This document shows, piece after piece, positions 1 through 64,000 of a DNA stretch of 64,000 nt; position 1 is the first letter of the stretch; every line of letters starts with the position of its first letter. The position numbers and the translations under genes were made by a program. Source of the DNA: Tsukamurella pulmonis (GTDB lineage Bacteria; Actinomycetota; Actinomycetes; Mycobacteriales; Mycobacteriaceae); the NCBI RefSeq assembly GCF_900103175.1, contig NZ_FNLF01000002.1:2060136-2124135 (forward strand), in the 5' to 3' direction. The notes under the pieces are model-generated. The model was given only the letters and a program-made list of their open reading frames with translations, made no database searches and was not told the origin of the DNA.

Positions 1-1595
1 ACGAGCGCATCTGCGAGGGCTGCGGCGACTGCGGCCAGAAGAGCAACTGCCTCTCGGTGCACCCGGTGGAGACGGAGTTCGGCCGCAAGACCCGGATCGA
101 CCAGAGCTCCTGCAACCTCGACTTCTCCTGCCTCAAGGGCGACTGCCCGTCCTTCGTGACGGTCACGCCGGGCGAGGTCGGCAAGGTCCGCAAGTCGGTG
201 CCCGACATCACCGCCGAGTCGATTCCGCAGCCGAAGAAGGCCCGCCGCGAGGCCGACGGCATGGCGATCCGCGTCACCGGCATCGGCGGCACGGGCGTGG
301 TCACGGTCTCGCAGATCCTGGCGACGGCCACGGTGCTCGACGGTCACTCGGCGCGCACCGTCGACATGACCGGCATGGCGCAGAAGGGCGGCGCCGTCGT
401 CTCCGACATCAAGGTCTCGGCCACGTACGTGGACCAGGCCGCGAAGGTCGCCTCCGGCGACTGCGACGTCTACCTGTCCTGCGACAGCCTCGTCGGCGTC
501 GATCCGACGAACCTCAAGGTGGCCTCGCCCGAGCGCACCACGTCGATCGTCTCGACCACCGAGGTGCCCACCGGCCAGATGGTGATCGACACGTCGGTGG
601 GCTACCCGGACGCGCGGAGCATCCACGAGGCGATCGACCGCGCCTCGCTGCGCACCGTGTACCTCGATCCGGGCGAGCTGACGCTGCAGCTGTTCGGCGA
701 CGAGCAGTACGCCAACATGTTCATGGTCGGCGCGGCGTTCCAGACCGGTGCACTGCCGATCAGCTCCACCTCGATCGAGCGTGCCATCGAGCTCAACGGC
801 GTGGCCGTGGAGAAGAACCTGCAGGCGTTCCGCCGTGGCCGCCAGTCGGTGTCGGACCCGGCCGGCGTCAAGGCCGCGATCGACGCGCTGCACCCGGTGC
901 CCGCGCCGGCTCCGGTCAGCGCTTTCGCCAAGGGTCTCGTCGGGGTGCTCGACGGTGGCTCCGAGGAGTTGCTGCGCCAGGTCGGGATCCGCGTGGACGA
1001 GTTGGTCGCGTACCAGGACAAGGCCTACGCCGAGCGCTACGTCGATGACGTCGCCCGCGTCTTCCGCGCCGAGAAGAGCTGGGGCTCGGAGGATCTCACC
1101 GCGGCTGTCGCGCACAACCTGCACAAGCTGATGGCGTACAAGGACGAGTACGAGGTTGCGCGGCTCTCGCAGGACGCCGGCTTCGCGGCGCAGGTCGCCG
1201 ACGAGTTCGGTGCCGATGCCAAGAAGGCGATCCGCCTGCACCCGCCGACGCTGCGCGAGATGGGCCTGAAGAACAAGCTCGCACTGGGTGAGTGGGTCAA
1301 CCCGGGCACGAAGACGCTCGCGAAGATGAAGCGCCTGCGCGGCACCAAGCTCGACTTCTTCGGCATGACCGAGATGCGGAAGATGGAGCGCACGCTCATC
1401 GCCGAGTACCGGGCACTGGTGGGCCTCATGATCGCCGCCGCCGAGGGCGGCCGCGTGGCCGAGGATCAGCGGATGCAGGTCGTCGCCCTGGCCGAGCTGC
1501 CCGACATGGTTCGCGGCTACGAGTCGATCAAGACCGGCAACGTGGAGAAGTACCGCGCCGCCGTCCAGGCGCAGCTTCAGACGCTGGGCTGGTAA
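1..1595 (+). CDS. Indolepyruvate ferredoxin oxidoreductase family protein, C-terminal part (5' end outside window)
   Basis: The reading frame is open from base 3 and continues upstream of the window, so about 530 C-terminal codons are seen. It opens with a ferredoxin-like cysteine cluster (Cys at fragment residues 4, 7, 10 and 16, then 38, 44 and 49), as expected for the 4Fe-4S segment of an indolepyruvate/2-oxoacid:ferredoxin oxidoreductase. A gamma-subunit-type domain with a GIGGTGVVTV loop and the TGMAQKGG motif follows, then a long C-terminal domain of the DUF6537 type. These fused enzymes oxidatively decarboxylate aryl-pyruvates to acyl-CoA in amino-acid catabolism. A strong hairpin follows the stop codon. 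Family assignment is confident; the exact substrate is not. Confidence 0.88.
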   Translation, partial: ERICEGCGDCGQKSNCLSVHPVETEFGRKTRIDQSSCNLDFSCLKGDCPSFVTVTPGEVGKVRKSVPDITAESIPQPKKARREADGMAIRVTGIGGTGVVTVSQILATATVLDGHSARTVDMTGMAQKGGAVVSDIKVSATYVDQAAKVASGDCDVYLSCDSLVGVDPTNLKVASPERTTSIVSTTEVPTGQMVIDTSVGYPDARSIHEAIDRASLRTVYLDPGELTLQLFGDEQYANMFMVGAAFQTGALPISSTSIERAIELNGVAVEKNLQAFRRGRQSVSDPAGVKAAIDALHPVPAPAPVSAFAKGLVGVLDGGSEELLRQVGIRVDELVAYQDKAYAERYVDDVARVFRAEKSWGSEDLTAAVAHNLHKLMAYKDEYEVARLSQDAGFAAQVADEFGADAKKAIRLHPPTLREMGLKNKLALGEWVNPGTKTLAKMKRLRGTKLDFFGMTEMRKMERTLIAEYRALVGLMIAAAEGGRVAEDQRMQVVALAELPDMVRGYESIKTGNVEKYRAAVQAQLQTLGW

Positions 1596-1613
1596 CCCTC
1601 CGTCCCTCGTGTT

Positions 1614-1658
1614 CGACGGTGACCGTCCCTTCGCTCTGAGGGGCGGTCACCGTCGTTT
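1614..1658 (+). terminator. Hairpin terminator after the oxidoreductase
   Basis: A 12-bp perfect stem, CGACGGTGACCG (1614-1625) with CGGTCACCGTCG (1644-1655), is extended by T-G and three C-G pairs and followed by TTT. It lies between convergent genes, so it may serve both strands. A near-identical outer stem recurs at 33691-33731. Confidence 0.75.
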
Positions 1659-1668
1659 CGGCCCCGCG

Positions 1669-2091
1669 TCACGGGTGCATCCGTGAGCCCTTCATGATTC
1701 GATCGACGGCGTTCTTGGGACCGTGGACGCCGATGCCGACCAGGTCCAGCTCAGCGGTGCCGACCGCCTGCACCGCGGCGCGGTTGTCGCGGTCGTTGCC
1801 GGTCGAGAACAGTTCCCTTGTGAAGACCGACACGGTCAGGCCCCGCCCCAGCGCCCGCTGGTGCGCGAGGCGGAGTGTGTCGGCGGCGCCCTCGAAGACG
1901 AGGACGGGCTGGCGGAACATGGGCAGGTACGCGACGCCGTCGGCGTCCGCGTAGGGCTCGCCGACGACGTCGGGAACCGTGGCGGCGATCCCGCTCACGA
2001 GGAACGCCGTGGCGTTGAGGCGTTGCCACCCGGCTAGATCGTCGCGAAGCAGTACCGCGATCTTGGTGTCGAATCGGATCGTCTCGGTCAT
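1669..2091 (-). CDS. DUF2000 family protein
   Basis: This 140-residue protein starts MTETIRFDTK and matches the general pattern of small DUF2000 proteins, which have a PTH2-like fold: an N-terminal strand with Asp, LAGWQRLN, and a C-terminal DLVGIGVHGPK. The frame stays open further upstream, but the ATG at 2091 is chosen because it gives family length and leaves room for the divergent AraC promoter. No catalytic function is established for the family. Divergent placement next to an AraC regulator suggests that regulator controls it, which is inference from context only. Confidence 0.75.
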   Translation of the reverse strand: MTETIRFDTKIAVLLRDDLAGWQRLNATAFLVSGIAATVPDVVGEPYADADGVAYLPMFRQPVLVFEGAADTLRLAHQRALGRGLTVSVFTRELFSTGNDRDNRAAVQAVGTAELDLVGIGVHGPKNAVDRIMKGSRMHP

Positions 2092-2142
2092 GCCCCCAGC
2101 GTCGTCGGCGGCCGGTGCCCGAGTCTTGTACATACTTGATGG

Positions 2143-2946
2143 ATGTCCGCGGAGTCGAGCGTCGCGTGGCGACCCCGCGTCGAGGGGATCGCCGAGGTGT
2201 TCCGGGCGCACTTCGAGGAGCACGCCTACCCGATGCACACGCACGAGGTCTGGACGTTGCTCACGGTCGACCGCGGGCGCATCGGGTATGAGCTGGGCGG
2301 CGAGCGGTGCGATTCGTCGACGCGGTCGGTGACGCTGCTGCCGCCGCACGTCGCGCACGACGGGCACAGCCTCACGGCGGGCGGGTTCGACAAGCGGGTG
2401 ATCTACCTGGAGTCGCGGATGCTCGACGGGATCGGCCGCGCCGTCGGCAGGCCGACGCTGCTCGACGGGGCGCTCCGGCGGCGTGTCGATCGGCTCAATC
2501 GAGCGCTCGCCGGGCCGGGCGAGGAGTTCGAAGCGGCGAGCAGGCTGGCGCTGATCGTCGAACGGCTGCAGTGGCACTTGGACGGCAACCCGGAGCCTCT
2601 ACGGGCCCCGCGGAACCGATCGATCGCCCACGCTCTCCGGGACCTGCTCGACAGCAGTGTCCGCGAGGGCATGACCCTGGAGGAGGCAGGCTGCGCGCTC
2701 CACGCGGATCCGACGCACCTGGTCAGGGAGTTCTCCCGCGAGTTCGGGCTCCCGCCGCACCGCTACCTGATCGGCCGCCGGGTCGAGCTCGCGCGCAGGC
2801 TACTGCTGGCAGGTGCCGCCGCGGCGGACGTCTCGGTGGAGGCGGGGTTCCACGACCAGTCGCACCTCAACCGTCACTTCAAGTCGATGGTCGGAACCAC
2901 GCCTGGACGCTTCGCGCGGAGCGGGGGAACCGCAGCTCGCAGGTGA
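2143..2946 (+). CDS. AraC family transcriptional regulator
   Basis: The protein has 267 residues. Its N-terminal half is a cupin-type sensing domain (AraC_binding) with the HFEEHAYPMHTHE metal/ligand-like pocket motif. The C-terminal 100 residues form the double HTH: the first helix pair lies around MTLEEAGCALHADPTHLVREF and the second around VSVEAGFHDQSHLNRHFKSMVG, which also holds the classic AraC signature. It is transcribed away from the DUF2000 gene with 51 bases between the starts. The inducer is unknown. It is expected to act on its own intergenic region and on the DUF2000 gene. Confidence 0.9.
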   Translation: MSAESSVAWRPRVEGIAEVFRAHFEEHAYPMHTHEVWTLLTVDRGRIGYELGGERCDSSTRSVTLLPPHVAHDGHSLTAGGFDKRVIYLESRMLDGIGRAVGRPTLLDGALRRRVDRLNRALAGPGEEFEAASRLALIVERLQWHLDGNPEPLRAPRNRSIAHALRDLLDSSVREGMTLEEAGCALHADPTHLVREFSREFGLPPHRYLIGRRVELARRLLLAGAAAADVSVEAGFHDQSHLNRHFKSMVGTTPGRFARSGGTAARR

Positions 2947-3010
2947 TCTCGTCCCGGCGTTCGGACGCGGCCGAACTGCGAGGCGGCGTGTCGCGCGTTC
3001 GATGCTTGCT

Positions 3011-3026
3011 TCGAACGCAGGTTCGC
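3011..3026 (+). promoter_or_regulatory. LexA SOS box upstream of recA
   Basis: TCGAACGCAGGTTCGC contains GAAC-N4-GTTC with the flanking C and G, a full match to the mycobacterial/Gram-positive SOS core CGAAC-N4-GTTCG. A TATAGT hexamer (3028-3033) follows immediately, so LexA bound here would occlude that -10. It lies 156 bases before the recA start. Confidence 0.88.
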
Positions 3027-3092
3027 CTATAGTCGACGGTGTTCGACGTGAAAGTGAGCCGGCGAGAGCGCGCCCGATGCGGATGCGCAAAC

Positions 3093-3115
3093 TTGTCAGA
3101 GGGTCCCTCTAGCGT
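3093..3115 (+). promoter_or_regulatory. PafBC-type (RecA-independent) damage promoter of recA
   Basis: TTGTCAGAG (3093-3101), eight bases, then TAGCGT (3110-3115) fits the known RecA-NDp/PafBC motif tTGTCRGtg-N8-TAnnnT of mycobacteria. It lies downstream of the SOS-boxed promoter, 67 bases before recA, so recA should be inducible by both LexA cleavage and PafBC, as in M. tuberculosis. Confidence 0.82.
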
Positions 3116-3181
3116 CCGTAGCAACAGTAGAACCCAGCGCCGGCGGTACTTCCCACCCCGGCCCGAAGGACGGAGAGTCCC

Positions 3182-4231
3182 ATGGCACCTGCACCCGCGG
3201 ATCGCGACAAGGCCCTCGAGTTGGCGCTCGCCCAGATCGACAAAAGCTACGGCAAGGGCTCGGTCATGCGCCTCGGCGACGAGGTCCGCCAGCCCATCGC
3301 GGTGATCCCCACCGGCTCCATCGCGCTGGACGTGGCGCTGGGCATCGGCGGTCTCCCTCGCGGCCGCGTCATCGAGGTCTACGGCCCGGAGTCCTCGGGT
3401 AAGACCACTGTCGCCCTGCACGCGGTCGCGGAGGCGCAGGCCAACGGCGGCATCGCCGCCTTCATCGACGCGGAGCACGCGCTGGATCCCGACTACGCCG
3501 CGAAGCTGGGGGTCGATACCGACGCCCTGCTCGTCTCCCAGCCCGATACCGGTGAGCAGGCCCTCGAGATCGCGGACATGCTGATCCGCTCCGGCGCACT
3601 CGACATCATCGTGATCGACTCGGTGGCCGCGCTGGTCCCCAAGGCCGAGATCGAGGGCGAGATGGGCGACAGCCACGTCGGCCTGCAGGCCCGCCTCATG
3701 AGCCAGGCGCTCCGCAAGATGACCGGCGCCCTGAACAACTCGGGCACCACCGCCATCTTCATCAACCAGCTGCGCGAGAAGATCGGCGTCATGTTCGGCT
3801 CGCCCGAGACCACCACGGGCGGTAAGGCGCTGAAGTTCTACGCCTCCGTGCGCCTGGACGTGCGCCGCATCGAGACCCTCAAGGACGGCACCGACGCCGT
3901 GGGTAACCGCACCCGCGTCAAGGTCGTCAAGAACAAGGTCTCGCCGCCGTTCAAGCAGGCCGAGTTCGACATCATCTACGGCCAGGGCATCAGCCGCGAG
4001 GGCTCCATCATCGACATGGGCGTCAACGAGGGCTTCATCCGCAAGTCCGGCTCCTGGTACACCTACGACGGTGACCAGCTGGGCCAGGGCAAGGAGAACG
4101 CCCGCAAGTTCCTGGTCGAGAACCCGGACGTCCGCGATGAGATCGAGAAGCGGATCAAGGAGAAGCTGGGCGTGGGTGCCGATGTCACTGTCGAGGCCGA
4201 CGAGATCGCTCCCGCCCCCGTCGATTTCTAG
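3182..4231 (+). CDS. recA: Recombinase RecA
   Basis: At 349 residues this is full length for an intein-free RecA. The Walker A motif GPESSGKTT is at residues 68-76, and the typical [38 protein letters not shown] and [28 protein letters not shown] segments follow, with an acidic C-terminus. RecA forms the ssDNA filament for homologous recombination and stimulates LexA self-cleavage. A GGACGGAGAG purine run precedes the ATG. Two damage promoters lie upstream (SOS box 3011-3026; PafBC motif 3093-3115). recX follows after six bases, so the two are co-transcribed. Confidence 0.99.
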
Positions 4232-4237
4232 CCCGCG

Positions 4238-4843
4238 ATGTCGGACTACGCCGACGACGAGGTCGTCTCGCGAGGCCGGCGGCGCGGTCGTCGTCGGCGC
4301 GACGGTGACGGACCGGAGGGGCAGCCGCAGCAGGTCGAACAGGACCCGGCCAAACGTGAGGCGCTGGCCCGGGACCTGATCTACCGGGCCCTCGGCATGC
4401 GCGATCACTCGCGAGCCGAGCTGCGGAACAAGCTGGCGCGCCGAGGTTTCGACGAGGAGCTCACCGAGCGGATGCTCGACAAGTTCGTCGCCGCCGGCCT
4501 CATCGACGATGCCGCGTTCGCGCAGCGGTGGGTGCAGTCCCGCCACCAGTTCTCCGGCCGGGGCCGCCGCGCCCTCGCACAGGAGTTGCGCACGAAGGGC
4601 GTCGGCGAGGAGGAGGCGTCGGCGGCTCTCGAGACGGTCAGCCGGGAGGACGAGCGGGAACGGGCGGCCGAGCTGGTCGATCGCAAACTCGCCCGTGTCG
4701 AGGTGCCGGAGGACCGGATCGAGCGCGACAAGCTGACCCAGCGCCTCGTCGGCATGCTCGGACGGCGCGGCTACCATCCGTCGCTGGCATTGTCGGTGGT
4801 ACTCGAGGCTCTCCGCGAGAAGGCGGAGGCCGCCGCGGAGTAG
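4238..4843 (+). CDS. recX: Regulatory protein RecX
   Basis: This 201-residue protein sits six bases after recA. After a charged N-terminal tail it shows the RecX helical repeats: RALGMRDHSRAELRNKLARRGFDEE, then GLIDDAAFAQRWVQSR, and ending GYHPSLALSVVLEALRE. RecX binds the RecA filament groove and inhibits recombinase and coprotease activity, limiting the SOS response. Co-transcription with recA gives simultaneous induction of the activator and its brake. Its end is followed by a terminator hairpin at 4955-4980. Confidence 0.95.
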   Translation: MSDYADDEVVSRGRRRGRRRRDGDGPEGQPQQVEQDPAKREALARDLIYRALGMRDHSRAELRNKLARRGFDEELTERMLDKFVAAGLIDDAAFAQRWVQSRHQFSGRGRRALAQELRTKGVGEEEASAALETVSREDERERAAELVDRKLARVEVPEDRIERDKLTQRLVGMLGRRGYHPSLALSVVLEALREKAEAAAE

Positions 4844-4954
4844 CCACGGCGGCGCCTCATCTGCGTCCCGCGTGCGCGTACCGAGACGGGCCCACGCCGC
4901 GCCGCTGTCGCGCGACGTCCCATGAACCAGGGGAGTGATCCCCGTGCCGAGTGG

Positions 4955-4980
4955 AGCCCCCGGAGAACACTCCGGGGGCT
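4955..4980 (+). terminator. Terminator hairpin of recA-recX
   Basis: AGCCCCCGGA (4955-4964) pairs perfectly with TCCGGGGGCT (4971-4980) around a six-base loop, followed by TCGCTG without a true U-tract. The gene-free stretch 4844-5172 contains this hairpin; I see no other coding or clear promoter signal in it before the Shine-Dalgarno at about 5160. Confidence 0.7.
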
Positions 4981-5172
4981 TCGCTGTATCGCCGGCCAGC
5001 GCATCCGGGTACTGGTCACGCTGCGGTGCGCCGGAGTAGTGTCCTGCTCATGACTGCCGGAACGGCCACGGGCCATGCACGGACGGGCGATCCGGCGAAC
5101 GGTTGACGGCCCGGTCTCCGCCGTTCGGAATCACACCACACATACCCCGATTCCGAACCCGAAGGAGATTCC

Positions 5173-5547
5173 ATGCCAGCACGTTTCAACCACACCATCA
5201 TCTTCGCCACCAACAGCGACGAGTCCGCCGCGTTCTACCGCGACTACCTCGAGGCGCGCCCCGCGCAGTCCTGGGGGCCGTTCACCAACCTCGAGATCGA
5301 GGACGGCGTCCTCCTGCAGATCGCGGCACCGCCCATCGAGATCCAGTCGCAGCACTACGCGTTCCTCGTCGATGACGACCACTTCGACCGCGCCTACGCC
5401 CTGCTCACCGAGCGCGGCGTCGATCATGCCGCGGACCCGTTCTGGAAGGAGCCGGGCCGCATCAACCACGGGCACGGCGGGCGCGGCGTCTACGTCCGGG
5501 ACCCCGCCGGCCACGGCATCGAGTTGCTCACCCGCCCCTACCTGTGA
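5173..5547 (+). CDS. VOC (glyoxalase/bleomycin-resistance) family protein
   Basis: A strong GAAGGAGA Shine-Dalgarno precedes the ATG. The 124 residues form one vicinal-oxygen-chelate module pair: an N-terminal FNHTIIFATNSDESAAFYRDYL strand-helix and a C-terminal GRGVYVRDPAGHGIELLTRPY strand that typically supplies the metal-binding Glu. Length is typical of stand-alone glyoxalase-like proteins acting as dimers. The substrate cannot be told from sequence. It converges on the ABC operon with only three bases between stop codons. Confidence 0.82.
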   Translation: MPARFNHTIIFATNSDESAAFYRDYLEARPAQSWGPFTNLEIEDGVLLQIAAPPIEIQSQHYAFLVDDDHFDRAYALLTERGVDHAADPFWKEPGRINHGHGGRGVYVRDPAGHGIELLTRPYL

Positions 5548-5550
5548 CGG

Positions 5551-6513
5551 TCAGCGCGACGCACAGGGCGCGCCGCCGGCCGCGTCGAGGCCGAGGTCTC
5601 CGAGCCCGGAGGCGATCCGGTCGGAGCCCCCGTCGCGGTCGAGGGTGCGCATCGCCTCCTCGTCGCCGACGGCCCGCCGCAGGGACCGCTCCCACTCACC
5701 GGATTCGAGCATCGTCCGCAGCGCCGCGTTGACCGCGTCGACGGCGTCGGCATCACCCTGCGCCAGCCCGATGCCGTAGCGCTCCACCGCGAACGGTGCT
5801 CCCGCCGCGCGGAGCCGGCCGTCGACGCAGGTCTCCTTCGGCAGGGTCATGTCCACGAGGCGGAAGGCGTCGGGGCGCTGCGCAGCGAAACCGGCGAGGA
5901 TCACCTCGTCGGTGGTCACCGCATCGACGACCCGGCGGTCCAACGCATCCGCGCAGGCCCGGTAGGAGTCGTACTCCAGAAGCCGCACGCCCGGCAGCAA
6001 CTCGGCGACGGTGTGCGCCGAGGTCGAGCCGCTCACCGAGCACAGCGTGCGGTTGCGGCCGAGATCGGCGACGGTGTCGACACCCGCCTCGTCGTGCCGT
6101 ACGAGCAGCCCCTGGCGGGTCGACAGGTACGGGCCGGCGAACGCGACGGCGTCCGCACGCTCGGCGTCGATCGAGTAGGACGCCACGATCGCGTCCACCT
6201 CGCCGTTGCCGATCAGCTTCTCGCGCTGCGAGGTCGGGCTCTCGCGCCAGGTGATCTTCGGTTCGGGCTTGCCACGGGCGTCGGCCACCGTCCGGATGAC
6301 GAACCGCGCGACGTCGATGTCGAAGCCGGAGTACGCACCGTCGGGCCCCCGCAGTCCGAGACCCGGTTGGTCGGCCTTCACTCCCACCAGGACGGCACCG
6401 TCGTCGATGGAGCGCAGGAGGTTGCGCGGTGACGGCCCGGAACACGCGCCGAGCGCGGCCACCAGCACTGTCACCAGTGCCAGGGCCGCGCTCGCGCGAG
6501 TTCGGGAGATCAC
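5551..6513 (-). CDS. Second glutamate-type ABC substrate-binding lipoprotein
   Basis: Last gene of the five-gene uptake operon. With the GTG start at 6513 it has 320 residues and a lipoprotein signal (LVAALGAC, lipid Cys24). The family 3 solute-binding fold is clear: VGVKADQPGLG, YSGFDIDVARFV, NGEVDAIVASYSI, FAGPYLSTRQGLLVR and CSVSGSTS. The conserved GFDIDV ligand-loop motif is intact here, unlike in the first binding protein of the operon. A paralogue of the product of 8140-9351, it probably delivers an amino acid such as glutamate or a related compound to the same permeases. The start is a judgement: the frame is open upstream inside the permease gene, but the signal peptide begins here. 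Confidence 0.85.
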   Translation of the reverse strand: MISRTRASAALALVTVLVAALGACSGPSPRNLLRSIDDGAVLVGVKADQPGLGLRGPDGAYSGFDIDVARFVIRTVADARGKPEPKITWRESPTSQREKLIGNGEVDAIVASYSIDAERADAVAFAGPYLSTRQGLLVRHDEAGVDTVADLGRNRTLCSVSGSTSAHTVAELLPGVRLLEYDSYRACADALDRRVVDAVTTDEVILAGFAAQRPDAFRLVDMTLPKETCVDGRLRAAGAPFAVERYGIGLAQGDADAVDAVNAALRTMLESGEWERSLRRAVGDEEAMRTLDRDGGSDRIASGLGDLGLDAAGGAPCASR

Positions 6514-6518
6514 GTCGA

Positions 6519-7466
6519 TCAGTCGCCGTAGTCCTGCCGTAGATCCCTGTGCTTCGGATCCGGGTGCGTGGTCTCCAGGACTTCCTTGGACATCAGTCCG
6601 GGTTCCGGGAGCGCGTGCGGCGGATCCAGGATCGACTTCCTCTTGCGTCCCTCGCGCAGGTTCTTCTCGATGTTCGACGCGAGCGCCGAGAGTCCGAAGT
6701 TGATGAGGATCATGATGATCGCGACCACGATGAGCGTGGGGATCACGTTGCCCCAGTAGTTGCCCGCCTGGATGCCGGACTTGACGACCCCGACGTAGCC
6801 GATCGTGTAGCCCAATGTGCTGTCCTTGAGCGCGATGACCATCTGCGAGATCAGGGCCGGGAGCATGGCCGCGACGGCCTGCGGGAGCAGGATCAGACGC
6901 ATCGTCTGCGACTTGCGCAGGCCCAGCGCCTTCGCGGCTTCGAACTGGCCCTGCGGCAGCGAGTTGATCCCCGAGCGCAGGATCTCGGCGATCACCGAGC
7001 CGTTGTACAGGGCGAGGCCGAAGACCACGGCGAAGAACGCGGTGTAGTCCGAGGTGAACACCTTGTACACGCCGAAGACGATGTAGAGGAAGGTGATCAG
7101 GATCAGCACCGGGATCGCGCGGAAGAACTCCACGATCGCGCCCGTCGCCCAGCGCACCGACCGGTGGTCGGAGAGCCGGCCGATGCCGAGGAAGGCGCCC
7201 ATGATCACAGCCAGGATGATCGAGGCGAATGCTGCCTTGAAGGTGCCCCACAGGCCCGGGATGATGTAGGTGCCCCAGAAATTCTTCTCAGTGAAGGGCT
7301 CGAGCTTCTCCTGGTCGAACTGCCCGTTCGCGGCGAACGTGGTGATCACCCAGGCGAGGAGGCCGACGAGCACCACGATGAAGACCAGCGCGATGATGTT
7401 GTTGCGGACGCGGGCCTTCGGGCCGGGCGCGTCGTAGAGGACGGTCGAGGTGGACTTCGCGCTCAT
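6519..7466 (-). CDS. gluD: Glutamate-type ABC transporter permease (GluD-like)
   Basis: The protein has 315 residues: an N-terminal membrane helix (NNIIALVFIVVLVGLLAWVI), a periplasmic loop, then the HisM-type permease domain beginning at GLWGTFKAAFASIILAVIMG. The EAA-loop region reads QGQFEAAKALGLRKSQTMRLILLPQAV, the docking site for the ATPase. It overlaps the upstream permease by an ATGA, indicating translational coupling. The extended N-terminus and hydrophilic C-terminal tail match GluD of Corynebacterium rather than short His-type permeases. Confidence 0.88.
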   Translation of the reverse strand: MSAKSTSTVLYDAPGPKARVRNNIIALVFIVVLVGLLAWVITTFAANGQFDQEKLEPFTEKNFWGTYIIPGLWGTFKAAFASIILAVIMGAFLGIGRLSDHRSVRWATGAIVEFFRAIPVLILITFLYIVFGVYKVFTSDYTAFFAVVFGLALYNGSVIAEILRSGINSLPQGQFEAAKALGLRKSQTMRLILLPQAVAAMLPALISQMVIALKDSTLGYTIGYVGVVKSGIQAGNYWGNVIPTLIVVAIIMILINFGLSALASNIEKNLREGRKRKSILDPPHALPEPGLMSKEVLETTHPDPKHRDLRQDYGD

Positions 7467-8143
7467 CGCTTCACCGCCAGTCGCTTGGCGAAGTAGCCGA
7501 AGACGGCTCCCTCGAACAGTGTGATCACCATGAAGCAGGCCGCGAAGATCACGAAGATCAGGATCAGCTGATCACTGTGCAATTCCTGCTGCTCCTTCAT
7601 CAGCAGCGCCGCCTCACCGACACCGATGATCGACGCGATGGTGGTGTTCTTCGTGAGCGCAATGAGCACGCTGCCCATCGGCGCGATCACCGAGCGAATC
7701 GCCTGCGGCAGCACGATGATCTGGAAGACCTGGATGAACGACAGGCCCAGCGAGCGCGCCGCCTCGGCCTGGCCCAGCGGCACAGTGTTGAAGCCCGACC
7801 GCAGCGTCTCGCAGACGAAGGTGGCGGTGTAGACGACGAAGCCGATGACCGCCAGCCAGAAGTTGTTGTTGGTGGTGAAGTTCGCGTCCTCGGGAACCAG
7901 GGCGAGGCCCATGTTCTGGTAGAGCCCGAGGGACAGGAACAGGATGATGAGCGTCAGCGGCGTGTTGCGGACGATGTTGACGTACCAGGTGCCGAACACC
8001 CGCATGGCCGGTACGGGGGAGACCCGCATGCCCGCGAGGATCGTGCCCCAGATGGTGGCGCCGATCGCCGAGAAGAAGGTGAGCTTGATGGTCACCCAGA
8101 ACGCCGGCCACAGCTGTGGCCCGAGGTCTTCCCACATACTCAT
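7463..8143 (-). CDS. gluC: Glutamate-type ABC transporter permease (GluC-like)
   Basis: Starting at MSMWEDLGPQLWPAFWVTIK gives 226 residues with about five membrane segments and the EAA loop LGQAEAARSLGLSFIQVFQIIVLPQA. The open frame extends further upstream into the lipoprotein gene, but the chosen ATG overlaps the upstream stop as ATGA and begins the conserved domain. It pairs with the GluD-like permease to form the transmembrane channel. The order ATPase-binding protein-permease-permease is that of gluABCD. Confidence 0.9.
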   Translation of the reverse strand: MSMWEDLGPQLWPAFWVTIKLTFFSAIGATIWGTILAGMRVSPVPAMRVFGTWYVNIVRNTPLTLIILFLSLGLYQNMGLALVPEDANFTTNNNFWLAVIGFVVYTATFVCETLRSGFNTVPLGQAEAARSLGLSFIQVFQIIVLPQAIRSVIAPMGSVLIALTKNTTIASIIGVGEAALLMKEQQELHSDQLILIFVIFAACFMVITLFEGAVFGYFAKRLAVKR

Positions 8144-9350
8144 GCACCTGCCTTCGTGCACCAGGTCCGCGGATCGGACTGCGGCGCCGTTGCGGGCGTG
8201 CCGTCGGGTGCGGGCGCCGCGTCGGGGGCCTTGAGCGGAACCTGCTTGGGCAGCAACCACGTCTGGTCACCGGGAACGGCGACGAGCACGGACTTCGGCT
8301 TGCCCCCGTCGACGGGGCGCCCCTCCTCGATCATGGTGTTCGCGTACTCGCCCAAGTTCTCCCGCAGCGCCTTGAACAGGGCGTTATCGGGGTCGGCGTA
8401 GGCGCGTGCGGTGAAGTCGCTGACGGTCGCCGTCGGCACCACGCAACTCGGTGAGGAGGGCGTCGCCTCCGCGTCGTAGGCGGCCGCGCCCTGCTCACCG
8501 AGCGTCATCTCGCGCAGCGCCTTGTTCACCTCGCGGAGCGCGTCGGCGTCGCCCTTGCGCAGGCCGATGCCGTAGCGCTCGGTGGAGAACTGATCGCCCT
8601 TCTTCTTCTCCGTCTTGGTGCCGGTGCTGCTGGTCAGGGTCACGTCCTTCGGGTAGGTCATCGGCACGATGTCGAACTCGCCGGGGTACTTCGCCTGGAA
8701 GCCGGCGAGGATCGTCGCGTCGGTGGTGAGCGCGTCCAGCACGCCGCGGCGCACGCCCTCCACGCACGAGGCGTAGCCGTCGTACTGCTGCAGCTGGACG
8801 TTCGGCAGGGCCGCCTTGACGTTGATCGCCGAGGTCGAGCCCGACACCGAGCACAGCTTGCGGCCCGAATTGAGGTCCTCGAGGCTGCGGATCGGGTTCG
8901 AGGTCTTCTTACTCACCAGCAGCGCCTGATAGGTGGTCACGTACGGCCCGGCGAAGGTGACCTTCTTGGTGCGGGCGGCGCTGATGGAGTACGTGGCGGC
9001 GATCATGTCGACCTCGCCGTTCTCGATCATCCGCTCACGCAGGGGAGACGGGGTCTCCTTCCACGTGATCTTCGGTTCGTCCCAGCCGTTGTTCTTCGCG
9101 ATCTGCTTGACCACGAACTCGGAGACGTCCACGTCGGACCCCGAGTGGGACTTGTCGGGGTTGCGATTGGCGAGACCGGGCTGGTCGTATTTCGTGCCCA
9201 GCACGACATCGCCGTTGCGGATCGAGTCCAGCAGGCTGCGCGGGGTGTCCGTCCCGCACGCGGAGAGGAGGGGAACGGTGACGAGAGTGGCGGCCAGCGC
9301 GACGAACGCGCCCCGCCACGGTCGGGTTCGAGTGCTCTGCGGTGATGTCA

Positions 9351-9351
<1 letters not shown>
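8140..9351 (-). CDS. gluB: Glutamate-type ABC substrate-binding lipoprotein with C-terminal extension
   Basis: The start overlaps the gluA stop by ATGA. The 403 residues begin with a lipoprotein signal (LLSACGTD, Cys32), then a family 3 solute-binding domain (VVLGTKYDQPGL, MIAATYSIS, FAGPYVTTYQALLVSKK, CSVSGSTSAINV). Two features are odd. The usually invariant SGFDVDV loop reads SGSDVDV, and the protein is about 80 residues longer than its neighbour, owing to an insert TSSTGTKTEKKKGDQ and a C-terminal extension rich in Ala/Pro that contains Cys-Val and a final WCTKAGA. Family is certain; ligand specificity may differ from classic GluB. Confidence 0.9.
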
Positions 9352-10118
<767 letters not shown>

Positions 10119-10124
10119 TGCCTG

Positions 10125-10130
10125 AGCCTA
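10125..10130 (-). promoter_or_regulatory. -10 element of the gluA operon (leaderless arrangement)
   Basis: On the minus strand TAGGCT is followed by six bases (CAGGCA) and the gluA ATG, so the predicted transcription start coincides with the start codon. No Shine-Dalgarno is visible. Confidence 0.6.
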
Positions 10131-10212
10131 TGAGTTGTGAGGTTTCGCTCGCGTTAACTCGGGCGGATTGGTGCCGGAAATCTGCGAGCGGGGTTGATTT
10201 GCCCCCGGCGAT

Positions 10213-10218
10213 TATCCT
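10213..10218 (+). promoter_or_regulatory. -10 element of miaB (leaderless arrangement)
   Basis: TATCCT is followed by GGTGAG and the GTG start of miaB, placing the predicted transcription start at the start codon. Confidence 0.55.
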
Positions 10219-10224
10219 GGTGAG

Positions 10225-11736
10225 GTGATCGAAGCAGCCCCCGTCACCCGAACGTACGAGGTCCGCACCTACGGGTGCCAGATGAACGTGCACGATTCCG
10301 AGCGCCTGTCGGGCTTGCTCGAGGACGCCGGCTACGTCAGGGCGGACGGCGGCGAGCAGGCCGATCTCGTGGTGTTCAACACCTGCGCGGTGCGGGAGAA
10401 CGCCGATAACAAGCTGTACGGCAACCTCAGCCACCTCGCTCCGATCAAGCGCGAGCGGCCGGGCATGCAGATCGCCGTCGGCGGCTGCCTCGCCCAGAAG
10501 GACCGCGGCACCGTCGTGAAGAAGGCCCCGTGGGTCGACGTCGTCTTCGGCACTCACAACATCGGTTCGCTGCCGACGCTGCTCGAGCGCGCTCGCCACA
10601 ACGAGAAGGCCGAGGTCGAGATCAAGGAGGCGCTCGACGCGTTCCCGTCGACGCTGCCCGCCCGCCGCGAGAGCGCGTACGCCGGGTGGGTCTCCATCTC
10701 CGTCGGCTGCAACAACACCTGCACCTTCTGCATCGTGCCGAGCCTGCGCGGCAAGGAGGTCGACCGCCGTCCCGGCGACATCCTGGCCGAGGTGCAGGCC
10801 CTCGTCGACCAGGGCGTCTCCGAGGTCACGCTGCTCGGCCAGAACGTCAACGCCTACGGCGTGAACTTCGCCGACCCCGAGCTCGGCCGCGACAAGGGCG
10901 CCTTCGCCGACCTGCTGCGCGCCTGCGGCCGCATCGAGGGTCTCGAGCGCGTCCGGTTCACGAGCCCGCACCCGGCCGAGTTCACCGACGACGTCATCGA
11001 CGCCATGGCCGAGACGCCGAACATCTGCCCCCAGCTGCACATGCCGCTGCAGTCGGGCTCGGACAAGGTGCTCAAGGACATGCGGCGCAGCTACCGCAGC
11101 ACCAAGTTCCTCGGCATCCTCGAGCGGGTCCGCAACCGCATTCCGCACGCCGCGATCACCACCGACATCATCGTCGGCTTCCCGGGGGAGACCGAGGAGG
11201 ACTTCCAGGCCACGCTCGACGTGGTGGAGAAGGCCCGGTTCAGCTCCGCCTTCACCTTCCAGTACTCGATCCGGCCGGGCACCCCCGCCGCCGAGCTCCC
11301 CGAGCAACTGCCCAAGGCGGTCGTCCAGGAGCGGTACATGCGGCTGATCGAACTCCAGGAGCGGATCACCCTCGAGGAGAACCAGAAGCAGGTGGGGCGC
11401 ACCGTCGAACTGCTGGTGGCGCTCGGTGAGGGCCGCAAGGACGCGGAGACCAACCGCATGTCGGGTCGCGCCCGCGACGGGCGGCTCGTGCACTTCGCCG
11501 GGCGCGAGGACATCCGCCCGGGCGACGTGGTCGAGGTCGAGATCACGGGCGCGGCACCGCACCACCTCGTCGCCGACGCCGGTGTGCTCAGCCACCGCCG
11601 GACGCGTGCGGGCGACAACGTGGAGGCGTCGATCACGCCCGTCACACCGCCTGTCGGCGTCGGGCTGGGGCTGCCGGCGGTCGGTCGTCCCGCGCAGGCC
11701 GCGCAGCCCGCCGCGAACGGCTGCTCGACCTGCTGA
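10225..11736 (+). CDS. miaB: tRNA-2-methylthio-N6-(dimethylallyl)adenosine synthase MiaB
   Basis: This radical-SAM methylthiotransferase of 503 residues has Cys18, Cys54 and Cys88 as the N-terminal UPF0004 cluster ligands and the radical-SAM triad Cys162, Cys166, Cys169 (GCNNTCTFC). A TRAM domain lies near the C-terminus. It adds the 2-methylthio group to i6A37 of tRNAs reading UNN codons, acting after MiaA (encoded at 15126). GTG start. A C-terminal tail of about 45 residues rich in Val/Pro/Ala ends in GCSTC and is longer than the minimal enzyme. Confidence 0.97.
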
Positions 11737-11786
11737 TCGTCGTCTACGACGACCTGTAGGAGACAACGATTGCGTAGGGGTGGACA

Positions 11787-12422
11787 ATGGGTGCCATGAA
11801 CTCCGACAGCGAGAAACCCCGGAGCGCCGAAGAGCTGGAGAACCTGCGCACGCAGGTCGAGTCCGTCGAGCGCAAGCTCGCCGGCGAGTTCCAGGTCGGC
11901 CCCCGCATTCTGGTGGCCGCCGTTGCCGTCGTCGCGGTGATCGGCTCGCTGGCCCTGCCGCACACGGGGTCGGTCACGGGCATCGAGATCGTCACCGGCG
12001 ATCCCCACATCGAGGGCAGCTCGCTGGTCATCGTCTCCAAGATCTTCGTCTGGCTCGAGGTGCTGTTCGGCGTCCTCGCCTCGGGTGCCGCGCTGCTCAC
12101 CCGACGGTGGGTGCTCGCCGTGATCGCGGGCGCGGGCAGCGGCGTCTCCATCGTCTTCGGCCTGCTGTCGGTGTGGTCGCGCCAGACCACGGGCCTGCAC
12201 GGCGAGCCGCCGACGGGTGCGGGGATCGGCCTCTACCTGGGCTGGCTGGCGATGATCGTGCTGGCGGTGGTCTGGATCAAGACGATCTGGGCGCGGACGC
12301 CGTACCAGATCGCCGCCGAGCAGGAGCGTCGCGACGCCTCGACGCAGTGGGACGCCTTCGCGCGGTCGAACCGGATCGGTAACCAGCCGCCCCGCCCGCA
12401 GCGCCCGACCGACCAGTCGTAG
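11787..12422 (+). CDS. Conserved membrane protein (Rv2732c-like)
   Basis: The 211-residue protein has a charged N-terminus predicted to form a short coiled coil (AEELENLRTQVESVERKL), then about four hydrophobic segments (ILVAAVAVVAVIGSLAL, IFVWLEVLFGVLASGAALL, WVLAVIAGAGSGVSIVFGLL, GLYLGWLAMIVLAVVWI) and a polar tail ending QRPTDQS. Its position right after miaB and before a DUF349 gene matches the conserved membrane protein Rv2732c of M. tuberculosis. Function is unknown. Two in-frame ATGs (11787 and 11796) are possible; TAGGGG six bases before the first favours it weakly. Confidence 0.8.
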   Translation: MGAMNSDSEKPRSAEELENLRTQVESVERKLAGEFQVGPRILVAAVAVVAVIGSLALPHTGSVTGIEIVTGDPHIEGSSLVIVSKIFVWLEVLFGVLASGAALLTRRWVLAVIAGAGSGVSIVFGLLSVWSRQTTGLHGEPPTGAGIGLYLGWLAMIVLAVVWIKTIWARTPYQIAAEQERRDASTQWDAFARSNRIGNQPPRPQRPTDQS

Positions 12423-12426
12423 CCGC

Positions 12427-12987
12427 TCAGTCCTCGCCGTGGATCCGCGCGCGCAGCCGCCGGATCAATTCCCGCTCGTCCTCCGGTGCGACGGTGCGCT
12501 CGGGCTCCGCCGCCGGTTCGACGGTGGCCGTGACCAACTCGCCGAGGTAGGTCTCGGGGTGGTCGACGAAGCGCTGCCAGTGCCGGACCAATTCCAGGTC
12601 GCGCCACCGCTCGTTCATCTCCAGCACGGTTTCGGCGCGGAGGAAGAATCCGTGCCGGGCCGTCCGAGGCCCGCGCCGCATCGCCAGGCCCCGATGGGTC
12701 AGGTGCAGGCGCAGCGCCTCGCCGAGCGGCGTCTTCTCGGTGTCCAGGTTGCCGCCCAGGACCGCTGCGCGGCCGCCCCGCGCATCCAGGCCGAACCGCT
12801 CCGCGATCGCTTCCACGAGGGTGGACTTGCCGGAGCCGTTCTCACCGACGACGAAGGTCACCGGCGCGGTCAGTGGGACGGTCGCGCCGCCGATCAGCGG
12901 CCCCAGCGCCGGGACCCGGTGGACCCAGCGGGGGAGGCCGGCGCCCTCGGCGCCGACGGAGAAGCCGTCGGCGAACAGGGAGGCCAC
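12427..12987 (-). CDS. AAA/ABC-type ATPase, apparently internally deleted
   Basis: The protein has 186 residues. Walker A GENGSGKST is at residues 48-56 in the context typical of small actinobacterial AAA ATPases (PLTAPVTFVVGEN, then LVEAIAERFGLD). Conservation continues to GFFLRAE (114-119) and then jumps to MNERWRDLELVRHWQRF and HPETYL, which in this family form the extreme C-terminal tail. The expected middle (SHGES-like signature, Walker B LDEPE, ATHSP switch) is absent, so the protein is about 80 residues short. It may be non-hydrolysing or a decaying gene. Convergent with the membrane protein gene (four bases between stops), seven bases downstream of the DUF349 gene. Confidence 0.75.
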   Translation of the reverse strand: MASLFADGFSVGAEGAGLPRWVHRVPALGPLIGGATVPLTAPVTFVVGENGSGKSTLVEAIAERFGLDARGGRAAVLGGNLDTEKTPLGEALRLHLTHRGLAMRRGPRTARHGFFLRAETVLEMNERWRDLELVRHWQRFVDHPETYLGELVTATVEPAAEPERTVAPEDERELIRRLRARIHGED

Positions 12988-12994
12988 CGCCGGA

Positions 12995-14377
12995 TCAGCG
13001 GTCTTCGACGGCGCCCTCGGCCGCGTCGGCCCATTCGCGCCACTGCTGGGCCTGCTCGCGCAGCCGCACGGCGTCCTTGGTCTTGCCGGCCTTCTCGGCC
13101 TTCTCGGCCTGCTCCTCGAACTGCGCGACGCGGTCGCGGAACTGGGCGGCGCGCGCGGCGGCCTCGGGGTCGGTGCGGCGCCATTGGCTGTCGTCCGCGG
13201 CCTTGATCTTCTTCTCCAGCGCGCGGATTCCGGCCTCGAGCGAGCCCATCTGCTCGCGCGGGACCTTGCCGATGGCCTCCCACTTGTCCTGCAGCTCCCG
13301 CAGCGCGGACTTCTGCGCGTTCAGGTTCGAGGCGGACTCGATGCGCGGGGTGTACTCGTCGAGCAGCGCCTGCTTGGCCTTGCCGTTCTCGGCGAACTCG
13401 GCGTCCCGCTCGCCCGCGGCGGCGTTGCGGGCCGAGAAGAACTCGTCCTGGATGCCCTTGAACCGGGCCCACAGGGCGTCGTCGGTGTCGCGGGGCGCGC
13501 GACCGGCGGCCTTCCACTTCGCGAGCAGATCACGGAACTTCGCCGAGGTCTCGCCCCACGACGTGTCGTTCTTGAGCTTCTCGGCCTCGGCGATCAGCTC
13601 CTCCTTGCGCGCCTTGGCGCCGGCGCGCTCGCGGTCGAGCTCGGCGAAGTGCGCGCCGCGGCGCTTGTTGAACGCGTCACGGGCCTTGGAGTAGCGCTTC
13701 CACAGCGCGTCGTCGGTCTTGCGGTCGACGCCCTTGATCGTCTTCCACTCGTCGAGCAGGGCGCGCATCCGGTCGCCGGCCGTCTTCCACTGCGTCGCCT
13801 CGGCGGCGATCTGCTCGGCCTCGGTGGCGAGTGCCTCCTTGCGGGCGATGCCCTCCGCGCGGCTGCGCTCCCGGTCGGCCTGCGCGGTGACGACAGCGGT
13901 ATCCGCGCCCGTGAGCAGTGCGCCGATGCGGGACGCGAGGCCGTCGAGATCACCCACCACAGCGGCGGTGGGGAGCGCGTCGGCGATCTGCTGGGCGGCC
14001 GTGCGGATCTTCTTCGGATCGCCCGTGCCGCTCGCGAGGCGCTCCTCGAGCACCTCGACCTCGGTGGCGAGTTCGTCGTACTTGCGGCCGAAGTGCGCGA
14101 GGCCCTCGGCGGATTCGCCGGCCTGCCAGGAACCCACGGCGCGCTCGCCGCCGGAGGTCACGACGTAGACGGTGCCGTCCTCGTCGACCCGGCCGAACTT
14201 GCTCGGGTCGGAAGCGGGGCGGGTGCGTGGCGCGGCCGCAGCGGCGGGGGCGTGCGGGCGCGGGCCGCCGGGCCGGGGGCCGGGGTGCGGCTTGGGGCCG
14301 GGCCGGGCGCCCGGGACGGGCTTCGGGGCGGCGTTCTCGATCGGAGTGGTCTCGGCGATCGGGTCGTTCTCGGCCAC
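12995..14377 (-). CDS. DUF349 domain-containing protein (Rv2731-like)
   Basis: The 460-residue, almost wholly helical charged protein has an N-terminal Ala/Pro-rich linker followed by repeated DUF349 units, each with the KxLxxEWKxI...DDALWKRYSKARDAFNKRR pattern (three visible repeats around residues 200-360). The C-terminus is again coiled coil. The equivalent M. tuberculosis gene (Rv2731) lies at the same place in the miaB cluster. Molecular role is unknown; the family is often described as Ala/Arg-rich and is widespread in Actinobacteria. The deleted ATPase follows in the same direction, so they are probably co-transcribed. Confidence 0.85.
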   Translation of the reverse strand: MAENDPIAETTPIENAAPKPVPGARPGPKPHPGPRPGGPRPHAPAAAAAPRTRPASDPSKFGRVDEDGTVYVVTSGGERAVGSWQAGESAEGLAHFGRKYDELATEVEVLEERLASGTGDPKKIRTAAQQIADALPTAAVVGDLDGLASRIGALLTGADTAVVTAQADRERSRAEGIARKEALATEAEQIAAEATQWKTAGDRMRALLDEWKTIKGVDRKTDDALWKRYSKARDAFNKRRGAHFAELDRERAGAKARKEELIAEAEKLKNDTSWGETSAKFRDLLAKWKAAGRAPRDTDDALWARFKGIQDEFFSARNAAAGERDAEFAENGKAKQALLDEYTPRIESASNLNAQKSALRELQDKWEAIGKVPREQMGSLEAGIRALEKKIKAADDSQWRRTDPEAAARAAQFRDRVAQFEEQAEKAEKAGKTKDAVRLREQAQQWREWADAAEGAVEDR

Positions 14378-14502
14378 GGGGGTCCCCTTCGTCTGCGCCG
14401 CGCGTCACGGCTGCCGGTCGTCATGGACCCGCACAGCACGCGGGCCCGGCTCCATTCAAGCACTCCGCGGGCGTGCGGGCGCGATCGATTAGCGTTCTTC
14501 TC

Positions 14503-15129
14503 GTGCATGAGTCCTCGCGCGGCCACCGGCCCGTCGCCGTGATCCCCGGCGCCCCGCTGCTCGTTCCCGAGCTGGTGGGCTCCCCGGGCGACCCCGACGC
14601 CGATCGGCTGCGCGCCGCGGTGCTCGCGGCCGGCACCTGGCTCGGTGACCGCGCCCGGAGTTGGCGTGTCGTCGCTTCCAGCCCATTGACCAGGAATGAC
14701 GCCTCCTCGGCAGGGAGCTTCACCGGATTCGGCGTCGATGTCCTGGTCACCGCGGCGCCCGGCGGACCGTCGAACGACCTGCCGCCGAGTGCCACGTGGC
14801 CGGTCCCACTGCTGGTCGCCGCCTGGGTCCGCGGTGCGGCCGCACCGTCGGCCCGCCTCGTCGACGATGACGACGAGGCCGACGGCCTGCTGTTCGTGCT
14901 CGACGGTCCGAACACGCTGACCGCCCGGGCGCCCGGTGGGCACCGTCCCGAGGACGCCGCCGTCTTCGAGGCCCAGGTCGCCGCGGTCAGCGGGGAAGGT
15001 CCCGTGGACGGGCTCGACGAGGCGTGGCGGGCCGCAGCGCTCGCGTGCTCGGGTGCACCGGTGGACGTGCGGTACCGCGACGCACCGTTCGGCGTCGGCT
15101 ACCTGGTCGCGACCGGGGGAGTGCGGTGA
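14503..15129 (+). CDS. Extradiol-dioxygenase-subunit-B-like protein (Rv2728c-like)
   Basis: With the GTG at 14503 the product has 208 residues. The N-terminus [16 protein letters not shown] and the later [17 protein letters not shown] resemble the class III extradiol dioxygenase B-like domain found in Rv2728c, the gene next to miaA in M. tuberculosis. The metal-binding His pair of true dioxygenases is not evident, so catalysis is doubtful. Its TGA overlaps the GTG of miaA (GTGA), indicating coupling. The frame is open far upstream antisense to the DUF349 gene, but conservation begins here. Confidence 0.75.
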
Positions 15130-16046
15130 GCCCGCGGCCCATCGCGGTCGTCGGCCCCACCGCGACCGGCAAGTCCGATCTGGCGCTCGATCTGGCGGAA
15201 CGGCTCGGCGGCGAGATCGTCAACATCGACGCGATGCAGATGTACCGCGGCATGGATATCGGGACGGCGAAGCTGCCGGTCGCCGAGCGCCGCGGCATCG
15301 CGCACCATCAGCTCGACGTCCTCGACGTCACCGAGACGGCCACCGTCGCCGCGTACCAGGAGCGCGCCCGCGCCGACGTCGAGTCCCTACTCGCCGCGGG
15401 GCGCACGCCGGTGATCGTCGGCGGCTCGATGATGTACTTCCAGGCCCTGCTCGACGAGTGGCGCTTCCCCGCGACCGATCCTGCGGTACGCGCGCGGTTC
15501 GAGGAGCGCCTCGCCCAGATCGGCCCGCTCGCCCTGCACCGCGAACTCACCGCGCTCGATCCCGCCGCGGGCGCGAAGATCCTCACCACCGACGGGCGTC
15601 GCATCGTCCGCGCCCTGGAGGTCGTGACGATCACCGGCGAGCCCTTCGCGGCCTCGGCGCCGGAGATCGGCCCCGCGCGCTGGGACACGGCCGTCGTCGC
15701 GCTCGACCGCGACACCGGGGAACTCGACGCCCGGATCGACCTGCGCACGCGCCGCATGTTCGACGACGGTCTCGTCGATGAGGTCCGCGCGCTCGAGGCC
15801 TGCGGCCTGCGGGACGGGGTGACGGCGTCGCGCGCGATCGGCTACGCCCAGGTACTCGCCGCGTTCGACGGGGAGTACGACCTCGAGCAGGCGCGCGAGC
15901 TGACGTTCATCGGGACCCGCCGGTACGTCCGGCGCCAGCGCTCCTGGTTCCGGCGCGACCCGCGGGTGGTGTGGCTCGACGCGGCCGCGTCGGACCTCCT
16001 CGGCGGCGCTCTCGCCGCGCACGACGCCCCGCCCTGGCGTCCGTAG
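15126..16046 (+). CDS. miaA: tRNA dimethylallyltransferase MiaA
   Basis: The 306-residue enzyme has the P-loop [11 protein letters not shown] at the N-terminus and the [16 protein letters not shown] motif that binds tRNA A37 and prenyl substrate, with [13 protein letters not shown] and [11 protein letters not shown] further on. It transfers dimethylallyl to A37 of tRNAs, the substrate for MiaB. GTG start overlaps the preceding stop codon. The canonical DS of the DSxQxYR motif is DA here, a small deviation. Confidence 0.96.
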
Positions 16047-16049
16047 ACT
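16044..16049 (+). promoter_or_regulatory. -10 element of dapF overlapping the miaA stop codon
   Basis: TAGACT begins with the TAG stop of miaA and ends seven bases before the dapF ATG, consistent with a separate leaderless dapF transcript. Confidence 0.6.
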
Positions 16050-16056
16050 GGTCGCC

Positions 16057-16935
16057 ATGACGGGTCAGGTGACGGCGGTCGACTTCCTCAAGGGCCATGG
16101 CACGGAGAACGACTTCGTGATCCTCCCGGACCCGGGCGTGGACCTGGACCTCACGCCGGAACTGGTCGCTGCGCTGTGCGACCGGCGCGCCGGCATCGGC
16201 GCCGACGGCGTGCTCCGCGCCGCCCGTGCGGGCGATCTGCTCGACGCGGGCGTGCTGGACGCGCTGCCCGCCGGAGTGCGCCGCGAGGACTGGTTCATGG
16301 ACTACCGCAACTCCGACGGATCGATCGCCGAGATGTGCGGTAACGGCGTCCGCGTCTTCGCCCACTTCCTGGCTGCGAACGCGCTGGTACCCGGGGACGA
16401 GTTCACCGTCGGTTCCCGTGCGGGCGCGAAGCCGGTGCGCGTGCACCACGCCGATCCCGAGACCGCGGAGGTCTCGGTCTCCATGGGGGTTCCCCGCGTC
16501 TTCGGGGAGTCGTCCGCCGGTGTCGACGGTCGCGATCTTGCCGGGATCGCCGTCGACGTGGGCAATCCCCACATCGCCTGCGTCGTCCCCGGGCTGACCG
16601 AGGAGGCCCTCGCGGCGCTTGACGTGGCGAGCGTCCCCACCTTCGATCACGGCCTGTTCCCGCACGGCACCAACGTCGAGATCGTCACCCCGCTCGTGGA
16701 CGGCGGCGTCCACATGCGCGTGCACGAGCGCGGCTCGGGCGAGACCCGTTCCTGCGGCACGGGCACCGTCGCGGCCGCCGTCGCCGCGCTGCGTGCGGCC
16801 GGCCGGGAGACCGGCGCGGTGGACGTGCACGTGCCGGGCGGGACGGTCACCGTCACCGTCGAAGCCGACGGTGCCGTGCTGCGCGGTCCCAGCCGCATCG
16901 TGGCGTCCGGTACAGCGCGCCTCGCGGCGCTCTGA
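16057..16935 (+). CDS. dapF: Diaminopimelate epimerase DapF
   Basis: The 292-residue protein carries both catalytic-cysteine motifs: [14 protein letters not shown] in the N-terminal half and [11 protein letters not shown] in the C-terminal half. It interconverts LL- and meso-diaminopimelate, feeding lysine and peptidoglycan synthesis. There are ten bases between miaA and dapF, with a -10 element of its own. The miaA-dapF-hflX order is as in mycobacteria. Confidence 0.97.
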
Positions 16936-16999
16936 GCGGTTTCGCCCTGCGAAAACTCGCGTGACCCGCACCCGCACGACGTGCGAGAATGGGTCGCAT

Positions 17000-18418
17000 A
17001 TGACACAGACAGATACCTGGGAACCGACCGAAGAGCACCAGCCCACCGTCGGTGAACTCCAACTCCAGGAGCGCTCCTCGCTCCGCCGCGTCGTCGGCCT
17101 CTCGACCGAGCTCGACGACGTCACCGAGGTCGAGTACCGCCAGCTGCGCCTCGAGCAGGTCGTGCTGGTGGGCGTCTGGACCTCCGGCTCGGCCGCGCAG
17201 GCGGACGCCTCGCTCGCCGAGCTCAAGGCCCTCGCCGAGACCGCGGGCTCCGCGGTGCTCGACGGTGTGATCCAGCGTCGCGACCGGCCCGACCCCGCCA
17301 CCTACATCGGCTCCGGCAAGGCGCACGAGCTCCGCGAGATCGTCCTCGCGACCGGCGCCGACACCGTGATCTGCGACGGTGAGCTGACCCCCGCGCAGCT
17401 CAACGCGCTGGAGAAGGTGGTCAAGGTCAAGGTCATCGACCGGACCGCCCTGATCCTCGACATCTTCGCCCAGCACGCCACCTCCCGCGAGGGCAAGGCT
17501 CAGGTCAGCCTCGCGCAGATGGAGTACATGCTGCCCCGGCTGCGCGGCTGGGGTGAGGCCCTGTCCCGGCAGGCGGGCGGCCGCGCCGGCAGCAACGGCG
17601 GTGTGGGCCTGCGCGGTCCCGGTGAGACGAAGATCGAGACCGACCGTCGCCGGATCCGCGAGCGGATGGCCAAGCTGCGACGCGAGATCAAGGGCATGAA
17701 GCAGGCCCGCGACACCAAGCGCGGGGCACGCCGCCGGTCCGGGGTGCCCGCGGTGGCGATCGCGGGCTACACGAACGCGGGCAAGTCCAGCCTGCTCAAC
17801 GCCCTCACCGATGCGGGCGTGCTGGTGCAGAACGCGTTGTTCGCCACCCTCGATCCGACCACTCGGCAGGGCGTGCTCACGGACGGCCGCGATGTGGTCT
17901 TCACCGACACCGTCGGCTTCGTGCGGCACCTGCCCACGCAGCTCGTCGAGGCCTTCCGCTCCACGCTGGAGGAAGTCGTCGACGCGGACCTGCTGCTGCA
18001 CGTCGTCGACGGCAGCGACGTCATGCCGCAGCGCCAGATCGATGCGGTGCGGCACGTGCTGCGTGAGGTCGCGGGCGAACGCGAGGCGTCGTTGCCGCGC
18101 GAGCTGCTGGTGGTCAACAAGATCGACGCGGCCGATCCGCTCGTGTTGGCCCAGCTGCGCGTCGCGCTGCCCGAGGCCGTGTTCGTCTCGGCGCACTCGC
18201 GCGAGGGCGTCGACGAGCTGCTCGCCCGGATGACGGAGCTGATCACCGCCGGCGATGTGCAGGTCACCGCGCTGCTGCCGTACGACCGCGGCGATCTGGT
18301 CGCCCGTATCCACGCCGAGGGGACGATCCTGTCGACGGAGCACGAGGCCGAGGGAACGCGGATCACCGCGCGGGTTCCGGGCGCACTCGCCGGGTTGCTC
18401 GCCGCGTTCGTGTCGTAG
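17000..18418 (+). CDS. hflX: GTPase HflX
   Basis: At 472 residues, the N-terminal HflX domain contains [18 protein letters not shown] and the linker helix [26 protein letters not shown]. The G domain has G1 [15 protein letters not shown]3 [10 protein letters not shown] and G4 NKID. HflX binds the ribosome and splits stalled or heat-damaged 70S particles; in mycobacteria it is linked to macrolide/hypoxia responses. ATG at 17000 chosen because the family N-terminus starts nearby; the frame remains open upstream inside dapF. Confidence 0.95.
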
Positions 18419-18434
18419 GCGGCACAATCGTCGT

Positions 18435-19100
18435 ATGACTGAACCGGTGACCGGGGCCACGGCACGCATGCCGCTGTCCGCCGGGGTGCGCCTGGCGTCC
18501 GCGCTGACGCTGGGGGCAGCCGTGACCGCGGCCGTCGCCGTGATGATCGACCCGGTCCTGGGCGTGCTGAGTGGGATCGCCGTCGCGGCAGCAGTCTTCG
18601 TCGCGATCGGCTGGTGGGTCATGTGGCCCCTGCCCGCGGGCGCGACCCGCGCGACGGTCCAGCGCGAGGACTTCCGGCCGAAGGTCATGGAGCTGGTCGT
18701 GGCAGTGATTGCGCTCAGCGGATTGATCGCGATCGTCGCGCTGATGATCGCCGGTGACTCGGAGAACCGGGACGCCGCCGCGGCCACCGCCCTGATCGCG
18801 GCCTTCGCGGTGTGGGCCGCGCTGCATCTGACGTACGCCACGCAGTACGCGGACCTGTACTACGGCGACCCGGACGACGAACCCGGTGGCATCGACTTCA
18901 ACGGTGAGGATCTGCCCGCGTACCGCGACTTCTTCTACTTCAGCTACAACCTGGGGATGACTTATCAGGTGTCGGACACCTCGGTCTCCTCGCCGGCGAT
19001 CCGCAGCGTGGTGCTGCGGCACTGCCTGCTCTCGTACGTCTTCGGCACCCTGATCCTCGCCACGGCGATCAACCTGGTCGTCGGCATCGTCTCGGGTTAG
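18435..19100 (+). CDS. DUF1345 family membrane protein
   Basis: The 221-residue integral membrane protein has five to six predicted helices. The DUF1345 hallmark is in the C-terminal half: [14 protein letters not shown], then [20 protein letters not shown] and [20 protein letters not shown]. Function is not known. It follows hflX after 16 bases on the same strand and its end overlaps the end of the convergent TetR gene by four bases. Confidence 0.85.
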
Positions 19101-19684
19101 CCGTCGGCGGGCGCGGACGCGCCGTCCAGCAGGAGCTCGACGAGCGCGGCGGCCTTGTCCGGTTGCGGGGGCGTACCGATGATCATGTCCGACCAGAGGA
19201 ACGATTCGGCGATGCGCACGATCGCGTACGCGAGGTCGCCCCGCGCGACGCCCCGGGCGCCGTCGACACCGGGTACGGCGATGTCCGCGAGCCAGTCGTC
19301 CACCCACGCGATCAGGCGCGCCTGGACGACGCTGCCGCCGGACTGCAGCACCCGCATTGCGAATTCCGGCTCGTCCGAGGCGAATCCGGCGAGAGGCGGG
19401 TACTCACGCACCTCGTGCGCGAGCCGGCGGAAGGAGCGCACGAAGGCCGGGCGGTCGCGGACCGGCTCCGCGGCCTCGACGCGGGCGATGGCCTGTGCGA
19501 TGCCCAGCCAGATCGCTTCGCCGACCACCTGCTCGCGCCCCTCGAACCAACGGTAGAGCGTGGCCCGTCCGACGCCCTCCGCTGTGGCGAGCCGCCCCAG
19601 ATCGATGCGGCGACCCTCGCGGAACCACTGTGCGGCGCGACGGATCGCCGCGATCTGCTTGTCAGTCCGCTCCGGATGAGACAT
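19097..19684 (-). CDS. TetR family transcriptional regulator
   Basis: The 195-residue protein has an N-terminal HTH segment ([50 protein letters not shown]) matching the TetR fold. The C-terminal ligand domain is of the type seen beside fatty-acid and steroid genes. It is divergent from the acyl-CoA dehydrogenase pair, with a perfect 6-bp inverted repeat overlapping its own start codon, so it probably represses both itself and the dehydrogenases. The ligand is likely an acyl-CoA by context only. Confidence 0.88.
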
Positions 19685-19700
19685 ACTTCTATTTTGTCTC
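19678..19700. promoter_or_regulatory. Candidate TetR operator
   Basis: GAGACA (19678-19683) and TGTCTC (19695-19700) form a perfect inverted repeat with an 11-base AT-rich spacer, spanning the TetR start codon and facing the dehydrogenase operon. Confidence 0.6.
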
Positions 19701-19735
19701 GCCAGTGCGAGGGTGTCAACGCGGGGAGGACCCGG

Positions 19736-20968
19736 ATGGATGTGACGTTCACAGCGGAGGAAGAGGCCTTCCGCGACGAGGTGCGCGAGTTCCTGGACAC
19801 GCACCTGACCGACGATCTGCGCGCGGCCGGTGACCTCGCCACTAGCGTGTACTCCGATCACGAGGCGAGCCTGCAGTGGCAGGCGATCCTGCACGAGCGG
19901 GGGTGGGCGGCGCCCGCATGGCCGGTGCAATGGGGCGGGTGCGACTGGAGCGTCGCGCAGCACTACATCTTCGCCCGCGAGTCGGTGCTGGCCGGCGCGC
20001 CGTTCCTCTCGCCGATGGGGATCCGGATGGTCGCGCACGCCATCATCAAGTTCGGGACCGAGGAGCAGAAGCGGTTCTTCCTCCCGGGCATCCTGGACGC
20101 CTCGGTCTTCTTCTGCCAGGGCTACTCCGAGCCCGAATCCGGCTCCGATCTCGCGTCGCTGGCGATGCGCGCCGAGTCCGACGGCGACGATCTGGTGCTC
20201 ACCGGCTCGAAGATCTGGACCACCCATGCGCGGGAGGCGAACTGGATGTTCGCGCTGGTCCGCACCTCGAAGCAGGAGCGCAAGCAGCAGGGCATCACGT
20301 TCCTGCTGCTCGACATGACGGTGCCCGGGATCGAGATCCAGCCGCTCGTCATGGCCTCGGGTGAGGAGGTCCAGAACGTCGTCTTCTTCGACCGGGTGCG
20401 GGTGCCGAAGGCCAACGTTCTCGGGAAGATCGACGAGGGCTGGGCCGTCGCCAAGTACCTGCTGGAGTTCGAGCGCGGCGGCGGTGCTGCCGCGCCGTGG
20501 CTGCAGGTCTCGCTCGACCGTCTCGCCGAGCAGGCGACGACGGTGCCCGGTCGTGCGGGGCGCCCGCTGTCGGACGACGACGACTTCCGGCTCGGGCTCG
20601 CGGAACTGCGCGCCCGCGTCGACGTGCTGGAGATCCTCGAACACCGCTCGCTGGCGGTGCTCGCCGCGGGTGGCAACCCCGGCACGGCCGCGTCGATGCT
20701 CAAGATCCTGGGAACCGAGCTGAGCCAGGCGATCACCGAGTTCATCCACAAGAGCGCCGGCCCGCGCGGCCGCGTCTACCAGCCGCACGTGACGCGACCC
20801 GGTGGCCCCGTGGTCGAGTACCTGCCGCCGGCCGACGGAGCGCACAGCGGTGATCTCTGGCAGGCCGTGGCGCCGTTGCGCTATTTCAACGATCGTGCGG
20901 GGTCGATCTACGCGGGCTCCAACGAGATCCAACGGAACATTCTGGCGAAAGCGGCATTGGGGCTGTAG
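19736..20968 (+). CDS. Acyl-CoA dehydrogenase, first subunit
   Basis: The 410-residue protein is preceded by GGGGAGGA. It shows the acyl-CoA dehydrogenase fold: FCQGYSEPESGSDLASLAMRAESDGDD (FAD/substrate loop), VLTGSKIWTTHA, and the C-terminal signature YAGSNEIQRNILAKAALGL. Pairing with a second, adjacent dehydrogenase without intergenic space is typical of heterotetrameric (alpha2beta2) mycobacterial enzymes for CoA thioesters of sterol side chains or branched acids. The substrate is not determinable from sequence. Under likely control of the divergent TetR. Confidence 0.92.
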   Translation: MDVTFTAEEEAFRDEVREFLDTHLTDDLRAAGDLATSVYSDHEASLQWQAILHERGWAAPAWPVQWGGCDWSVAQHYIFARESVLAGAPFLSPMGIRMVAHAIIKFGTEEQKRFFLPGILDASVFFCQGYSEPESGSDLASLAMRAESDGDDLVLTGSKIWTTHAREANWMFALVRTSKQERKQQGITFLLLDMTVPGIEIQPLVMASGEEVQNVVFFDRVRVPKANVLGKIDEGWAVAKYLLEFERGGGAAAPWLQVSLDRLAEQATTVPGRAGRPLSDDDDFRLGLAELRARVDVLEILEHRSLAVLAAGGNPGTAASMLKILGTELSQAITEFIHKSAGPRGRVYQPHVTRPGGPVVEYLPPADGAHSGDLWQAVAPLRYFNDRAGSIYAGSNEIQRNILAKAALGL

Positions 20969-22117
20969 ATGGACTTCACACTCACCGACGAACAGAGCAT
21001 GCTGCGCGACGCCGTGCGGTCGTACCTGGCCGGACGGTACCCGCTGGTCGAATCCCGGAGTGCCGCACGATCCGCGGAGCGCTGGCAGCCCGCGGTCTGG
21101 GAGGCCTTCGCCTCCGAACTGGGCATCCTGGCGGCCCTCGTCCCGGAATCGCTCGGTGGACTCGGCGGCGGGCCCGAGGAGATGATGGTGATCACGGAGG
21201 AGCTCGGGGGCGCGCTCGTGGTCGAGCCCTACGTCGGCACCGCCGTCGTGGGGGCCGCCCTGCTGCGCGGCGGCGGGGGCGAATCCGCCGATGCCGTGCG
21301 CTCCGCGATCGCCGAGGGCGGTGCGCGGATCGCGTTCGCGCTCACCGAGCCCGAGTCCGGTCGCGAGCCCTGGGACATCGGGGCCACCGCCGTCCGCGAC
21401 GGTGACGAGTACGTCCTCACCGGGGCCAAGATCGTGGTCGCCGACCTACCGCTGGCCACGCACCTGATCGTCGCCGCCCGCACCGCGGGGGATCGTCTCG
21501 ACCGTGATGGAGTGTCGCTGTTCCTGCTCGAGTTCGATCCGCAGGCTCCGCCTTCCGGGGTGAGCGCAACGTACTTCCGCACGATCGACGATCACCACAC
21601 GGGCGATCTGGTGCTCGACGAGGTGCGCGTGCCCGCCACGGCGCTGCTCGGCGCCGAGGGCGGAGCCTGGGGGATCATCGAACGCGCTCTGGACGACGGT
21701 GCCGCCGCCGTCTGCAGCGAGGCGGTCGGGATCATGCGCCGCGTCGTGCGGGAGACGGTGGAGTACGCCAAGCAGCGGCGCCAGTTCGGCGTGCCGATCG
21801 GGTCGTTCCAGGCGCTGCAGCACCGCATGGTGGACATGTCACTCGAACTCGAGCAGTCCGTCGCGGCCACCTATCTGGCCGTGCTCAACCTGGAGGCGGA
21901 GCCGCAGGCGCGGCGACGGGCCGTATCGGCGGCGAAGATCACCGTCGCGCGCGCGGCGCGCTTCGTCGGCCAGAACGCGGTCCAACTGCACGGGGGCATG
22001 GGCATGACGGAGGAACTCGCGATCGGCCACTGCTTCAAGCGGCTCACCGCGATCGAGACCGAGTTCGGTTCCGCCACCGACCATCTCCGACGGTACGCAG
22101 ACGCCGGCTCCGGATAG
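20969..22117 (+). CDS. Acyl-CoA dehydrogenase, second subunit
   Basis: The ATG directly follows the TAG of the first subunit. The 382 residues include ALTEPESGREPWDIGATAVRDGDEYVLTGAK and the C-terminal VQLHGGMGMTEELAIGHCFKRL. The N-terminal domain is shorter and more divergent than in the first protein, as in the second chains of heteromeric FadE pairs. It probably forms a complex with the 19736 product. The FAD and active-site halves are expected to be shared across the dimer interface. Confidence 0.92.
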   Translation: MDFTLTDEQSMLRDAVRSYLAGRYPLVESRSAARSAERWQPAVWEAFASELGILAALVPESLGGLGGGPEEMMVITEELGGALVVEPYVGTAVVGAALLRGGGGESADAVRSAIAEGGARIAFALTEPESGREPWDIGATAVRDGDEYVLTGAKIVVADLPLATHLIVAARTAGDRLDRDGVSLFLLEFDPQAPPSGVSATYFRTIDDHHTGDLVLDEVRVPATALLGAEGGAWGIIERALDDGAAAVCSEAVGIMRRVVRETVEYAKQRRQFGVPIGSFQALQHRMVDMSLELEQSVAATYLAVLNLEAEPQARRRAVSAAKITVARAARFVGQNAVQLHGGMGMTEELAIGHCFKRLTAIETEFGSATDHLRRYADAGSG

Positions 22118-22124
22118 GTACGAG

Positions 22125-22241
22125 TCAGCTCCGGTCGGCGATGATCACCGGAGCATCGATGGAGCTGTTGTCGAGCAGGAACGTCGCTCGGGCCGCGGGG
22201 TGCAGGCCGGGTGATCGGTCGACGGCTCGCCGCCGCAGTCC
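22125..22241 (-). pseudogene. Possible 3' remnant of a lost gene behind the LysR gene
   Basis: On the minus strand, directly after the LysR TGA and in the same frame, a further 38 codons are open to a second TGA at 22125. Their C-terminal part reads LHPAARATFLLDNSS then IDAPVIIADRS, with GC-rich third positions as in real genes here. It resembles the C-terminus of small nucleoside-kinase-like P-loop proteins, an impression only. No start codon or N-terminal part is present, so this would be a truncated remnant. Confidence 0.35.
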
Positions 22242-23081
22242 TCACGTCGTGGATGCGAGCGCCGCGGCGGCGCGGCGGACCGCCGCCGCGACCGGCCCGG
22301 GGATGCGCGGTCCGACCGTGACGGCGAGGGCGATCGACGGAACCACCGGGAGGGCGTCGACGGTGACCAGACCGTCCGTGGCGTCGATGGCCGGAAGCAG
22401 AGTGACGCCGAGGCCACTGCGGGCGGCGGAGTACAGGCCCGCGAGATTGGCGGCCTCCGCCGCGACGACGTAATCGACGCCGTCGCGCCGGAGGGCGGTG
22501 GCGGCCGGGGCGCGCAGGACGCAGGGATCGTCGAACAGGAGGACGGGAACGGTGTCGGACGGGCGTTCCCAGTCCCGCGCGGCGTACCACTGCAAGGGGA
22601 TAGTGCCGACCGCGTCCGGGTGGTCGACGGGCGCGAGGTAGACCGCAACGTCGGCGAGGCCGCGTTCCACGGCGCCGGCGACCTGCGCGCTGCGGTCGAA
22701 CCGGAACTGCGCCGTCCATCCGCCGGGCAGAGTGCCGAAGCCGCGGCTGAGTTCGGGGATCAGGCGGTCGGCGCCGTGCTCGGTCGCGGCGACGGACAGC
22801 GTGCGGGTCGTGGGGGAGGCGAGCGCATGGACGGCGGCGTCGTGCGCGTCGAGGATCGCCTGAGCGTGCACGAGAAGGCGGGTGCCGTGATCGGTGAAGC
22901 GGACGCCGCGTCCGGCCTTCTCGACGATCGCCTCACCCGTCGACGTCTCAAGGCGGCGTACGTGCGCGCTCACCGTCGACTGGGTCAGGTGCAGAGCCTC
23001 GGCGGCGCGGTGGACGCCGCCACAGCGTGCGATCGCGACCACGCTGCGCAGTGGCACGATGTCCAGGACAGGGTCTCGCAT
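22242..23081 (-). CDS. LysR family transcriptional regulator
   Basis: The 279-residue protein starts at MRDPVLDIVPLRSVVAIARCGGVHRAAEALHLTQSTVSAHVRRLE, the winged HTH of LysR regulators. The effector domain follows (WTAQFRFDRSAQVAGAVERGLADVAVYLAP, then LYSAARSGLGVTLLP). An in-frame upstream ATG exists, but this ATG is favoured by the TATCGT hexamer six bases before it, indicating a leaderless transcript. It is divergent from an EamA exporter, the usual target in LysR/EamA pairs. Confidence 0.9.
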   Translation of the reverse strand: MRDPVLDIVPLRSVVAIARCGGVHRAAEALHLTQSTVSAHVRRLETSTGEAIVEKAGRGVRFTDHGTRLLVHAQAILDAHDAAVHALASPTTRTLSVAATEHGADRLIPELSRGFGTLPGGWTAQFRFDRSAQVAGAVERGLADVAVYLAPVDHPDAVGTIPLQWYAARDWERPSDTVPVLLFDDPCVLRAPAATALRRDGVDYVVAAEAANLAGLYSAARSGLGVTLLPAIDATDGLVTVDALPVVPSIALAVTVGPRIPGPVAAAVRRAAAALASTT

Positions 23082-23087
23082 GACTGA

Positions 23088-23107
23088 ACGATAGTCTCGA
23101 TCGATCG
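23088..23107. promoter_or_regulatory. LysR/EamA divergent control region
   Basis: On the minus strand TATCGT (23093-23088) lies six bases before the LysR ATG. The 10-bp palindrome CGATCGATCG (23098-23107) sits between the divergent genes and is a candidate LysR binding site. Confidence 0.45.
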
Positions 23108-23160
23108 TGATCGTCAATCATTGTTGGACGCGCACGACCTGCGCGTTCGACCATGACGTC

Positions 23161-24090
23161 ATGAGAATTCCACCGCTGCTCGCGCTCTCAGTCGTCGTGT
23201 TGTACGCCTTCGGCTACCCGCTCGGCGCCCTTGGAATCGCGGCCATGAGCCCGTTCCTGCTGCTGTTCCTGCGTTTCGCGGTCTCCGGCGCACTCATGCT
23301 CGGGTTGGTCCGCTTCACCGGTCGACGACTGCCCCGCGGCGCGGACCTGGGGCACGCCGTCGTGGTGGGGATGCTGACGCAGGCGACGCAGTTCCTCGGC
23401 TGTTATCTGGGGCTGCGGGCGGGCGTTCCGGCCGGGGTCGCGGCACTCATCATCGGCGTGAACCCCGCCGTGACCACGGTGCTGTCGAGGATGGTGCTGC
23501 AGGAACAGATGACCGCCCGGCGCTCGCTCGCGGCGGTGCTCGGGTTGGCGGCCGTCGTCACCGCGTGCTGGTCGACGGTGCCGGCGCTGGCGCACGCCGG
23601 AGCCGGACTCGGCTTCACGCTGGTGGGGCTGGCGGGCATCGCGCTGGGCGGGGTCTATCAGCAGCGGTTCTGCCGGGAGGTGGATCCGGTGGCGGGCAAC
23701 GCGGTGGGTATGGCCGTCGCGGCGGTGCCGGCGGGGGTACTGATGCTCCTGTTCGGCGCGACGGTCGTCGATCCGGTGCGGGGCGCAGTGGTCCTCGTGC
23801 TGATGGTGGTGCTGAGTTCGATGACAGCGACCACGCTGTATCTGCGCGTGATCGGGATCGCCGGAGCGAGCGGCGCGGCGATGCTGTTCGCGGTGATCCC
23901 GTCGGTATCCGCGGTGTTCGCCTTCCTGATCCTCGGGGAGCCGGTGCATCCAGGAGTGGTCGCGGGATTGGCGTTGGGTGGCGCCGCCTGCGCGATCGCC
24001 TCGACCGGCGGACGACGAACGCCGGCCCTCGACCTGGTGGTCGATGAGCCGGCGTCGTCGGGAGCGGGGGCGGTCAGATCCGGCGCATGA
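23161..24090 (+). CDS. EamA/DMT family transporter
   Basis: The 309 residues form ten predicted membrane helices as two EamA repeats (first around [36 protein letters not shown], second around [23 protein letters not shown]). The second repeat ends in the [21 protein letters not shown] pattern of drug/metabolite exporters. Transcribed divergently from a LysR gene that probably regulates it. Its last 17 bases overlap the 3' end of lexA on the other strand. Substrate unknown. Confidence 0.88.
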
Positions 24091-24784
24091 CCGTGACGAC
24101 CTTGCCGAGAATGACGGCGTCATTGCCGTGGATCGGATCGAACGCGGGATTGTGGGGCATCAACCACACATCCCGACCGGTGCGACGGAAGGTTTTCACG
24201 GTGGCCTCGCCGTCGAGCATCGCGGCGACGATGTCGCCGTTCTCGGCCACGGATTGCTGCCGCACGACGACCCAGTCGCCGTCGCAGATGGCCGCGTCGG
24301 TCATGGACTCGCCCACCACCTTGAGCAGGAAGAGCGAGCCCTCGCCGACCAGCTCGCGGGGGAGCGGGAAGATCTCCTCGACCGCCTCTTCCGCGAGGAT
24401 CGGCCCACCGGCGGCGATGCGACCGAGGACGGGGACGAAGGCCGGCTCCGGCATCCTCTCCTCGTCCTCCATCACCTTCTGGATCACCTGCGCGGTGCGC
24501 TCTTCGGCGCCTTGGACGTTCACGGCGCGGGGGCGGTTGGGATCGCGATGCAGGAAGCCCAGGCGCTCGAGCGTGCGCAACTGGTGGGCGACCGACGACG
24601 TGGAGGTCAAGCCCACCTCGTCACCGATCTCCCGGATGCTGGGCGGGTAGCCGCGATCGCGGACGGAACGCCGGATGACTTCGAGGACCTGCTTCTGGCG
24701 ACGGGTGAGGTGATCCTCGGAGACGTTGCCCTGCGCGTCGCGGAAGCGCTTGTCCCGGTGCTGAACCTGTCGATCTTCTGTCAT
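24074..24784 (-). CDS. lexA: SOS repressor LexA
   Basis: The 236-residue protein has an N-terminal winged HTH ([44 protein letters not shown]). The C-terminal S24 peptidase domain has the Ala125-Gly126 cleavage site, nucleophile Ser160 (VVGESM) and general base Lys197 (ATVKTF). It represses the SOS regulon until RecA filaments trigger self-cleavage. ATG at 24784 chosen for its GAGGAGC ribosome site; the frame is open further upstream. SOS boxes at 24845 and 24907 imply autoregulation. Confidence 0.98.
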
Positions 24785-24844
24785 GTGTCGCTCCTCACGC
24801 CCGTTCGGTTCCGACTCCACTGTAATGCAGCCCGGACCCGCTGA

Positions 24845-24859
24845 CAAACATCTGTTCGA
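24845..24859. promoter_or_regulatory. SOS box proximal to lexA
   Basis: CAAACATCTGTTCGA; read on the lexA strand it is TCGAACAGATGTTTG, which matches the mycobacterial lexA operator type (one deviation from the perfect GAAC-N4-GTTC). It lies 61 bases upstream of the lexA start. Confidence 0.78.
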
Positions 24860-24906
24860 GAAATTTCGCCGCGTGTCTTCCGCTCCGTACGGGGGTGTGG
24901 TAGAAA

Positions 24907-24922
24907 TCGAACAGAAGTTCTC
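24907..24922. promoter_or_regulatory. Second SOS box in the lexA/LysM gap
   Basis: TCGAACAGAAGTTCTC contains a perfect GAAC-N4-GTTC core. It is placed to act on the LysM gene, and possibly also on lexA. Confidence 0.78.
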
Positions 24923-24972
24923 TCGAACACTTGCACGCACTTCGGTGTGACTGGTGGGGCAGGATTGAAAAC

Positions 24973-24995
24973 TTGTCAGTCCCCTCCGATAGACC
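24973..24995 (+). promoter_or_regulatory. PafBC-like promoter of the LysM gene
   Basis: TTGTCAGTC (24973-24981), eight bases, then TAGACC (24990-24995). It fits the RecA-independent damage motif except for the last base of the -10, and shares the string AACTTGTCAG with the recA promoter in this window. Confidence 0.65.
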
Positions 24996-25039
24996 TGTGG
25001 GTGAGCGAGAAGGAACCGCTACCGACCTCAGGAGAGACC

Positions 25040-25675
25040 ATGACCGCGATCATCGATCGAGACGTCATCACCGCAGCGCAGGGCGATATCGCCGAGGCGC
25101 CGTCCTTGGCGCGCCACGGCTCCGCTGCCGCCGGTCGTCGCGGCGCCACCCGCGCCCGCGGGGTGTCCCCGCGGCTCGCACGCAGTCGTTCGGCGGAGCT
25201 GTCCGCGGATTCGATCACGTCGTCGAACGAGCTCCCCGCGGGTGCTCTTCGAACGGATCCCGTGGCGGTCCGCGTGACGGGTGCGCGCGGCTCCGCCCGG
25301 CGTACCGTCGAACGCCCGGGCGTGCGTTCGGCCGCGCGGCGCGCACCCCGTGGCGTCTCCCGCGCGGGCGGCTGCGCCCGTCGCACTCCGAGTCCATCGC
25401 TCGCGGCGTGCGTGCTGTTCGCGGCCGGCGTCTTCGTGGGCCTGCTGGTGCTCTTCGGCGGCGGATCGCAGACCGAGCCGGCCCCGGCCGGTGCGAGCAC
25501 GCCCGCGCTCACGTCGATCGTCACGGTCCGTTCCGGACAGAGCCTCGAGCAGATCGCCCGTGAGATCGCTCCGGAGCGCGCGTCCGGCGCGGTGATGGCC
25601 GAGATCAGCGAGATCAACGGCCTGCAGGACGGGCGCGTGCACCCGGGGCAGACCCTCGTCACGCCGCGGTACTGA
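25040..25675 (+). CDS. LysM-domain membrane protein beside lexA (Rv2719c/DivS-like)
   Basis: ATG preceded by GGAGAGACC. The 211 residues comprise a long basic, disordered cytoplasmic region (about 1-120), a single membrane helix (LAACVLFAAGVFVGLLVLFGG) and an extracytoplasmic LysM domain (IVTVRSGQSLEQIAREI then INGLQDGRVHPGQTLVTPRY). Position divergent from lexA and architecture match Rv2719c of M. tuberculosis and DivS of Corynebacterium, damage-induced division suppressors. The upstream region carries an SOS box and a PafBC-like promoter, supporting a role as a DNA-damage division checkpoint. Function is inferred from synteny and family. Confidence 0.85.
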   Translation: MTAIIDRDVITAAQGDIAEAPSLARHGSAAAGRRGATRARGVSPRLARSRSAELSADSITSSNELPAGALRTDPVAVRVTGARGSARRTVERPGVRSAARRAPRGVSRAGGCARRTPSPSLAACVLFAAGVFVGLLVLFGGGSQTEPAPAGASTPALTSIVTVRSGQSLEQIAREIAPERASGAVMAEISEINGLQDGRVHPGQTLVTPRY

Positions 25676-25702
25676 CTCACCCCACGCAGCAAGGAGACCT
25701 AG

Positions 25703-25891
25703 ATGACCACCCGCATGGTGATAGTGGATTCCCGGCAGGGCGGGCGCTCGGCCCACCTCGACAACGTGGTGCCGTTCCCGCGCCGAGTATTCTCGACAGG
25801 GAGATCGCGGGGCACGGCGGTGGCAGAGGCCACCGTGCTGCAGCTGCCCCGCCGGACGTCCGAGCGCAGCCGCGCCGCGGGAGGTGGACCC
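25703..25891 (+). other. In-frame open extension upstream of nrdR with its own ribosome site
   Basis: An ATG at 25703 follows AAGGAGA at ideal spacing and reads 63 codons ([20 protein letters not shown], basic and Pro/Arg-rich) without a stop straight into nrdR. The nrdR ATG at 25892 has its own GAGGTGG ribosome site. Either the cell makes a 220-residue extended NrdR, or this is a leader or 5' region. Third-position GC is somewhat lower than in neighbouring genes. Confidence 0.4.
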
Positions 25892-26365
25892 ATGTATTGC
25901 CCGTTCTGCAAGAACGAGGACACCCGTGTGGTCGATTCGCGCGTCTTCGACGACGGGCAGGGCATCCGCCGCCGCCGCTCCTGCAACGAGTGCGGGCGCC
26001 GCTTCACCACGGTCGAGAGCGCCGTGATGGCCGTCGTCAAGCGCAACGGGGTCACTGAGCCGTTCAGTCGCGAGAAGGTCGTCAAGGGTGTCCGCCGTGC
26101 CTGCCAGGGGCGCGACGTCGCCGAGGACGATCTGCACAAGCTCGCCCAGCAGGTCGAGGAGGCGATCCGCGCGACGGGTGTCGCTGAGGTGCCTGCCAAC
26201 GAGGTCGGTCTCGCCATCCTCGGGCCGCTGCGCGATCTCGACGAAGTGGCGTACCTGCGGTTCGCCTCCGTCTACAAGGGCTTCTCCTCCATCGAGGACT
26301 TCGAGGCCGCCATCCGCGAGCTGCGCACCCGTGCCGCCGCCGCAGACCCCACAGACGCCGCGTAG
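25892..26365 (+). CDS. nrdR: Transcriptional repressor NrdR
   Basis: The 157-residue protein starts [10 protein letters not shown]. The zinc ribbon uses Cys3, Cys6, Cys31 and Cys34; an ATP-cone domain follows ([26 protein letters not shown] then [21 protein letters not shown]). NrdR senses ATP/dATP and represses ribonucleotide reductase operons via NrdR boxes. Location two genes from lexA on the divergent strand is standard for Mycobacteriales. The start is set by the zinc ribbon, which begins at residue 3 in the family. Confidence 0.97.
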
Positions 26366-26377
26366 GCGTCGCCGAGC

Positions 26378-29300
26378 TCAGGTCAGGGCGGCGATCGCGG
26401 CCAGCACCTTCTTCTCGGAGACGGAGCCCACCGTGCCCAGTGACTGGGCGAACAGGCTCACGCGCAGCTCCTCGATCAGCCAGTGCACCTGCTCGAGCCC
26501 CGCATCCCGGCGGTGCTCCGGGAGCGTCTCCAACTTCGCGGTGAGCGCTCCGTACACGCGGTCGAGCACGGCCATCCCGCGGTCGTCGCGATCGAGCGAG
26601 GCGGGCAGTGCCGCCCACCGCGCCGCCGCGCCCGCCGCGTAGCGCGGCAGGTGCTGCAGGTGCACGCCCGGTGTCGCCGCGACGAAGCCGGGGAACAGGA
26701 GCGCGTCCAACTGCTCCGCGATGTCGTCCGCGGCGTCCCGCAGGGCGGGCGGCGCGGAGGCGATGGCGCCGCGCACCTCGGTGGCGGTCGCCACGGCGGT
26801 GGCGACGTTCGCGAAGTTCTGCTGCACGGCCTCGCCGAGGCCCGCACGCACGGTCGCGGTGAGTCGCGTGAACTCCTCGGGCGTCCACGCGAAAGCGGCA
26901 GCGGCCCGCAGGTCGGTGATGGCTCGCCGGCGGCAATCGGCGACGAGATCCATCGGGGTCGCGTACGGGCTCTGCGAGAGCGCCAGGCGTTCGCGCTGCC
27001 CCACCGACTGCAGCACCGACTTGTGTGCTCCAGGAAGCACGTTCGCGAGCAGCACATCCAGGCCCGCCCCCATCAGCGCCCGCTGCTCCGGCTCGGCGGC
27101 CACGATCTTGACACCTGCCCGGTCACCGTCGGGATAGAGGGTGCCGAACCCGGTCACCCGGCTGCCCCGGATCTCCGTGTCGACGGTGCGCGGCACGTCG
27201 CCGAGAGTCTGCGCGGTCCACTGCTGCGCCGGCGCCCGCTCGTACGCCCCGGCCCGGTGGGAGAGGTCCTTCTGCACCGCGGCGCCGAGCGTGCGCTTGA
27301 GCGCGTCGAGGTCCTTGCCGGAGCCGAGTACGCGGCCGTCGTCGCCGATCACGGTGAAGGTGACCCGGAGGTGGTCCGGGATCGCGGCGGGGGAGAAGTC
27401 GCCCGCCCGGATCACGGTGCCGGAGAGCTGCGTCAGCTCGCGGGCCAACCCCTCGGCGAGAGGCTCGGCCCGCGGCGTGAGCCGGGCGAGCGCCGCGGCC
27501 GCGAAGTCCGGCGCGGGCACCACCTCACGGCGCAGATGCTTCGGTAGCGACTTGATCAGCGCGATCGCCAGCTCTTCGCGCATCGCGGGTACCAGCCATT
27601 CGAAGCCGTCCGCGCGGACCGTCGCGAGGTCCTTGACGGGGATCCGCGCGGTGACGCCGTCGTCGGCGGCACCCGGTTCGAACCGGTACTTCAGCGGCAC
27701 CTCGATCCGGCCCTGCAACCACGAGGTGGGGTACGCGTCGGCCGTGACGTCGGCGGCGCCGTCGGAGAGGAGATCGTCGGCGGTGAAGTCCAGGAGGTCC
27801 GGCTCGGTCCGCGAGGCCTTCTTCCACCACGAGTCGAAGTGCCGGGCCGAGACGATGCCTTCGGGGACCCGACGGTCGTAGAAGTCGAACAGGCCGTCCT
27901 CGTCGACGACGAGGTCGCGGCGGCGTGCCTTGTCCTCGAGGTACTCCGCGTCGTCGAGCAGGGCCCGGTTGCGGGCGAAGAAGCCGTGACGCGTGCGCCA
28001 TTCGCCCTGCACGAGAGCGTGGCGCAGGAAGATCTCCCGCGCTGCCTGCGGATCGATGCGGCCGAAGTTGACCGTGCGATCGGCGACGAGCGGCACGCCG
28101 AACAGCGTGACCCGCTCCTTCGCGAGCACGGCTTCGCGCTTGGTCGACCACTGCGGCTCGGAGTAGTGGTGCTTGGCGAGCGGCCCCGCCAACTTCTCCG
28201 CCCACTCCGGTTCGATCTTCGCGACGGTGCGGGCGAACAGTCGTGAGGTCTCGACCAGCTCGCCCGCCATGACGAACCGCGGCGGCTTCTTCGACAGCGC
28301 TGATCCGGGGAACACCATGAACTTCGCGCCCCGCGCGCCGAGGAACTCGCGACCGTCGGTCTCGCGCAGGCCGATCTGCGACAGCAGGCCCGAGAGCATC
28401 GCCTGGTGGATGAGGTCGGGAGACGGTGCCGGTTCCCGGCCCAGCGATTCGACCTTCCAGCCCAGATCCCGGCAGATCTGCCGGAGCTGGCCCTGCAGGT
28501 CCTGCCACTCGCGGATCCGTACGTAATGCAGGAACTCCCGCTGGCACTCGCGGCGGAAGGCGCTCGAACTGAGCTCGGCCCGGCGGTCACCGAGGTGACG
28601 CCACAGGTTGAGGTAGGAGAGGAAGTCGGAGGTGGGGTCGGCGAAGCGGGCGTGCTTCTCGTCCGCCGCCTGACGGTGCTCGGCCGGCCGCTCCCGCACG
28701 TCCTGGATGGACAGGCCGGCGACGATGACGAGCACCTCGGGCAGCACGCCGAACTCGCGCGCGGCGACCAGCATTCGTGCCATGCGCGGATCGACGGGCA
28801 GGTCCGCCAGCTGGCGGCCGACGGCGGTGAGCCGCTTGTGTCCCTCCTTGGCATCCTCCAGGGCACCGAGCTCCTCGAGCAGGGCGGTGCCGTCGCGGAC
28901 CGCGCGCTCGTCGGGCGGCTGCACGAACGGGAAGGCCGAGACCTCGCCCAGCTCCAGCGCCGTCATGGACAGGATGACCGAGGCCAGGTTGGTGCGCAGG
29001 ATCTCCGGATCGGTGTACACCGGTCGGGCGTCGAAGTCGTCCTCGGAGTACAGGCGGATCGCGATGCCGTCGGACGTGCGGCCGCAGCGCCCGGAGCGCT
29101 GCTGCGCGGAGGCCTGCGAGACCGGCTCGATCGGCAGCCGCTGCACCTTGGTGCGCAGGGAGTACCGCGAGATGCGCGCCGTGCCCGTGTCCACCACGTA
29201 CTTGATCCCCGGCACGGTGAGCGAGGTCTCGGCGACGTTGGTGGACAGCACGATCCGGCGCCCGGTGTGCGGTGCGAAGACGCGGTGCTGCTCGGCGGAG

Positions 29301-30334
29301 GACAGGCGCGCGTACAGCGGCAGGATCTCCGTTCCGGGTTTGACGTGCGCGGTCAGCGCCTCGGCGGCGTCACGGATCTCGCGCTCGCCCGAGAGGAAGA
29401 CCAGCACGTCGCCGGGGGCCTCGCGGGAGAGCTCGTCCACCGCGTGCACGATGCCGGTCACCTGGTCGAGCGGCTCGGTGTCGTCGGTCATCTCGTCGAG
29501 CGGGCGGTAGCGGATCTCGACCGGGTAGGTGCGGCCGCTCACCTCGATGACGGGGGCGGGCGTCCCGTCGGGCCGCGCGAAGTGCGCCGCGAACCGGTCC
29601 GGCTCGATCGTGGCCGAGGTGACGATGACCTTGAGATCGGGACGACGCGGCAGGATCTGCCGCAGGTAGCCGAGGAGGAAGTCGATGTTGAGGCTGCGCT
29701 CGTGCGCCTCGTCGATGATGATCGTGTCGTAATCGCGCAGCAGCCGGTCGCGCGTCAGCTCGCGCAGCAGGATGCCGTCGGTCATCAGCTTCACCGACGT
29801 CTTCGGTGAGACCTTGTCGGTGAAGCGCACGGCGTAGCCGACCGCGTCGCCCAGCTCCGTGCCGGTCTCCTCGGCGATGCGCTCGGCCACGCTGCGCGCG
29901 GCGAGGCGCCGGGGCTGGGTGTGCCCGATCATGCCCCGTACGCCGCGGCCGAGTTCCAGGCAGATCTTCGGCAGCTGCGTGGTCTTGCCCGAGCCGGTCT
30001 CGCCCGCGAGGATGATCACCTGGTTCTCGCTGATGGCCTTGGCGATCTCGTCGCGTCGCGCGCTCACCGGCAGGTTCTCGGGATAGACGATGGCGGGGAC
30101 AGCCGCCTTCCGTTCGGCGAAGCGATCCTGCGCGGCCGCGACATCGCGGGTCAGGCGCGCCAGGTCGGAGTCCTTGGCGCGCTTGAGCTTCCCGCGCAGA
30201 CGTGTTTCGTCGCGCAGGCTCACGGTGGGCGCGGCGTCGGTGCCGAGCGCGGCGTACAGATCACGCTTCGTGGAAGGGCGGAGCTGCGCCTCGTCTGCGC
30301 CGCGGGGTGCGGTGCGCGTCTCGTGCTCAGTCAT
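26378..30334 (-). CDS. hrpA: ATP-dependent RNA helicase HrpA
   Basis: The very large DEAH helicase has 1318 residues. Walker A is ILAGETGSGKTTQLP, motif II IIIDEAHERSLNIDFLLGYL, motif III VTSATIEPDRF, motif VI QRSGRCGRTSDG. HA2/ratchet and OB domains and a long DUF3418 C-terminal half follow, all full length for HrpA. It acts in mRNA processing and collided-ribosome rescue. The start is 18 bases from the divergent aminotransferase start; on the minus strand TAAAAT ends seven bases before the ATG. Confidence 0.96.
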   Translation of the reverse strand: MTEHETRTAPRGADEAQLRPSTKRDLYAALGTDAAPTVSLRDETRLRGKLKRAKDSDLARLTRDVAAAQDRFAERKAAVPAIVYPENLPVSARRDEIAKAISENQVIILAGETGSGKTTQLPKICLELGRGVRGMIGHTQPRRLAARSVAERIAEETGTELGDAVGYAVRFTDKVSPKTSVKLMTDGILLRELTRDRLLRDYDTIIIDEAHERSLNIDFLLGYLRQILPRRPDLKVIVTSATIEPDRFAAHFARPDGTPAPVIEVSGRTYPVEIRYRPLDEMTDDTEPLDQVTGIVHAVDELSREAPGDVLVFLSGEREIRDAAEALTAHVKPGTEILPLYARLSSAEQHRVFAPHTGRRIVLSTNVAETSLTVPGIKYVVDTGTARISRYSLRTKVQRLPIEPVSQASAQQRSGRCGRTSDGIAIRLYSEDDFDARPVYTDPEILRTNLASVILSMTALELGEVSAFPFVQPPDERAVRDGTALLEELGALEDAKEGHKRLTAVGRQLADLPVDPRMARMLVAAREFGVLPEVLVIVAGLSIQDVRERPAEHRQAADEKHARFADPTSDFLSYLNLWRHLGDRRAELSSSAFRRECQREFLHYVRIREWQDLQGQLRQICRDLGWKVESLGREPAPSPDLIHQAMLSGLLSQIGLRETDGREFLGARGAKFMVFPGSALSKKPPRFVMAGELVETSRLFARTVAKIEPEWAEKLAGPLAKHHYSEPQWSTKREAVLAKERVTLFGVPLVADRTVNFGRIDPQAAREIFLRHALVQGEWRTRHGFFARNRALLDDAEYLEDKARRRDLVVDEDGLFDFYDRRVPEGIVSARHFDSWWKKASRTEPDLLDFTADDLLSDGAADVTADAYPTSWLQGRIEVPLKYRFEPGAADDGVTARIPVKDLATVRADGFEWLVPAMREELAIALIKSLPKHLRREVVPAPDFAAAALARLTPRAEPLAEGLARELTQLSGTVIRAGDFSPAAIPDHLRVTFTVIGDDGRVLGSGKDLDALKRTLGAAVQKDLSHRAGAYERAPAQQWTAQTLGDVPRTVDTEIRGSRVTGFGTLYPDGDRAGVKIVAAEPEQRALMGAGLDVLLANVLPGAHKSVLQSVGQRERLALSQSPYATPMDLVADCRRRAITDLRAAAAFAWTPEEFTRLTATVRAGLGEAVQQNFANVATAVATATEVRGAIASAPPALRDAADDIAEQLDALLFPGFVAATPGVHLQHLPRYAAGAAARWAALPASLDRDDRGMAVLDRVYGALTAKLETLPEHRRDAGLEQVHWLIEELRVSLFAQSLGTVGSVSEKKVLAAIAALT

Positions 30335-30340
30335 TTGCTC

Positions 30341-30347
30341 TATTTTA
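30341..30347. promoter_or_regulatory. Shared bidirectional -10 element of hrpA and the aminotransferase
   Basis: The heptamer TATTTTA gives TATTTT on the plus strand (30341-30346, six bases before the ATG at 30353) and TAAAAT on the minus strand (30347-30342, seven bases before the hrpA ATG at 30334). Both are TANNNT hexamers, and both would place transcription starts at the start codons. The whole gap is only 18 bases. Confidence 0.72.
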
Positions 30348-30352
30348 GGCCT

Positions 30353-31606
30353 ATGAGCGGACAGGGACCCACGACCTCATCGGCACTCTGGCACGGCTTC
30401 GCGGACATGGGCGCCGTGGAGCGGGACGGAGCCTTCGTCTTCGCCCGCGGCGAGGGCGCCCACGTCTTCGACACCGATGGCAATCGCTATCTGGATGCGA
30501 CGGCCGGACTGTGGTTCGCCAACGTCGGCCACGGACGCGCGGAGGTCGCCGACGCGGTGCGCGATCAGCTGCTCAAGGTGGCGCACGTGACCGGCTTCGG
30601 CGACGCCGCCACCGACACCACCGTCGCCCTCGCGAACCGCCTGCAGGCCATCGCACCGGTGGCGGGCAGCAAGATCTTCTTCACCTCGGGTGGCTCCGAC
30701 TCGGTCGACTCGGCGATCAAGCTGGCCCGGCGCTACTGGCAGGAGCAGGGCCGGCCCGGGAAGAAGCTGATCGTCGGCCGCTCGAACGCCTACCACGGCA
30801 TGCACGTCGGCGGCACCAGCCTGGGCGGCATCCCGGTGAACGCCGAGGGCTACGGCGGCGTGCTCTTCGACGACACCGCCACCGTCGCGTGGGACGACGC
30901 GAAGGAGCTCCTGGGCCTCATCGAGCGCGTCGGCGCCGAGTCGATCGCGGCGTTCGTCGCCGAGCCCGTGATCGGCGCCGGCGGACTGCTGCCCCCGCCG
31001 GAGGGCTACCTGCGCGAGGTGCGCGACATCTGCCGCGAGCACGACGTGTTGTTCATCGCCGATGAGGTCATCACGGGATTCGGCCGCATCGGCGGCGCGT
31101 GGTTCGCGTCGAGCCGGTTCGACCTGCAGCCCGATCTGATGACCACGGCGAAGGGACTGACCAGCGGCTACGTCCCGATGGGTGCGCTGTTCGTGGCGCC
31201 GCACGTCGCGGAGCCCTTCTACTCCGGCGGCGTGTGGTGGCGGCACGGCTACACCTACGGTGGGCACGCGGCCGCGGCGGCCGCGTCGATGGCGGTCCTG
31301 GACATCATGGAGCGGGAGAACCTGCTGGCCGAGGCGCTGCGGCTGGAGAGCACGCTCCTGCGGGAGCTGTCGACCCTGGCCGATCACCCCAAGGTCAAGG
31401 ACGTCCGGGGCGGCGTCGGCGCCGTCGCGGGCGTGCAGCTGCACGAGCCCGCGGAGGCGATGGCGATGGTGAAGAAGCTGCGGGCGCAGGGGGTCTCCGG
31501 TCGCGCCGCCGGGCTGGGGACGCTGCAGTACTCGCCCGCGCTGGTCACCACGGACGAGCAGGTCGCCGAGATCGCCGCGGCCACCCGGCGGGCACTCGAC
31601 GCCTGA
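30353..31606 (+). CDS. Class III pyridoxal-phosphate aminotransferase
   Basis: The 417-residue protein has the class III fold: GLWFANVGHGRAEVADAV, FFTSGGSDSVDSAIKLARRYW (PLP phosphate loop), SNAYHGMHVGGTSLGG, IADEVITGFGRIG (PLP Asp) and TTAKGLTSGYVPMGA (Schiff-base Lys). It resembles the mycobacterial Rv3329-type enzymes, which are omega-amino acid or diamine:pyruvate transaminases; the amino donor cannot be assigned. ATG at 30353 is leaderless, using the shared -10. The DUF485-symporter operon follows on the same strand after 97 bases. Confidence 0.93.
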   Translation: MSGQGPTTSSALWHGFADMGAVERDGAFVFARGEGAHVFDTDGNRYLDATAGLWFANVGHGRAEVADAVRDQLLKVAHVTGFGDAATDTTVALANRLQAIAPVAGSKIFFTSGGSDSVDSAIKLARRYWQEQGRPGKKLIVGRSNAYHGMHVGGTSLGGIPVNAEGYGGVLFDDTATVAWDDAKELLGLIERVGAESIAAFVAEPVIGAGGLLPPPEGYLREVRDICREHDVLFIADEVITGFGRIGGAWFASSRFDLQPDLMTTAKGLTSGYVPMGALFVAPHVAEPFYSGGVWWRHGYTYGGHAAAAAASMAVLDIMERENLLAEALRLESTLLRELSTLADHPKVKDVRGGVGAVAGVQLHEPAEAMAMVKKLRAQGVSGRAAGLGTLQYSPALVTTDEQVAEIAAATRRALDA

Positions 31607-31703
31607 TCGGTGCGGCCCCGTGCGCTGACCGTTGCACGGGGTTGCACCGCGTTTGTCGACGATTCAAACCCGAGGCGAATGTGGTCCGTGCCACACTTCG
31701 CTC

Positions 31704-32048
31704 GTGAACGAAGAGGATACGGCGGCGGTCTATCAGCGCGCCTACGACAGCAAGGAATTCCACGAACTCCGCCGCAGGCTGGCGTCGTTCGTGATCCCGA
31801 TCTCCGTGGCCTTCCTGCTCTGGTACGTCCTGTACGTGCTGCTGGCCACCTATGCGCACGAGTTCATGAGCCAGAAGCTGTTCGGCAACATCAACGTCGC
31901 GCTGGTGATGGGACTCGGCCAGTTCGTGACCACGTTCGCCATCACCTGGGCGTACGTCCGGTTCGCGAACAACACCATCGACCCGATGGCCACCGAGCTG
32001 CGTGAGCACATCGAGGGCGAGCTCAAGGCGGGGGAGGCGGGCAAGTGA
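31704..32048 (+). CDS. DUF485 small membrane protein, symporter partner
   Basis: From the GTG at 31704 the 114 residues form two membrane helices (SFVIPISVAFLLWYVLYVLLATY and VALVMGLGQFVTTFAITWAYVRF) between charged ends, the YjcH/DUF485 pattern. These proteins are encoded immediately before ActP-type acetate/monocarboxylate symporters and are thought to assist them. Its last bases overlap the symporter GTG (GTGA). The start is uncertain because the frame is open 72 bases further upstream and no good ribosome site is visible. Confidence 0.85.
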   Translation: MNEEDTAAVYQRAYDSKEFHELRRRLASFVIPISVAFLLWYVLYVLLATYAHEFMSQKLFGNINVALVMGLGQFVTTFAITWAYVRFANNTIDPMATELREHIEGELKAGEAGK

Positions 32049-33679
32049 CCGATCTCCTCGCATGGGAACCCCGGACGATCGAGGTCGGCCAGCAGGTCGG
32101 CTCGACGGCGCTGAACATCCTGGTCTTCGTCCTGTTCATCGGCGTCACGATGGGCCTGGTCATCAAGGCCAGCCGCACGACCAAGAAGGCGACCGACTTC
32201 TACACGGGCGGCGCCACCTTCACCGGTCCGCAGAACGGCTTCGCCATCGCCGGTGACTACCTCTCGGCAGCCAGCTTCCTCGGCATCTGCGGCGCGATCG
32301 CCGTACAGGGCTACGACGGCTTCCTGTATTCGATCGGCTTCCTGGTCGCGTGGCTCGTCGCGCTGCTCCTCGTCGCCGAGAGGCTGCGCAACGTCGGCAA
32401 GTTCACCATGGCCGACGTGCTCAGCTTCCGGCTCAAGCAGCGCCCGGTGCGGATGGCCGCGGCGCTCGCCACGCTCACGGTCTCGCTGTTCTACCTGATC
32501 GCGCAGATGGCCGGCGCGGGCGGCCTCGTCTCCCTTTTGCTCAATATCAAGGGCAGCACGGGGCAGGCGGTCGTCGTCGCGGTCGTCGGCGTGCTGATGA
32601 TCGTGTACGTGCTGGTCGGCGGCATGAAGGGCACCACCTACGTGCAGATGGTCAAGGCGGTGCTGCTCGTCGGCGGCGCGCTGCTCATGACCCTGATGGT
32701 GCTGGCCGCCGTGAAGGGAAACTTCTCGGATCTGCTGCAGAAGGCCATCGACGGCAGCGCGGCGGGGGAGAAGATCATCGAGCCCGGCCTCAAGTACGGC
32801 AAGACGGAGACCACCAAGCTGGACTTCATCTCGCTGGCGCTGGCCCTGGTGCTCGGCACCGCGGGCCTGCCCCACGTGCTGATGCGCTTCTACACCGTGC
32901 CCACCGCCAAGGAGGCCCGCCGCTCGGTGACCTGGGCGATCGGCCTGATCGGCGCGTTCTACATCTTCACCCTCGTGCTCGGCTTCGGCGCCGCCGCCTA
33001 CGTGGGCGCGGACGTCATCGCCAAAGCTCCGGGAGGCGTGAACTCGGCGGCGCCGCTGCTGGCGTTCTCGCTCGGCGGCACGATCCTCATGGCGATCATC
33101 TCCGCGGTCGCCTTCGCCACGATCCTCGCGGTCGTCGCCGGCCTCGCGATCACGGCTTCGGCCAGCCTTGCGCACGACATCTACAACGGCGTGATCAAGC
33201 ACGGCAAGGCCTCCGAGGAGTCCCAGGTGCGCGTCTCGCGGATCACCGTGGTCGTCATCGGCATCGCGTCGATCATCCTCGGCATCGGCGCGATGGGGCA
33301 GAACATCGCGTTCCTGGTGGCCCTGGCGTTCGCCGTCGCGGCGTCGGCCAACCTGCCGACCATCCTGTTCTCGCTGTTCTGGCGACGGTTCAACACCACC
33401 GGCGCCGTCCTGTCGATGTACGGCGGCCTGATCTCGGCGATCGTGCTGATCGTGTTCTCGCCCGCGGTCTCGGGCAAGTCGACCTCGATGTTCAAGTCGC
33501 TCGACTTCCACTGGTTCCCGCTGGAGAACCCGGGCCTGGTGTCGATCCCGATCGGCTTCGGCCTCGCGATCCTGGGCACGCTCTTCGGCAAGTCGGAGCC
33601 CGAGCTCGCCGAAAAGGCGGTGGAGATGGAGGTCCGATCGCTCACCGGCGTCGGTGTCGAGAAGGCCATCGACCACTAG
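32045..33679 (+). CDS. Sodium:solute symporter, acetate/monocarboxylate type (ActP/MctC-like)
   Basis: The 544-residue protein has about 13 membrane helices of the SSS family. Signature regions include FYTGGATFTGPQNGFAIAGDYLSAASFLGI (sodium/substrate site), AQMAGAGGLVSLLL, and AVAASANLPTILFSLFWRRFNTTGA. Together with the coupled DUF485 protein this is the organization of the MctC/ActP transporters for acetate, pyruvate and propionate. Translationally coupled by GTGA overlap. A strong hairpin terminator follows. Confidence 0.92.
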   Translation: MTDLLAWEPRTIEVGQQVGSTALNILVFVLFIGVTMGLVIKASRTTKKATDFYTGGATFTGPQNGFAIAGDYLSAASFLGICGAIAVQGYDGFLYSIGFLVAWLVALLLVAERLRNVGKFTMADVLSFRLKQRPVRMAAALATLTVSLFYLIAQMAGAGGLVSLLLNIKGSTGQAVVVAVVGVLMIVYVLVGGMKGTTYVQMVKAVLLVGGALLMTLMVLAAVKGNFSDLLQKAIDGSAAGEKIIEPGLKYGKTETTKLDFISLALALVLGTAGLPHVLMRFYTVPTAKEARRSVTWAIGLIGAFYIFTLVLGFGAAAYVGADVIAKAPGGVNSAAPLLAFSLGGTILMAIISAVAFATILAVVAGLAITASASLAHDIYNGVIKHGKASEESQVRVSRITVVVIGIASIILGIGAMGQNIAFLVALAFAVAASANLPTILFSLFWRRFNTTGAVLSMYGGLISAIVLIVFSPAVSGKSTSMFKSLDFHWFPLENPGLVSIPIGFGLAILGTLFGKSEPELAEKAVEMEVRSLTGVGVEKAIDH

Positions 33680-33690
33680 GTTCCCGCGTT

Positions 33691-33731
33691 CGACGGTGCC
33701 CGTCCCCGGCCTCCGGGGCCGGGCACCGTCG
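33691..33731 (+). terminator. Hairpin terminator after the symporter
   Basis: Outer stem CGACGGTGCCCG (33691-33702) pairs with CGGGCACCGTCG (33720-33731) and an inner CCCCGG/CCGGGG stem closes a three-base loop. The outer stem and its GTTCGACGGTG entry closely resemble the hairpin at 1614-1655. Confidence 0.75.
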
Positions 33732-33756
33732 CGTTCGGAGACGTCGCGAGGTCGTG

Positions 33757-34419
33757 TCAGGGGAGCACGAAGCTCAGGGCCCATCCGAGGACGGTGGCGG
33801 CCGTGGCCGCGGCGAACGCGGCGACCGGCGATGCGAGACAGCCCTGGAGGCCTGTCCACCGGTCGCGGGCAGGGGTGAGCGCGGTGAACTCCCGATCGTC
33901 CAGGGCGCGCCGCAGAGGGACCGGCTCGAGAAGCAGATACGCCAGTGCGCCGATCTGTCCGATCGTGAAGAGCCAGAACCACGCCCATCGGTTGCCGTAC
34001 GTCGGCCGCGACGCGATCATCGCGACGAACGTGAGCCCCCAGGTCGTCGCCACGACGAGGCCGAACCACGTCGGTATGCGGAACGGCCAGGTGATCCACT
34101 GATCGCGGTCGATCCGCTGGAACTCGACGTCGTGCGCCGCCAGACGATCGCGGAAGTCCTGCTCGCTGACGTCGTCCGCGAGCGGCCCGCGCCGCCACTC
34201 GAACGGGCCGGTGGCCCAGGAACCGTCGAAGGAGCGCACCCGAGTCGACGATCCGCCCGTGTCCGTGAGCTGCACCGCGACGACCTCGTCGTGTTCCAGC
34301 GCCGCCGCGAACTCGGCCGCGTCCGCCGTCCGCGGAGTCATCGACGCGATCGCGGCGAGAGCGCCGGCCAGGAGCAGCGTGAGCGCCACTGTGCGCGCGA
34401 TGAGAGCGACGTTCTTCAC
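33757..34419 (-). CDS. Hypothetical membrane protein
   Basis: With the GTG at 34419 (AAAGGTG ribosome site) the product has 220 residues. It begins with a signal-like helix (LIARTVALTLLLAGALAAIASM), followed by an extracytoplasmic domain of about 100 residues (VVAVQLTDTGGSSTRVRS, then FRDRLAAHDVEFQRID) and three C-terminal membrane helices (WFGLVVATTWGLTFVAMIA, WFWLFTIGQIGALAYLLL, AAATAATVLGWALSFVL). I do not recognise the family. Divergent from the OxyR-like gene; no functional inference is safe. Confidence 0.7.
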   Translation of the reverse strand: MKNVALIARTVALTLLLAGALAAIASMTPRTADAAEFAAALEHDEVVAVQLTDTGGSSTRVRSFDGSWATGPFEWRRGPLADDVSEQDFRDRLAAHDVEFQRIDRDQWITWPFRIPTWFGLVVATTWGLTFVAMIASRPTYGNRWAWFWLFTIGQIGALAYLLLEPVPLRRALDDREFTALTPARDRWTGLQGCLASPVAAFAAATAATVLGWALSFVLP

Positions 34420-34511
34420 GAAAGCACCTTTCTGATTGCGAACACTGATGTTAGACCTGCTCGCGGAGACGGTCGGCACGCCGGTGCAAAGGCGTAGGCG
34501 ATGGCCGACAG

Positions 34512-34517
34512 TAGACT
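34512..34517 (+). promoter_or_regulatory. -10 element of the OxyR-like gene
   Basis: TAGACT is followed by seven bases and the ATG at 34525, indicating a leaderless transcript. This fixes the start downstream of another in-frame ATG at 34501. Confidence 0.6.
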
Positions 34518-34524
34518 CATAGGT

Positions 34525-35445
34525 ATGTCCGATCAGCCGTACCAGCCGACCCTGGCGCAGCTGCGTGCCTTCGTCGCCGTGGCGCGTTCCCGCCACTTCG
34601 GGACCGCCGCCACGTCGCTCGGAGTGAGCCAGCCGTCGCTCTCGCAGGCGCTGGCGTCGCTGGAGGCGGGGCTCGGCGTTCAGCTGGTCGAGCGCAGCAC
34701 CCGCAAGGTGCTGATCACCGAGGCGGGTATGGCGCTGCTGGAACAGGCCTCCGGGATCGTCGCCTCCGCCGCCGAGCTGGTGAGCTCCGCTGCCGGTTTG
34801 ACAGGGGAGCTGCGCGGCTCCCTGCGGCTCGGGATGATCCCGACGGTGGCGCCCTACCGCCTGCCGCGCCTCCTGCCGCAGTTGCGCGCCGAGGTCGACG
34901 ATCTCGCGGTCACCGTCGTCGAGGACCAGACCGCCCGGCTGCTGGACGCACTGCGCTCCGGCCGGATCGACGCGGCCTTCCTCGCCCTGCCGGTGCACAG
35001 CGGCTCGATCGCCGAGATCCCGCTCTACGACGAGGAGTTCGTCCTCGTGGTGCCGCCCGGGCATCCGCTCGCCGGGCGCGACGATCTCACCGCCGATGAC
35101 CTGTCCGGCCTGCCGCTGCTCCTGCTCGACGAGGGGCACTGCCTCCGGGATCAGGCGCTCGACCTGTGCCGCCAGGCTGAGCAGGGAGTCGGGGTGATGG
35201 GCGATACCCGCGCGGCGTCGCTGGCCACGATCGTGCAGTGCGTCTCCGGGGGCCTGGGCGTGACGCTGCTCCCGGAGCCCGCCGTGGCCGTCGAGTTGCG
35301 CGGTACCGATCTGCAGATCGCCCGTTTCGCCGCGCCCGCGCCGGGGCGCCGGATCGGTCTGGCCTACCGGGCCTCCAGCGCGAAGAACGAGGGCTTCGCC
35401 CGCCTCGCGGAGATCGCCCGGTCCGCGGCGCACGTGCCCGCCTGA
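34525..35445 (+). CDS. oxyR: OxyR-like LysR family peroxide sensor
   Basis: The 306-residue LysR protein has the HTH in LAQLRAFVAVARSRHFGTAATSLGVSQPSLSQALASLE. In the effector domain, LDEGHCLRDQALDLC places Cys206 and Cys215 nine residues apart, exactly the redox pair of E. coli OxyR (199/208), and PTVAPYRLPRLLP is also OxyR-like. It should activate peroxide defence genes when a disulfide forms. No katG or ahpC lies in this window, so its regulon is elsewhere, or the adjacent isochorismatase-like gene is a local target. Confidence 0.85.
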   Translation: MSDQPYQPTLAQLRAFVAVARSRHFGTAATSLGVSQPSLSQALASLEAGLGVQLVERSTRKVLITEAGMALLEQASGIVASAAELVSSAAGLTGELRGSLRLGMIPTVAPYRLPRLLPQLRAEVDDLAVTVVEDQTARLLDALRSGRIDAAFLALPVHSGSIAEIPLYDEEFVLVVPPGHPLAGRDDLTADDLSGLPLLLLDEGHCLRDQALDLCRQAEQGVGVMGDTRAASLATIVQCVSGGLGVTLLPEPAVAVELRGTDLQIARFAAPAPGRRIGLAYRASSAKNEGFARLAEIARSAAHVPA

Positions 35446-35477
35446 CGCGCGCGCCCGCGGGGCGATCCGGTGACCGC

Positions 35478-35483
35478 TAGCCT
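35478..35483 (+). promoter_or_regulatory. -10 element of the isochorismatase-like gene
   Basis: TAGCCT lies six bases before the ATG at 35490; no Shine-Dalgarno, so a leaderless transcript is likely. Confidence 0.55.
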
Positions 35484-35489
35484 GGGGCC

Positions 35490-36059
35490 ATGACCTCCTC
35501 GCGCATCGTCCTCGTTCTCATGGACTACCAGAAGGGCATCGTCGACGGTGCCGAGCGGGCGGGTACCGCGGCGGTGGATTCCGCGGCGCGCGCACTGTCG
35601 TCCGCGCGCGACCGCGGCATCCCCGTCGTTCACGTGCGCGTGGCCTTCCGGCCCGACTACCCCGAGATCCCGCCCACGAACCGGGCATTCGCCGTGATCC
35701 GGGAGGGCGGCGACTCGATGACCGAGGTCTCCCCGCTCACTGCGATCGTCCCCGAGGTAGCGCCCCTGCCGGGCGAGCCCGTCGTGATCAAGCGGCGGTT
35801 CAGCGCGTTCAGCGGCAGCGATCTCGACGTCGTCCTGCGGGGCCTGCAGGCCGATCACCTGGTGCTCGCGGGGATCTCGACGAGTGGCGTCGTGCTGTCG
35901 ACGGTGCGCTACGCCGGAGACCTCGACTACGACCTGACGGTGCTGTTCGATGCCTGCGCCGACCACGATCCCGAGGTGCACCGCGTGCTCATGCGCAAGG
36001 TCTTCCCGCGCCAGGCCGAAGTCCTCACCGTCGACGAGTGGATCGACGGCCGCGCCTGA
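35490..36059 (+). CDS. Isochorismatase/cysteine-hydrolase fold protein without the catalytic cysteine
   Basis: The 189-residue protein has the fold's catalytic Asp (VLVLMDYQKG) and Lys (VIKRRFSAF). The expected Cys in the GxxTxxCV motif is Gly (GISTSGVVLSTVRYA). True nicotinamidases and ureidohydrolases need that Cys, while isochorismatase-type enzymes such as PhzD function without it. The protein therefore more likely acts on an isochorismate-like ether or is catalytically altered. It lies 44 bases after the OxyR-like gene with its own -10 element and converges on the 36061 gene. Confidence 0.85.
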   Translation: MTSSRIVLVLMDYQKGIVDGAERAGTAAVDSAARALSSARDRGIPVVHVRVAFRPDYPEIPPTNRAFAVIREGGDSMTEVSPLTAIVPEVAPLPGEPVVIKRRFSAFSGSDLDVVLRGLQADHLVLAGISTSGVVLSTVRYAGDLDYDLTVLFDACADHDPEVHRVLMRKVFPRQAEVLTVDEWIDGRA

Positions 36060-36060
36060 A

Positions 36061-36789
36061 TCAGCGCCGGGTCCGCTTGGCGGACTTGCCCTTCGCAGGG
36101 CCCTGCTTCTTGCCGGCGGCGGCCCGCGCCGCCTGCTTGGCGAGGGTCTTCTCCCGCGCCGTGCGCTTGGGCGCGGGCTCCGAGTTCCCGCGCGAGGATC
36201 CCGCCTTCCGGCCGCGGACGATGCCGATGAAGTCGGCGACCCGATCCGACTGCTCGCCCGCCGGCACGGCGAGGGCGACGGGCGACGGCGGCGCGTCGGT
36301 GATCGGCCGGAACGTCAGGTCCCGCCGGTGGTGCAGCCGGGCGAGCGACTGCGGCACGAGGAGCACGCCCAGCCCCGCCGCGACGAGCTCGACGGCCGCC
36401 TCGGTGTTCTCGGGGCGGTGCTCGATCGGCGTTCCGGGCGCCTCCGCCCAGTACAGGGCGTCGTCGAGCGGCGCGATCGTCGGCTCGTCCTCGAGGTCCT
36501 GCGTGGTCAGCTCGTCCGCGGCCGCGGTGTGGTGCTCCTTCGGCACGAGCGCCACCACCTGCTCCTCGTAGAGGGTGATGGTCGCGAGGCCGGTCGTGGG
36601 GGTGGGCAGCCGCACCAACGCGAGGTCGACGGCGCCCTCCCGCACCGCGTCGGCCGCATCGGCCGCCGCCACGGGCACGAGCTCGAGCCGGACGTCCGGA
36701 TGCCGCTCATCCCAGATGCGCGCCCACTTGGCGGGCGTGGCGCCGGGTACGTAGCCGAGCCGCAGAACGGGCGGGAGCGAGGAGGTCAC
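36061..36789 (-). CDS. LysR effector-domain protein lacking an HTH, with basic C-terminal tail
   Basis: The GTG start gives 242 residues beginning directly with the LysR substrate-binding fold (LRLGYVPGATPAKWARIWDERHPDVRLELV, LALVRLPTPTTGLATITLYEEQVVALVP, VAAGLGVLLVPQSLA). No DNA-binding domain precedes it: the upstream 29 bases are non-coding and shared with DUF5997. The C-terminal 45 residues are rich in Lys/Arg (AREKTLAKQAARAAAGKKQG). TAACCT lies six bases before the GTG. It may be a co-regulator working with the divergent DUF5997 protein. Confidence 0.85.
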   Translation of the reverse strand: MTSSLPPVLRLGYVPGATPAKWARIWDERHPDVRLELVPVAAADAADAVREGAVDLALVRLPTPTTGLATITLYEEQVVALVPKEHHTAAADELTTQDLEDEPTIAPLDDALYWAEAPGTPIEHRPENTEAAVELVAAGLGVLLVPQSLARLHHRRDLTFRPITDAPPSPVALAVPAGEQSDRVADFIGIVRGRKAGSSRGNSEPAPKRTAREKTLAKQAARAAAGKKQGPAKGKSAKRTRR

Positions 36790-36795
36790 TCCTGG

Positions 36796-36811
36796 AGGTT
36801 ACCGATAGGCT
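36796..36811. promoter_or_regulatory. Divergent leaderless promoters of the LysR-effector and DUF5997 genes
   Basis: On the minus strand TAACCT (36801-36796) is six bases before the GTG at 36789; on the plus strand TAGGCT (36806-36811) is seven bases before the ATG at 36819. The gap between start codons is only 29 bases, so the promoters must interfere or be co-regulated. Confidence 0.6.
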
Positions 36812-36818
36812 GGCACCC

Positions 36819-37205
36819 ATGAGCAGGCAGAACACGCAGTCCATGAAACCGGCCACCGCGGCGAAGAAGCTGGACGTGTATCTGCCCGCGACCCCGGCGG
36901 AGTTCCAGGAATCGACCATCACCCGCGCCGAACTCGCCGCGCTGCAGGATGATCCGCCGCAGTGGCTCAAGGACCTGCGTAAGAACGGCCCGCATCCGAA
37001 GAACCTCGTGGCGGCCAAGCTCGGCGTCTCCATCTCGGGCCTCGCCCGCGGCGGCGTCGAGGACGCGCTGACCACCGAGCGGATCGACGCCCTCATCGCC
37101 GAGAATCCCGATTGGCTGGTCACCGAACGCGCCGGGTACCAGACGGTGCTGCGCGAGGAGCGCAGGGTGAAGTCGCTGCGCGAGGAGCGTGCCCGCCGGC
37201 AATGA
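36819..37205 (+). CDS. DUF5997 family protein
   Basis: The 128-residue protein is well conserved in Actinobacteria (KKLDVYLPATPAEFQESTITRAELAALQ, then PPQWLKDLRKNGPHPKNLVAAKLGVSISGLARGG). The segment KNLVAAKLGVSISGLARG has the spacing of a helix-turn-helix (Ala-Ala before LGVS, then a second helix), so it may bind DNA; this is inference. It is always worth reading together with the divergent LysR effector protein 29 bases away. The C-terminus is highly charged. Confidence 0.8.
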   Translation: MSRQNTQSMKPATAAKKLDVYLPATPAEFQESTITRAELAALQDDPPQWLKDLRKNGPHPKNLVAAKLGVSISGLARGGVEDALTTERIDALIAENPDWLVTERAGYQTVLREERRVKSLREERARRQ

Positions 37206-37311
37206 CGTCGCGCCACCGGGGCGTCGTACGGCGTTCACCCGAACGCTCGTCACCGGTCCGTTCCGTCCGGTTTAATCCCTGTGGAATCGCACGGAGGAGA
37301 AGGTCGGACGG

Positions 37312-38985
37312 ATGGCGAAGTACAACGGGTTCGGGGCGACCGCGCTCGCGGTGATGGCGTTAGCGGGGATCGGTGCGATGACCGCGGGACCGGCCGCAGG
37401 ATCGACTCCGGCGCAGGTCCCGGGTGTGCGCGCCGACGTGGTACCCGCCGCGCCGGCGGTCCCGGTCGAGGTCAAGGTCCAGGCCTGGAACATGTACCAG
37501 CTGCCGAACATCCTCAATCTCGTCACGGGAACCCAGGCCGATTCCGACGCCCGCGTGCGTGCCTCGGTGGAGCAGCTGGCCGCCAGCGGCGCCGACGTGC
37601 TGCTGCTCAGCGAGGTCAACGGCACTGCGGGCAGGGCGATCCTGGACGGGCTGAAGGAGCAGGGCTACACCTACCAGACACCGCGCCTCGGTGAGAGCTG
37701 CTCCGGTGTCTTCGGCGCGTGCAGCGATGCCCTCTGGTCCGTCAACGGCGGTGTCGCGGTGGTGAGCAAGTACCCCATCGCGCAGTCCGAGCAGTACGTC
37801 TACACCAACTACGCGCCGCTCGCCCCCGACATGTTCGCCAACAAGGGCGCGGTGATGGCGCGCATCGAGAAGGACGGGCAGCAGTTCTGGGTGGTGGCGA
37901 TGCACACCCAGGCCGACGACACGATCAACGACAGGGCCTCGCGCACGCACGAGATCCGGATGCTGCAGGCCGCCGAGCTGCGGAGGTTCGTGGACACGTT
38001 CGCCGCGGACGGTGCGCCGGTGATCTACGGCGGCGACTTCAACACCGAGTACTTCGCGGGGCAGGGGCGGCGCGACGCCCAGGGGCTCACGGAGTTCCAG
38101 CAACTCGTCGCACGCAGCGGGATCAACCTCTTCGACCCCGGAGCGCTGCCGTACACCTACGACGCGGTGACCAACAAGCTGGTTGCGAACCAGGGGTACG
38201 CGGGCTACCGCGACACGCTCGATTACGTCGGTACCACCGGCGGCGCGACGGTCCGCTGGGTGCAGATCCCCGTCGCCGGGGCCGAGCCCGTCTCGGATCA
38301 TGAGCCCGTGACCGGCTACTTCGAGATCACCCGCGCCGACGGCTCCGTCGTCCGGACCGGCGTCGACCCGCGTGCGCTCAACCCGGGCCCGATCGAGCGG
38401 GCGGTGTACTTCGTGCGGAGCAGCCTCGAGACCGCCACGCGGATCGTGTTGCTCGCCGTTGAGGACGCGGTCACCGCGGTCCAGGAGTTCGTCGCCGACA
38501 TCATCCGGCCCGGCGTCGCGACGGTGACCGCGCCCGTCGTCGCGGCCGGTCCCGATCCGGCGGGCCGCGATGCGGACGAGGGCGCGACGAAGGCCGGGGA
38601 CGGAACGGACGCTGACGGCGCGACGGCGGGGGAGGCGGGCGCGACCGCGTCCTCGACATCCACGCGGGAATCGACGAGCCCGTCCGCCACGGTGCCGACC
38701 GCCGCCGTGTCCGCGTCGTCGACCGCGAACTCGTCGACCGCGGCGGAGGGGAGCACGTCGGCCGCGCCGACCGCGACGGAAACGACCACGCGCACTTCGG
38801 CGGAGACGACGCCGGCGACGGAGTCGGAGACGGTGCCGCCCGCGACGGCGGAGGCGTCTGTGGACGAATCGGCGTCCCCGGAGCCCGCCACTCCGCCGAC
38901 TGAGGTCCAGGAGGCGCCGTCACCGCAGGAATCAGGCTCCGACACCGGCACGAACGAGACGGTGGAGGCGGCTCCCGCTCGCTGA
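37312..38985 (+). CDS. Secreted sphingomyelinase-like endonuclease/exonuclease/phosphatase enzyme with Ser/Thr-rich tail
   Basis: The 557-residue protein has a signal peptide (TALAVMALAGIGAMTAGPAAG), then an EEP domain of the bacterial neutral sphingomyelinase type: VQAWNMYQLPN, LLLSEVNG (metal Glu), GGDFNTEYF and the catalytic SDHEPVTG. The GVFGACSDALWSVNGGVAVVSKYPI stretch is typical of SmcL-like phospholipases. From about residue 400 the sequence is low-complexity Ala/Ser/Thr/Glu/Pro, a probable wall-spanning or surface linker without an LPxTG motif. A GGAGGAGAAGG ribosome site lies upstream. Role as a membrane-lipid hydrolase is family-based. Confidence 0.82.
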   Translation: MAKYNGFGATALAVMALAGIGAMTAGPAAGSTPAQVPGVRADVVPAAPAVPVEVKVQAWNMYQLPNILNLVTGTQADSDARVRASVEQLAASGADVLLLSEVNGTAGRAILDGLKEQGYTYQTPRLGESCSGVFGACSDALWSVNGGVAVVSKYPIAQSEQYVYTNYAPLAPDMFANKGAVMARIEKDGQQFWVVAMHTQADDTINDRASRTHEIRMLQAAELRRFVDTFAADGAPVIYGGDFNTEYFAGQGRRDAQGLTEFQQLVARSGINLFDPGALPYTYDAVTNKLVANQGYAGYRDTLDYVGTTGGATVRWVQIPVAGAEPVSDHEPVTGYFEITRADGSVVRTGVDPRALNPGPIERAVYFVRSSLETATRIVLLAVEDAVTAVQEFVADIIRPGVATVTAPVVAAGPDPAGRDADEGATKAGDGTDADGATAGEAGATASSTSTRESTSPSATVPTAAVSASSTANSSTAAEGSTSAAPTATETTTRTSAETTPATESETVPPATAEASVDESASPEPATPPTEVQEAPSPQESGSDTGTNETVEAAPAR

Positions 38986-39095
38986 CCGGCCGGAATCCTG
39001 AGTTCGGTTCCGAGGACGCGCATCCATGTGTACGCTGTGAACATGGTGCGCGGGCGCCGCCGTGCACCGGTCCGTCTCGATAGAGCAGGTGCATC

Positions 39096-39560
39096 ATGAC
39101 CGAACGCTTCTCCAGCACTCGACGCTTCGCGGCCCCGCCCGAGCGGGTCTTCGCGGCACTGAGCGATCCCAACACCCACCAGTACTCCGAACCGACCGAC
39201 TGGGTCCGCGACGCGGTCGACACCGCGCCCATCGACCACGCGGGCCAGGTCTTCGCGGTGAACATGTACCTCGACTTCGCCGGCGGCGCGTACGTCATGG
39301 AGAACAAGGTCACCGAGTTCGTGCCGGATCGCACCATCGGCTGGCTGCCCGGCCAGACCCCGGAGGGCGGCGGGTGGGAGGCCGGCGGCTGGTGGTGGCG
39401 CTACGACCTGGCCCCCTCGGGCGACGGCACCGACGTGACACTCACGTACGACTGGTCGGAGACGCCGCAGGCCTTCCGCGATCAGGTGCCGATGCCGCCG
39501 TTCCCGCCCGAGTACCTCGACCAGTCGCTCGAGGCGCTCGACCGCCACGTCTCGGGCTGA
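39096..39560 (+). CDS. SRPBCC (START-like/AHSA1) family protein
   Basis: The 154-residue single-domain protein starts RRFAAPPERVFAALSDPNTHQ, the N-terminal strand and helices of the SRPBCC fold, and has TDVTLTYDWSETPQAFRD in the last strand region. Such proteins bind hydrophobic ligands; no enzymatic motif is visible. It is probably monocistronic, between the secreted phosphodiesterase-like gene and the convergent helicase (one base between stops). Confidence 0.82.
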   Translation: MTERFSSTRRFAAPPERVFAALSDPNTHQYSEPTDWVRDAVDTAPIDHAGQVFAVNMYLDFAGGAYVMENKVTEFVPDRTIGWLPGQTPEGGGWEAGGWWWRYDLAPSGDGTDVTLTYDWSETPQAFRDQVPMPPFPPEYLDQSLEALDRHVSG

Positions 39561-39561
39561 T

Positions 39562-42057
39562 TCAGCCGGAGACGACCTCGACGTCGACGAGAACGACGTC
39601 GCCGCGCTCGTCGGATTCCGGGAGGTCGACGACGGCGGTGATCGCCCAACCGTGATCCCCGTCGGGGTCGGCGATCGTCTGCCGCACCTTCCAGGCCCGC
39701 GGCATGGAAGTGTCGAGCGAGAACAGTTGCGGGCCACGGGCGTCCGGGCCCGTCTCGATGTCGTCGTACTCCTCGTAGTAGTCGTCGAAGGCCGCGTACC
39801 AGTCGACGCCCGGGTCCATCGCGTCGAGCAGGTCGTACTCCTCGTCCGCCACGAGCTGCACGCGGCGGAACATCGCGTTGCGCACCATCACGGCGAACGC
39901 CCGTTCGTCGGAGGTGAGCGAGGTGGACCGTCCGATCTCCGGTGCGGAGGCGTGCGCCTTCACCGGATCCGGCGAGGTCATCTCCTCCCACTCGTCCACC
40001 AGGGAACTGTCCACGTACCGCACCAGGGCGCCCAGCCAGGCGATGTAGTCGTCCAGCTCGGGTGTGCGCGCAGACTCGGGGACGGTGTGCCGCAACGTCT
40101 TGAACGCGTCGGAGAGGTAGCGCAGCACCGCGCCCTCGGAGCGGCCGAGCTGGTACTTCGAGACGAGATCGTTGAAGGTCATCGCCCGCTCGATCATCTC
40201 GCGCACCACCGACTTCGGCGAGAGCTCGAACTGCGTGACCCAGGCGTGCCCCGCCGCATAGGTGGCGAACGCCGGAACCAGCAGGTCCTCCAACGGCTTC
40301 GGGTACGTCACGTCCTCGAGGAGCGCCATGCGTTCGTCGTAGTCGATGCCGTCCGCCTTCATCTCCGCCACCGCGGCGCCCCGCGCGGCGTTCTGCTGGG
40401 CCCGCAGCACGGGCCGCGGGTCGTCGAGCACCGACTCGACGACCGAGATGACATCGAGTGCGTAGTCGGGGGATTCGGAATCGAGCAGCTCGAGTGCCGC
40501 CAGCGCGAACGGCGCGAGGGGCTGGTTGAGCGCGAAGTCGGGCTGCAGGTCGACGGTGAGCCGCACGTGCCGGCCGAACTCGTCCGGGGTGTCCAGCTTC
40601 TCCACGACGCCGCCCGACTCCAGGCCGCGGTACAGCGTGATCGCCGTGCGGATGTGCCGCAACTGATTGCGCCGCGACTCGTGGTTGTCCTCGAGCAGGT
40701 GCCGCATGGAGTCGAAGCAGTTCTGCGGCCGCGCGATCACGTTGAGCAGCATCGAGTTGGTCACCGAGAAGCGGGAGGTCAGCGGCTCCGGATCAGCGGC
40801 GACCAGCTTCTCGAAGGTGGCCTTCCCCCAGGAGACGAAGCCCTCGGGCGGCTTCTTGCGCTGGACCCGCTTGAGCTTGGCCGGATCCCCGCCGGCCTTC
40901 GCCTCGCGGCGAGCGTTCTCGATCTCGTGCTCCGGCGCCGCGACGACGACGGTGCCCATGGTGTCGAATCCCGCCCGCCCGGCGCGGCCCGCGATCTGGT
41001 GGAACTCGCGCGCCCGCAGGTGGCGCGTGCGATTGCCGTCGAACTTGGTCAGTCCCGTCAGGTAGACGGTGCGGATGGGCACGTTGATCCCGACGCCCAG
41101 GGTGTCGGTGCCGCAGATGACCCTGAGCAGTCCGTCCTGGGCGAGCTTCTCGACCAGACGCCGATAGCGGGGGAGCATCCCGGCGTGGTGGACGCCGATG
41201 CCGGCACGGATGAGCCGCGAGAGCGTCTTGCCGAACCCGGTGGTGAACTGGAAGTCGCCGATCGCCTGCGCGATGGCGGCCTTCTGCTCCTTGGAGGTCA
41301 ACGGCAGTGACATCAGCGCCTGCGCCCGTTCCGCGGCGGCCTGCTGGGTGAAGTGCACGACGTACACGGGTGCCTGGTGCGTGCTGACGAGTTCGACGAT
41401 CTGATCCTGGATCGGCATCGTCGAGTACGAGAAGTGCAGCGGCACCGGCCGTTCCGCACCGGCGACGAGGACGGTCTCGCGCCCCGTGCGGCGGGTGAGG
41501 TCCTCCTCGAAGAAGGAGGTGTCGCCCAGCGTCGCGGACATGAGCACGAACTGCGCCCGCGGGAGCTCGATGAGCGGGACCTGCCACGCCCAGCCGCGGT
41601 CGGGCTCGGAGTAGTAGTGGAACTCGTCCATCACCACCTGGGCAATATCGGAATCGGCGCCCTCGCGCAGCGCGAGGTTCGCGACGATCTCGGCGGTGGC
41701 GCACACGATCGGCGCCGACGCGTTCACCGCGGCGTCGCCCGTCACCATGCCGACGTTCTCGGTGCCGAAGACCTCGCACAGGGCGAAGAACTTCTCGCTG
41801 ACGAGAGCCTTGATCGGCGCGGTGTAGTAGGTCCGGCGTCCCTGCGCGAGCGCGGCGAACTGGGAGCCCATGGCTACCAGTGACTTACCGGAACCCGTCG
41901 GGGTGGCCACGATGACGTTCGCGCCGGAGCAGGCGGCGATCAACGCCTCCTCTTGGGCCGGATACAGCGTGATGCCGCGGCCGTCCGTCCACTCCAGGAA
42001 GGCCTCGAAGACCGCGTCCGCCGTCGGATCGGCCGGGAGCAGGTCGGTGAGGTTCAC
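39562..42057 (-). CDS. Ski2-like DEAD/DEAH helicase with DUF3516
   Basis: The 831-residue superfamily 2 helicase has Walker A ATPTGSGKS, motif II VVMDEFHYY, motif III MSATLGD and motif VI QIAGRAGRAG. The C-terminal half (from about residue 400) is the actinobacterial DUF3516 extension. It probably unwinds structured RNA, as related mycobacterial proteins are proposed to do, but the substrate is unproven. The GTG start has TAGAGT seven bases upstream on the minus strand, again leaderless. The hydrolase-PAC2 cluster lies upstream. Confidence 0.92.
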   Translation of the reverse strand: MNLTDLLPADPTADAVFEAFLEWTDGRGITLYPAQEEALIAACSGANVIVATPTGSGKSLVAMGSQFAALAQGRRTYYTAPIKALVSEKFFALCEVFGTENVGMVTGDAAVNASAPIVCATAEIVANLALREGADSDIAQVVMDEFHYYSEPDRGWAWQVPLIELPRAQFVLMSATLGDTSFFEEDLTRRTGRETVLVAGAERPVPLHFSYSTMPIQDQIVELVSTHQAPVYVVHFTQQAAAERAQALMSLPLTSKEQKAAIAQAIGDFQFTTGFGKTLSRLIRAGIGVHHAGMLPRYRRLVEKLAQDGLLRVICGTDTLGVGINVPIRTVYLTGLTKFDGNRTRHLRAREFHQIAGRAGRAGFDTMGTVVVAAPEHEIENARREAKAGGDPAKLKRVQRKKPPEGFVSWGKATFEKLVAADPEPLTSRFSVTNSMLLNVIARPQNCFDSMRHLLEDNHESRRNQLRHIRTAITLYRGLESGGVVEKLDTPDEFGRHVRLTVDLQPDFALNQPLAPFALAALELLDSESPDYALDVISVVESVLDDPRPVLRAQQNAARGAAVAEMKADGIDYDERMALLEDVTYPKPLEDLLVPAFATYAAGHAWVTQFELSPKSVVREMIERAMTFNDLVSKYQLGRSEGAVLRYLSDAFKTLRHTVPESARTPELDDYIAWLGALVRYVDSSLVDEWEEMTSPDPVKAHASAPEIGRSTSLTSDERAFAVMVRNAMFRRVQLVADEEYDLLDAMDPGVDWYAAFDDYYEEYDDIETGPDARGPQLFSLDTSMPRAWKVRQTIADPDGDHGWAITAVVDLPESDERGDVVLVDVEVVSG

Positions 42058-42064
42058 TCATCTC

Positions 42065-42070
42065 ACTCTA
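42065..42070 (-). promoter_or_regulatory. -10 element of the DUF3516 helicase
   Basis: On the minus strand TAGAGT is followed by GAGATGA and the GTG start at 42057. Confidence 0.55.
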
Positions 42071-42090
42071 CGGGCCGCGATCGTGGCCGT

Positions 42091-43059
42091 TCAGCCCAGC
42101 TCCTGGGCGGGCGCGGCGACGGTGATGCCGGCGGCCGACCGCAGCCCGTCGCGCAGGTGGGTCCGCTCGAGGCGCGCCGGCGCGGTGGTCGTCAGGAAGT
42201 CGGTGAGCAGAGCGAGGAAGCGATCGGGTGCCTCGGTCATGGGGAAGTGGCCGACGCCGTCGAAGACCTCCACCCGTGCCGACGGCAGCGCTGCACGCAG
42301 CACCTCCGCGTGCGAGGCGGGGATGATGGAGTCGTCGGCGCCCCACGCGACGAGGGTGGGGACCTCCGCGGTCAGGTAGCAGCGGTCCCGCATCGTCACG
42401 ACCTGCCCGCGCAGGTCCACGACGGATCGCAGCGTCCGGGCGAACGCGTGCGGGGACGCGGTGTTGGGCATGCGGTCGAGCGCCCGGCGCAGCTGCGCCG
42501 CGTCGGGGCGCACCGGGCTGGGTACGGCCGCCGCCGCGAGCAGCGCGGTCGCCAGGACCTGCTTCGCGCCCGGCAACGCGGTGAGGGCGACCAATTGCTC
42601 GGCGAAGGGCAGCGAGAGCAGCCGCAGCAGGGGCGAGACGTCGTGATCCACGCCGCCCGGCGCGACGAAGGCGAGCCGTTCCACCATGTCCGGGAACTGG
42701 TAGGCGAACTGCCCGGCCACCCCGCCGCCCAGCGAATGGCCGACGACCGAGACGCGCTCGATACCGAGGTAGCACAGCAGATCGCGCATGCCGTTCGCGA
42801 ACGCCGCGATCGAGTAGTCGGCGCGCGGGCGGTCGGAGAGGCCGTGGCCGAGCAGGTCCGGTGCGATCACGGTGAAACGGTCCGTGAGCGGTGCGAGAAC
42901 CGAATCCCACACCAGGGAGTTATCGGCGATGCCGTGCAGCAGGAGCACCGCAGGGCCGGTACCCCCGATGCGATAGGCGCGGCGGTGCCCGTGAATGGTC
43001 GCGAAACACAGATCGGGCACGTACGGACGGGCCCGGAAGGGCAGGACCTCGGAGTTCAT
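42091..43059 (-). CDS. Alpha/beta hydrolase (paralogue 1)
   Basis: The 322-residue alpha/beta hydrolase starts after AGGAGGCCGCG. The oxyanion HGIADNS, nucleophile elbow GHSLGGG (Ser), acid in WGADDSIIPASH and catalytic His in GVGHFPMTEAP are all in place. It shares the DLLGHGLSxRPRADYS stretch and general sequence with the next upstream gene, so the pair arose by tandem duplication. Substrate unknown; the context (PAC2, helicase) gives no clue. Confidence 0.88.
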   Translation of the reverse strand: MNSEVLPFRARPYVPDLCFATIHGHRRAYRIGGTGPAVLLLHGIADNSLVWDSVLAPLTDRFTVIAPDLLGHGLSDRPRADYSIAAFANGMRDLLCYLGIERVSVVGHSLGGGVAGQFAYQFPDMVERLAFVAPGGVDHDVSPLLRLLSLPFAEQLVALTALPGAKQVLATALLAAAAVPSPVRPDAAQLRRALDRMPNTASPHAFARTLRSVVDLRGQVVTMRDRCYLTAEVPTLVAWGADDSIIPASHAEVLRAALPSARVEVFDGVGHFPMTEAPDRFLALLTDFLTTTAPARLERTHLRDGLRSAAGITVAAPAQELG

Positions 43060-43127
43060 CGCGGCCTCCTCACTACTGAATGTCCGTCAGTGTGGAAGGG
43101 CGGGGTTACGGCCGGCGACGCCGCCCG

Positions 43128-44063
43128 TTACGCGGGCGTTTCGGCCCCGGCCTCGACGTCGAAATCCGAGTCGCGGCGCAGTGCGGCCTGCAGGTCCGCA
43201 AGGCTGAGGCGCGCGGGCTCGGTGCCGTCGATGAAATCGGTCAGCACCGCGACGAAGCGGTCCGGGGCGCTCCGGAAGGGGAAGTGCCCGGCACCGTCGA
43301 ACACCTCCAGGCGCGACGACGGCAGAGAGGCGTGCAGCAGGTGCGCGTGCTCGACGGGGATGATCGGGTCGTCCGAACCCCACACGACGAGCACCGGCAC
43401 GGACTCGGCGACGTAGGTGCGGTCGAGCATCGTCACCACCTGGCCGAACGGATCCACCACGGCGCGCAGGGTGCGCGCGAACGCGCGGGGCGTACCCGCG
43501 TGCGGCAGGCCCGCGAGCACACGGGCGCACTCGGCGTTGTCGACGAACAGCTTGAGCGGCACGCGGCCCAGCAGGCCCAGGGCGGCGCTCGCCACGGGCA
43601 GTACGCCCGGCAGCGCGAGCGAGCGGATGGCGACCTCCGACATCGGGAGCGAGACGGCCCTGAGCACGGGGGAGACCGACCGGGTCACGCCCCCGGTGTT
43701 GACGAAGACGAGCCGCTCGACCATCTCCGGGTACTGGTAGGTGAACTGGCCCGCGATGCCGCCGCCCAGGGAGTGCCCGACCAGCGTCGCGCGCTCGATC
43801 CCGAGGTAGAGAAGCAGATCGCGCATGGCGTTCGTGAACGCCGGCAGCGAGTAGTCGGCGCGCGGTCGTCCGGAGAGGCCGTGTCCGAGGAGGTCCGGCA
43901 CGATCACCGTGTACTGCTCGGCGAGCCGCTCGAGGATCGGCTCGAAGGTCGCCGAGTTGTCCGCCATCCCGTGAATGAGCAGGAGGGCGGGGCCGCTGCC
44001 GCCGATGCGATAGGCCCGGCGGTGGCCGTGGATCAGCGCGACGCGCTGACGGACCTGTGTCAC
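43128..44063 (-). CDS. Alpha/beta hydrolase (paralogue 2)
   Basis: The 311 residues start with GTG, overlapping the PAC2 gene by four bases (GTGA). The active-site set is HGMADNS, GHSLGGG (Ser), WGSDDPIIPVEH (Asp) and GAGHFPFRSAP (His). It is closely similar over the full length to the product of 42091-43059. Co-transcription with the PAC2 gene is certain from the overlap; the 68-base gap to paralogue 1 contains its ribosome site. Confidence 0.88.
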   Translation of the reverse strand: MTQVRQRVALIHGHRRAYRIGGSGPALLLIHGMADNSATFEPILERLAEQYTVIVPDLLGHGLSGRPRADYSLPAFTNAMRDLLLYLGIERATLVGHSLGGGIAGQFTYQYPEMVERLVFVNTGGVTRSVSPVLRAVSLPMSEVAIRSLALPGVLPVASAALGLLGRVPLKLFVDNAECARVLAGLPHAGTPRAFARTLRAVVDPFGQVVTMLDRTYVAESVPVLVVWGSDDPIIPVEHAHLLHASLPSSRLEVFDGAGHFPFRSAPDRFVAVLTDFIDGTEPARLSLADLQAALRRDSDFDVEAGAETPA

Positions 44064-44995
44064 GACGCGGAGCCGTTCTCGCCGTCGTCGCCGGCCTGCT
44101 CCGCGAGGAAGGCCTCGAACTCGCTGGCCAGGTCGTCACCGGTCGGGATGGTCTCGCCGTCGGCGATCAGCAGCTCGCGCGGCTGGGCGACGGCCTCGTC
44201 GTACTGCTGCTCGAGCGTCTCGACCACCGAGGAGATCTCGGCGCTCGAGGAGACCTGGGCGTCGATCTGCTCGCGCAGCTCCGCGGCCTCGACCGGCAGC
44301 TCGCCGTCGGGAACCTGCAGGTCGACGGAGGACCGGAGCGCGCCCAGCATGCCGAGGACGGCCTCCGGGTAGTCGTTCTGGGCGAGGTAGTGGGGCACGT
44401 GCACCGACAACCCGAGGGTGTCGTAGCCCTTGTCGGCCAGGCGCAGCTCGAGCATGCCGGCGGCGCTGCCGGGCAGGCGCATCGTGCCGCCGTCCCAGGA
44501 CCGCAGCTCGCTGCGCAGGGCGGGGTTGTTGCCGTGCGCGGTGACCGGCACGGGGCGGGTGTGCGGCACGGCCATGGGGATGGCGTGCAGGCCGACGACG
44601 GTGCGCACTCCGAACCGCTCCGCGAGGCCCGCGACGGCGCTGACGAAACCGTTCCAGCGCAGATCGGGCTCGGCGCCGGCGAGCAGCAGGAACGGCCTTC
44701 CGGCGGAGTCGCGGACCGCGTAGAGGTTGAGCTCCGGCTCGTCGACACCGGTGAAGCCGTCCTCGAAGGTCATCGACGGGCGGCGCGAGCGGTAGTCGAT
44801 CAGCTCGTCCACGTCGAAGGATGCCACCAGCTCGGTGGTGAGGTTGTCCTTGAGGTGCTGACGCAGCAGACGGAGCGCGTGACCCGCGTCGGCGTAGCCG
44901 TCGAGAGCGTGCACGAGGACGGGACCGTTGCCGTCGGTGTCCGAGACCGAGGGGCCGGGGAACTCCAGCTCGTACATGTGGGACTGCTCGTCCAT
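44060..44995 (-). CDS. PAC2 family protein
   Basis: The 311-residue PAC2 (proteasome assembly chaperone 2-like) protein of actinobacterial type has ALDGYADAGHALRLLRQHL, LLLAGAEPDLRWNGF, VGLHAIPMAVPHTRP and VHVPHYLAQNDYPEAVLGML. A C-terminal acidic helix follows. Bacterial members are of unknown role; Actinobacteria have proteasomes, but a chaperone function is not shown. The GGAG site six bases before the ATG supports the start. First gene of a three-gene unit with the two hydrolases. Confidence 0.85.
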   Translation of the reverse strand: MDEQSHMYELEFPGPSVSDTDGNGPVLVHALDGYADAGHALRLLRQHLKDNLTTELVASFDVDELIDYRSRRPSMTFEDGFTGVDEPELNLYAVRDSAGRPFLLLAGAEPDLRWNGFVSAVAGLAERFGVRTVVGLHAIPMAVPHTRPVPVTAHGNNPALRSELRSWDGGTMRLPGSAAGMLELRLADKGYDTLGLSVHVPHYLAQNDYPEAVLGMLGALRSSVDLQVPDGELPVEAAELREQIDAQVSSSAEISSVVETLEQQYDEAVAQPRELLIADGETIPTGDDLASEFEAFLAEQAGDDGENGSAS

Positions 44996-45100
44996 GCGCT
45001 ACTCCTTCACCGTGCCGCCCCGCGAGGGGGAGCTACCAGTTTTCCACGTGGGACAACCTCGCGGGCACTGTGTCGATTCCCGCGCGCCGCGTGTTTCCGC

Positions 45101-45526
45101 TCACGGCGTCACGGCGGACGCGAGGAAACGGCCGACGACCTCGGCCTCCGCGGAGGAGAGCGCAGCCGCCGCGGCGCGGATCGGGCCGATCAGATCGGCG
45201 AAGAAGTCCTCCCCGAGGCGCCGCGCGTGCGCGGTCACGAGCACCTGGACCCGGCGGCGGTCGTCGGGATCGGGCCCCCGTTCGATCAGGCCCGCGGCGG
45301 AGAGGCGGTCGAGTAGGGCGGTGCACGCGGCGGAGCTCAAGCGCAGCTCCGCGGCCAGGGCCCCGGGCGTCGCCGGGGTGTCGGTCCGCGCGAGATCGAG
45401 CAGCGCCACGAGCGCGCGCACGTCCGTCACTCCCAGCGCGTGCCGCGCACCGAACGCGGCGATCTCCCGCTCCCAACGCAGGGCCGCAGCGCGCAGGGCG
45501 TGCACGAGGTGCTCGTTGTCGCTCAC
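45101..45526 (-). CDS. MarR family transcriptional regulator
   Basis: The 141-residue protein has the winged HTH segment TPGALAAELRLSSAACTALLDRLSAAGLIERGPDPDDRRRVQVLVT with the DDRR wing typical of MarR. GTG start. It faces an alpha/beta hydrolase across a 58-base gap containing two palindromes, and so very probably represses that gene and itself. Ligand unknown. Confidence 0.9.
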   Translation of the reverse strand: MSDNEHLVHALRAAALRWEREIAAFGARHALGVTDVRALVALLDLARTDTPATPGALAAELRLSSAACTALLDRLSAAGLIERGPDPDDRRRVQVLVTAHARRLGEDFFADLIGPIRAAAAALSSAEAEVVGRFLASAVTP

Positions 45527-45537
45527 GCGGCGACGAT

Positions 45538-45576
45538 ATCAGGTAACTTGATCGTCAAATATCTCGATTATCGAGA
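45538..45576. promoter_or_regulatory. MarR operator pair
   Basis: A 15-bp perfect palindrome TCTCGATTATCGAGA (45562-45576) overlaps the region just before the hydrolase ribosome site. A second imperfect palindrome ATCAGGTAACTTGAT (45538-45552) lies next to the MarR start. Spacing and symmetry suit two MarR dimers. Confidence 0.7.
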
Positions 45577-45584
45577 GGAATTCG

Positions 45585-46388
45585 ATGGGATCCGAGTTCG
45601 CCGACGCCTACGACACCGTGCTGCGGGACTGGCGGGTGCCGGTGCGGCGTCTCGTCGTCGACGGGGCCCTCGCCCGCACGCGGGTGCTGGTCGCGGGCGA
45701 CGACGATGCGCCGCCCCTGCTCTGCCTACCGGGGGGCGGTGGTACGGCGGCGGTGTGGTTCGCACAGGCGGCCGACCTGGTCCGGCGATTCCGGGTGATC
45801 GCGCCCGACCTGCCGGGTGACGCGGGCGGGACGCAGCGCCGTGCGTTCGGCTCGCGGGCGGACTGGCCGGCCTGGTTCGACGAGGTCCTCGACGGTGTCG
45901 ACGCGCCGACCGCCGATGTGCTCGCCCACTCGTACGGCGCCCAGATCGCGGTCGCCCACGCCCTCGTCCACCCCGAGCGGGTGCGCACGATGACCCTGCT
46001 CGACCCGACCGACGTGTTCGCTCCCATGCGGCCGAGTGCGCTGCTGCGTGCCTTGCCCGCGCTGGTGGCACCGTCGAGCTCACGCAGCCGCGCGCAGGTG
46101 ATGTGGGAGACACGGGGACAGTGGCCTCCCACCGAGGAGTTCGGCCGCCTCGCCGCGGTGATCGCCGACGGTGCCCGGCCCAGGTACTGGCCGCCGCGCC
46201 GGCCCACCGCGACCGCGCTGGACGGGCTCGGCGCCGTACCCGGTGCGGTCACGGTGGTGTTCGCGCTGCGCAGCCGGTACCACGACGGCGCGGCCCTGGC
46301 GCGGACCGTCGAACGGCGGTACCCGTGGATGCGGGTCGAGACGCTGCCCGTGTCGCACCACGAGTTGCCGTTCGCCTATCGCCCGTGA
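45585..46388 (+). CDS. Alpha/beta hydrolase under MarR control
   Basis: The 267-residue protein has LCLPGGGGTAAVW (oxyanion), APDLPGDAGGTQR, nucleophile motif AHSYGAQIA (Ser) and a C-terminal VSHHELPFAY in place of the usual GHxxP, where a His is present. It is preceded by GAGAGGAA. It is more distant from the tandem paralogues upstream. Its operator arrangement suggests inducible degradation of a small ester or antibiotic-like compound, an inference from the MarR pairing. Confidence 0.82.
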   Translation: MGSEFADAYDTVLRDWRVPVRRLVVDGALARTRVLVAGDDDAPPLLCLPGGGGTAAVWFAQAADLVRRFRVIAPDLPGDAGGTQRRAFGSRADWPAWFDEVLDGVDAPTADVLAHSYGAQIAVAHALVHPERVRTMTLLDPTDVFAPMRPSALLRALPALVAPSSSRSRAQVMWETRGQWPPTEEFGRLAAVIADGARPRYWPPRRPTATALDGLGAVPGAVTVVFALRSRYHDGAALARTVERRYPWMRVETLPVSHHELPFAYRP

Positions 46389-46398
46389 GCGGCGTCGA

Positions 46399-48342
46399 TC
46401 AGGAGACGTGCACCGTCGGGCGGCGCTTGGCGTCGTGCTCGGCCTGGCGGAGCACCTCGTGGCACACGGCGGCCACTTCGCCCGAGCCCTCGACCAGGTA
46501 CTTGCCCATGTTGAGGACCGGGTTCATCTCGGACCACTGGAAGTAGACCTCGGGCACCACGCCGGTCTCGTCCCGGATGTAGAGCAGGACCGCGGCGATC
46601 GTGTTCGCGATGCTGCCCGAGCGCACCTTGAGCAGGCGGTAGCCGAACTTCTCGATGCCCCGCACTTCGAGGTCCTCCTCGAAGTCCGAGGAGTCGCGCG
46701 GCCACACCTCGAGCAGGATCACCCGCGAGCGGCCGGGGATGTGGCCGAACTTGCGCTCGGCGCGCACCTTGTCGCGGTACTCCTTCTTGGTGTCCACGTC
46801 GGGCTCGTGCGAGACGATGCGGATCGCGTGCTGCGCGGCCGCGTCGTCCCGGATGAACTCGAGGGCCTTCTCATCGAAGGTGATCGACGAGGCGCGCAGC
46901 TCGAACGAGCGGCGCACGCGCGAGCCGATCGACACCACCGCGATCGCGAGGATGAACAGCGCCGCGATCCGCACGCCGTCGGGCCGCTCGATGATGTTGT
47001 CGATGGTGGTGTAGACGAAGACCGCCGAGATCAGCCCGAAGCCCCAGGTGGCGGCGGTCTGCCTCTTGCGACGGGCCGAGATGGTCACGGCTACGGCGGC
47101 GGAGGTCATCAGCACCAGGACGCCGGTGGCGTAGGCACCGCCCTGCGCGTTCACATCGGCCTCGAAGATGAGCACGATCACGAGGGCGATCACCGTGAGG
47201 ACCACGACGAGCGGCCGCACGGCGGAGGCCCAGCGCGGTGCCATGCCGTACCGGGGCAGGTAGCGCGGGACCAGGTTGAGCATGCCGGCCATGGCGGAGG
47301 CGCCGGCGAACCACAGGATGGCGACGGTCGAGACGTCGTAGACCGTGCCGAAACCGTTGCCCAGGTACTCGTGCGCGAGCCACGCGAGCGCGCGACCGTT
47401 GGCGTCGCCGTGCGGCTCGAACTCCGCAGCCGGGATGAGTACCGTGGTCGCGAAGCTGGAGGTGGCGAGCAGGACGCTCATGATCACGGCGGCGGTGGTC
47501 AGCATGCGCCCGGTGTCGCGGATCCGCTTGGCGGGGTACTCGGGTGGGTCGTTCGGATCGCCCTTGATCTGCGGCATCACCGCGACGCCGGTCTCGAAGC
47601 CGGACAGGCCCAGCGCGAGCTTCGGGAAGACGATGAGCGCGACCGCGATCACCATGAGCGGATTCGAGTGCTCCGCCCACAGCAGGTTCTGCCAGTCGAT
47701 CACCTTGTGCGGCTGCTGCGCGACGTGGAAGAGCGAGACGCCGATGACGACCACGTTGAGCGAGAGGTACACCGCCACGAGGACGACGGCGGTGCCGATC
47801 GCCTCGCGGAACCCCTTGAGGAAGATGACGCCGAGCAGCAGGACCAGTCCGAGCGTGATCGGGATGTTCGCGCCGTGCAGGAACGACGGCACGAGGGGGT
47901 TCTCGACGATGTGCTCGGCAGCGTCGGACGAGGACAGGGTGATGGTGATGATGAAGTCCGTGGCGGCGAAGCCGAGGAGCACCAGCACGAACAGTTTGCC
48001 GCCCCACCACGGCAGGAGCCGCTCGAACATCGCCAGTGAGCCCGAGCCGTTGAAGCTCTCGCGGGAGACCCGCTTGTACACGGGGAGGGCGCCGAACAGG
48101 GTGAGCGCGATCAGCACCAGCGTCGCGATGGGGGAGATCACACCGGCGGCGATGAACGCGATCGCCGGTTGGTATCCGAGGGTGGAGAAGTAGTCGACGC
48201 CGGTCAGGCACATGACCTTCCACCACGGCTGCGGATGCTCGGCGTCGGTCGCGTGCGGGCCGACGTGGGTGCCGGCACGCTCAGACATGCCGCTGAGGAA
48301 CCAGGCGCGCGTGCGGTCCGAGAACCGCGGTAAGCCGATCAC
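46399..48342 (-). CDS. APC superfamily permease with C-terminal cytosolic domain
   Basis: Taking the GTG at 48342 gives 647 residues. About 12 membrane helices begin at [28 protein letters not shown], a signature of a large actinobacterial APC subfamily, and continue to about residue 480. A soluble tail follows ([21 protein letters not shown], then [21 protein letters not shown]). The start is chosen because codons before the more obvious ATG (48288) have coding-type GC3, and TACTGT lies seven bases upstream of this GTG. Substrate unknown. Confidence 0.85.
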
Positions 48343-48349
48343 GCGGTTC

Positions 48350-48355
48350 ACAGTA
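48350..48355 (-). promoter_or_regulatory. -10 element of the APC permease
   Basis: On the minus strand TACTGT is followed by GAACCGC and the GTG at 48342, supporting a leaderless start there. Confidence 0.5.
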
Positions 48356-48507
48356 GCGCTCACCGATCCCGGGCGTCGTTCGCCCTGAGCGCAGGTGTCC
48401 GGTAACGACCGATCCTGTGCACGACGCGCAGCGTGGAGAAGGTTTCGTAACCAAACTGGGGACGACGCCGCCTCGCCGGGCGATCGCGGTCCGCGGGCTG
48501 CACCAGC

Positions 48508-49572
48508 ATGACGGACATGACGAACCATCACACGAACCCCGCCATGAAGATCGACTCCGTGGGCGACCTCGTCGCCGCCGTCCCGGCGCTGCTGGGCTTC
48601 TACCCGGAGCGGTCGGTGGTCCTGCTCGCCCACGATGACGTGACCCGTCGGATCGGGGCGACCGCCCGCACCGATCTCGGCCTGACGCGCGTGGGCGAAC
48701 TGCGCAAGGACGCGCGGGCGCACCTGACCGAGGCGGTGGGGATGCTGCGCGCGCAGGGAGCGGACCGCCTGTTCTGCCTCGTCGTCGACGACCGCCCCCT
48801 GGTACGCGCCACGCCCGCGCTGATTCAGGTGCTGGAGGACGCGGGGCGTTCATCGATCGTCGCCGAACCCGATCTGGAGATCGTCGACGTCCTGATCGTC
48901 GAGCGGATCGCGTACGGCCAGCGGTGGCTGTGCGGGCACGGGGAGAGTGGGGCGCTCCCGGACCCGGAGTCCTCGCCGGTGATGCTCGCGGCGGTGATGG
49001 AGGGGCGGATCATCCATCGCTCCCGGACGGAGCTGACCGCGCAACTCGCGGAGGAGGGGACGGGGATCGTCGCCGATCGGTGCCGTGACGCCGCCGCCTA
49101 CGAGGCGGACGGAGACCCGTGCGAGCTGCTCGCCGCCGTCGTCGGCGCCGTCACCGGGCAACGCCCCGGCGGGCTCTCCGACGCCGAGGTGGCGCTGCTC
49201 GGCGGCGCGCTCCTCGACGTCCAGGTGCGCGACGCGGCGATGGCCCTCGGGCTGACCGTGATGGCGGACGAGGCGCGCCTGCTGTTCGCGGAACTCGCTC
49301 GGCGGCTGCGGGGTACGCCGCGCGCCGCTGCCGCGACCCTCGTCGCCTCGTCCGGCTACCTCCGCGGGGACGGACCGCTCACCGGGATCGCGCTCGACGC
49401 GGCGCTCGGCGCCGATCGGCGCTATCGCGGGGCCCGGCTGCTGGCCGAGGCGCTGGCCGCGGGCATGCACCCGCAGGAGTTGCGCGCGACGGCCGAGATC
49501 GGCGTGGCCATCGCGCGGCGGCTCGGTGTGGAGCTCCCGCCGCGTGATGTCGACTACCCGCTCGCGGGATGA
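48508..49572 (+). CDS. DUF4192 family protein
   Basis: The 354-residue DUF4192 protein has the diagnostic [27 protein letters not shown] near the N-terminus and [30 protein letters not shown] at the C-terminus. Conserved in Actinobacteria, of unknown function. Three in-frame ATGs (48508, 48517, 48544) leave the start uncertain by 12 residues. It converges on galE with 35 bases between stops. Confidence 0.82.
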
Positions 49573-49607
49573 CGTGTGCCGGCCGCCGCCGCGCGGGTGG
49601 AGCAGGA

Positions 49608-50594
49608 TCAGGCGCGGCGTGCCGCGTGCGCGCGATCACCCAACGCCTGGGTGTACTCCCAGGCGTCGGCGACGATGTCGCGCAGATCGGTCTTCTCCGG
49701 TCGCCAGCCCAGCACGTCGATCGCCCGCTGCGAGGACGCCACCAGCACCGCCGGATCTCCGGCGCGGCGCTCGGCCGCCACCTCGGGGATGTCGCGCCCG
49801 GTCACCTCGCGGCAGGTGTCGATCACCTGCCGCACCGAGAATCCCTCGCCGGAGCCGAGATTGAAGATCTCGTGCGCGCCGGGCCGCGCGTGATCGAGCG
49901 CCAGCAGGTGCGCCTCCGCCAGATCGCGCACGTGCACGTAGTCGCGGACGGCCGTGCCGTCGGCGGTGGGGTAGTCGGCGCCGAACACGGCGATGTCGCC
50001 GCGCTGGCCCAGCGCCGTCTGCAGCACCAGGGGAATCAGGTGCGTCTCGACCGCGCGATTCTCGCCGAAACCGCCGTAGCTGCCGGCCACGTTGAAGTAC
50101 CGCAGCGAGACCGCGGCCAGCCCGTAGGCCGTCGCGTACGAGGAGATCGCCGCGTCGATCGCGAGTTTGGTCGCGCCGTACGTGTTGGTGGGCGACGTGC
50201 GGGCGTCCTCCGTGATGGGCACCGACTCCGGCTCGCCGTACGTCGCCGCGGTCGAGGAGAAGACCAGGCGCGGCACCCCGGCGGCGAGCATCGCATCGAG
50301 CAGCGTCAGCGTGGTGACCACGTTGCCCTGCCAGTAGTTGTGCGGATGCGACACCGACTCGCCCACCAGGGATTTCGCCGCGAAGTGCAACACCCCGTCG
50401 AAATCGCCGTCGGCGAGCAGCGGGCGCGCGACCTGGGCCACATCACCCTCGACGAACGTGGCGCCCGCGGGCACCGCATCGCGGTTGCCGGTGCTCAGAT
50501 CGTCGAGCACCGTGACCTCGTGGCCGCGCTCGAGCAGCACCTGCGTGCACACGCTGCCGACGTACCCGGCACCGCCGGTCACCACCAGGCGCAT
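49608..50594 (-). CDS. galE: UDP-glucose 4-epimerase GalE
   Basis: The 328-residue short-chain dehydrogenase-type epimerase has the NAD-binding [10 protein letters not shown] at the N-terminus, the [10 protein letters not shown] catalytic Ser/Thr region and the YGATK catalytic Tyr-Lys pair. It interconverts UDP-glucose and UDP-galactose, supplying arabinogalactan and other wall glycans. Its ATG is three bases after the ideR stop, so the two are one transcript, as in other Mycobacteriales and in corynebacteria (dtxR-galE). Confidence 0.95.
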
Positions 50595-50597
50595 CGA

Positions 50598-51281
50598 CTA
50601 CACCGCCTCCACGAACACCGCGTGCGCCATCTCGTCCGGCAGCTCGAAATCCTCGTGCCCCGCGACGGAGATGGTGACCGCACCGCGCTGGACCGTGACG
50701 GACACGCGGGCGTCCGGCACCACGCCGGCCTCGCGGAAACGGCCTATCAGATCGGTGTCCGCCTGCACGTGCTCGGCGAGCCGCTTGATCACCACGGCGG
50801 TCGGGCCGCCCTGCGGGAGATCGGTCAGGCGGGCCGGGCGCGCGGGCTCGTTACCGATCGCGACGCCGAGCTCACCGAGCCCGGGGATGGGGTTGCCGTA
50901 CGGGGAGGTGGTGGGGTTGCCGAGCACCTCCAGCAGCCGCCGCTCCACGTCCTCGCTCATGACGTGCTCCCAGCGGCACGCCTCGGCGTGCACGTTCTCC
51001 CACTGCAGTCCGATGACGTCGACCAGGAGCCGCTCGGCCAGGCGGTGCTTGCGCATCACCGCGATCGCCAGCTGGCGGCCCTTCTCGCTCAGCTCGAGGT
51101 GACGGTCGCCGGCGACCCGCACCAGGCCGTCGCGCTCCATGCGCTGCACCGTCTGCGAGACGGTGGGACCACTCTGCTCGAGACGCTCCGCGATCCGCGC
51201 CCGGAGAGGCACCACGCCCTCCTCTTCGAGCTCGTAGATGGTCCGCAGGTACATCTCGGTGGTGTCCACCAGATCGTTCAC
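50598..51281 (-). CDS. ideR: Iron-dependent regulator IdeR/DtxR
   Basis: The 227-residue protein has an N-terminal winged HTH (YLRTIYELEEEGVVPLRARIAERLEQSGPTVSQTVQRMERDGLV). Metal ligands fall at the DtxR/IdeR positions: Met10, Cys102, Glu105 and His106 for the primary site, His79, Glu83 and His98 for the ancillary site. A C-terminal SH3-like FeoA domain follows. It represses siderophore uptake and synthesis genes and activates iron storage when iron is plentiful. First gene of ideR-galE; divergent from acuC. Confidence 0.97.
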   Translation of the reverse strand: MNDLVDTTEMYLRTIYELEEEGVVPLRARIAERLEQSGPTVSQTVQRMERDGLVRVAGDRHLELSEKGRQLAIAVMRKHRLAERLLVDVIGLQWENVHAEACRWEHVMSEDVERRLLEVLGNPTTSPYGNPIPGLGELGVAIGNEPARPARLTDLPQGGPTAVVIKRLAEHVQADTDLIGRFREAGVVPDARVSVTVQRGAVTISVAGHEDFELPDEMAHAVFVEAV

Positions 51282-51397
51282 GTATCCAGCTCCTTCTCGT
51301 CACTGTCGAGCTTAACCGAGACGGGCTACCGTCCCCCGTACTAAAGGTTACCTAACTTGGAGGCGGTCCAGGTGGACAACGACTAGGGTCGTGATCC

Positions 51398-52627
51398 ATG
51401 GCACGGTTCCCCGACTCCCAGGTGGTCTGGGACCCCTCGGTTCTCGACTACCGCTTCTCGCACTCGCATCCGATGGACCCCGTCCGGCTGCACCTGACGA
51501 TGGAGCTCTCGCGGATGCTGGGGATCCTCGACGGTGCCGAGGTCGTCGCCCCCGACGGCTTCGACCCGCTCGAGCTCGCCCGCGCGCACACCGACGACTA
51601 CCAGGCCGCGGTGCGGGTCGCGGGCTCCGGCCGCTCGCGCATCGATCTGACCGGCTACGGCCTCGGCAACGACGACAATCCGATCTTCCTGCGCATGCAC
51701 GAGGCGGCGGCGAGCCTCGTCGGTTCCACGCTCACCGGCGCGAAGGCGATCGCCTCCGGTCACACCACGCGGGCGGTCAACATCGCCGGCGGCATGCATC
51801 ACGCGATGCGCTCGCACGCCTCGGGTTTCTGCATCTACAACGATGCCGCGATCGCCATCTCCTGGCTGCTCGACAACGGATTCGACCGCATCGCCTACAT
51901 CGACGTCGACGCCCATCACGGCGACGGGGTGCAGGCCCAGTTCTGGAACGACCCGCGCGTGCTCACCGTTTCGATGCACGAGGACCCGCAGCACCTGTGG
52001 CCCAACACCGGCTACCCGACCGAGCTCGGCGGGCCCGAGGCCCGCGGCGCCGCCGTCAACATCCCCGTGCCCGCCTTCTGCCCCGACGGTCTGTGGCTGC
52101 GCGCGTTCCACGCCGTGGTCCCGTCGGTGGTCCGCGAGTTCGCGCCCCAGCTCATCGTGAGCCAGTGCGGCTGCGACTCGCACGCGAGCGATCCGCTCAC
52201 CGACCTCGCACTCACCGTCGACGGGCAGCGCGCCGCGATCCTCGCGATGCGCGACCTGGCGGACGAGCTGTGCGACGGCCGGTGGCTCGCGGTCGGCGGC
52301 GGTGGCTACCAGCTCGTGCACGTGGTTCCCCGCGCCTGGACCCACCTCATCGGCGCGGTGGTCGGCGTGGACATCGACCCGGCCACGCCGATCCCGCAGG
52401 AGTGGAAGGACCTCGCCGCCGCCCTGCCGACCGACCAGGTCGGTGCCGTCGACGGACTGCCCGCGACCATGGGCGAGGATGGGGACACGTCGTTCACACC
52501 CTGGGAGCCCTCGTCCTACGACCCCACGAGCGCGCCGCTCGACGCCGCCGCCGACCGGTTCATCGCGCGCGCCCGTTCGGCGGTCTTTCCACTCCACGGC
52601 CTCGACCCGGAGGATCCTCGTGACTGA
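51398..52627 (+). CDS. acuC: Acetoin utilization protein AcuC / class I-like histone deacetylase
   Basis: The 409-residue deacetylase fold protein has GGMHHAMRSHASGFCIYNDAAIAI and the zinc/active-site stretch YIDVDAHHGDGVQ, then QCGCDSHASDPLTDL (zinc Asp) and VGGGGYQ. It removes acetyl groups from lysines, e.g. of acetyl-CoA synthetase. The next gene encodes a GNAT/ADP-forming ligase-type lysine acetyltransferase, an opposing pair as in acuABC. Its stop codon lies inside the first copy of a 31-bp direct repeat. Confidence 0.92.
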   Translation: MARFPDSQVVWDPSVLDYRFSHSHPMDPVRLHLTMELSRMLGILDGAEVVAPDGFDPLELARAHTDDYQAAVRVAGSGRSRIDLTGYGLGNDDNPIFLRMHEAAASLVGSTLTGAKAIASGHTTRAVNIAGGMHHAMRSHASGFCIYNDAAIAISWLLDNGFDRIAYIDVDAHHGDGVQAQFWNDPRVLTVSMHEDPQHLWPNTGYPTELGGPEARGAAVNIPVPAFCPDGLWLRAFHAVVPSVVREFAPQLIVSQCGCDSHASDPLTDLALTVDGQRAAILAMRDLADELCDGRWLAVGGGGYQLVHVVPRAWTHLIGAVVGVDIDPATPIPQEWKDLAAALPTDQVGAVDGLPATMGEDGDTSFTPWEPSSYDPTSAPLDAAADRFIARARSAVFPLHGLDPEDPRD

Positions 52628-52686
52628 CCGTCGCCTCCCGCACTTCGCCGCTCCAGGCCTCGACCCGGAGGACCCTCGTGACTGAC
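52598..52686 (+). repeat. Tandem duplication at the acuC/pat junction
   Basis: Copy 1 (52598-52628) and copy 2 (52656-52686) are 31 bp with one mismatch, at a period of 58 bases. Each contains a GGAGGA ribosome site and the GTGACTGA stop/start overlap. Copy 1 ends acuC and starts a mini-ORF; copy 2 ends the mini-ORF and starts the acetyltransferase. Confidence 0.85.
52620..52685 (+). CDS. 21-codon mini-ORF between acuC and the acetyltransferase
   Basis: GTG with GGAGGA seven bases upstream reads 21 residues (MTDRRLPHFAAPGLDPEDPR plus Asp) and stops inside the second repeat copy. Its last nine residues (GLDPEDPRD) are identical to the C-terminus of AcuC, and its first three match the acetyltransferase start, because it was created by the tandem duplication. 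It overlaps both neighbours by GTGACTGA. Probably a by-product that keeps translational coupling; a function as a peptide is unproven. Confidence 0.5.
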   Translation: MTDRRLPHFAAPGLDPEDPRD

Positions 52687-55389
52687 GACACCCCGCTGCA
52701 CCCGTCGGGGCCCGCCACGGACCCGTTTCCGGCGCCGAGCCCGCAGGCCTCGTCGGGGCCGTACGAGTTCCCCGTGCACTGGGTCGCCGACGTGCTCGCC
52801 TCCGACGGCGGTGTGGTCCACCTGCGGCCGGTCGTGCCCGACGACGCCGACGCCGTGGTCGAGTTCCACGCGGGACTCTCCGAGCGCACCCGCTACCTGC
52901 GCTACTTCGGGCCGTACCCCGTGATGCCGCCGCGCGACGTCGCGCGGATGACGACCGTCGACCACGAGCAGCGGGTCTGCCTGCTCGCGATCCTCGGCGG
53001 CAAGATCATCGCCGTCGGCCTCTACGAGGGCCTCGCCGACTCCGGCAAGCCGACGTCGGCGGAGGTGGCCTTCGTCGTCGCCGACGAGCACCAGGGCCGA
53101 GGGCTCGGTCCGATCCTGCTCGAGCACCTCGCCGGGGCCGCCGCGGAGAACGGCTTCCACCGGTTCGAGGCCGAGGTCCTCGCCGAGAACCGGTACATGG
53201 TCAACGTCTTCAAGGCGGCCGGATACGAGCTGCGCCGCAGCTTCGACGGCAGTGTGGTGCACGTCGAGTTCGGCATCGACCCCACCGAGGCGCTCGTCGC
53301 GGTGCGCAACGCCCGCGAGCTGGCGTCCGAGGCACGCAGCGTGAGCAACGCTCTGCGTCCCACCTCGATCGCGGTGATCGGCGCTTCCACGACCCCCGGC
53401 AAGGTCGGGCACGCCGTGCTGCGCAACATCATCGCCGGCGATTTCGCGGGGCCCGTGTTCCCGGTGCATCCCGAGCGTCGGTCCGTGGCCGGTATCCGCG
53501 CCTACGAGTCCGTGCGCGACATCCCCGACCAGGTGGACCTCGCCGTGGTCGCGGTGCCCGCCGACAACATGGACCAGGTCCTCGACGACTGCCTCGCCAA
53601 GGAGGTGCGGACGCTGCTGGTCGTCTCGTCCGGCTTCTCCGACGTCGGCGGGCGGGGCAAGGAATCGGAGCGGCGGTTGCTCAAAGCCGTTCGCTCGCAC
53701 GGGATGCGGCTCATCGGCCCGAACGCGCTCGGTGTGGTCAACACTGACCGTGAGGTGCGGATCAACGCGACGCTGGCGCCCGTGGTGCCGCGGCGCGGCA
53801 ACGTCGGGTTCTTCTGTCAGTCCGGCGCCCTCGGCATCGCGATCCTCGACACCGCCGCCAAGCGCGGCGTCGGCCTGACCACCTTCGTCTCGGCGGGCAA
53901 CCGGGCCGACGTCTCCGGCAACGACGTGCTGCAGTACTGGGACACCGACGACGCCACCGAGGTCGTGCTGCTCTACCTCGAGAGCTTCGGTAACCCCCGC
54001 AAGTTCGGCCGGATCGCGCAGCGGCTCTCCCGGCGCAAGCCGATCGTCGCCGTGCATCGCGGCGGTGTCGACGCCAACCGGCGCAAGCGCGGTTCCGAGG
54101 CATTGTTCGAGAACTCCGGTGTGGTGCAGGTCGATTCGATCCCGGAGCTGTTCGACTGCGCGACCTTCTTCAGCTACCAGCCGCTGCCGGCGGGGCCGCG
54201 CGTCGCCGTCATCGGCAATTCGACCGCCCTGGGGGTCCTGGCAACGCACACCGGTATCCGCGAGGGGCTCGACGTCGCGCAGCCCGTGGACCTCGGTGCC
54301 GCGGCCACGCCCGCGGAGTTCGGCGCCGCCATCGATGCCGCGCTGGCCGACGACGCGGTCGACGCGATCATCGCCGTCTTCGTCCCGCCGGTCGAGGCGC
54401 CGCCCGAGGCACACGCGGCCGTCCTGCTCGAGGCCTCGCGCAAGCAGGTCAAGCCCATCGTCTCGACCTTTCTCGCCTTCGACGGCGTCGCCGAGATCCT
54501 CGCGGCCACCGACGATCACGGCGCGCGGGTACGGGGCTCGGTGCCCTCGTACCCGGAGCCCGAGCGCGCTGCCCGGGTCCTGGCTCACGGCTGGCGCTAC
54601 GCGCAGTGGCGGGCCCGGCCGGTCTCGGACACCGCGCGGCCCGATCGCACCGACGTGGAGACCGCTCGGACCCGGGTGCGCGAATGGCTGGCCGTCGACG
54701 ACGCCGAGAGTGGCCCCGTCACGCTGAGTTTCGCGCAGAGCGCCGAACTGCTGGGCCTCTACGGGGTCGGGGTCGTCGCCTTCGACGTCGTCTCCACCCC
54801 GGAGGAGGCGGCCTCCGCCGCCGACCGACTGGGCTACCCCGTGGCGGTCAAGGCGATGGGGGAGCGCTGGCGGCTGCGCGCCGACCTCGCGGCGGTGCGG
54901 CTCGATCTCGCCGGCTCGCAGGCGGTGGCGGACGCCTTCGCCGAGCTCTCGCACGCCACCGGGGAGTCGACGCTGCACGTGCAGCGCATGGCGCACAAGG
55001 GCATCGGCTGCGCCGTCGGGTACGAGAACGACCCCCGGATCGGTCCGCTGCTCTCGTTCGGCCTCAGCGGCGCCGTCCCGGAACTCCTCGGCGACCGCGC
55101 CTATCGGCTCCTGCCGTTGACCAATGCCGCCGCGGAGGACCTCGTCACCGCGACCCGCTCGGCTCCGCTGCTCGACGGCTTCGCGGGAGAGTCGGGTGTG
55201 GACCGCGCGGCGCTGACCGACGTGGTCACCCGCATCGCCGCGCTCGCCTACGAGGTGCCCGAGATCGTTTCGATCGACTGCCAGCCGATCCTGGCGACCA
55301 CGGACGGTGCCGCGGTGCTCTCGGCGGTGATCCGGATCGGGCACGCCAGCGACGTGCTCACCCAACAAGCGGAACCGCGCCGGCTGTAA
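52678..55389 (+). CDS. Bifunctional GNAT / ADP-forming acyl-CoA synthetase-like protein lysine acetyltransferase (Pat)
   Basis: The protein has 903 residues. A short Pro-rich N-terminus is followed by a GNAT domain (about 55-215, acetyl-CoA loop VVADEHQGRGLG). Next come a CoA-binding Rossmann domain (IAVIGASTTPGKVGHAVLRNI), succinyl-CoA-synthetase-like domains (GPNALGVVNTD, FCQSGALGIAILD) and an ATP-grasp-like part to the end (VAVKAMGERWRLRADLAAV). This N-terminal-GNAT architecture is that of Pat enzymes acetylating acyl-CoA synthetases. Coupled to acuC, so the operon encodes both writer and eraser. Ends in the terminator shared with sigB. Confidence 0.9.
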   Translation: MTDDTPLHPSGPATDPFPAPSPQASSGPYEFPVHWVADVLASDGGVVHLRPVVPDDADAVVEFHAGLSERTRYLRYFGPYPVMPPRDVARMTTVDHEQRVCLLAILGGKIIAVGLYEGLADSGKPTSAEVAFVVADEHQGRGLGPILLEHLAGAAAENGFHRFEAEVLAENRYMVNVFKAAGYELRRSFDGSVVHVEFGIDPTEALVAVRNARELASEARSVSNALRPTSIAVIGASTTPGKVGHAVLRNIIAGDFAGPVFPVHPERRSVAGIRAYESVRDIPDQVDLAVVAVPADNMDQVLDDCLAKEVRTLLVVSSGFSDVGGRGKESERRLLKAVRSHGMRLIGPNALGVVNTDREVRINATLAPVVPRRGNVGFFCQSGALGIAILDTAAKRGVGLTTFVSAGNRADVSGNDVLQYWDTDDATEVVLLYLESFGNPRKFGRIAQRLSRRKPIVAVHRGGVDANRRKRGSEALFENSGVVQVDSIPELFDCATFFSYQPLPAGPRVAVIGNSTALGVLATHTGIREGLDVAQPVDLGAAATPAEFGAAIDAALADDAVDAIIAVFVPPVEAPPEAHAAVLLEASRKQVKPIVSTFLAFDGVAEILAATDDHGARVRGSVPSYPEPERAARVLAHGWRYAQWRARPVSDTARPDRTDVETARTRVREWLAVDDAESGPVTLSFAQSAELLGLYGVGVVAFDVVSTPEEAASAADRLGYPVAVKAMGERWRLRADLAAVRLDLAGSQAVADAFAELSHATGESTLHVQRMAHKGIGCAVGYENDPRIGPLLSFGLSGAVPELLGDRAYRLLPLTNAAAEDLVTATRSAPLLDGFAGESGVDRAALTDVVTRIAALAYEVPEIVSIDCQPILATTDGAAVLSAVIRIGHASDVLTQQAEPRRL

Positions 55390-55404
55390 CAGCCGACGCG
55401 GTTC
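55372..55404. terminator. Bidirectional terminator between pat and sigB
   Basis: GAACCGCG with CGGCTGT on the left pairs with ACAGCCG and CGCGGTTC on the right, one mismatch inside, a one- to two-base loop containing the pat TAA, then CTTCGG. It serves the convergent pat and sigB genes. Confidence 0.7.
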
Positions 55405-55418
55405 CTTCGGGGTGGTTC

Positions 55419-56420
55419 CTAGCTCGCGTACGCGCGCAGGCGGTCGGCCCGCTCGCCGTTGCGGAGCTTGCTCATGACCTCGCGCTCGATCTGGCGCACG
55501 CGCTCGCGGGAGAGCCCGAAGAGCTTGCCGATCTGGTCGAGGGTGCGGGGCTGGCCGTCGTCGAGGCCGTAGCGCAGGCGGATGACCTGCTGCTCGCGCT
55601 CGTCGAGGGTGGCCAGCACCGACCGCACGTCGCTGTGCATCAGCCGCGAGATGACCGCGGACTCGGCCGAGGCGGCCTCGGCGTCCTCGATGAAGTCGCC
55701 CAGGGGCGCCTCCTCGTCGGAACCGACGGGCATGTCCAGGCTCACCGGATCACGCGAGTGGTCCATCAGATCGGCGATCTTCTCGGCGGGGATGCCCGAC
55801 TCCTCCGCGAGCTCGGCGTCCGTGGCCTCGCGGCCCAGCTGCTGGTGCAGCTCGCGCCGGATGCGGGCCAGCTTGTTCACCTGCTCGACGAGGTGGACGG
55901 GCAGGCGGATGGTGCGGGACTGATCCGCCATACCGCGCGTGATCGCCTGACGGATCCACCACGTGGCGTACGTGGAGAACTTGAAGCCCTTGGCGTAGTC
56001 GAACTTCTCCATCGCGCGGATCAGTCCGAGGTTGCCCTCCTGGATCAGGTCCAGCAGCGGCATGCCGCGGCCGGTGTAGCGCTTGGCCAGCGAGACCACG
56101 AGGCGCAGGTTGGCCTCCAGCAGGTGCTGGCGCGCGGCCTGCCCATCGCGCACGATGAACGCGAGATCACGCTTCTTCGACGCGGCCATCCGCTTCTTCG
56201 TGGCGAGGAGGTGCTGTGCGTACAGCCCCGCCTCGATGCGCTTGGCCAGATCGACCTCGTCCTCCGCGGTCAGCAGAGCGGTGCGGCCGATGCCGTTCAG
56301 GTACACCCGCACCAGATCCGCGGCGGGACTCTGTGCATCGAGATCGGCCTCGGTCAGCGGGGGCCGCACCCGATCAGCGGGGCGGGCTGCGGTGCTAGCG
56401 GTATTGACGCGGTGTGCCAT
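55419..56420 (-). CDS. sigB: RNA polymerase sigma factor SigB
   Basis: The 333-residue primary-like group 2 sigma factor has region 1.2 [31 protein letters not shown], region 2 [41 protein letters not shown], region 3 and region 4 [28 protein letters not shown]. It lacks the long region 1.1 of SigA. The ATG at 56420 has a strong AGGAGGC site; an earlier in-frame ATG exists. SigB serves stress and stationary-phase genes. An ECF-type promoter lies 35-61 bases upstream. Gene order relative to ideR fits Mycobacteriales. Confidence 0.96.
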
Positions 56421-56454
56421 GTGGCTGCCTCCTGTTCGCCGGTACATGAGGTTC

Positions 56455-56481
56455 AACGGACGGCGGGGCCGCAGAGTTCCC
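56455..56481 (-). promoter_or_regulatory. ECF (SigE/SigH-type) promoter of sigB
   Basis: On the minus strand GGGAAC (56481-56476), 17 bases, CGTT (56458-56455) match the -35 GGAAC and -10 CGTT of mycobacterial SigE/SigH promoters, which are known to drive sigB. The sigB ATG lies 35 bases further on with a good ribosome site. Confidence 0.72.
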
Positions 56482-56532
56482 GAGCCTCGAACCCCTGACC
56501 TGCGAAGACGCAGAGGCGGTCTGAGAAGTTGC

Positions 56533-58011
56533 TTAGAGGAAGGTTACGAATCCGTGGCGATGGAGATCCGCGAGCAGTCGGCGGGCGGATTCGGCCAGTC
56601 CGTCCGACCCCGTCGCCGCCTCCAGTAGCAGGACCAGGTCCTCGGTGGGCAGCTCACCGCGGCAGCCCGCCAGCAGCCGGGCACCCGCATCGTCGATCTC
56701 ATGGCTCCAGCGCGGCCCCGACATCCGGGTCACGCGCACCGCGACCTCGTCCCAGCCCTCGTCGCCGCCGATGGAGACCCGCTCGAGCGCGACGTCGTCG
56801 CCGAGCAGGGGGCGCGCGGCATCGAGGTCGCCGTCGCGCAACCACGCCATTCGGGCGAAGTGCGCGGGCACTTCGTCCCCCAGGGGATCGTCGAACGGGT
56901 GCGCGAGCTCCTCGCACACCACTTCCGACGGTCCGTCGATCGCGCGCAGCAGGACGAAGCCGAAGCCGATCCCGCTCACGCCGGCGTCCGCGAGGTGCGC
57001 CAGCCACCGGTCGGACTTCGCGCGTCCCTCGCCCGTGCGCGGGTCGAGCCCCTCGTCGCGCAGCCAGGTGCCCACGTACAACGCGGGGTCGGCGACGTCG
57101 CGCTGCAGCACCCACGCAGCGATGCCCTCGGCGGGCAGCCAAGAGGCGACGCGCGCCTGCCAGGTCTCGTCCTCGCGGTGCACCCAGGAGGCCAGCAGTG
57201 CCGCAGTCCCTCCGGGGGCGAGGTGCTCGGGCGCGCCCCGCACCACCAGCTCCGAGGCGCCGTCCAGGTCGAGGCCGGAATCGCGGTAGGTGTGATCCAC
57301 CCGGCCCTCGCCCACGACGAACGGCGGATTCGCGAGCACCAGGTCGAACCGCCGGCCGGCGACGGGGGCGAACCAGTCGCCCGTGAGCACCTCGACGTCC
57401 GCGCCGTTGAGCGCGGCCGAGGCGGCGGCGAAGCCCGCGGCGCGCTCGCTGACGTCGGTCGCGGTCACCGCGTCGGCGAACCGCGTGGCCGCGCACGCGT
57501 GCACGCCGCAGCCGGTGCCCAGGTCGAGGACGGAACCCACCGGTTCGCGCGGCGTGGCCCGCAGGAGCGACTGCGACGCGTGCCCCACGCCGAGCACGTG
57601 CTCGCGGTGCTGCGGATGCGGCCGCATCAGGCCGTCGAGATCGGAGAGGAAGAACTGCGGACCGTCCGGCAGGTCCAGGGGGCGCAGGCCCAGTGCGGCC
57701 CGGACCCGGGACGCGTCCTCCGGGTCCGGCTCGAGCAGCCCGGCGGCGATCGCCTCGTCGACGGTGACCGGCGCGAGGGCACCGTCGGCCAGCGGACGCG
57801 GGACCGGCGCGGCGGCCAGGAACAGACGAATCAGGACATCGAGCGGCCCGTCGCCGCCGGCGGCGGCCTCGACGGGGCCCGGCTCGCCGCGGGAGAGGCA
57901 GGCGTAGGCGTCACCGAGACGACCGGCGACGGCGGATTCGGAGAAGTCGGCGGCGGTCAGCGCAGGGCCGAGCCGACGGCACAGCGGTGCCAGAGCGGGG
58001 GAGAGCAGCAC
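56533..58011 (-). CDS. N5-glutamine-methyltransferase-like SAM-dependent methyltransferase
   Basis: The 492-residue protein has an N-terminal helical domain (about 1-140), then a class I methyltransferase domain: motif [17 protein letters not shown], acidic loop TATDVSERA, and catalytic NPPF ([12 protein letters not shown]) as in HemK/PrmC and rRNA small-molecule methylases. A C-terminal extension of about 170 residues lacks known motifs. The NPPF motif implies N-methylation of a Gln or nucleobase; substrate not determined. Ends beyond the sigB control region; DUF3099 follows upstream with no intergenic space. Confidence 0.88.
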
Positions 58012-58347
58012 CTACTCGCCGCGCGTCGAGACGGTGGTGATGGGGTGGCCCTGCAGGGCCAGGCGGTCGAGCTTGCGGCGGGTGAACCGGTCGGGCTCGC
58101 CCTTGCGCTTCTTGGGCCGGTCGTTCGCCCGGATCACCGCGATCCAAGGAATCGGGATGGAACCGGCGAGGACGGCGAGCGCGATCATCCAGTTACCGGT
58201 GGCGGAGTAGATCCACGCCGAGATCACGAGGGCGGGGATCCGGATCGCCATGATCATCAGGTACCGCCGCACCCGCCGCCGATGCTGCTCCTCGTACGAG
58301 TCCTCGGCGTCGGTGATGACGTAGGTGTTCTCACCTTGATTTCCCAC
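58012..58347 (-). CDS. DUF3099 membrane protein (Rv2709-like)
   Basis: The 111-residue protein starts with GTG. Two adjacent hydrophobic helices (YLMIMAIRIPALVISAWIYSA and WMIALAVLAGSIPIPWIAVIRA) are flanked by Arg/Lys-rich tails (EEQHRRRVRRY and RPKKRKGEPDRFTRRK). Position next to DUF3039 and near sigB equals Rv2709/Rv2708c of M. tuberculosis. Function unknown. Its stop adjoins the methyltransferase start, so the two are co-transcribed. Confidence 0.85.
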   Translation of the reverse strand: MGNQGENTYVITDAEDSYEEQHRRRVRRYLMIMAIRIPALVISAWIYSATGNWMIALAVLAGSIPIPWIAVIRANDRPKKRKGEPDRFTRRKLDRLALQGHPITTVSTRGE

Positions 58348-58385
58348 ACTTCGATCGTCCCACTGCGGCTGGCAGAATGAAAGTC

Positions 58386-58622
58386 ATGAGCACGAAGACT
58401 CTGGAGAAGCCCGATGTCGATGTCGACGCCGATACCGGCAACGACGACGACACTCCCAAGTTCTTCCACTACGTCCGGAAGAACAAGATCGCCGAGTCGG
58501 CCGTGATGGGCAACTACGTCGTCGCGCTGTGCGGCGAGACCTTCCCCGTCACCAAGTCGGCCAAGCCCGGTTCGCCCGTGTGCCCCGAGTGCAAGAAGAT
58601 CTACGACCGCATGAAGAAGTAG
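58386..58622 (+). CDS. DUF3039 family protein (Rv2708c-like)
   Basis: The 78-residue protein has an acidic N-terminus (DVDVDADTGNDDD) then FFHYVRKNKIAESAVMGNYVVALCGETFPV and PVCPECKKIYDRMKK. Cys in ALCGE plus the CPEC pair and the earlier FHYV His suggest a small zinc-binding fold. ATG at 58386 preferred over 58377. Conserved throughout Actinobacteria, role unknown. Divergent from DUF3099 across 38 bases. Confidence 0.85.
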   Translation: MSTKTLEKPDVDVDADTGNDDDTPKFFHYVRKNKIAESAVMGNYVVALCGETFPVTKSAKPGSPVCPECKKIYDRMKK

Positions 58623-58626
58623 CCGC

Positions 58627-59889
58627 TCAGCGCGGCTCCACCCCGTGCGGCGGCCGCACCGGCGCGTTCCGCGGTGCGCCGGCGCGCGGTGTCGGCGTGT
58701 CGGTCTCGACGGTGCGCCGGACCGCCGGCTCGGGAGCACGGGCGGGCTCGTCGTCCGCCGGCTCGTCGTCCCCACGCTGTCTCCGGCGGATCGGATCGGT
58801 CGCGCGGCGCAGGCCCTCGGCGGCGGCGCGGCCGGGATCGGGGATGCCGACCTCCTTGATCTGCTCGACGACCCAGCCGCGCAGCTGGTCGGTCTTGATC
58901 TCGCGCGCGGGCCAGCGGTCCTGCAGCGCGGCGTTGAACTCGGCGCCCACCATCACGGCGAAGCCGAGGAAGAACGTGAACAGCAGGAAGGCGATCGGCG
59001 TCGCGAGTGCGCCGTACGAGATGCCCTTGCCCGAGGCGATGTACGACAGGTACACCCGCAGCCCGGTCGAGGCGATGAGGAAGATCAGTGCGGCCAGTGC
59101 GGCCCCGGGCACGTGCCGGTACCACGGGAGCGGGCGCGGGAGCGCCTGCCGGTAGAGCAGGGCCAGCCCACCGACCAGCATCAGCACGACGAACGGCAGG
59201 TACCCGAAGTCGATGAGCTGGGCGACCGCGGGGTGCCACGACGCGGGGATGTACTTGACGATGAAGCTCGGTCCCAGCGCGACGAGCGGCAGCGTGAACA
59301 CCGCGATCACCAGGAACTCCACGTAGAGCGCCAGCGCGAAGAACCGCTGGTGCACGGGGTTGCGCACGGTGTGCTGGTCGTGGGCCATGCTGATCGAATC
59401 GACGTACGACGACAGCGCGGACGATCCCGCCCACAGGGCGAGGATGAAGCCCACCGAGACCACGTCACCGCGGCCCTGCTGGAGCACGCCGTCGACCATC
59501 GGCCGGATGATCTCGTCGACGACGTTGGGGGTGAACACCCGCAGTGCGAACGAGATGAGCCGGTCGTGGATCACGCCGATGGTGTCCGGGCCGAACCAGT
59601 TCGCGACGTAACCGATCAGGCCCATGAGCGCGAGCAGCAGCGGGGCGAGCGAGAGTGTGGTCCAGAACGCGGCCTGTGCGCTGTGCCCGACGATCGAGTC
59701 GTCCCACGACTTCACCACCGTGCGCCACAGCACCTGCGGCATTCCCTTGATCACGCCCCACGCGCGGGTCGGGAAGGAGGCACGGGCGGGCCGATCCAGG
59801 TCCTGGGTGTGCGGGCCCGGATCGCGTGGTCCGGCGTCCTTCGCCGGACCCGGTTGCCGGGTTCCCGGCGTGCCGCGTGCGTCGTCCAT
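58627..59889 (-). CDS. YihY/virulence factor BrkB family membrane protein (Rv2707-like)
   Basis: The 420-residue protein has six membrane helices of the YihY fold (AAFWTTLSLAPLLLALMGLIGYVANW, VVSVGFILALWAGSSALSSYVDSI, FFALALYVEFLVIAVFTLPLVAL, VVLMLVGGLALLYRQAL, and two more to FLLFTFFLGFAVMVGAEFNAAL). The C-terminal tail of about 80 residues is Arg/Pro-rich and disordered. Although once called ribonuclease BN, the family is a membrane protein of unknown function. The ATG at 59889 is chosen over more upstream frames because the conserved region starts later anyway. Confidence 0.87.
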   Translation of the reverse strand: MDDARGTPGTRQPGPAKDAGPRDPGPHTQDLDRPARASFPTRAWGVIKGMPQVLWRTVVKSWDDSIVGHSAQAAFWTTLSLAPLLLALMGLIGYVANWFGPDTIGVIHDRLISFALRVFTPNVVDEIIRPMVDGVLQQGRGDVVSVGFILALWAGSSALSSYVDSISMAHDQHTVRNPVHQRFFALALYVEFLVIAVFTLPLVALGPSFIVKYIPASWHPAVAQLIDFGYLPFVVLMLVGGLALLYRQALPRPLPWYRHVPGAALAALIFLIASTGLRVYLSYIASGKGISYGALATPIAFLLFTFFLGFAVMVGAEFNAALQDRWPAREIKTDQLRGWVVEQIKEVGIPDPGRAAAEGLRRATDPIRRRQRGDDEPADDEPARAPEPAVRRTVETDTPTPRAGAPRNAPVRPPHGVEPR

Positions 59890-59951
59890 CGTGTCCAGTC
59901 TTGCGCACCGGGCGCGATCACGCCGGAACCGGGACCGCCGCGTGTTGCGAG

Positions 59952-60010
59952 TAGACTGCTTCACGGTTCACGATCGACCCGCCCGCGGCGCCCGTCCGCG
60001 CCCGGCGGGC
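59952..60010 (+). promoter_or_regulatory. Promoter and GC-rich hairpin in the helicase leader
   Basis: TAGACT (59952-59957) is a likely -10. In the following leader GCCCGC (59981-59986) can pair with GCGGGC (60005-60010), extended by an interrupted GC stem, and is followed by CTTCTCTTGCGTTT. It may attenuate the helicase gene; a weak terminator-like structure is equally possible. Confidence 0.35.
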
Positions 60011-60040
60011 CTTCTCTTGCGTTTAGGGGTGCGTTTCTCA

Positions 60041-61729
60041 ATGGCGGTTTCACTTCGTGTCTGGCAGCGCCGTGCGCTCACGAAGTACCTCACCGCGAAG
60101 CCGCAGGACTTCCTCGCCGTGGCGACGCCCGGCGCCGGTAAGACCACCTTCGCGCTGCGGGTCGCCTCCGAGCTGCTGGCCGACCGCACCGTCGAGCGCG
60201 TGACGGTGGTCGCGCCGACCGAGCACCTGAAGTACCAGTGGGCCGAGGCGGCCGCCCGGAACGGCATCAACCTCGACCCGAACTTCACCAACTCGGCCGG
60301 CAGCACCTCGTCGGACTTCGACGGCGTGGTCATCACCTACGCGCAGGTGGGTATGCATCCGTACAAGCACCACGCGCGCACCACGGCCTACAAGACGCTG
60401 GTCATCCTCGACGAGATCCACCACGCCGGCGACGCCAAGAGCTGGGGCGAGGGCGTACGGGAGGCCTTCGAGGGCGCGACGCGCAGGCTCGCGCTCACCG
60501 GTACCCCCTTCCGCAGCGACGACAACCCGATCCCGTTCGTCACGTACGAGCCCGAGTTCGGCGGCGGACAGCGTTCGAAGGCCGACCACGTCTACGGCTA
60601 CTCCGACGCGCTCGCCGACGGCGTCGTGCGCCCCGTCGTGTTCCTGGCCTACTCCGGTCAGGCCAGCTGGCGCACCAGCGCGGGTGAGGAGTTCACCGCA
60701 CGCCTGGGCGAGCCGCTGAGCAAGGAGCAGACGGCCCGCGCGTGGCGCACGGCGCTCGACCCGCACGGCGACTGGATCCCGGCCGTGCTTCACGCCGCGA
60801 ACACGCGACTCGAGCAGCTGCGCCGGGCCATGCCCGACGCGGGCGGCCTGGTGATCGCCACCGATCAGAGCACCGCCCGCGACTACGCGGAGCTGCTCGA
60901 GGAGATCAGCGGCGAGAAGGTCACCGTCGTGCTCTCGGACGACCCGACCGCCTCGAAGCGGATCTCCGCGTTCTCCGAGGGCACCGAGAAGTGGATGGTC
61001 GCCGTCCGCATGGTGTCCGAGGGCGTCGACGTGCCGCGCCTGGCGGTGGGCGTCTACGCGACGAGCGCATCGACTCCGCTGTTCTTCGCGCAGGCCATCG
61101 GCCGCTTCGTGCGACTGCGGGTGCCCGGGGAGACGGCCAGCGTGTTCCTGCCGTCGGTGCCGGTGCTGCTGGATCTGGCCGCCAAGCTCGAGGAGCAGCG
61201 CGATCACGTCCTGGGCAAGCCGCACCGCGAGTCCGACGGGCTCGACGACGCGCTGCTCATCGACGCCAACAAGCAGAAGGACGAGCCCGGCGAGGAGGAG
61301 AAGGCGTTCGTCTCGCTGCACGCCGATGCCGAGCTGGATCAGCTCATCTACGACGGATCGTCCTACGGCACCGCCACGTTCTCGGGCAGCGAGGAGGAGG
61401 CCGACTACCTCGGGCTCCCCGGGCTGTTGGACGCGGAGCAGATGCGGGCGCTCCTGCGGCAGCGGCAGAAGGAGCAGGTCATCGAGCGCGCGGTCGAGGA
61501 GCGGCCCGCGCCGCCGCCGCAGGTCGAGGAGCGGGCCACCGCCGGTGCGCAGCTCTCCGCCCTGCGGCGCGAGCTCAACTCGCTCGTGGCGATGCACCAT
61601 CACCGCACGGGTAAGCCCCACGGCGTGGTGCACAACGAGCTGCGCAGCAAGCTGGGCGGACCGGTCACCGCGATGGCCACGGCGGATCAGCTGCGGGAGC
61701 GGATCGCCGCGTTGCGCACCTGGAAGTGA
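60041..61729 (+). CDS. DEAD/DEAH-box helicase (SF2, restriction/XPB-like)
   Basis: The 562-residue protein starts VSLRVWQRRALTKYL (Q-motif-like). Walker A is ATPGAGKTT, motif II LVILDEIHHAG, motif III ALTGTPFRSDD, and the second RecA domain has RMVSEGVDVPRLAVGV and IGRFVRLR. It resembles type III restriction/XPB-like DNA helicases but carries no nuclease motif. The C-terminal 170 residues are charged and helical. A GC-rich hairpin lies in the 5' leader. The family is widespread in Actinobacteria; function unestablished. Confidence 0.9.
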   Translation: MAVSLRVWQRRALTKYLTAKPQDFLAVATPGAGKTTFALRVASELLADRTVERVTVVAPTEHLKYQWAEAAARNGINLDPNFTNSAGSTSSDFDGVVITYAQVGMHPYKHHARTTAYKTLVILDEIHHAGDAKSWGEGVREAFEGATRRLALTGTPFRSDDNPIPFVTYEPEFGGGQRSKADHVYGYSDALADGVVRPVVFLAYSGQASWRTSAGEEFTARLGEPLSKEQTARAWRTALDPHGDWIPAVLHAANTRLEQLRRAMPDAGGLVIATDQSTARDYAELLEEISGEKVTVVLSDDPTASKRISAFSEGTEKWMVAVRMVSEGVDVPRLAVGVYATSASTPLFFAQAIGRFVRLRVPGETASVFLPSVPVLLDLAAKLEEQRDHVLGKPHRESDGLDDALLIDANKQKDEPGEEEKAFVSLHADAELDQLIYDGSSYGTATFSGSEEEADYLGLPGLLDAEQMRALLRQRQKEQVIERAVEERPAPPPQVEERATAGAQLSALRRELNSLVAMHHHRTGKPHGVVHNELRSKLGGPVTAMATADQLRERIAALRTWK

Positions 61730-61748
61730 CGCGAGGCCCCGATACGAC

Positions 61749-61793
61749 GACGGCGCCGCGCACCCGGAAGTAGGGCGGGTGCGCGGCGCCGTC
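61749..61793. terminator. 18-bp perfect hairpin between helicase and DUF7455 genes
   Basis: The left arm (61749-61766, starting GACGGCGCCG) and right arm (61776-61793) are perfectly complementary over 18 bp around a nine-base loop. It lies between convergent genes and is likely a bidirectional terminator, though no U-tract follows. Confidence 0.72.
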
Positions 61794-61805
61794 GGTCGTG
61801 CGGGA

Positions 61806-62021
61806 TCAGACGGAGGCGGGCTCCCCCGTGATGTGGGCGCCCTGCGACTCCAGCTTCTCCCGGTGCTCGGTGAAGTGGTGCCCGCAGAAGAGCAGCTCGA
61901 ACCCCGAGGGGAGAACCGCACGGACCTGGGCGGCCGCCGAGCACCGATCGCAGCGGTCGGACGCCGTCAGGGGAGCGAAGGCATCGCCCGCGGGGGCCTC
62001 TGAAGTGACTGTGTTCGTCAT
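61806..62021 (-). CDS. Small zinc-ribbon-like protein (DUF7455)
   Basis: The 71-residue protein has GGAGGAG before its ATG. Cys24 and Cys27 (SDRCDRCSAAA) and FCGHHFTEH (Cys46, His48, His49, His53) can bind zinc. Similar small proteins are common in Actinobacteria and often lie near sigB; function unknown. Convergent with the helicase. Confidence 0.82.
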   Translation of the reverse strand: MTNTVTSEAPAGDAFAPLTASDRCDRCSAAAQVRAVLPSGFELLFCGHHFTEHREKLESQGAHITGEPASV

Positions 62022-62177
62022 GACTCCTCCGTTCCTCACGAACCATTCGTACATCTGGTTATACGTTCGAGGGTACCCATTTGTTCCACCGCACCGGGGA
62101 GGTGGGCGGCATGTTCTCCGAGGGTGAACAACTTTCCGCCGCCGGAAACGCCGATGCGGCGCGCCGGACCCGTCGCC

Positions 62178-62183
62178 TAGGGT
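62178..62183 (+). promoter_or_regulatory. -10 element of the EamA exporter
   Basis: TAGGGT is followed by seven bases and the GTG at 62191, favouring that start over the GTG at 62182, which overlaps the hexamer. Confidence 0.6.
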
Positions 62184-62190
62184 GATCCGC

Positions 62191-63069
62191 GTGACGCCCC
62201 TGATGATCCCCGCGATGTTCGTGCTCGGGGCGATCAGCCAGTACGTGGGCGCCTCCCTCGGTGTCGGCCTGTTCGAGCAGCTCTCCCCGGTCGCGGTCGC
62301 GTGGCTGCGGGGCGCCGGGGCCGGGCTGATCCTGTTGCTCGTGCTGCGGCCGCGCCGCGCCGACTGGTCCCGCACCCGCCTGCGCGCCGCCGCGCTGTTC
62401 GGCACTGTCACCGTCGCGATGAACATGGCCTTCTACGAGGCGATCGACCACATCGATCTGGGCACGGCCGTCGCGATCGAGTTCCTCGGCCCGATCGCGG
62501 TGGCGGTGGCCGGATCGCGCCGCGCCGTCGACCTGATCGCCGCCGCGTCCGCGCTCATCGGGGTGATCTGCGTCGCGGGCGTCAACATCGACGGTGCCGG
62601 CGGGTCGGGCTCCGACGGTGTCGTCGGCATCGCGTGCGCGCTGCTCGCGGCGGCCCTGTGGGCCGGCTACATCGTGCTCGGCAAGCGCGTCGCCGATGCG
62701 GGCGGCGGCATCGAGGGCCTCGGTGTGGGACTCGCCGCGGGCGCCCTGGTGCTGGCGCTGCCCGGCCTCGGCCCCGATCTGGCGACCCGACCCGAGGCAT
62801 TCCTGCACTGGCAGGTGTGGGTGCTGGGGCTGGGCCTCGGACTGCTCAGCTCGGTGGTGCCGTACGTCCTGGACCAGGTGGTGCTCACCCGGGTCGGGCG
62901 CGAGCGCTTCGCGCTGCTGCTCGCGCTGCTCCCGGTGACCGCGACGGGTGTGGGCGCGGTCCTGCTCGGTCAGCGGCCCGGCTGGCTGGAGGCGGCGGGG
63001 ATCGCGTTGGTGGTGTTCGCGATCGCGCTCACCTCGCGCCGCACGCCCGCACCCGACACGGGTGGTTAG
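62191..63069 (+). CDS. EamA/RhtA-like exporter
   Basis: The 292-residue protein has ten predicted helices in two EamA repeats (starting MIPAMFVLGAISQYVGASLGVGLFEQLSP, second repeat from IACALLAAALWAGYIVLG). RhtA-type members export homoserine and threonine; FYEAIDHIDLGTAVAIEFLGPIAVAV is characteristic of that group. The start at 62191 is set by the -10 element. The C-terminal end is short (RRTPAPDTGG). Confidence 0.88.
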   Translation: MTPLMIPAMFVLGAISQYVGASLGVGLFEQLSPVAVAWLRGAGAGLILLLVLRPRRADWSRTRLRAAALFGTVTVAMNMAFYEAIDHIDLGTAVAIEFLGPIAVAVAGSRRAVDLIAAASALIGVICVAGVNIDGAGGSGSDGVVGIACALLAAALWAGYIVLGKRVADAGGGIEGLGVGLAAGALVLALPGLGPDLATRPEAFLHWQVWVLGLGLGLLSSVVPYVLDQVVLTRVGRERFALLLALLPVTATGVGAVLLGQRPGWLEAAGIALVVFAIALTSRRTPAPDTGG

Positions 63070-63099
63070 CCTTTCGCAGCACCTCGGCGGTCCTCGGGT

Positions 63100-63105
63100 T
63101 AGATT
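63100..63105 (+). promoter_or_regulatory. -10 element of the M13 peptidase gene
   Basis: TAGATT ends five bases before the ATG at 63111, compatible with a leaderless or near-leaderless transcript. Confidence 0.45.
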
Positions 63106-63110
63106 CGGGT

Positions 63111-64000
63111 ATGCACACCGGTGATGGACACTCCTCCGCTCATCCGCCCCGCCCCGACCGGGACCCGTTCGGCGGTCCGTCGGCCGGGTTCGACCGCCGC
63201 CGGTTCCTCGCCGGCTTCGGCGTGCTCGCGGGCACGGCCGTCCTCGCCGCGTGCGGGGTCTCGGCACCGAACAGCGGACCGTCGACCTCCGCCCGACCGT
63301 CGCGCCCCCTGACGGGCCCCGACCTCAGCGGCGCCGCCCCCGGCGTGCGCGTGCAGGACGACCTGTTCCGGCACGTCAACGGCGGCTGGGCGGACGGCTA
63401 CACGATCCCGGCCGACAAGGCCTCCTTCAACACCTTCACCGAGCTCTCCGATCGCGCGCTGGACCAGCTCAAGGAGATCATCGAGGGGATCAAGGACCCG
63501 CGCACCCGCAGCGACGAGGCGAAGATCCGCGATGTCTACGACTCGTTCATGGACACAGGCCGGATCGACCGGGAGGGCGCGGGCCCCATCAAGCCCGACC
63601 TCGACGCCATCGACAAGGCGGCGGACAAGGCGGCGCTACTCGATGTGATCGGCGCGCACGAGAAGCAGGGCGTCGGCGGCCTCGTGGGTTACTACGTCGA
63701 CACCGACCAGAAGGACTCGTCGAAGTACGTGCTCAGCCTCGTGCAGTCCGGCATCGGCCTGCCCGACGAGGCGTACTACCGCGACCCGAAGTACGCCGAG
63801 GTCCGCGACAAGTACCGCGCGTACCTCGAGAAGGCGGCCTCGCTCGCGGGCCTGGCCGATGCGCCGGGCGTCGCGGCGCGCGTACTCGCCTTCGAATCGT
63901 CGGTGGCGAAGGGGCATTGGGACAAGGTCCGCTCGCGCGATGCGACCGCCACCTACAACCCGTACCCCTGGACCGAGCTGGCGAAGCTGGCGCCCGGCTA
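63111..64000 (+). CDS. M13 (neprilysin-like) metallopeptidase, Tat-exported lipoprotein; 3' end outside window
   Basis: Open to the window edge (296 codons seen). The N-terminus has a twin-arginine signal (RRRFLAG at residues 29-35, hydrophobic core FGVLAGTAVLA) ending in the lipobox LAACG (Cys48), so the enzyme should be membrane-anchored outside the cell. The M13 N-terminal domain follows: DDLFRHVNGGWADGYTIPADKASFNTFTELSDRALDQLKEII, RDVYDSFMDTGRID and GLPDEAYYRDPKY. The zinc-binding HExxH lies beyond the window. Zmp1-like mycobacterial peptidases belong here, though those lack a Tat signal. Confidence 0.9.
   Translation, partial: MHTGDGHSSAHPPRPDRDPFGGPSAGFDRRRFLAGFGVLAGTAVLAACGVSAPNSGPSTSARPSRPLTGPDLSGAAPGVRVQDDLFRHVNGGWADGYTIPADKASFNTFTELSDRALDQLKEIIEGIKDPRTRSDEAKIRDVYDSFMDTGRIDREGAGPIKPDLDAIDKAADKAALLDVIGAHEKQGVGGLVGYYVDTDQKDSSKYVLSLVQSGIGLPDEAYYRDPKYAEVRDKYRAYLEKAASLAGLADAPGVAARVLAFESSVAKGHWDKVRSRDATATYNPYPWTELAKLAPG

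Follow-up and report, generated by a model that had tools for sequence, protein, structure and literature searches.

The 18 bases between hrpA and a divergently transcribed class-III aminotransferase gene in Tsukamurella very probably form a bidirectional promoter of the housekeeping type, in which one shared heptamer would serve both genes and both messages would be leaderless or nearly so. In the mechanism we propose, a single TANNNTA offers the sigma factor a TANNNT -10 element on each strand, offset by one base, so polymerase could load in either orientation. The aminotransferase transcript would then begin at the A of its ATG and the hrpA transcript at the A of its own or one base earlier, which would leave both messages with essentially no leader. 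We infer that a sigma-A-type polymerase uses the heptamer both ways, and the start sites in Table 1 are predictions from spacing. The heptamer, its spacing, its uniqueness in the window (the whole 64 kb stretch of DNA analysed, about 70% GC, from a host genome of 4.78 Mb), its conservation and its membership of a class that recurs in the genome can be read directly in the DNA. The preliminary description of this region had proposed a shared, nearly symmetric -10 element for two leaderless divergent genes, and as an inference from sequence that proposal is supported here, with hrpA allowed to be near-leaderless.

Table 1. Coordinates in the window of the hrpA/aminotransferase region and its predicted promoter elements
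Feature	Position	Strand	Remark
hrpA, DEAH-box RNA helicase	26378..30334	-	ATG start at 30334
Class-III (PLP) aminotransferase, omega-transaminase type	30353..31606	+	ATG start at 30353
Intergenic region, 18 bases: one putative shared -10 and two discriminators	30335..30352		sequence TTGCTCTATTTTAGGCCT
Shared heptamer TATTTTA	30341..30347		TAGTTTA in 13/16 genus genomes
Candidate aminotransferase -10 hexamer TATTTT	30341..30346	+	ends 6 bases before ATG
Candidate hrpA -10 hexamer TAAAAT	30342..30347	-	ends 7 bases before ATG
Predicted aminotransferase transcription start	30353	+	A of ATG; from spacing, geometry per PMC10268837
Predicted hrpA transcription start	30334..30335	-	A of ATG, or the A preceding it; from spacing

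The hrpA product matches two HrpA equivalog models above cut-off, scores 1731.2 bits against a cut-off of 722.75 for NCBIfam TIGR01967 (DEAH_box_HrpA), and also matches Pfam DUF3418 and OB_NTP_bind. Its neighbor matches Pfam PF00202 with 286.5 bits, none of the best 25 of 69 matched NCBIfam models reached its cut-off, and the closest solved structures are transaminases such as "Aminotransferase TR2" and a putrescine aminotransferase; we assign it to class III with an uncertain substrate. Gene starts are heuristic, coming from a caller based on our own codon model, which placed the aminotransferase start 54 bases further in, at 30407 instead of 30353; protein identity begins at residue 1 of the longer form in 13 of 14 genus orthologues outside the window's genome.

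As previously described, the start codons lie 18 bases apart, TTGCTCTATTTTAGGCCT being flanked by CAT (the hrpA start on the minus strand, 30332-30334) and ATG (30353-30355), and TATTTTA contains a TANNNT hexamer on each strand. The opposite-strand hexamers, 30341-30346 (+) and 30347-30342 (-), overlap with an offset of one base and have their key bases in common. This gap holds the only TANNNTA in the 64 kb window, against 52 TANNNT on both strands and 28 copies of the control ATNNNAT. Over the 300 bases upstream of each start, no TANNNT is found apart from those of the heptamer. The distances of 6 and 7 bases between its hexamers and the two start codons match the spacing of roughly 6-8 bases between TANNNT and start codon that marks leaderless genes of the mycobacterial type. 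Neither hexamer is preceded by a TGN extension, inspection by eye of the aminotransferase 5' codons revealed no evident canonical -35 for hrpA, and folding 60 bases at each 5' end gave no more structure than in shuffled sequence, with z of 1.75 and 0.65.

If a spacing of 6 bases between -10 and start applies to both genes, the hrpA message would begin at A30335, one base before its ATG, and the two predicted start sites would be exactly 18 bases apart, or 19 should hrpA start directly at its ATG. The earlier prediction that both messages start at the A of ATG is thus kept for the aminotransferase (30353) and would shift by one base for hrpA. Were hrpA to start at 30335, the -18T of each strand would lie opposite the +1A of the other: there is a T at 30335 on the plus strand, and the partner base of A30353 is the -18T of the hrpA promoter.

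The predicted geometry is the commonest one among known bacterial bidirectional promoters. Bidirectional promoters in E. coli arise from the symmetry of the -10 element (Warman et al. 2021, via PMC12825309 and PMC10268837), with overlapping -10s on opposite strands, as in the hrpA/aminotransferase gap. Start sites of the known class are 7-25 bp apart and typically 18 (Warman et al. 2026, PMC12825309; PMC10268837), to be compared with the 18 or 19 bp predicted here; in E. coli 18 bp is the commonest distance, with 10 and 23 also frequent (PMC12825309), and in Salmonella the main distance is likewise 18 bp (PMC10268837). At 18 bp, -11A and -7T form reciprocal pairs, and the base opposite +1A on one strand serves as -18T on the other (PMC10268837); with starts at A30353 and A30335 all of these coincidences would hold in Tsukamurella. 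The difference from the bidirectional promoters described in these sources is that the start sites are predicted to lie at, or one base from, the start codons, so that the aminotransferase start codon would itself supply the -18T of hrpA and any leader would be at most one base long.

The other half of the comparison comes from mycobacteria. In M. tuberculosis, 26% of genes with a primary start are leaderless, and the mycobacterial leaderless promoters have a TANNNT -10, as does the Tsukamurella gap, with no conserved -35 reported in the 2013 study (Cortes et al. 2013, PMC3898074; PMC10937400). Close divergent promoters are called common in mycobacteria, and Rv1129c/Rv1130 form a divergent leaderless pair (PMC3898074; Ju et al. 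2024, PMC10937400). However, the passages on mycobacterial promoters in these two papers describe no -10 common to both genes, which is what the Tsukamurella gap would have, and for leaderless-rich actinobacteria searches of an open-access library turned up no paper on a double-leaderless bidirectional form.

Conservation in close relatives, which had been put forward as a test of the shared element, bears it out within the genus. TA[T/G]TTTA, with TANNNT on both strands, is kept in all 16 Tsukamurella genomes (TATTTTA in 3, TAGTTTA in 13), and it varies solely at position 3, a base left free by both TANNNT hexamers. The gap is 18, 19 or 20 bases in all 16 (15 read from aminotransferase loci, that of G007 from its hrpA contig), with the hexamers ending 7-8 bases before hrpA, whose start codon is GTG in G007 and G008, and 6-7 before the aminotransferase. 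As a measure of how freely the DNA otherwise changes, just 6 of the 150 fourfold sites checked in the aminotransferase show no change across 15 genomes, and of the 10 sites that are A/T in G000 none is invariant. The hrpA gene of G014, 83% complete, falls into two pieces in different open frames (L073; G014:C1:1812042-1813821), possibly through an assembly or sequencing frameshift.

Beyond the genus, the neighborhood and the shared element part ways. Among the best 80 of 289 relatives, aminotransferase identity is 86-97% to ten Tsukamurella records and 68-74% to other genera, which places the window in Tsukamurella; the listing may omit the window's own record. A divergent hrpA lies within 2.5 kb upstream of the aminotransferase in 68 of these 80; the other 12 have no hrpA in reach, some of them at contig ends. 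The preliminary description had called the tie between an RNA helicase and an aminotransferase unusual, which this frequency contradicts; the part specific to Tsukamurella is the shared element, present in 10/10 Tsukamurella pairs and in 0/58 of the other divergent pairs. In those 58 the aligned gene starts are 105 bases to 1.7 kb apart, more than 700 bases in 39. A TANNNT lies 7-11 bases before a candidate hrpA start in 66 of the 68 divergent loci and, outside Tsukamurella, at 9-11 bases in 56 of 58; a second set of non-genus hrpA loci has it 8-12 bases before the start in 13 of 15 (15 loci fetched from 21 non-genus genomes with a match, at least one of which, L047 = L297, is also in the 68-locus set).

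This distribution suggests that both the pairing and a start-proximal hrpA -10 are old, the shared element having been found in Tsukamurella alone. It also bears on a rival explanation, in which the -10 serves hrpA alone, TATTTT arises as a by-product of the partial symmetry of the motif, and the aminotransferase depends on a different sigma factor or on a separate promoter within hrpA. TANNNT is partly self-complementary, so that one hexamer and a single further base create a hexamer on the other strand; the -10 that is widely conserved is the one near hrpA; and of the 58 aminotransferases that lie beside hrpA outside Tsukamurella, 44 lack a TANNNT 5-12 bases before a candidate start. If the second hexamer were such a by-product, however, the first T of the heptamer, which the aminotransferase hexamer alone needs, would hardly be kept in every genus genome, nor would the aminotransferase ATG stay at its short distance from the hexamer while the flank varies, and the 300 bases upstream offer no other TANNNT. 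We consider use by hrpA alone improbable. With use by both genes, the economical reading, drawn from comparison of loci rather than from a formal reconstruction, would be that the hrpA -10 is the older and that its reverse face was taken up in the Tsukamurella line by the aminotransferase, whose start came to lie 18-20 bases from that of hrpA.

To see what promoters look like in the genome at large, we sampled 1.264 Mb (60 roughly evenly spaced 20 kb stretches and the window), in which our caller found 1250 genes, and for 1222 of them measured the distance from the end of a TANNNT to an in-frame ATG or GTG near the called start. TANNNT ends 6, 7 and 8 bases before the start in 144, 121 and 32 genes, compared with 2 to 21 genes at any other single distance between 0 and 39. 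The leaderless-type signal is therefore a genome-wide property, and a facing pair of leaderless-type starts is not strange in itself. The arrangement of such pairs is more particular. In the same sample, 35 of 201 divergent pairs have a leaderless-type -10 at a candidate start of both genes. Four of these, hrpA/aminotransferase included, are at offset -1, with start codons 18-19 apart and a shared TANNNTA, and seven are at offset +4, with start codons 23-25 apart and the pattern ANNNTANNNT, in which the central TA is shared. These two registers take 11 of the 35 double-leaderless pairs, and 11 of the 17 whose starts are 10-45 bases apart. Redrawing the gaps from the smoothed gap distribution gave a mean of 0.25 such pairs and a maximum of 3 in 20000 draws, a null that copies incompletely the freedom of the register test to choose among start codons up to 90 bases from the called one. 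No pair fell in the two registers with either of two control hexamers or at either of two wrong distances; since these controls gave no more than one double pair overall, they control weakly for register and test the leaderless signal better.

Counted another way, 4 of the 201 divergent pairs, again including hrpA/aminotransferase, have a TANNNTA in common with a start codon 4-7 bases away on each side, and neither the control ATNNNAT nor TANNNTA at three sets of wrong distances occurs in any of the 201. A leaderless-type -10 is present in any case in 86 of the 201 genes on one side and in 80 of the 201 on the other, so the cheapness of a second hexamer, at one extra base, does not by itself account for the excess. 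Replication in a second genus (G023) is weak, with 1 of 12 double-leaderless pairs in the +4 register and 0 of 12 in the -1 register. The window holds a second divergent pair (36061-36789, minus strand; 36819-37205, plus strand) with leaderless-type -10s at both starts (36787-36821), in which the starts are 29 bases apart and the hexamers are separate and non-overlapping.

Exact patterns extend the search to whole genomes. The 18-base pattern has four matches in the host genome, all of them between two divergent coding frames as judged by eye from frame length and GC3, and the 23-base pattern has ten, eight of them between divergent coding frames under a fixed criterion. Besides hrpA/aminotransferase, the 18-base matches separate, going by eye from the translations, what we take to be a carboxymuconolactone-decarboxylase-like (CMD-like) gene from a pirin-like gene, clpS from a nicotinate phosphoribosyltransferase-like (NaPRT-like) gene, and a cold-shock-like gene from a small membrane protein. 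The clpS/NaPRT-like gap, ACTGGGTACCCTAGAACC, is letter-identical in 7/7 distinct loci compared (L062, L094, L095, L102, L111, L113, L118). Over the 16 genomes, the 18-, 20- and 23-gap patterns have 62, 26 and 124 matches against 42, 100 and 43 for a backward control, 6 of the 26 being the hrpA/aminotransferase gap itself; over the family, with ATG only, there are 48 matches against 32 for the 18-gap pattern (121 genomes) and 81 against 24 for the 23-gap pattern (101 genomes). We set these raw counts aside as evidence, as they are not uniformly above control. TA is scarcer than AT, so the backward control is not neutral, and we rely instead on position between genes: in a frame check covering 30 of the 48 family 18-gap matches, 14 had coding frames on both sides under the fixed criterion (7/7 in Tsukamurella, 7/23 in other genera). 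The unevenness of the raw counts can also be read in favor of a heptamer that is a chance product of an AT-rich spacer and is used by neither gene. Its conservation throughout the genus, its single occurrence in the window, its fitting distance from both starts and the two preferred registers in the genome sample make coincidence highly implausible.

A further constraint may lie within the aminotransferase itself. In 14 of the 16 genus genomes (G008 was left out for its different start and G007 for having no aminotransferase locus), third-position pairwise identity over codons 1-20 (30353..30412, plus strand) is 0.97 and 0.91 in the two 10-codon bins, the top values among 38 bins, the remaining 36 ranging from 0.59 to 0.90. 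At the protein level these genomes agree at only 4 of the first 10 residues, despite the conserved third positions, and the 5' codons of hrpA diverge across Tsukamurella. The conserved third positions could reflect upstream promoter DNA of hrpA or a signal for leaderless translation. A like tendency is seen at the 5' ends of clpS and the pirin-like gene; it is less clear in the CMD-like gene and lacking in the NaPRT-like gene.

If one heptamer serves both directions, then polymerase bound in one would be expected to block the other, and the preliminary description suggested that transcription of the two genes may therefore be mutually exclusive or stochastic. Its physical premise is sound, as the overlapping hexamers would keep two polymerases from sitting there at once, and E. 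coli promoters of this kind do show repression of one direction when the other is strongly activated (PMC12825309). The functional consequence finds no support in the E. coli work: basal activity was too low for competition at the five bidirectional promoters tested, and interference cut cell-to-cell variation in the example studied (PMC12825309). Nor does either Tsukamurella hexamer have the TGN extension that is linked to higher activity in M. tuberculosis (PMC3898074). On these grounds we rejected mutual exclusion as the leading reading, and a toggle that makes expression of the two genes exclusive or bistable seems to us a long shot. By analogy, the effect of exclusion at the heptamer is probably weak; the two directions are probably independent at basal activity, and we would expect competition only if one were strongly activated. 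In E. coli, HrpA acts to rescue ribosomes that have stalled (Campbell et al. 2025, cited in PMC13159725), and this analysis found no functional link between that role and the aminotransferase.

The hrpA/aminotransferase gap thus appears to belong to an established type of two-way promoter, of which it would be a conserved and very compact case. At 18 bases, with essentially no leader predicted on either side, no further TANNNT in the 300 bases upstream and conservation across the genus, it would offer a clean natural system in which to test such promoters. The outgroups, for their part, suggest a route by which a gene might be brought under the reverse side of a neighboring -10. The preferred gaps between start codons suggest that bidirectional promoters may be readable from DNA alone in leaderless-rich actinobacteria. 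Whether Tsukamurella has a distinct class of double-leaderless bidirectional promoters, with start codons locked about 18-20 or 23-25 apart because the whole gap consists of two interlocked -10 elements, we regard as an even call. If it does, each start codon would be at once its own +1 and part of the opposing promoter, and start-codon spacing alone would reveal bidirectional promoters without RNA data. The first codons of each gene would then double as upstream promoter DNA of the other, which may explain their raised conservation at synonymous sites.
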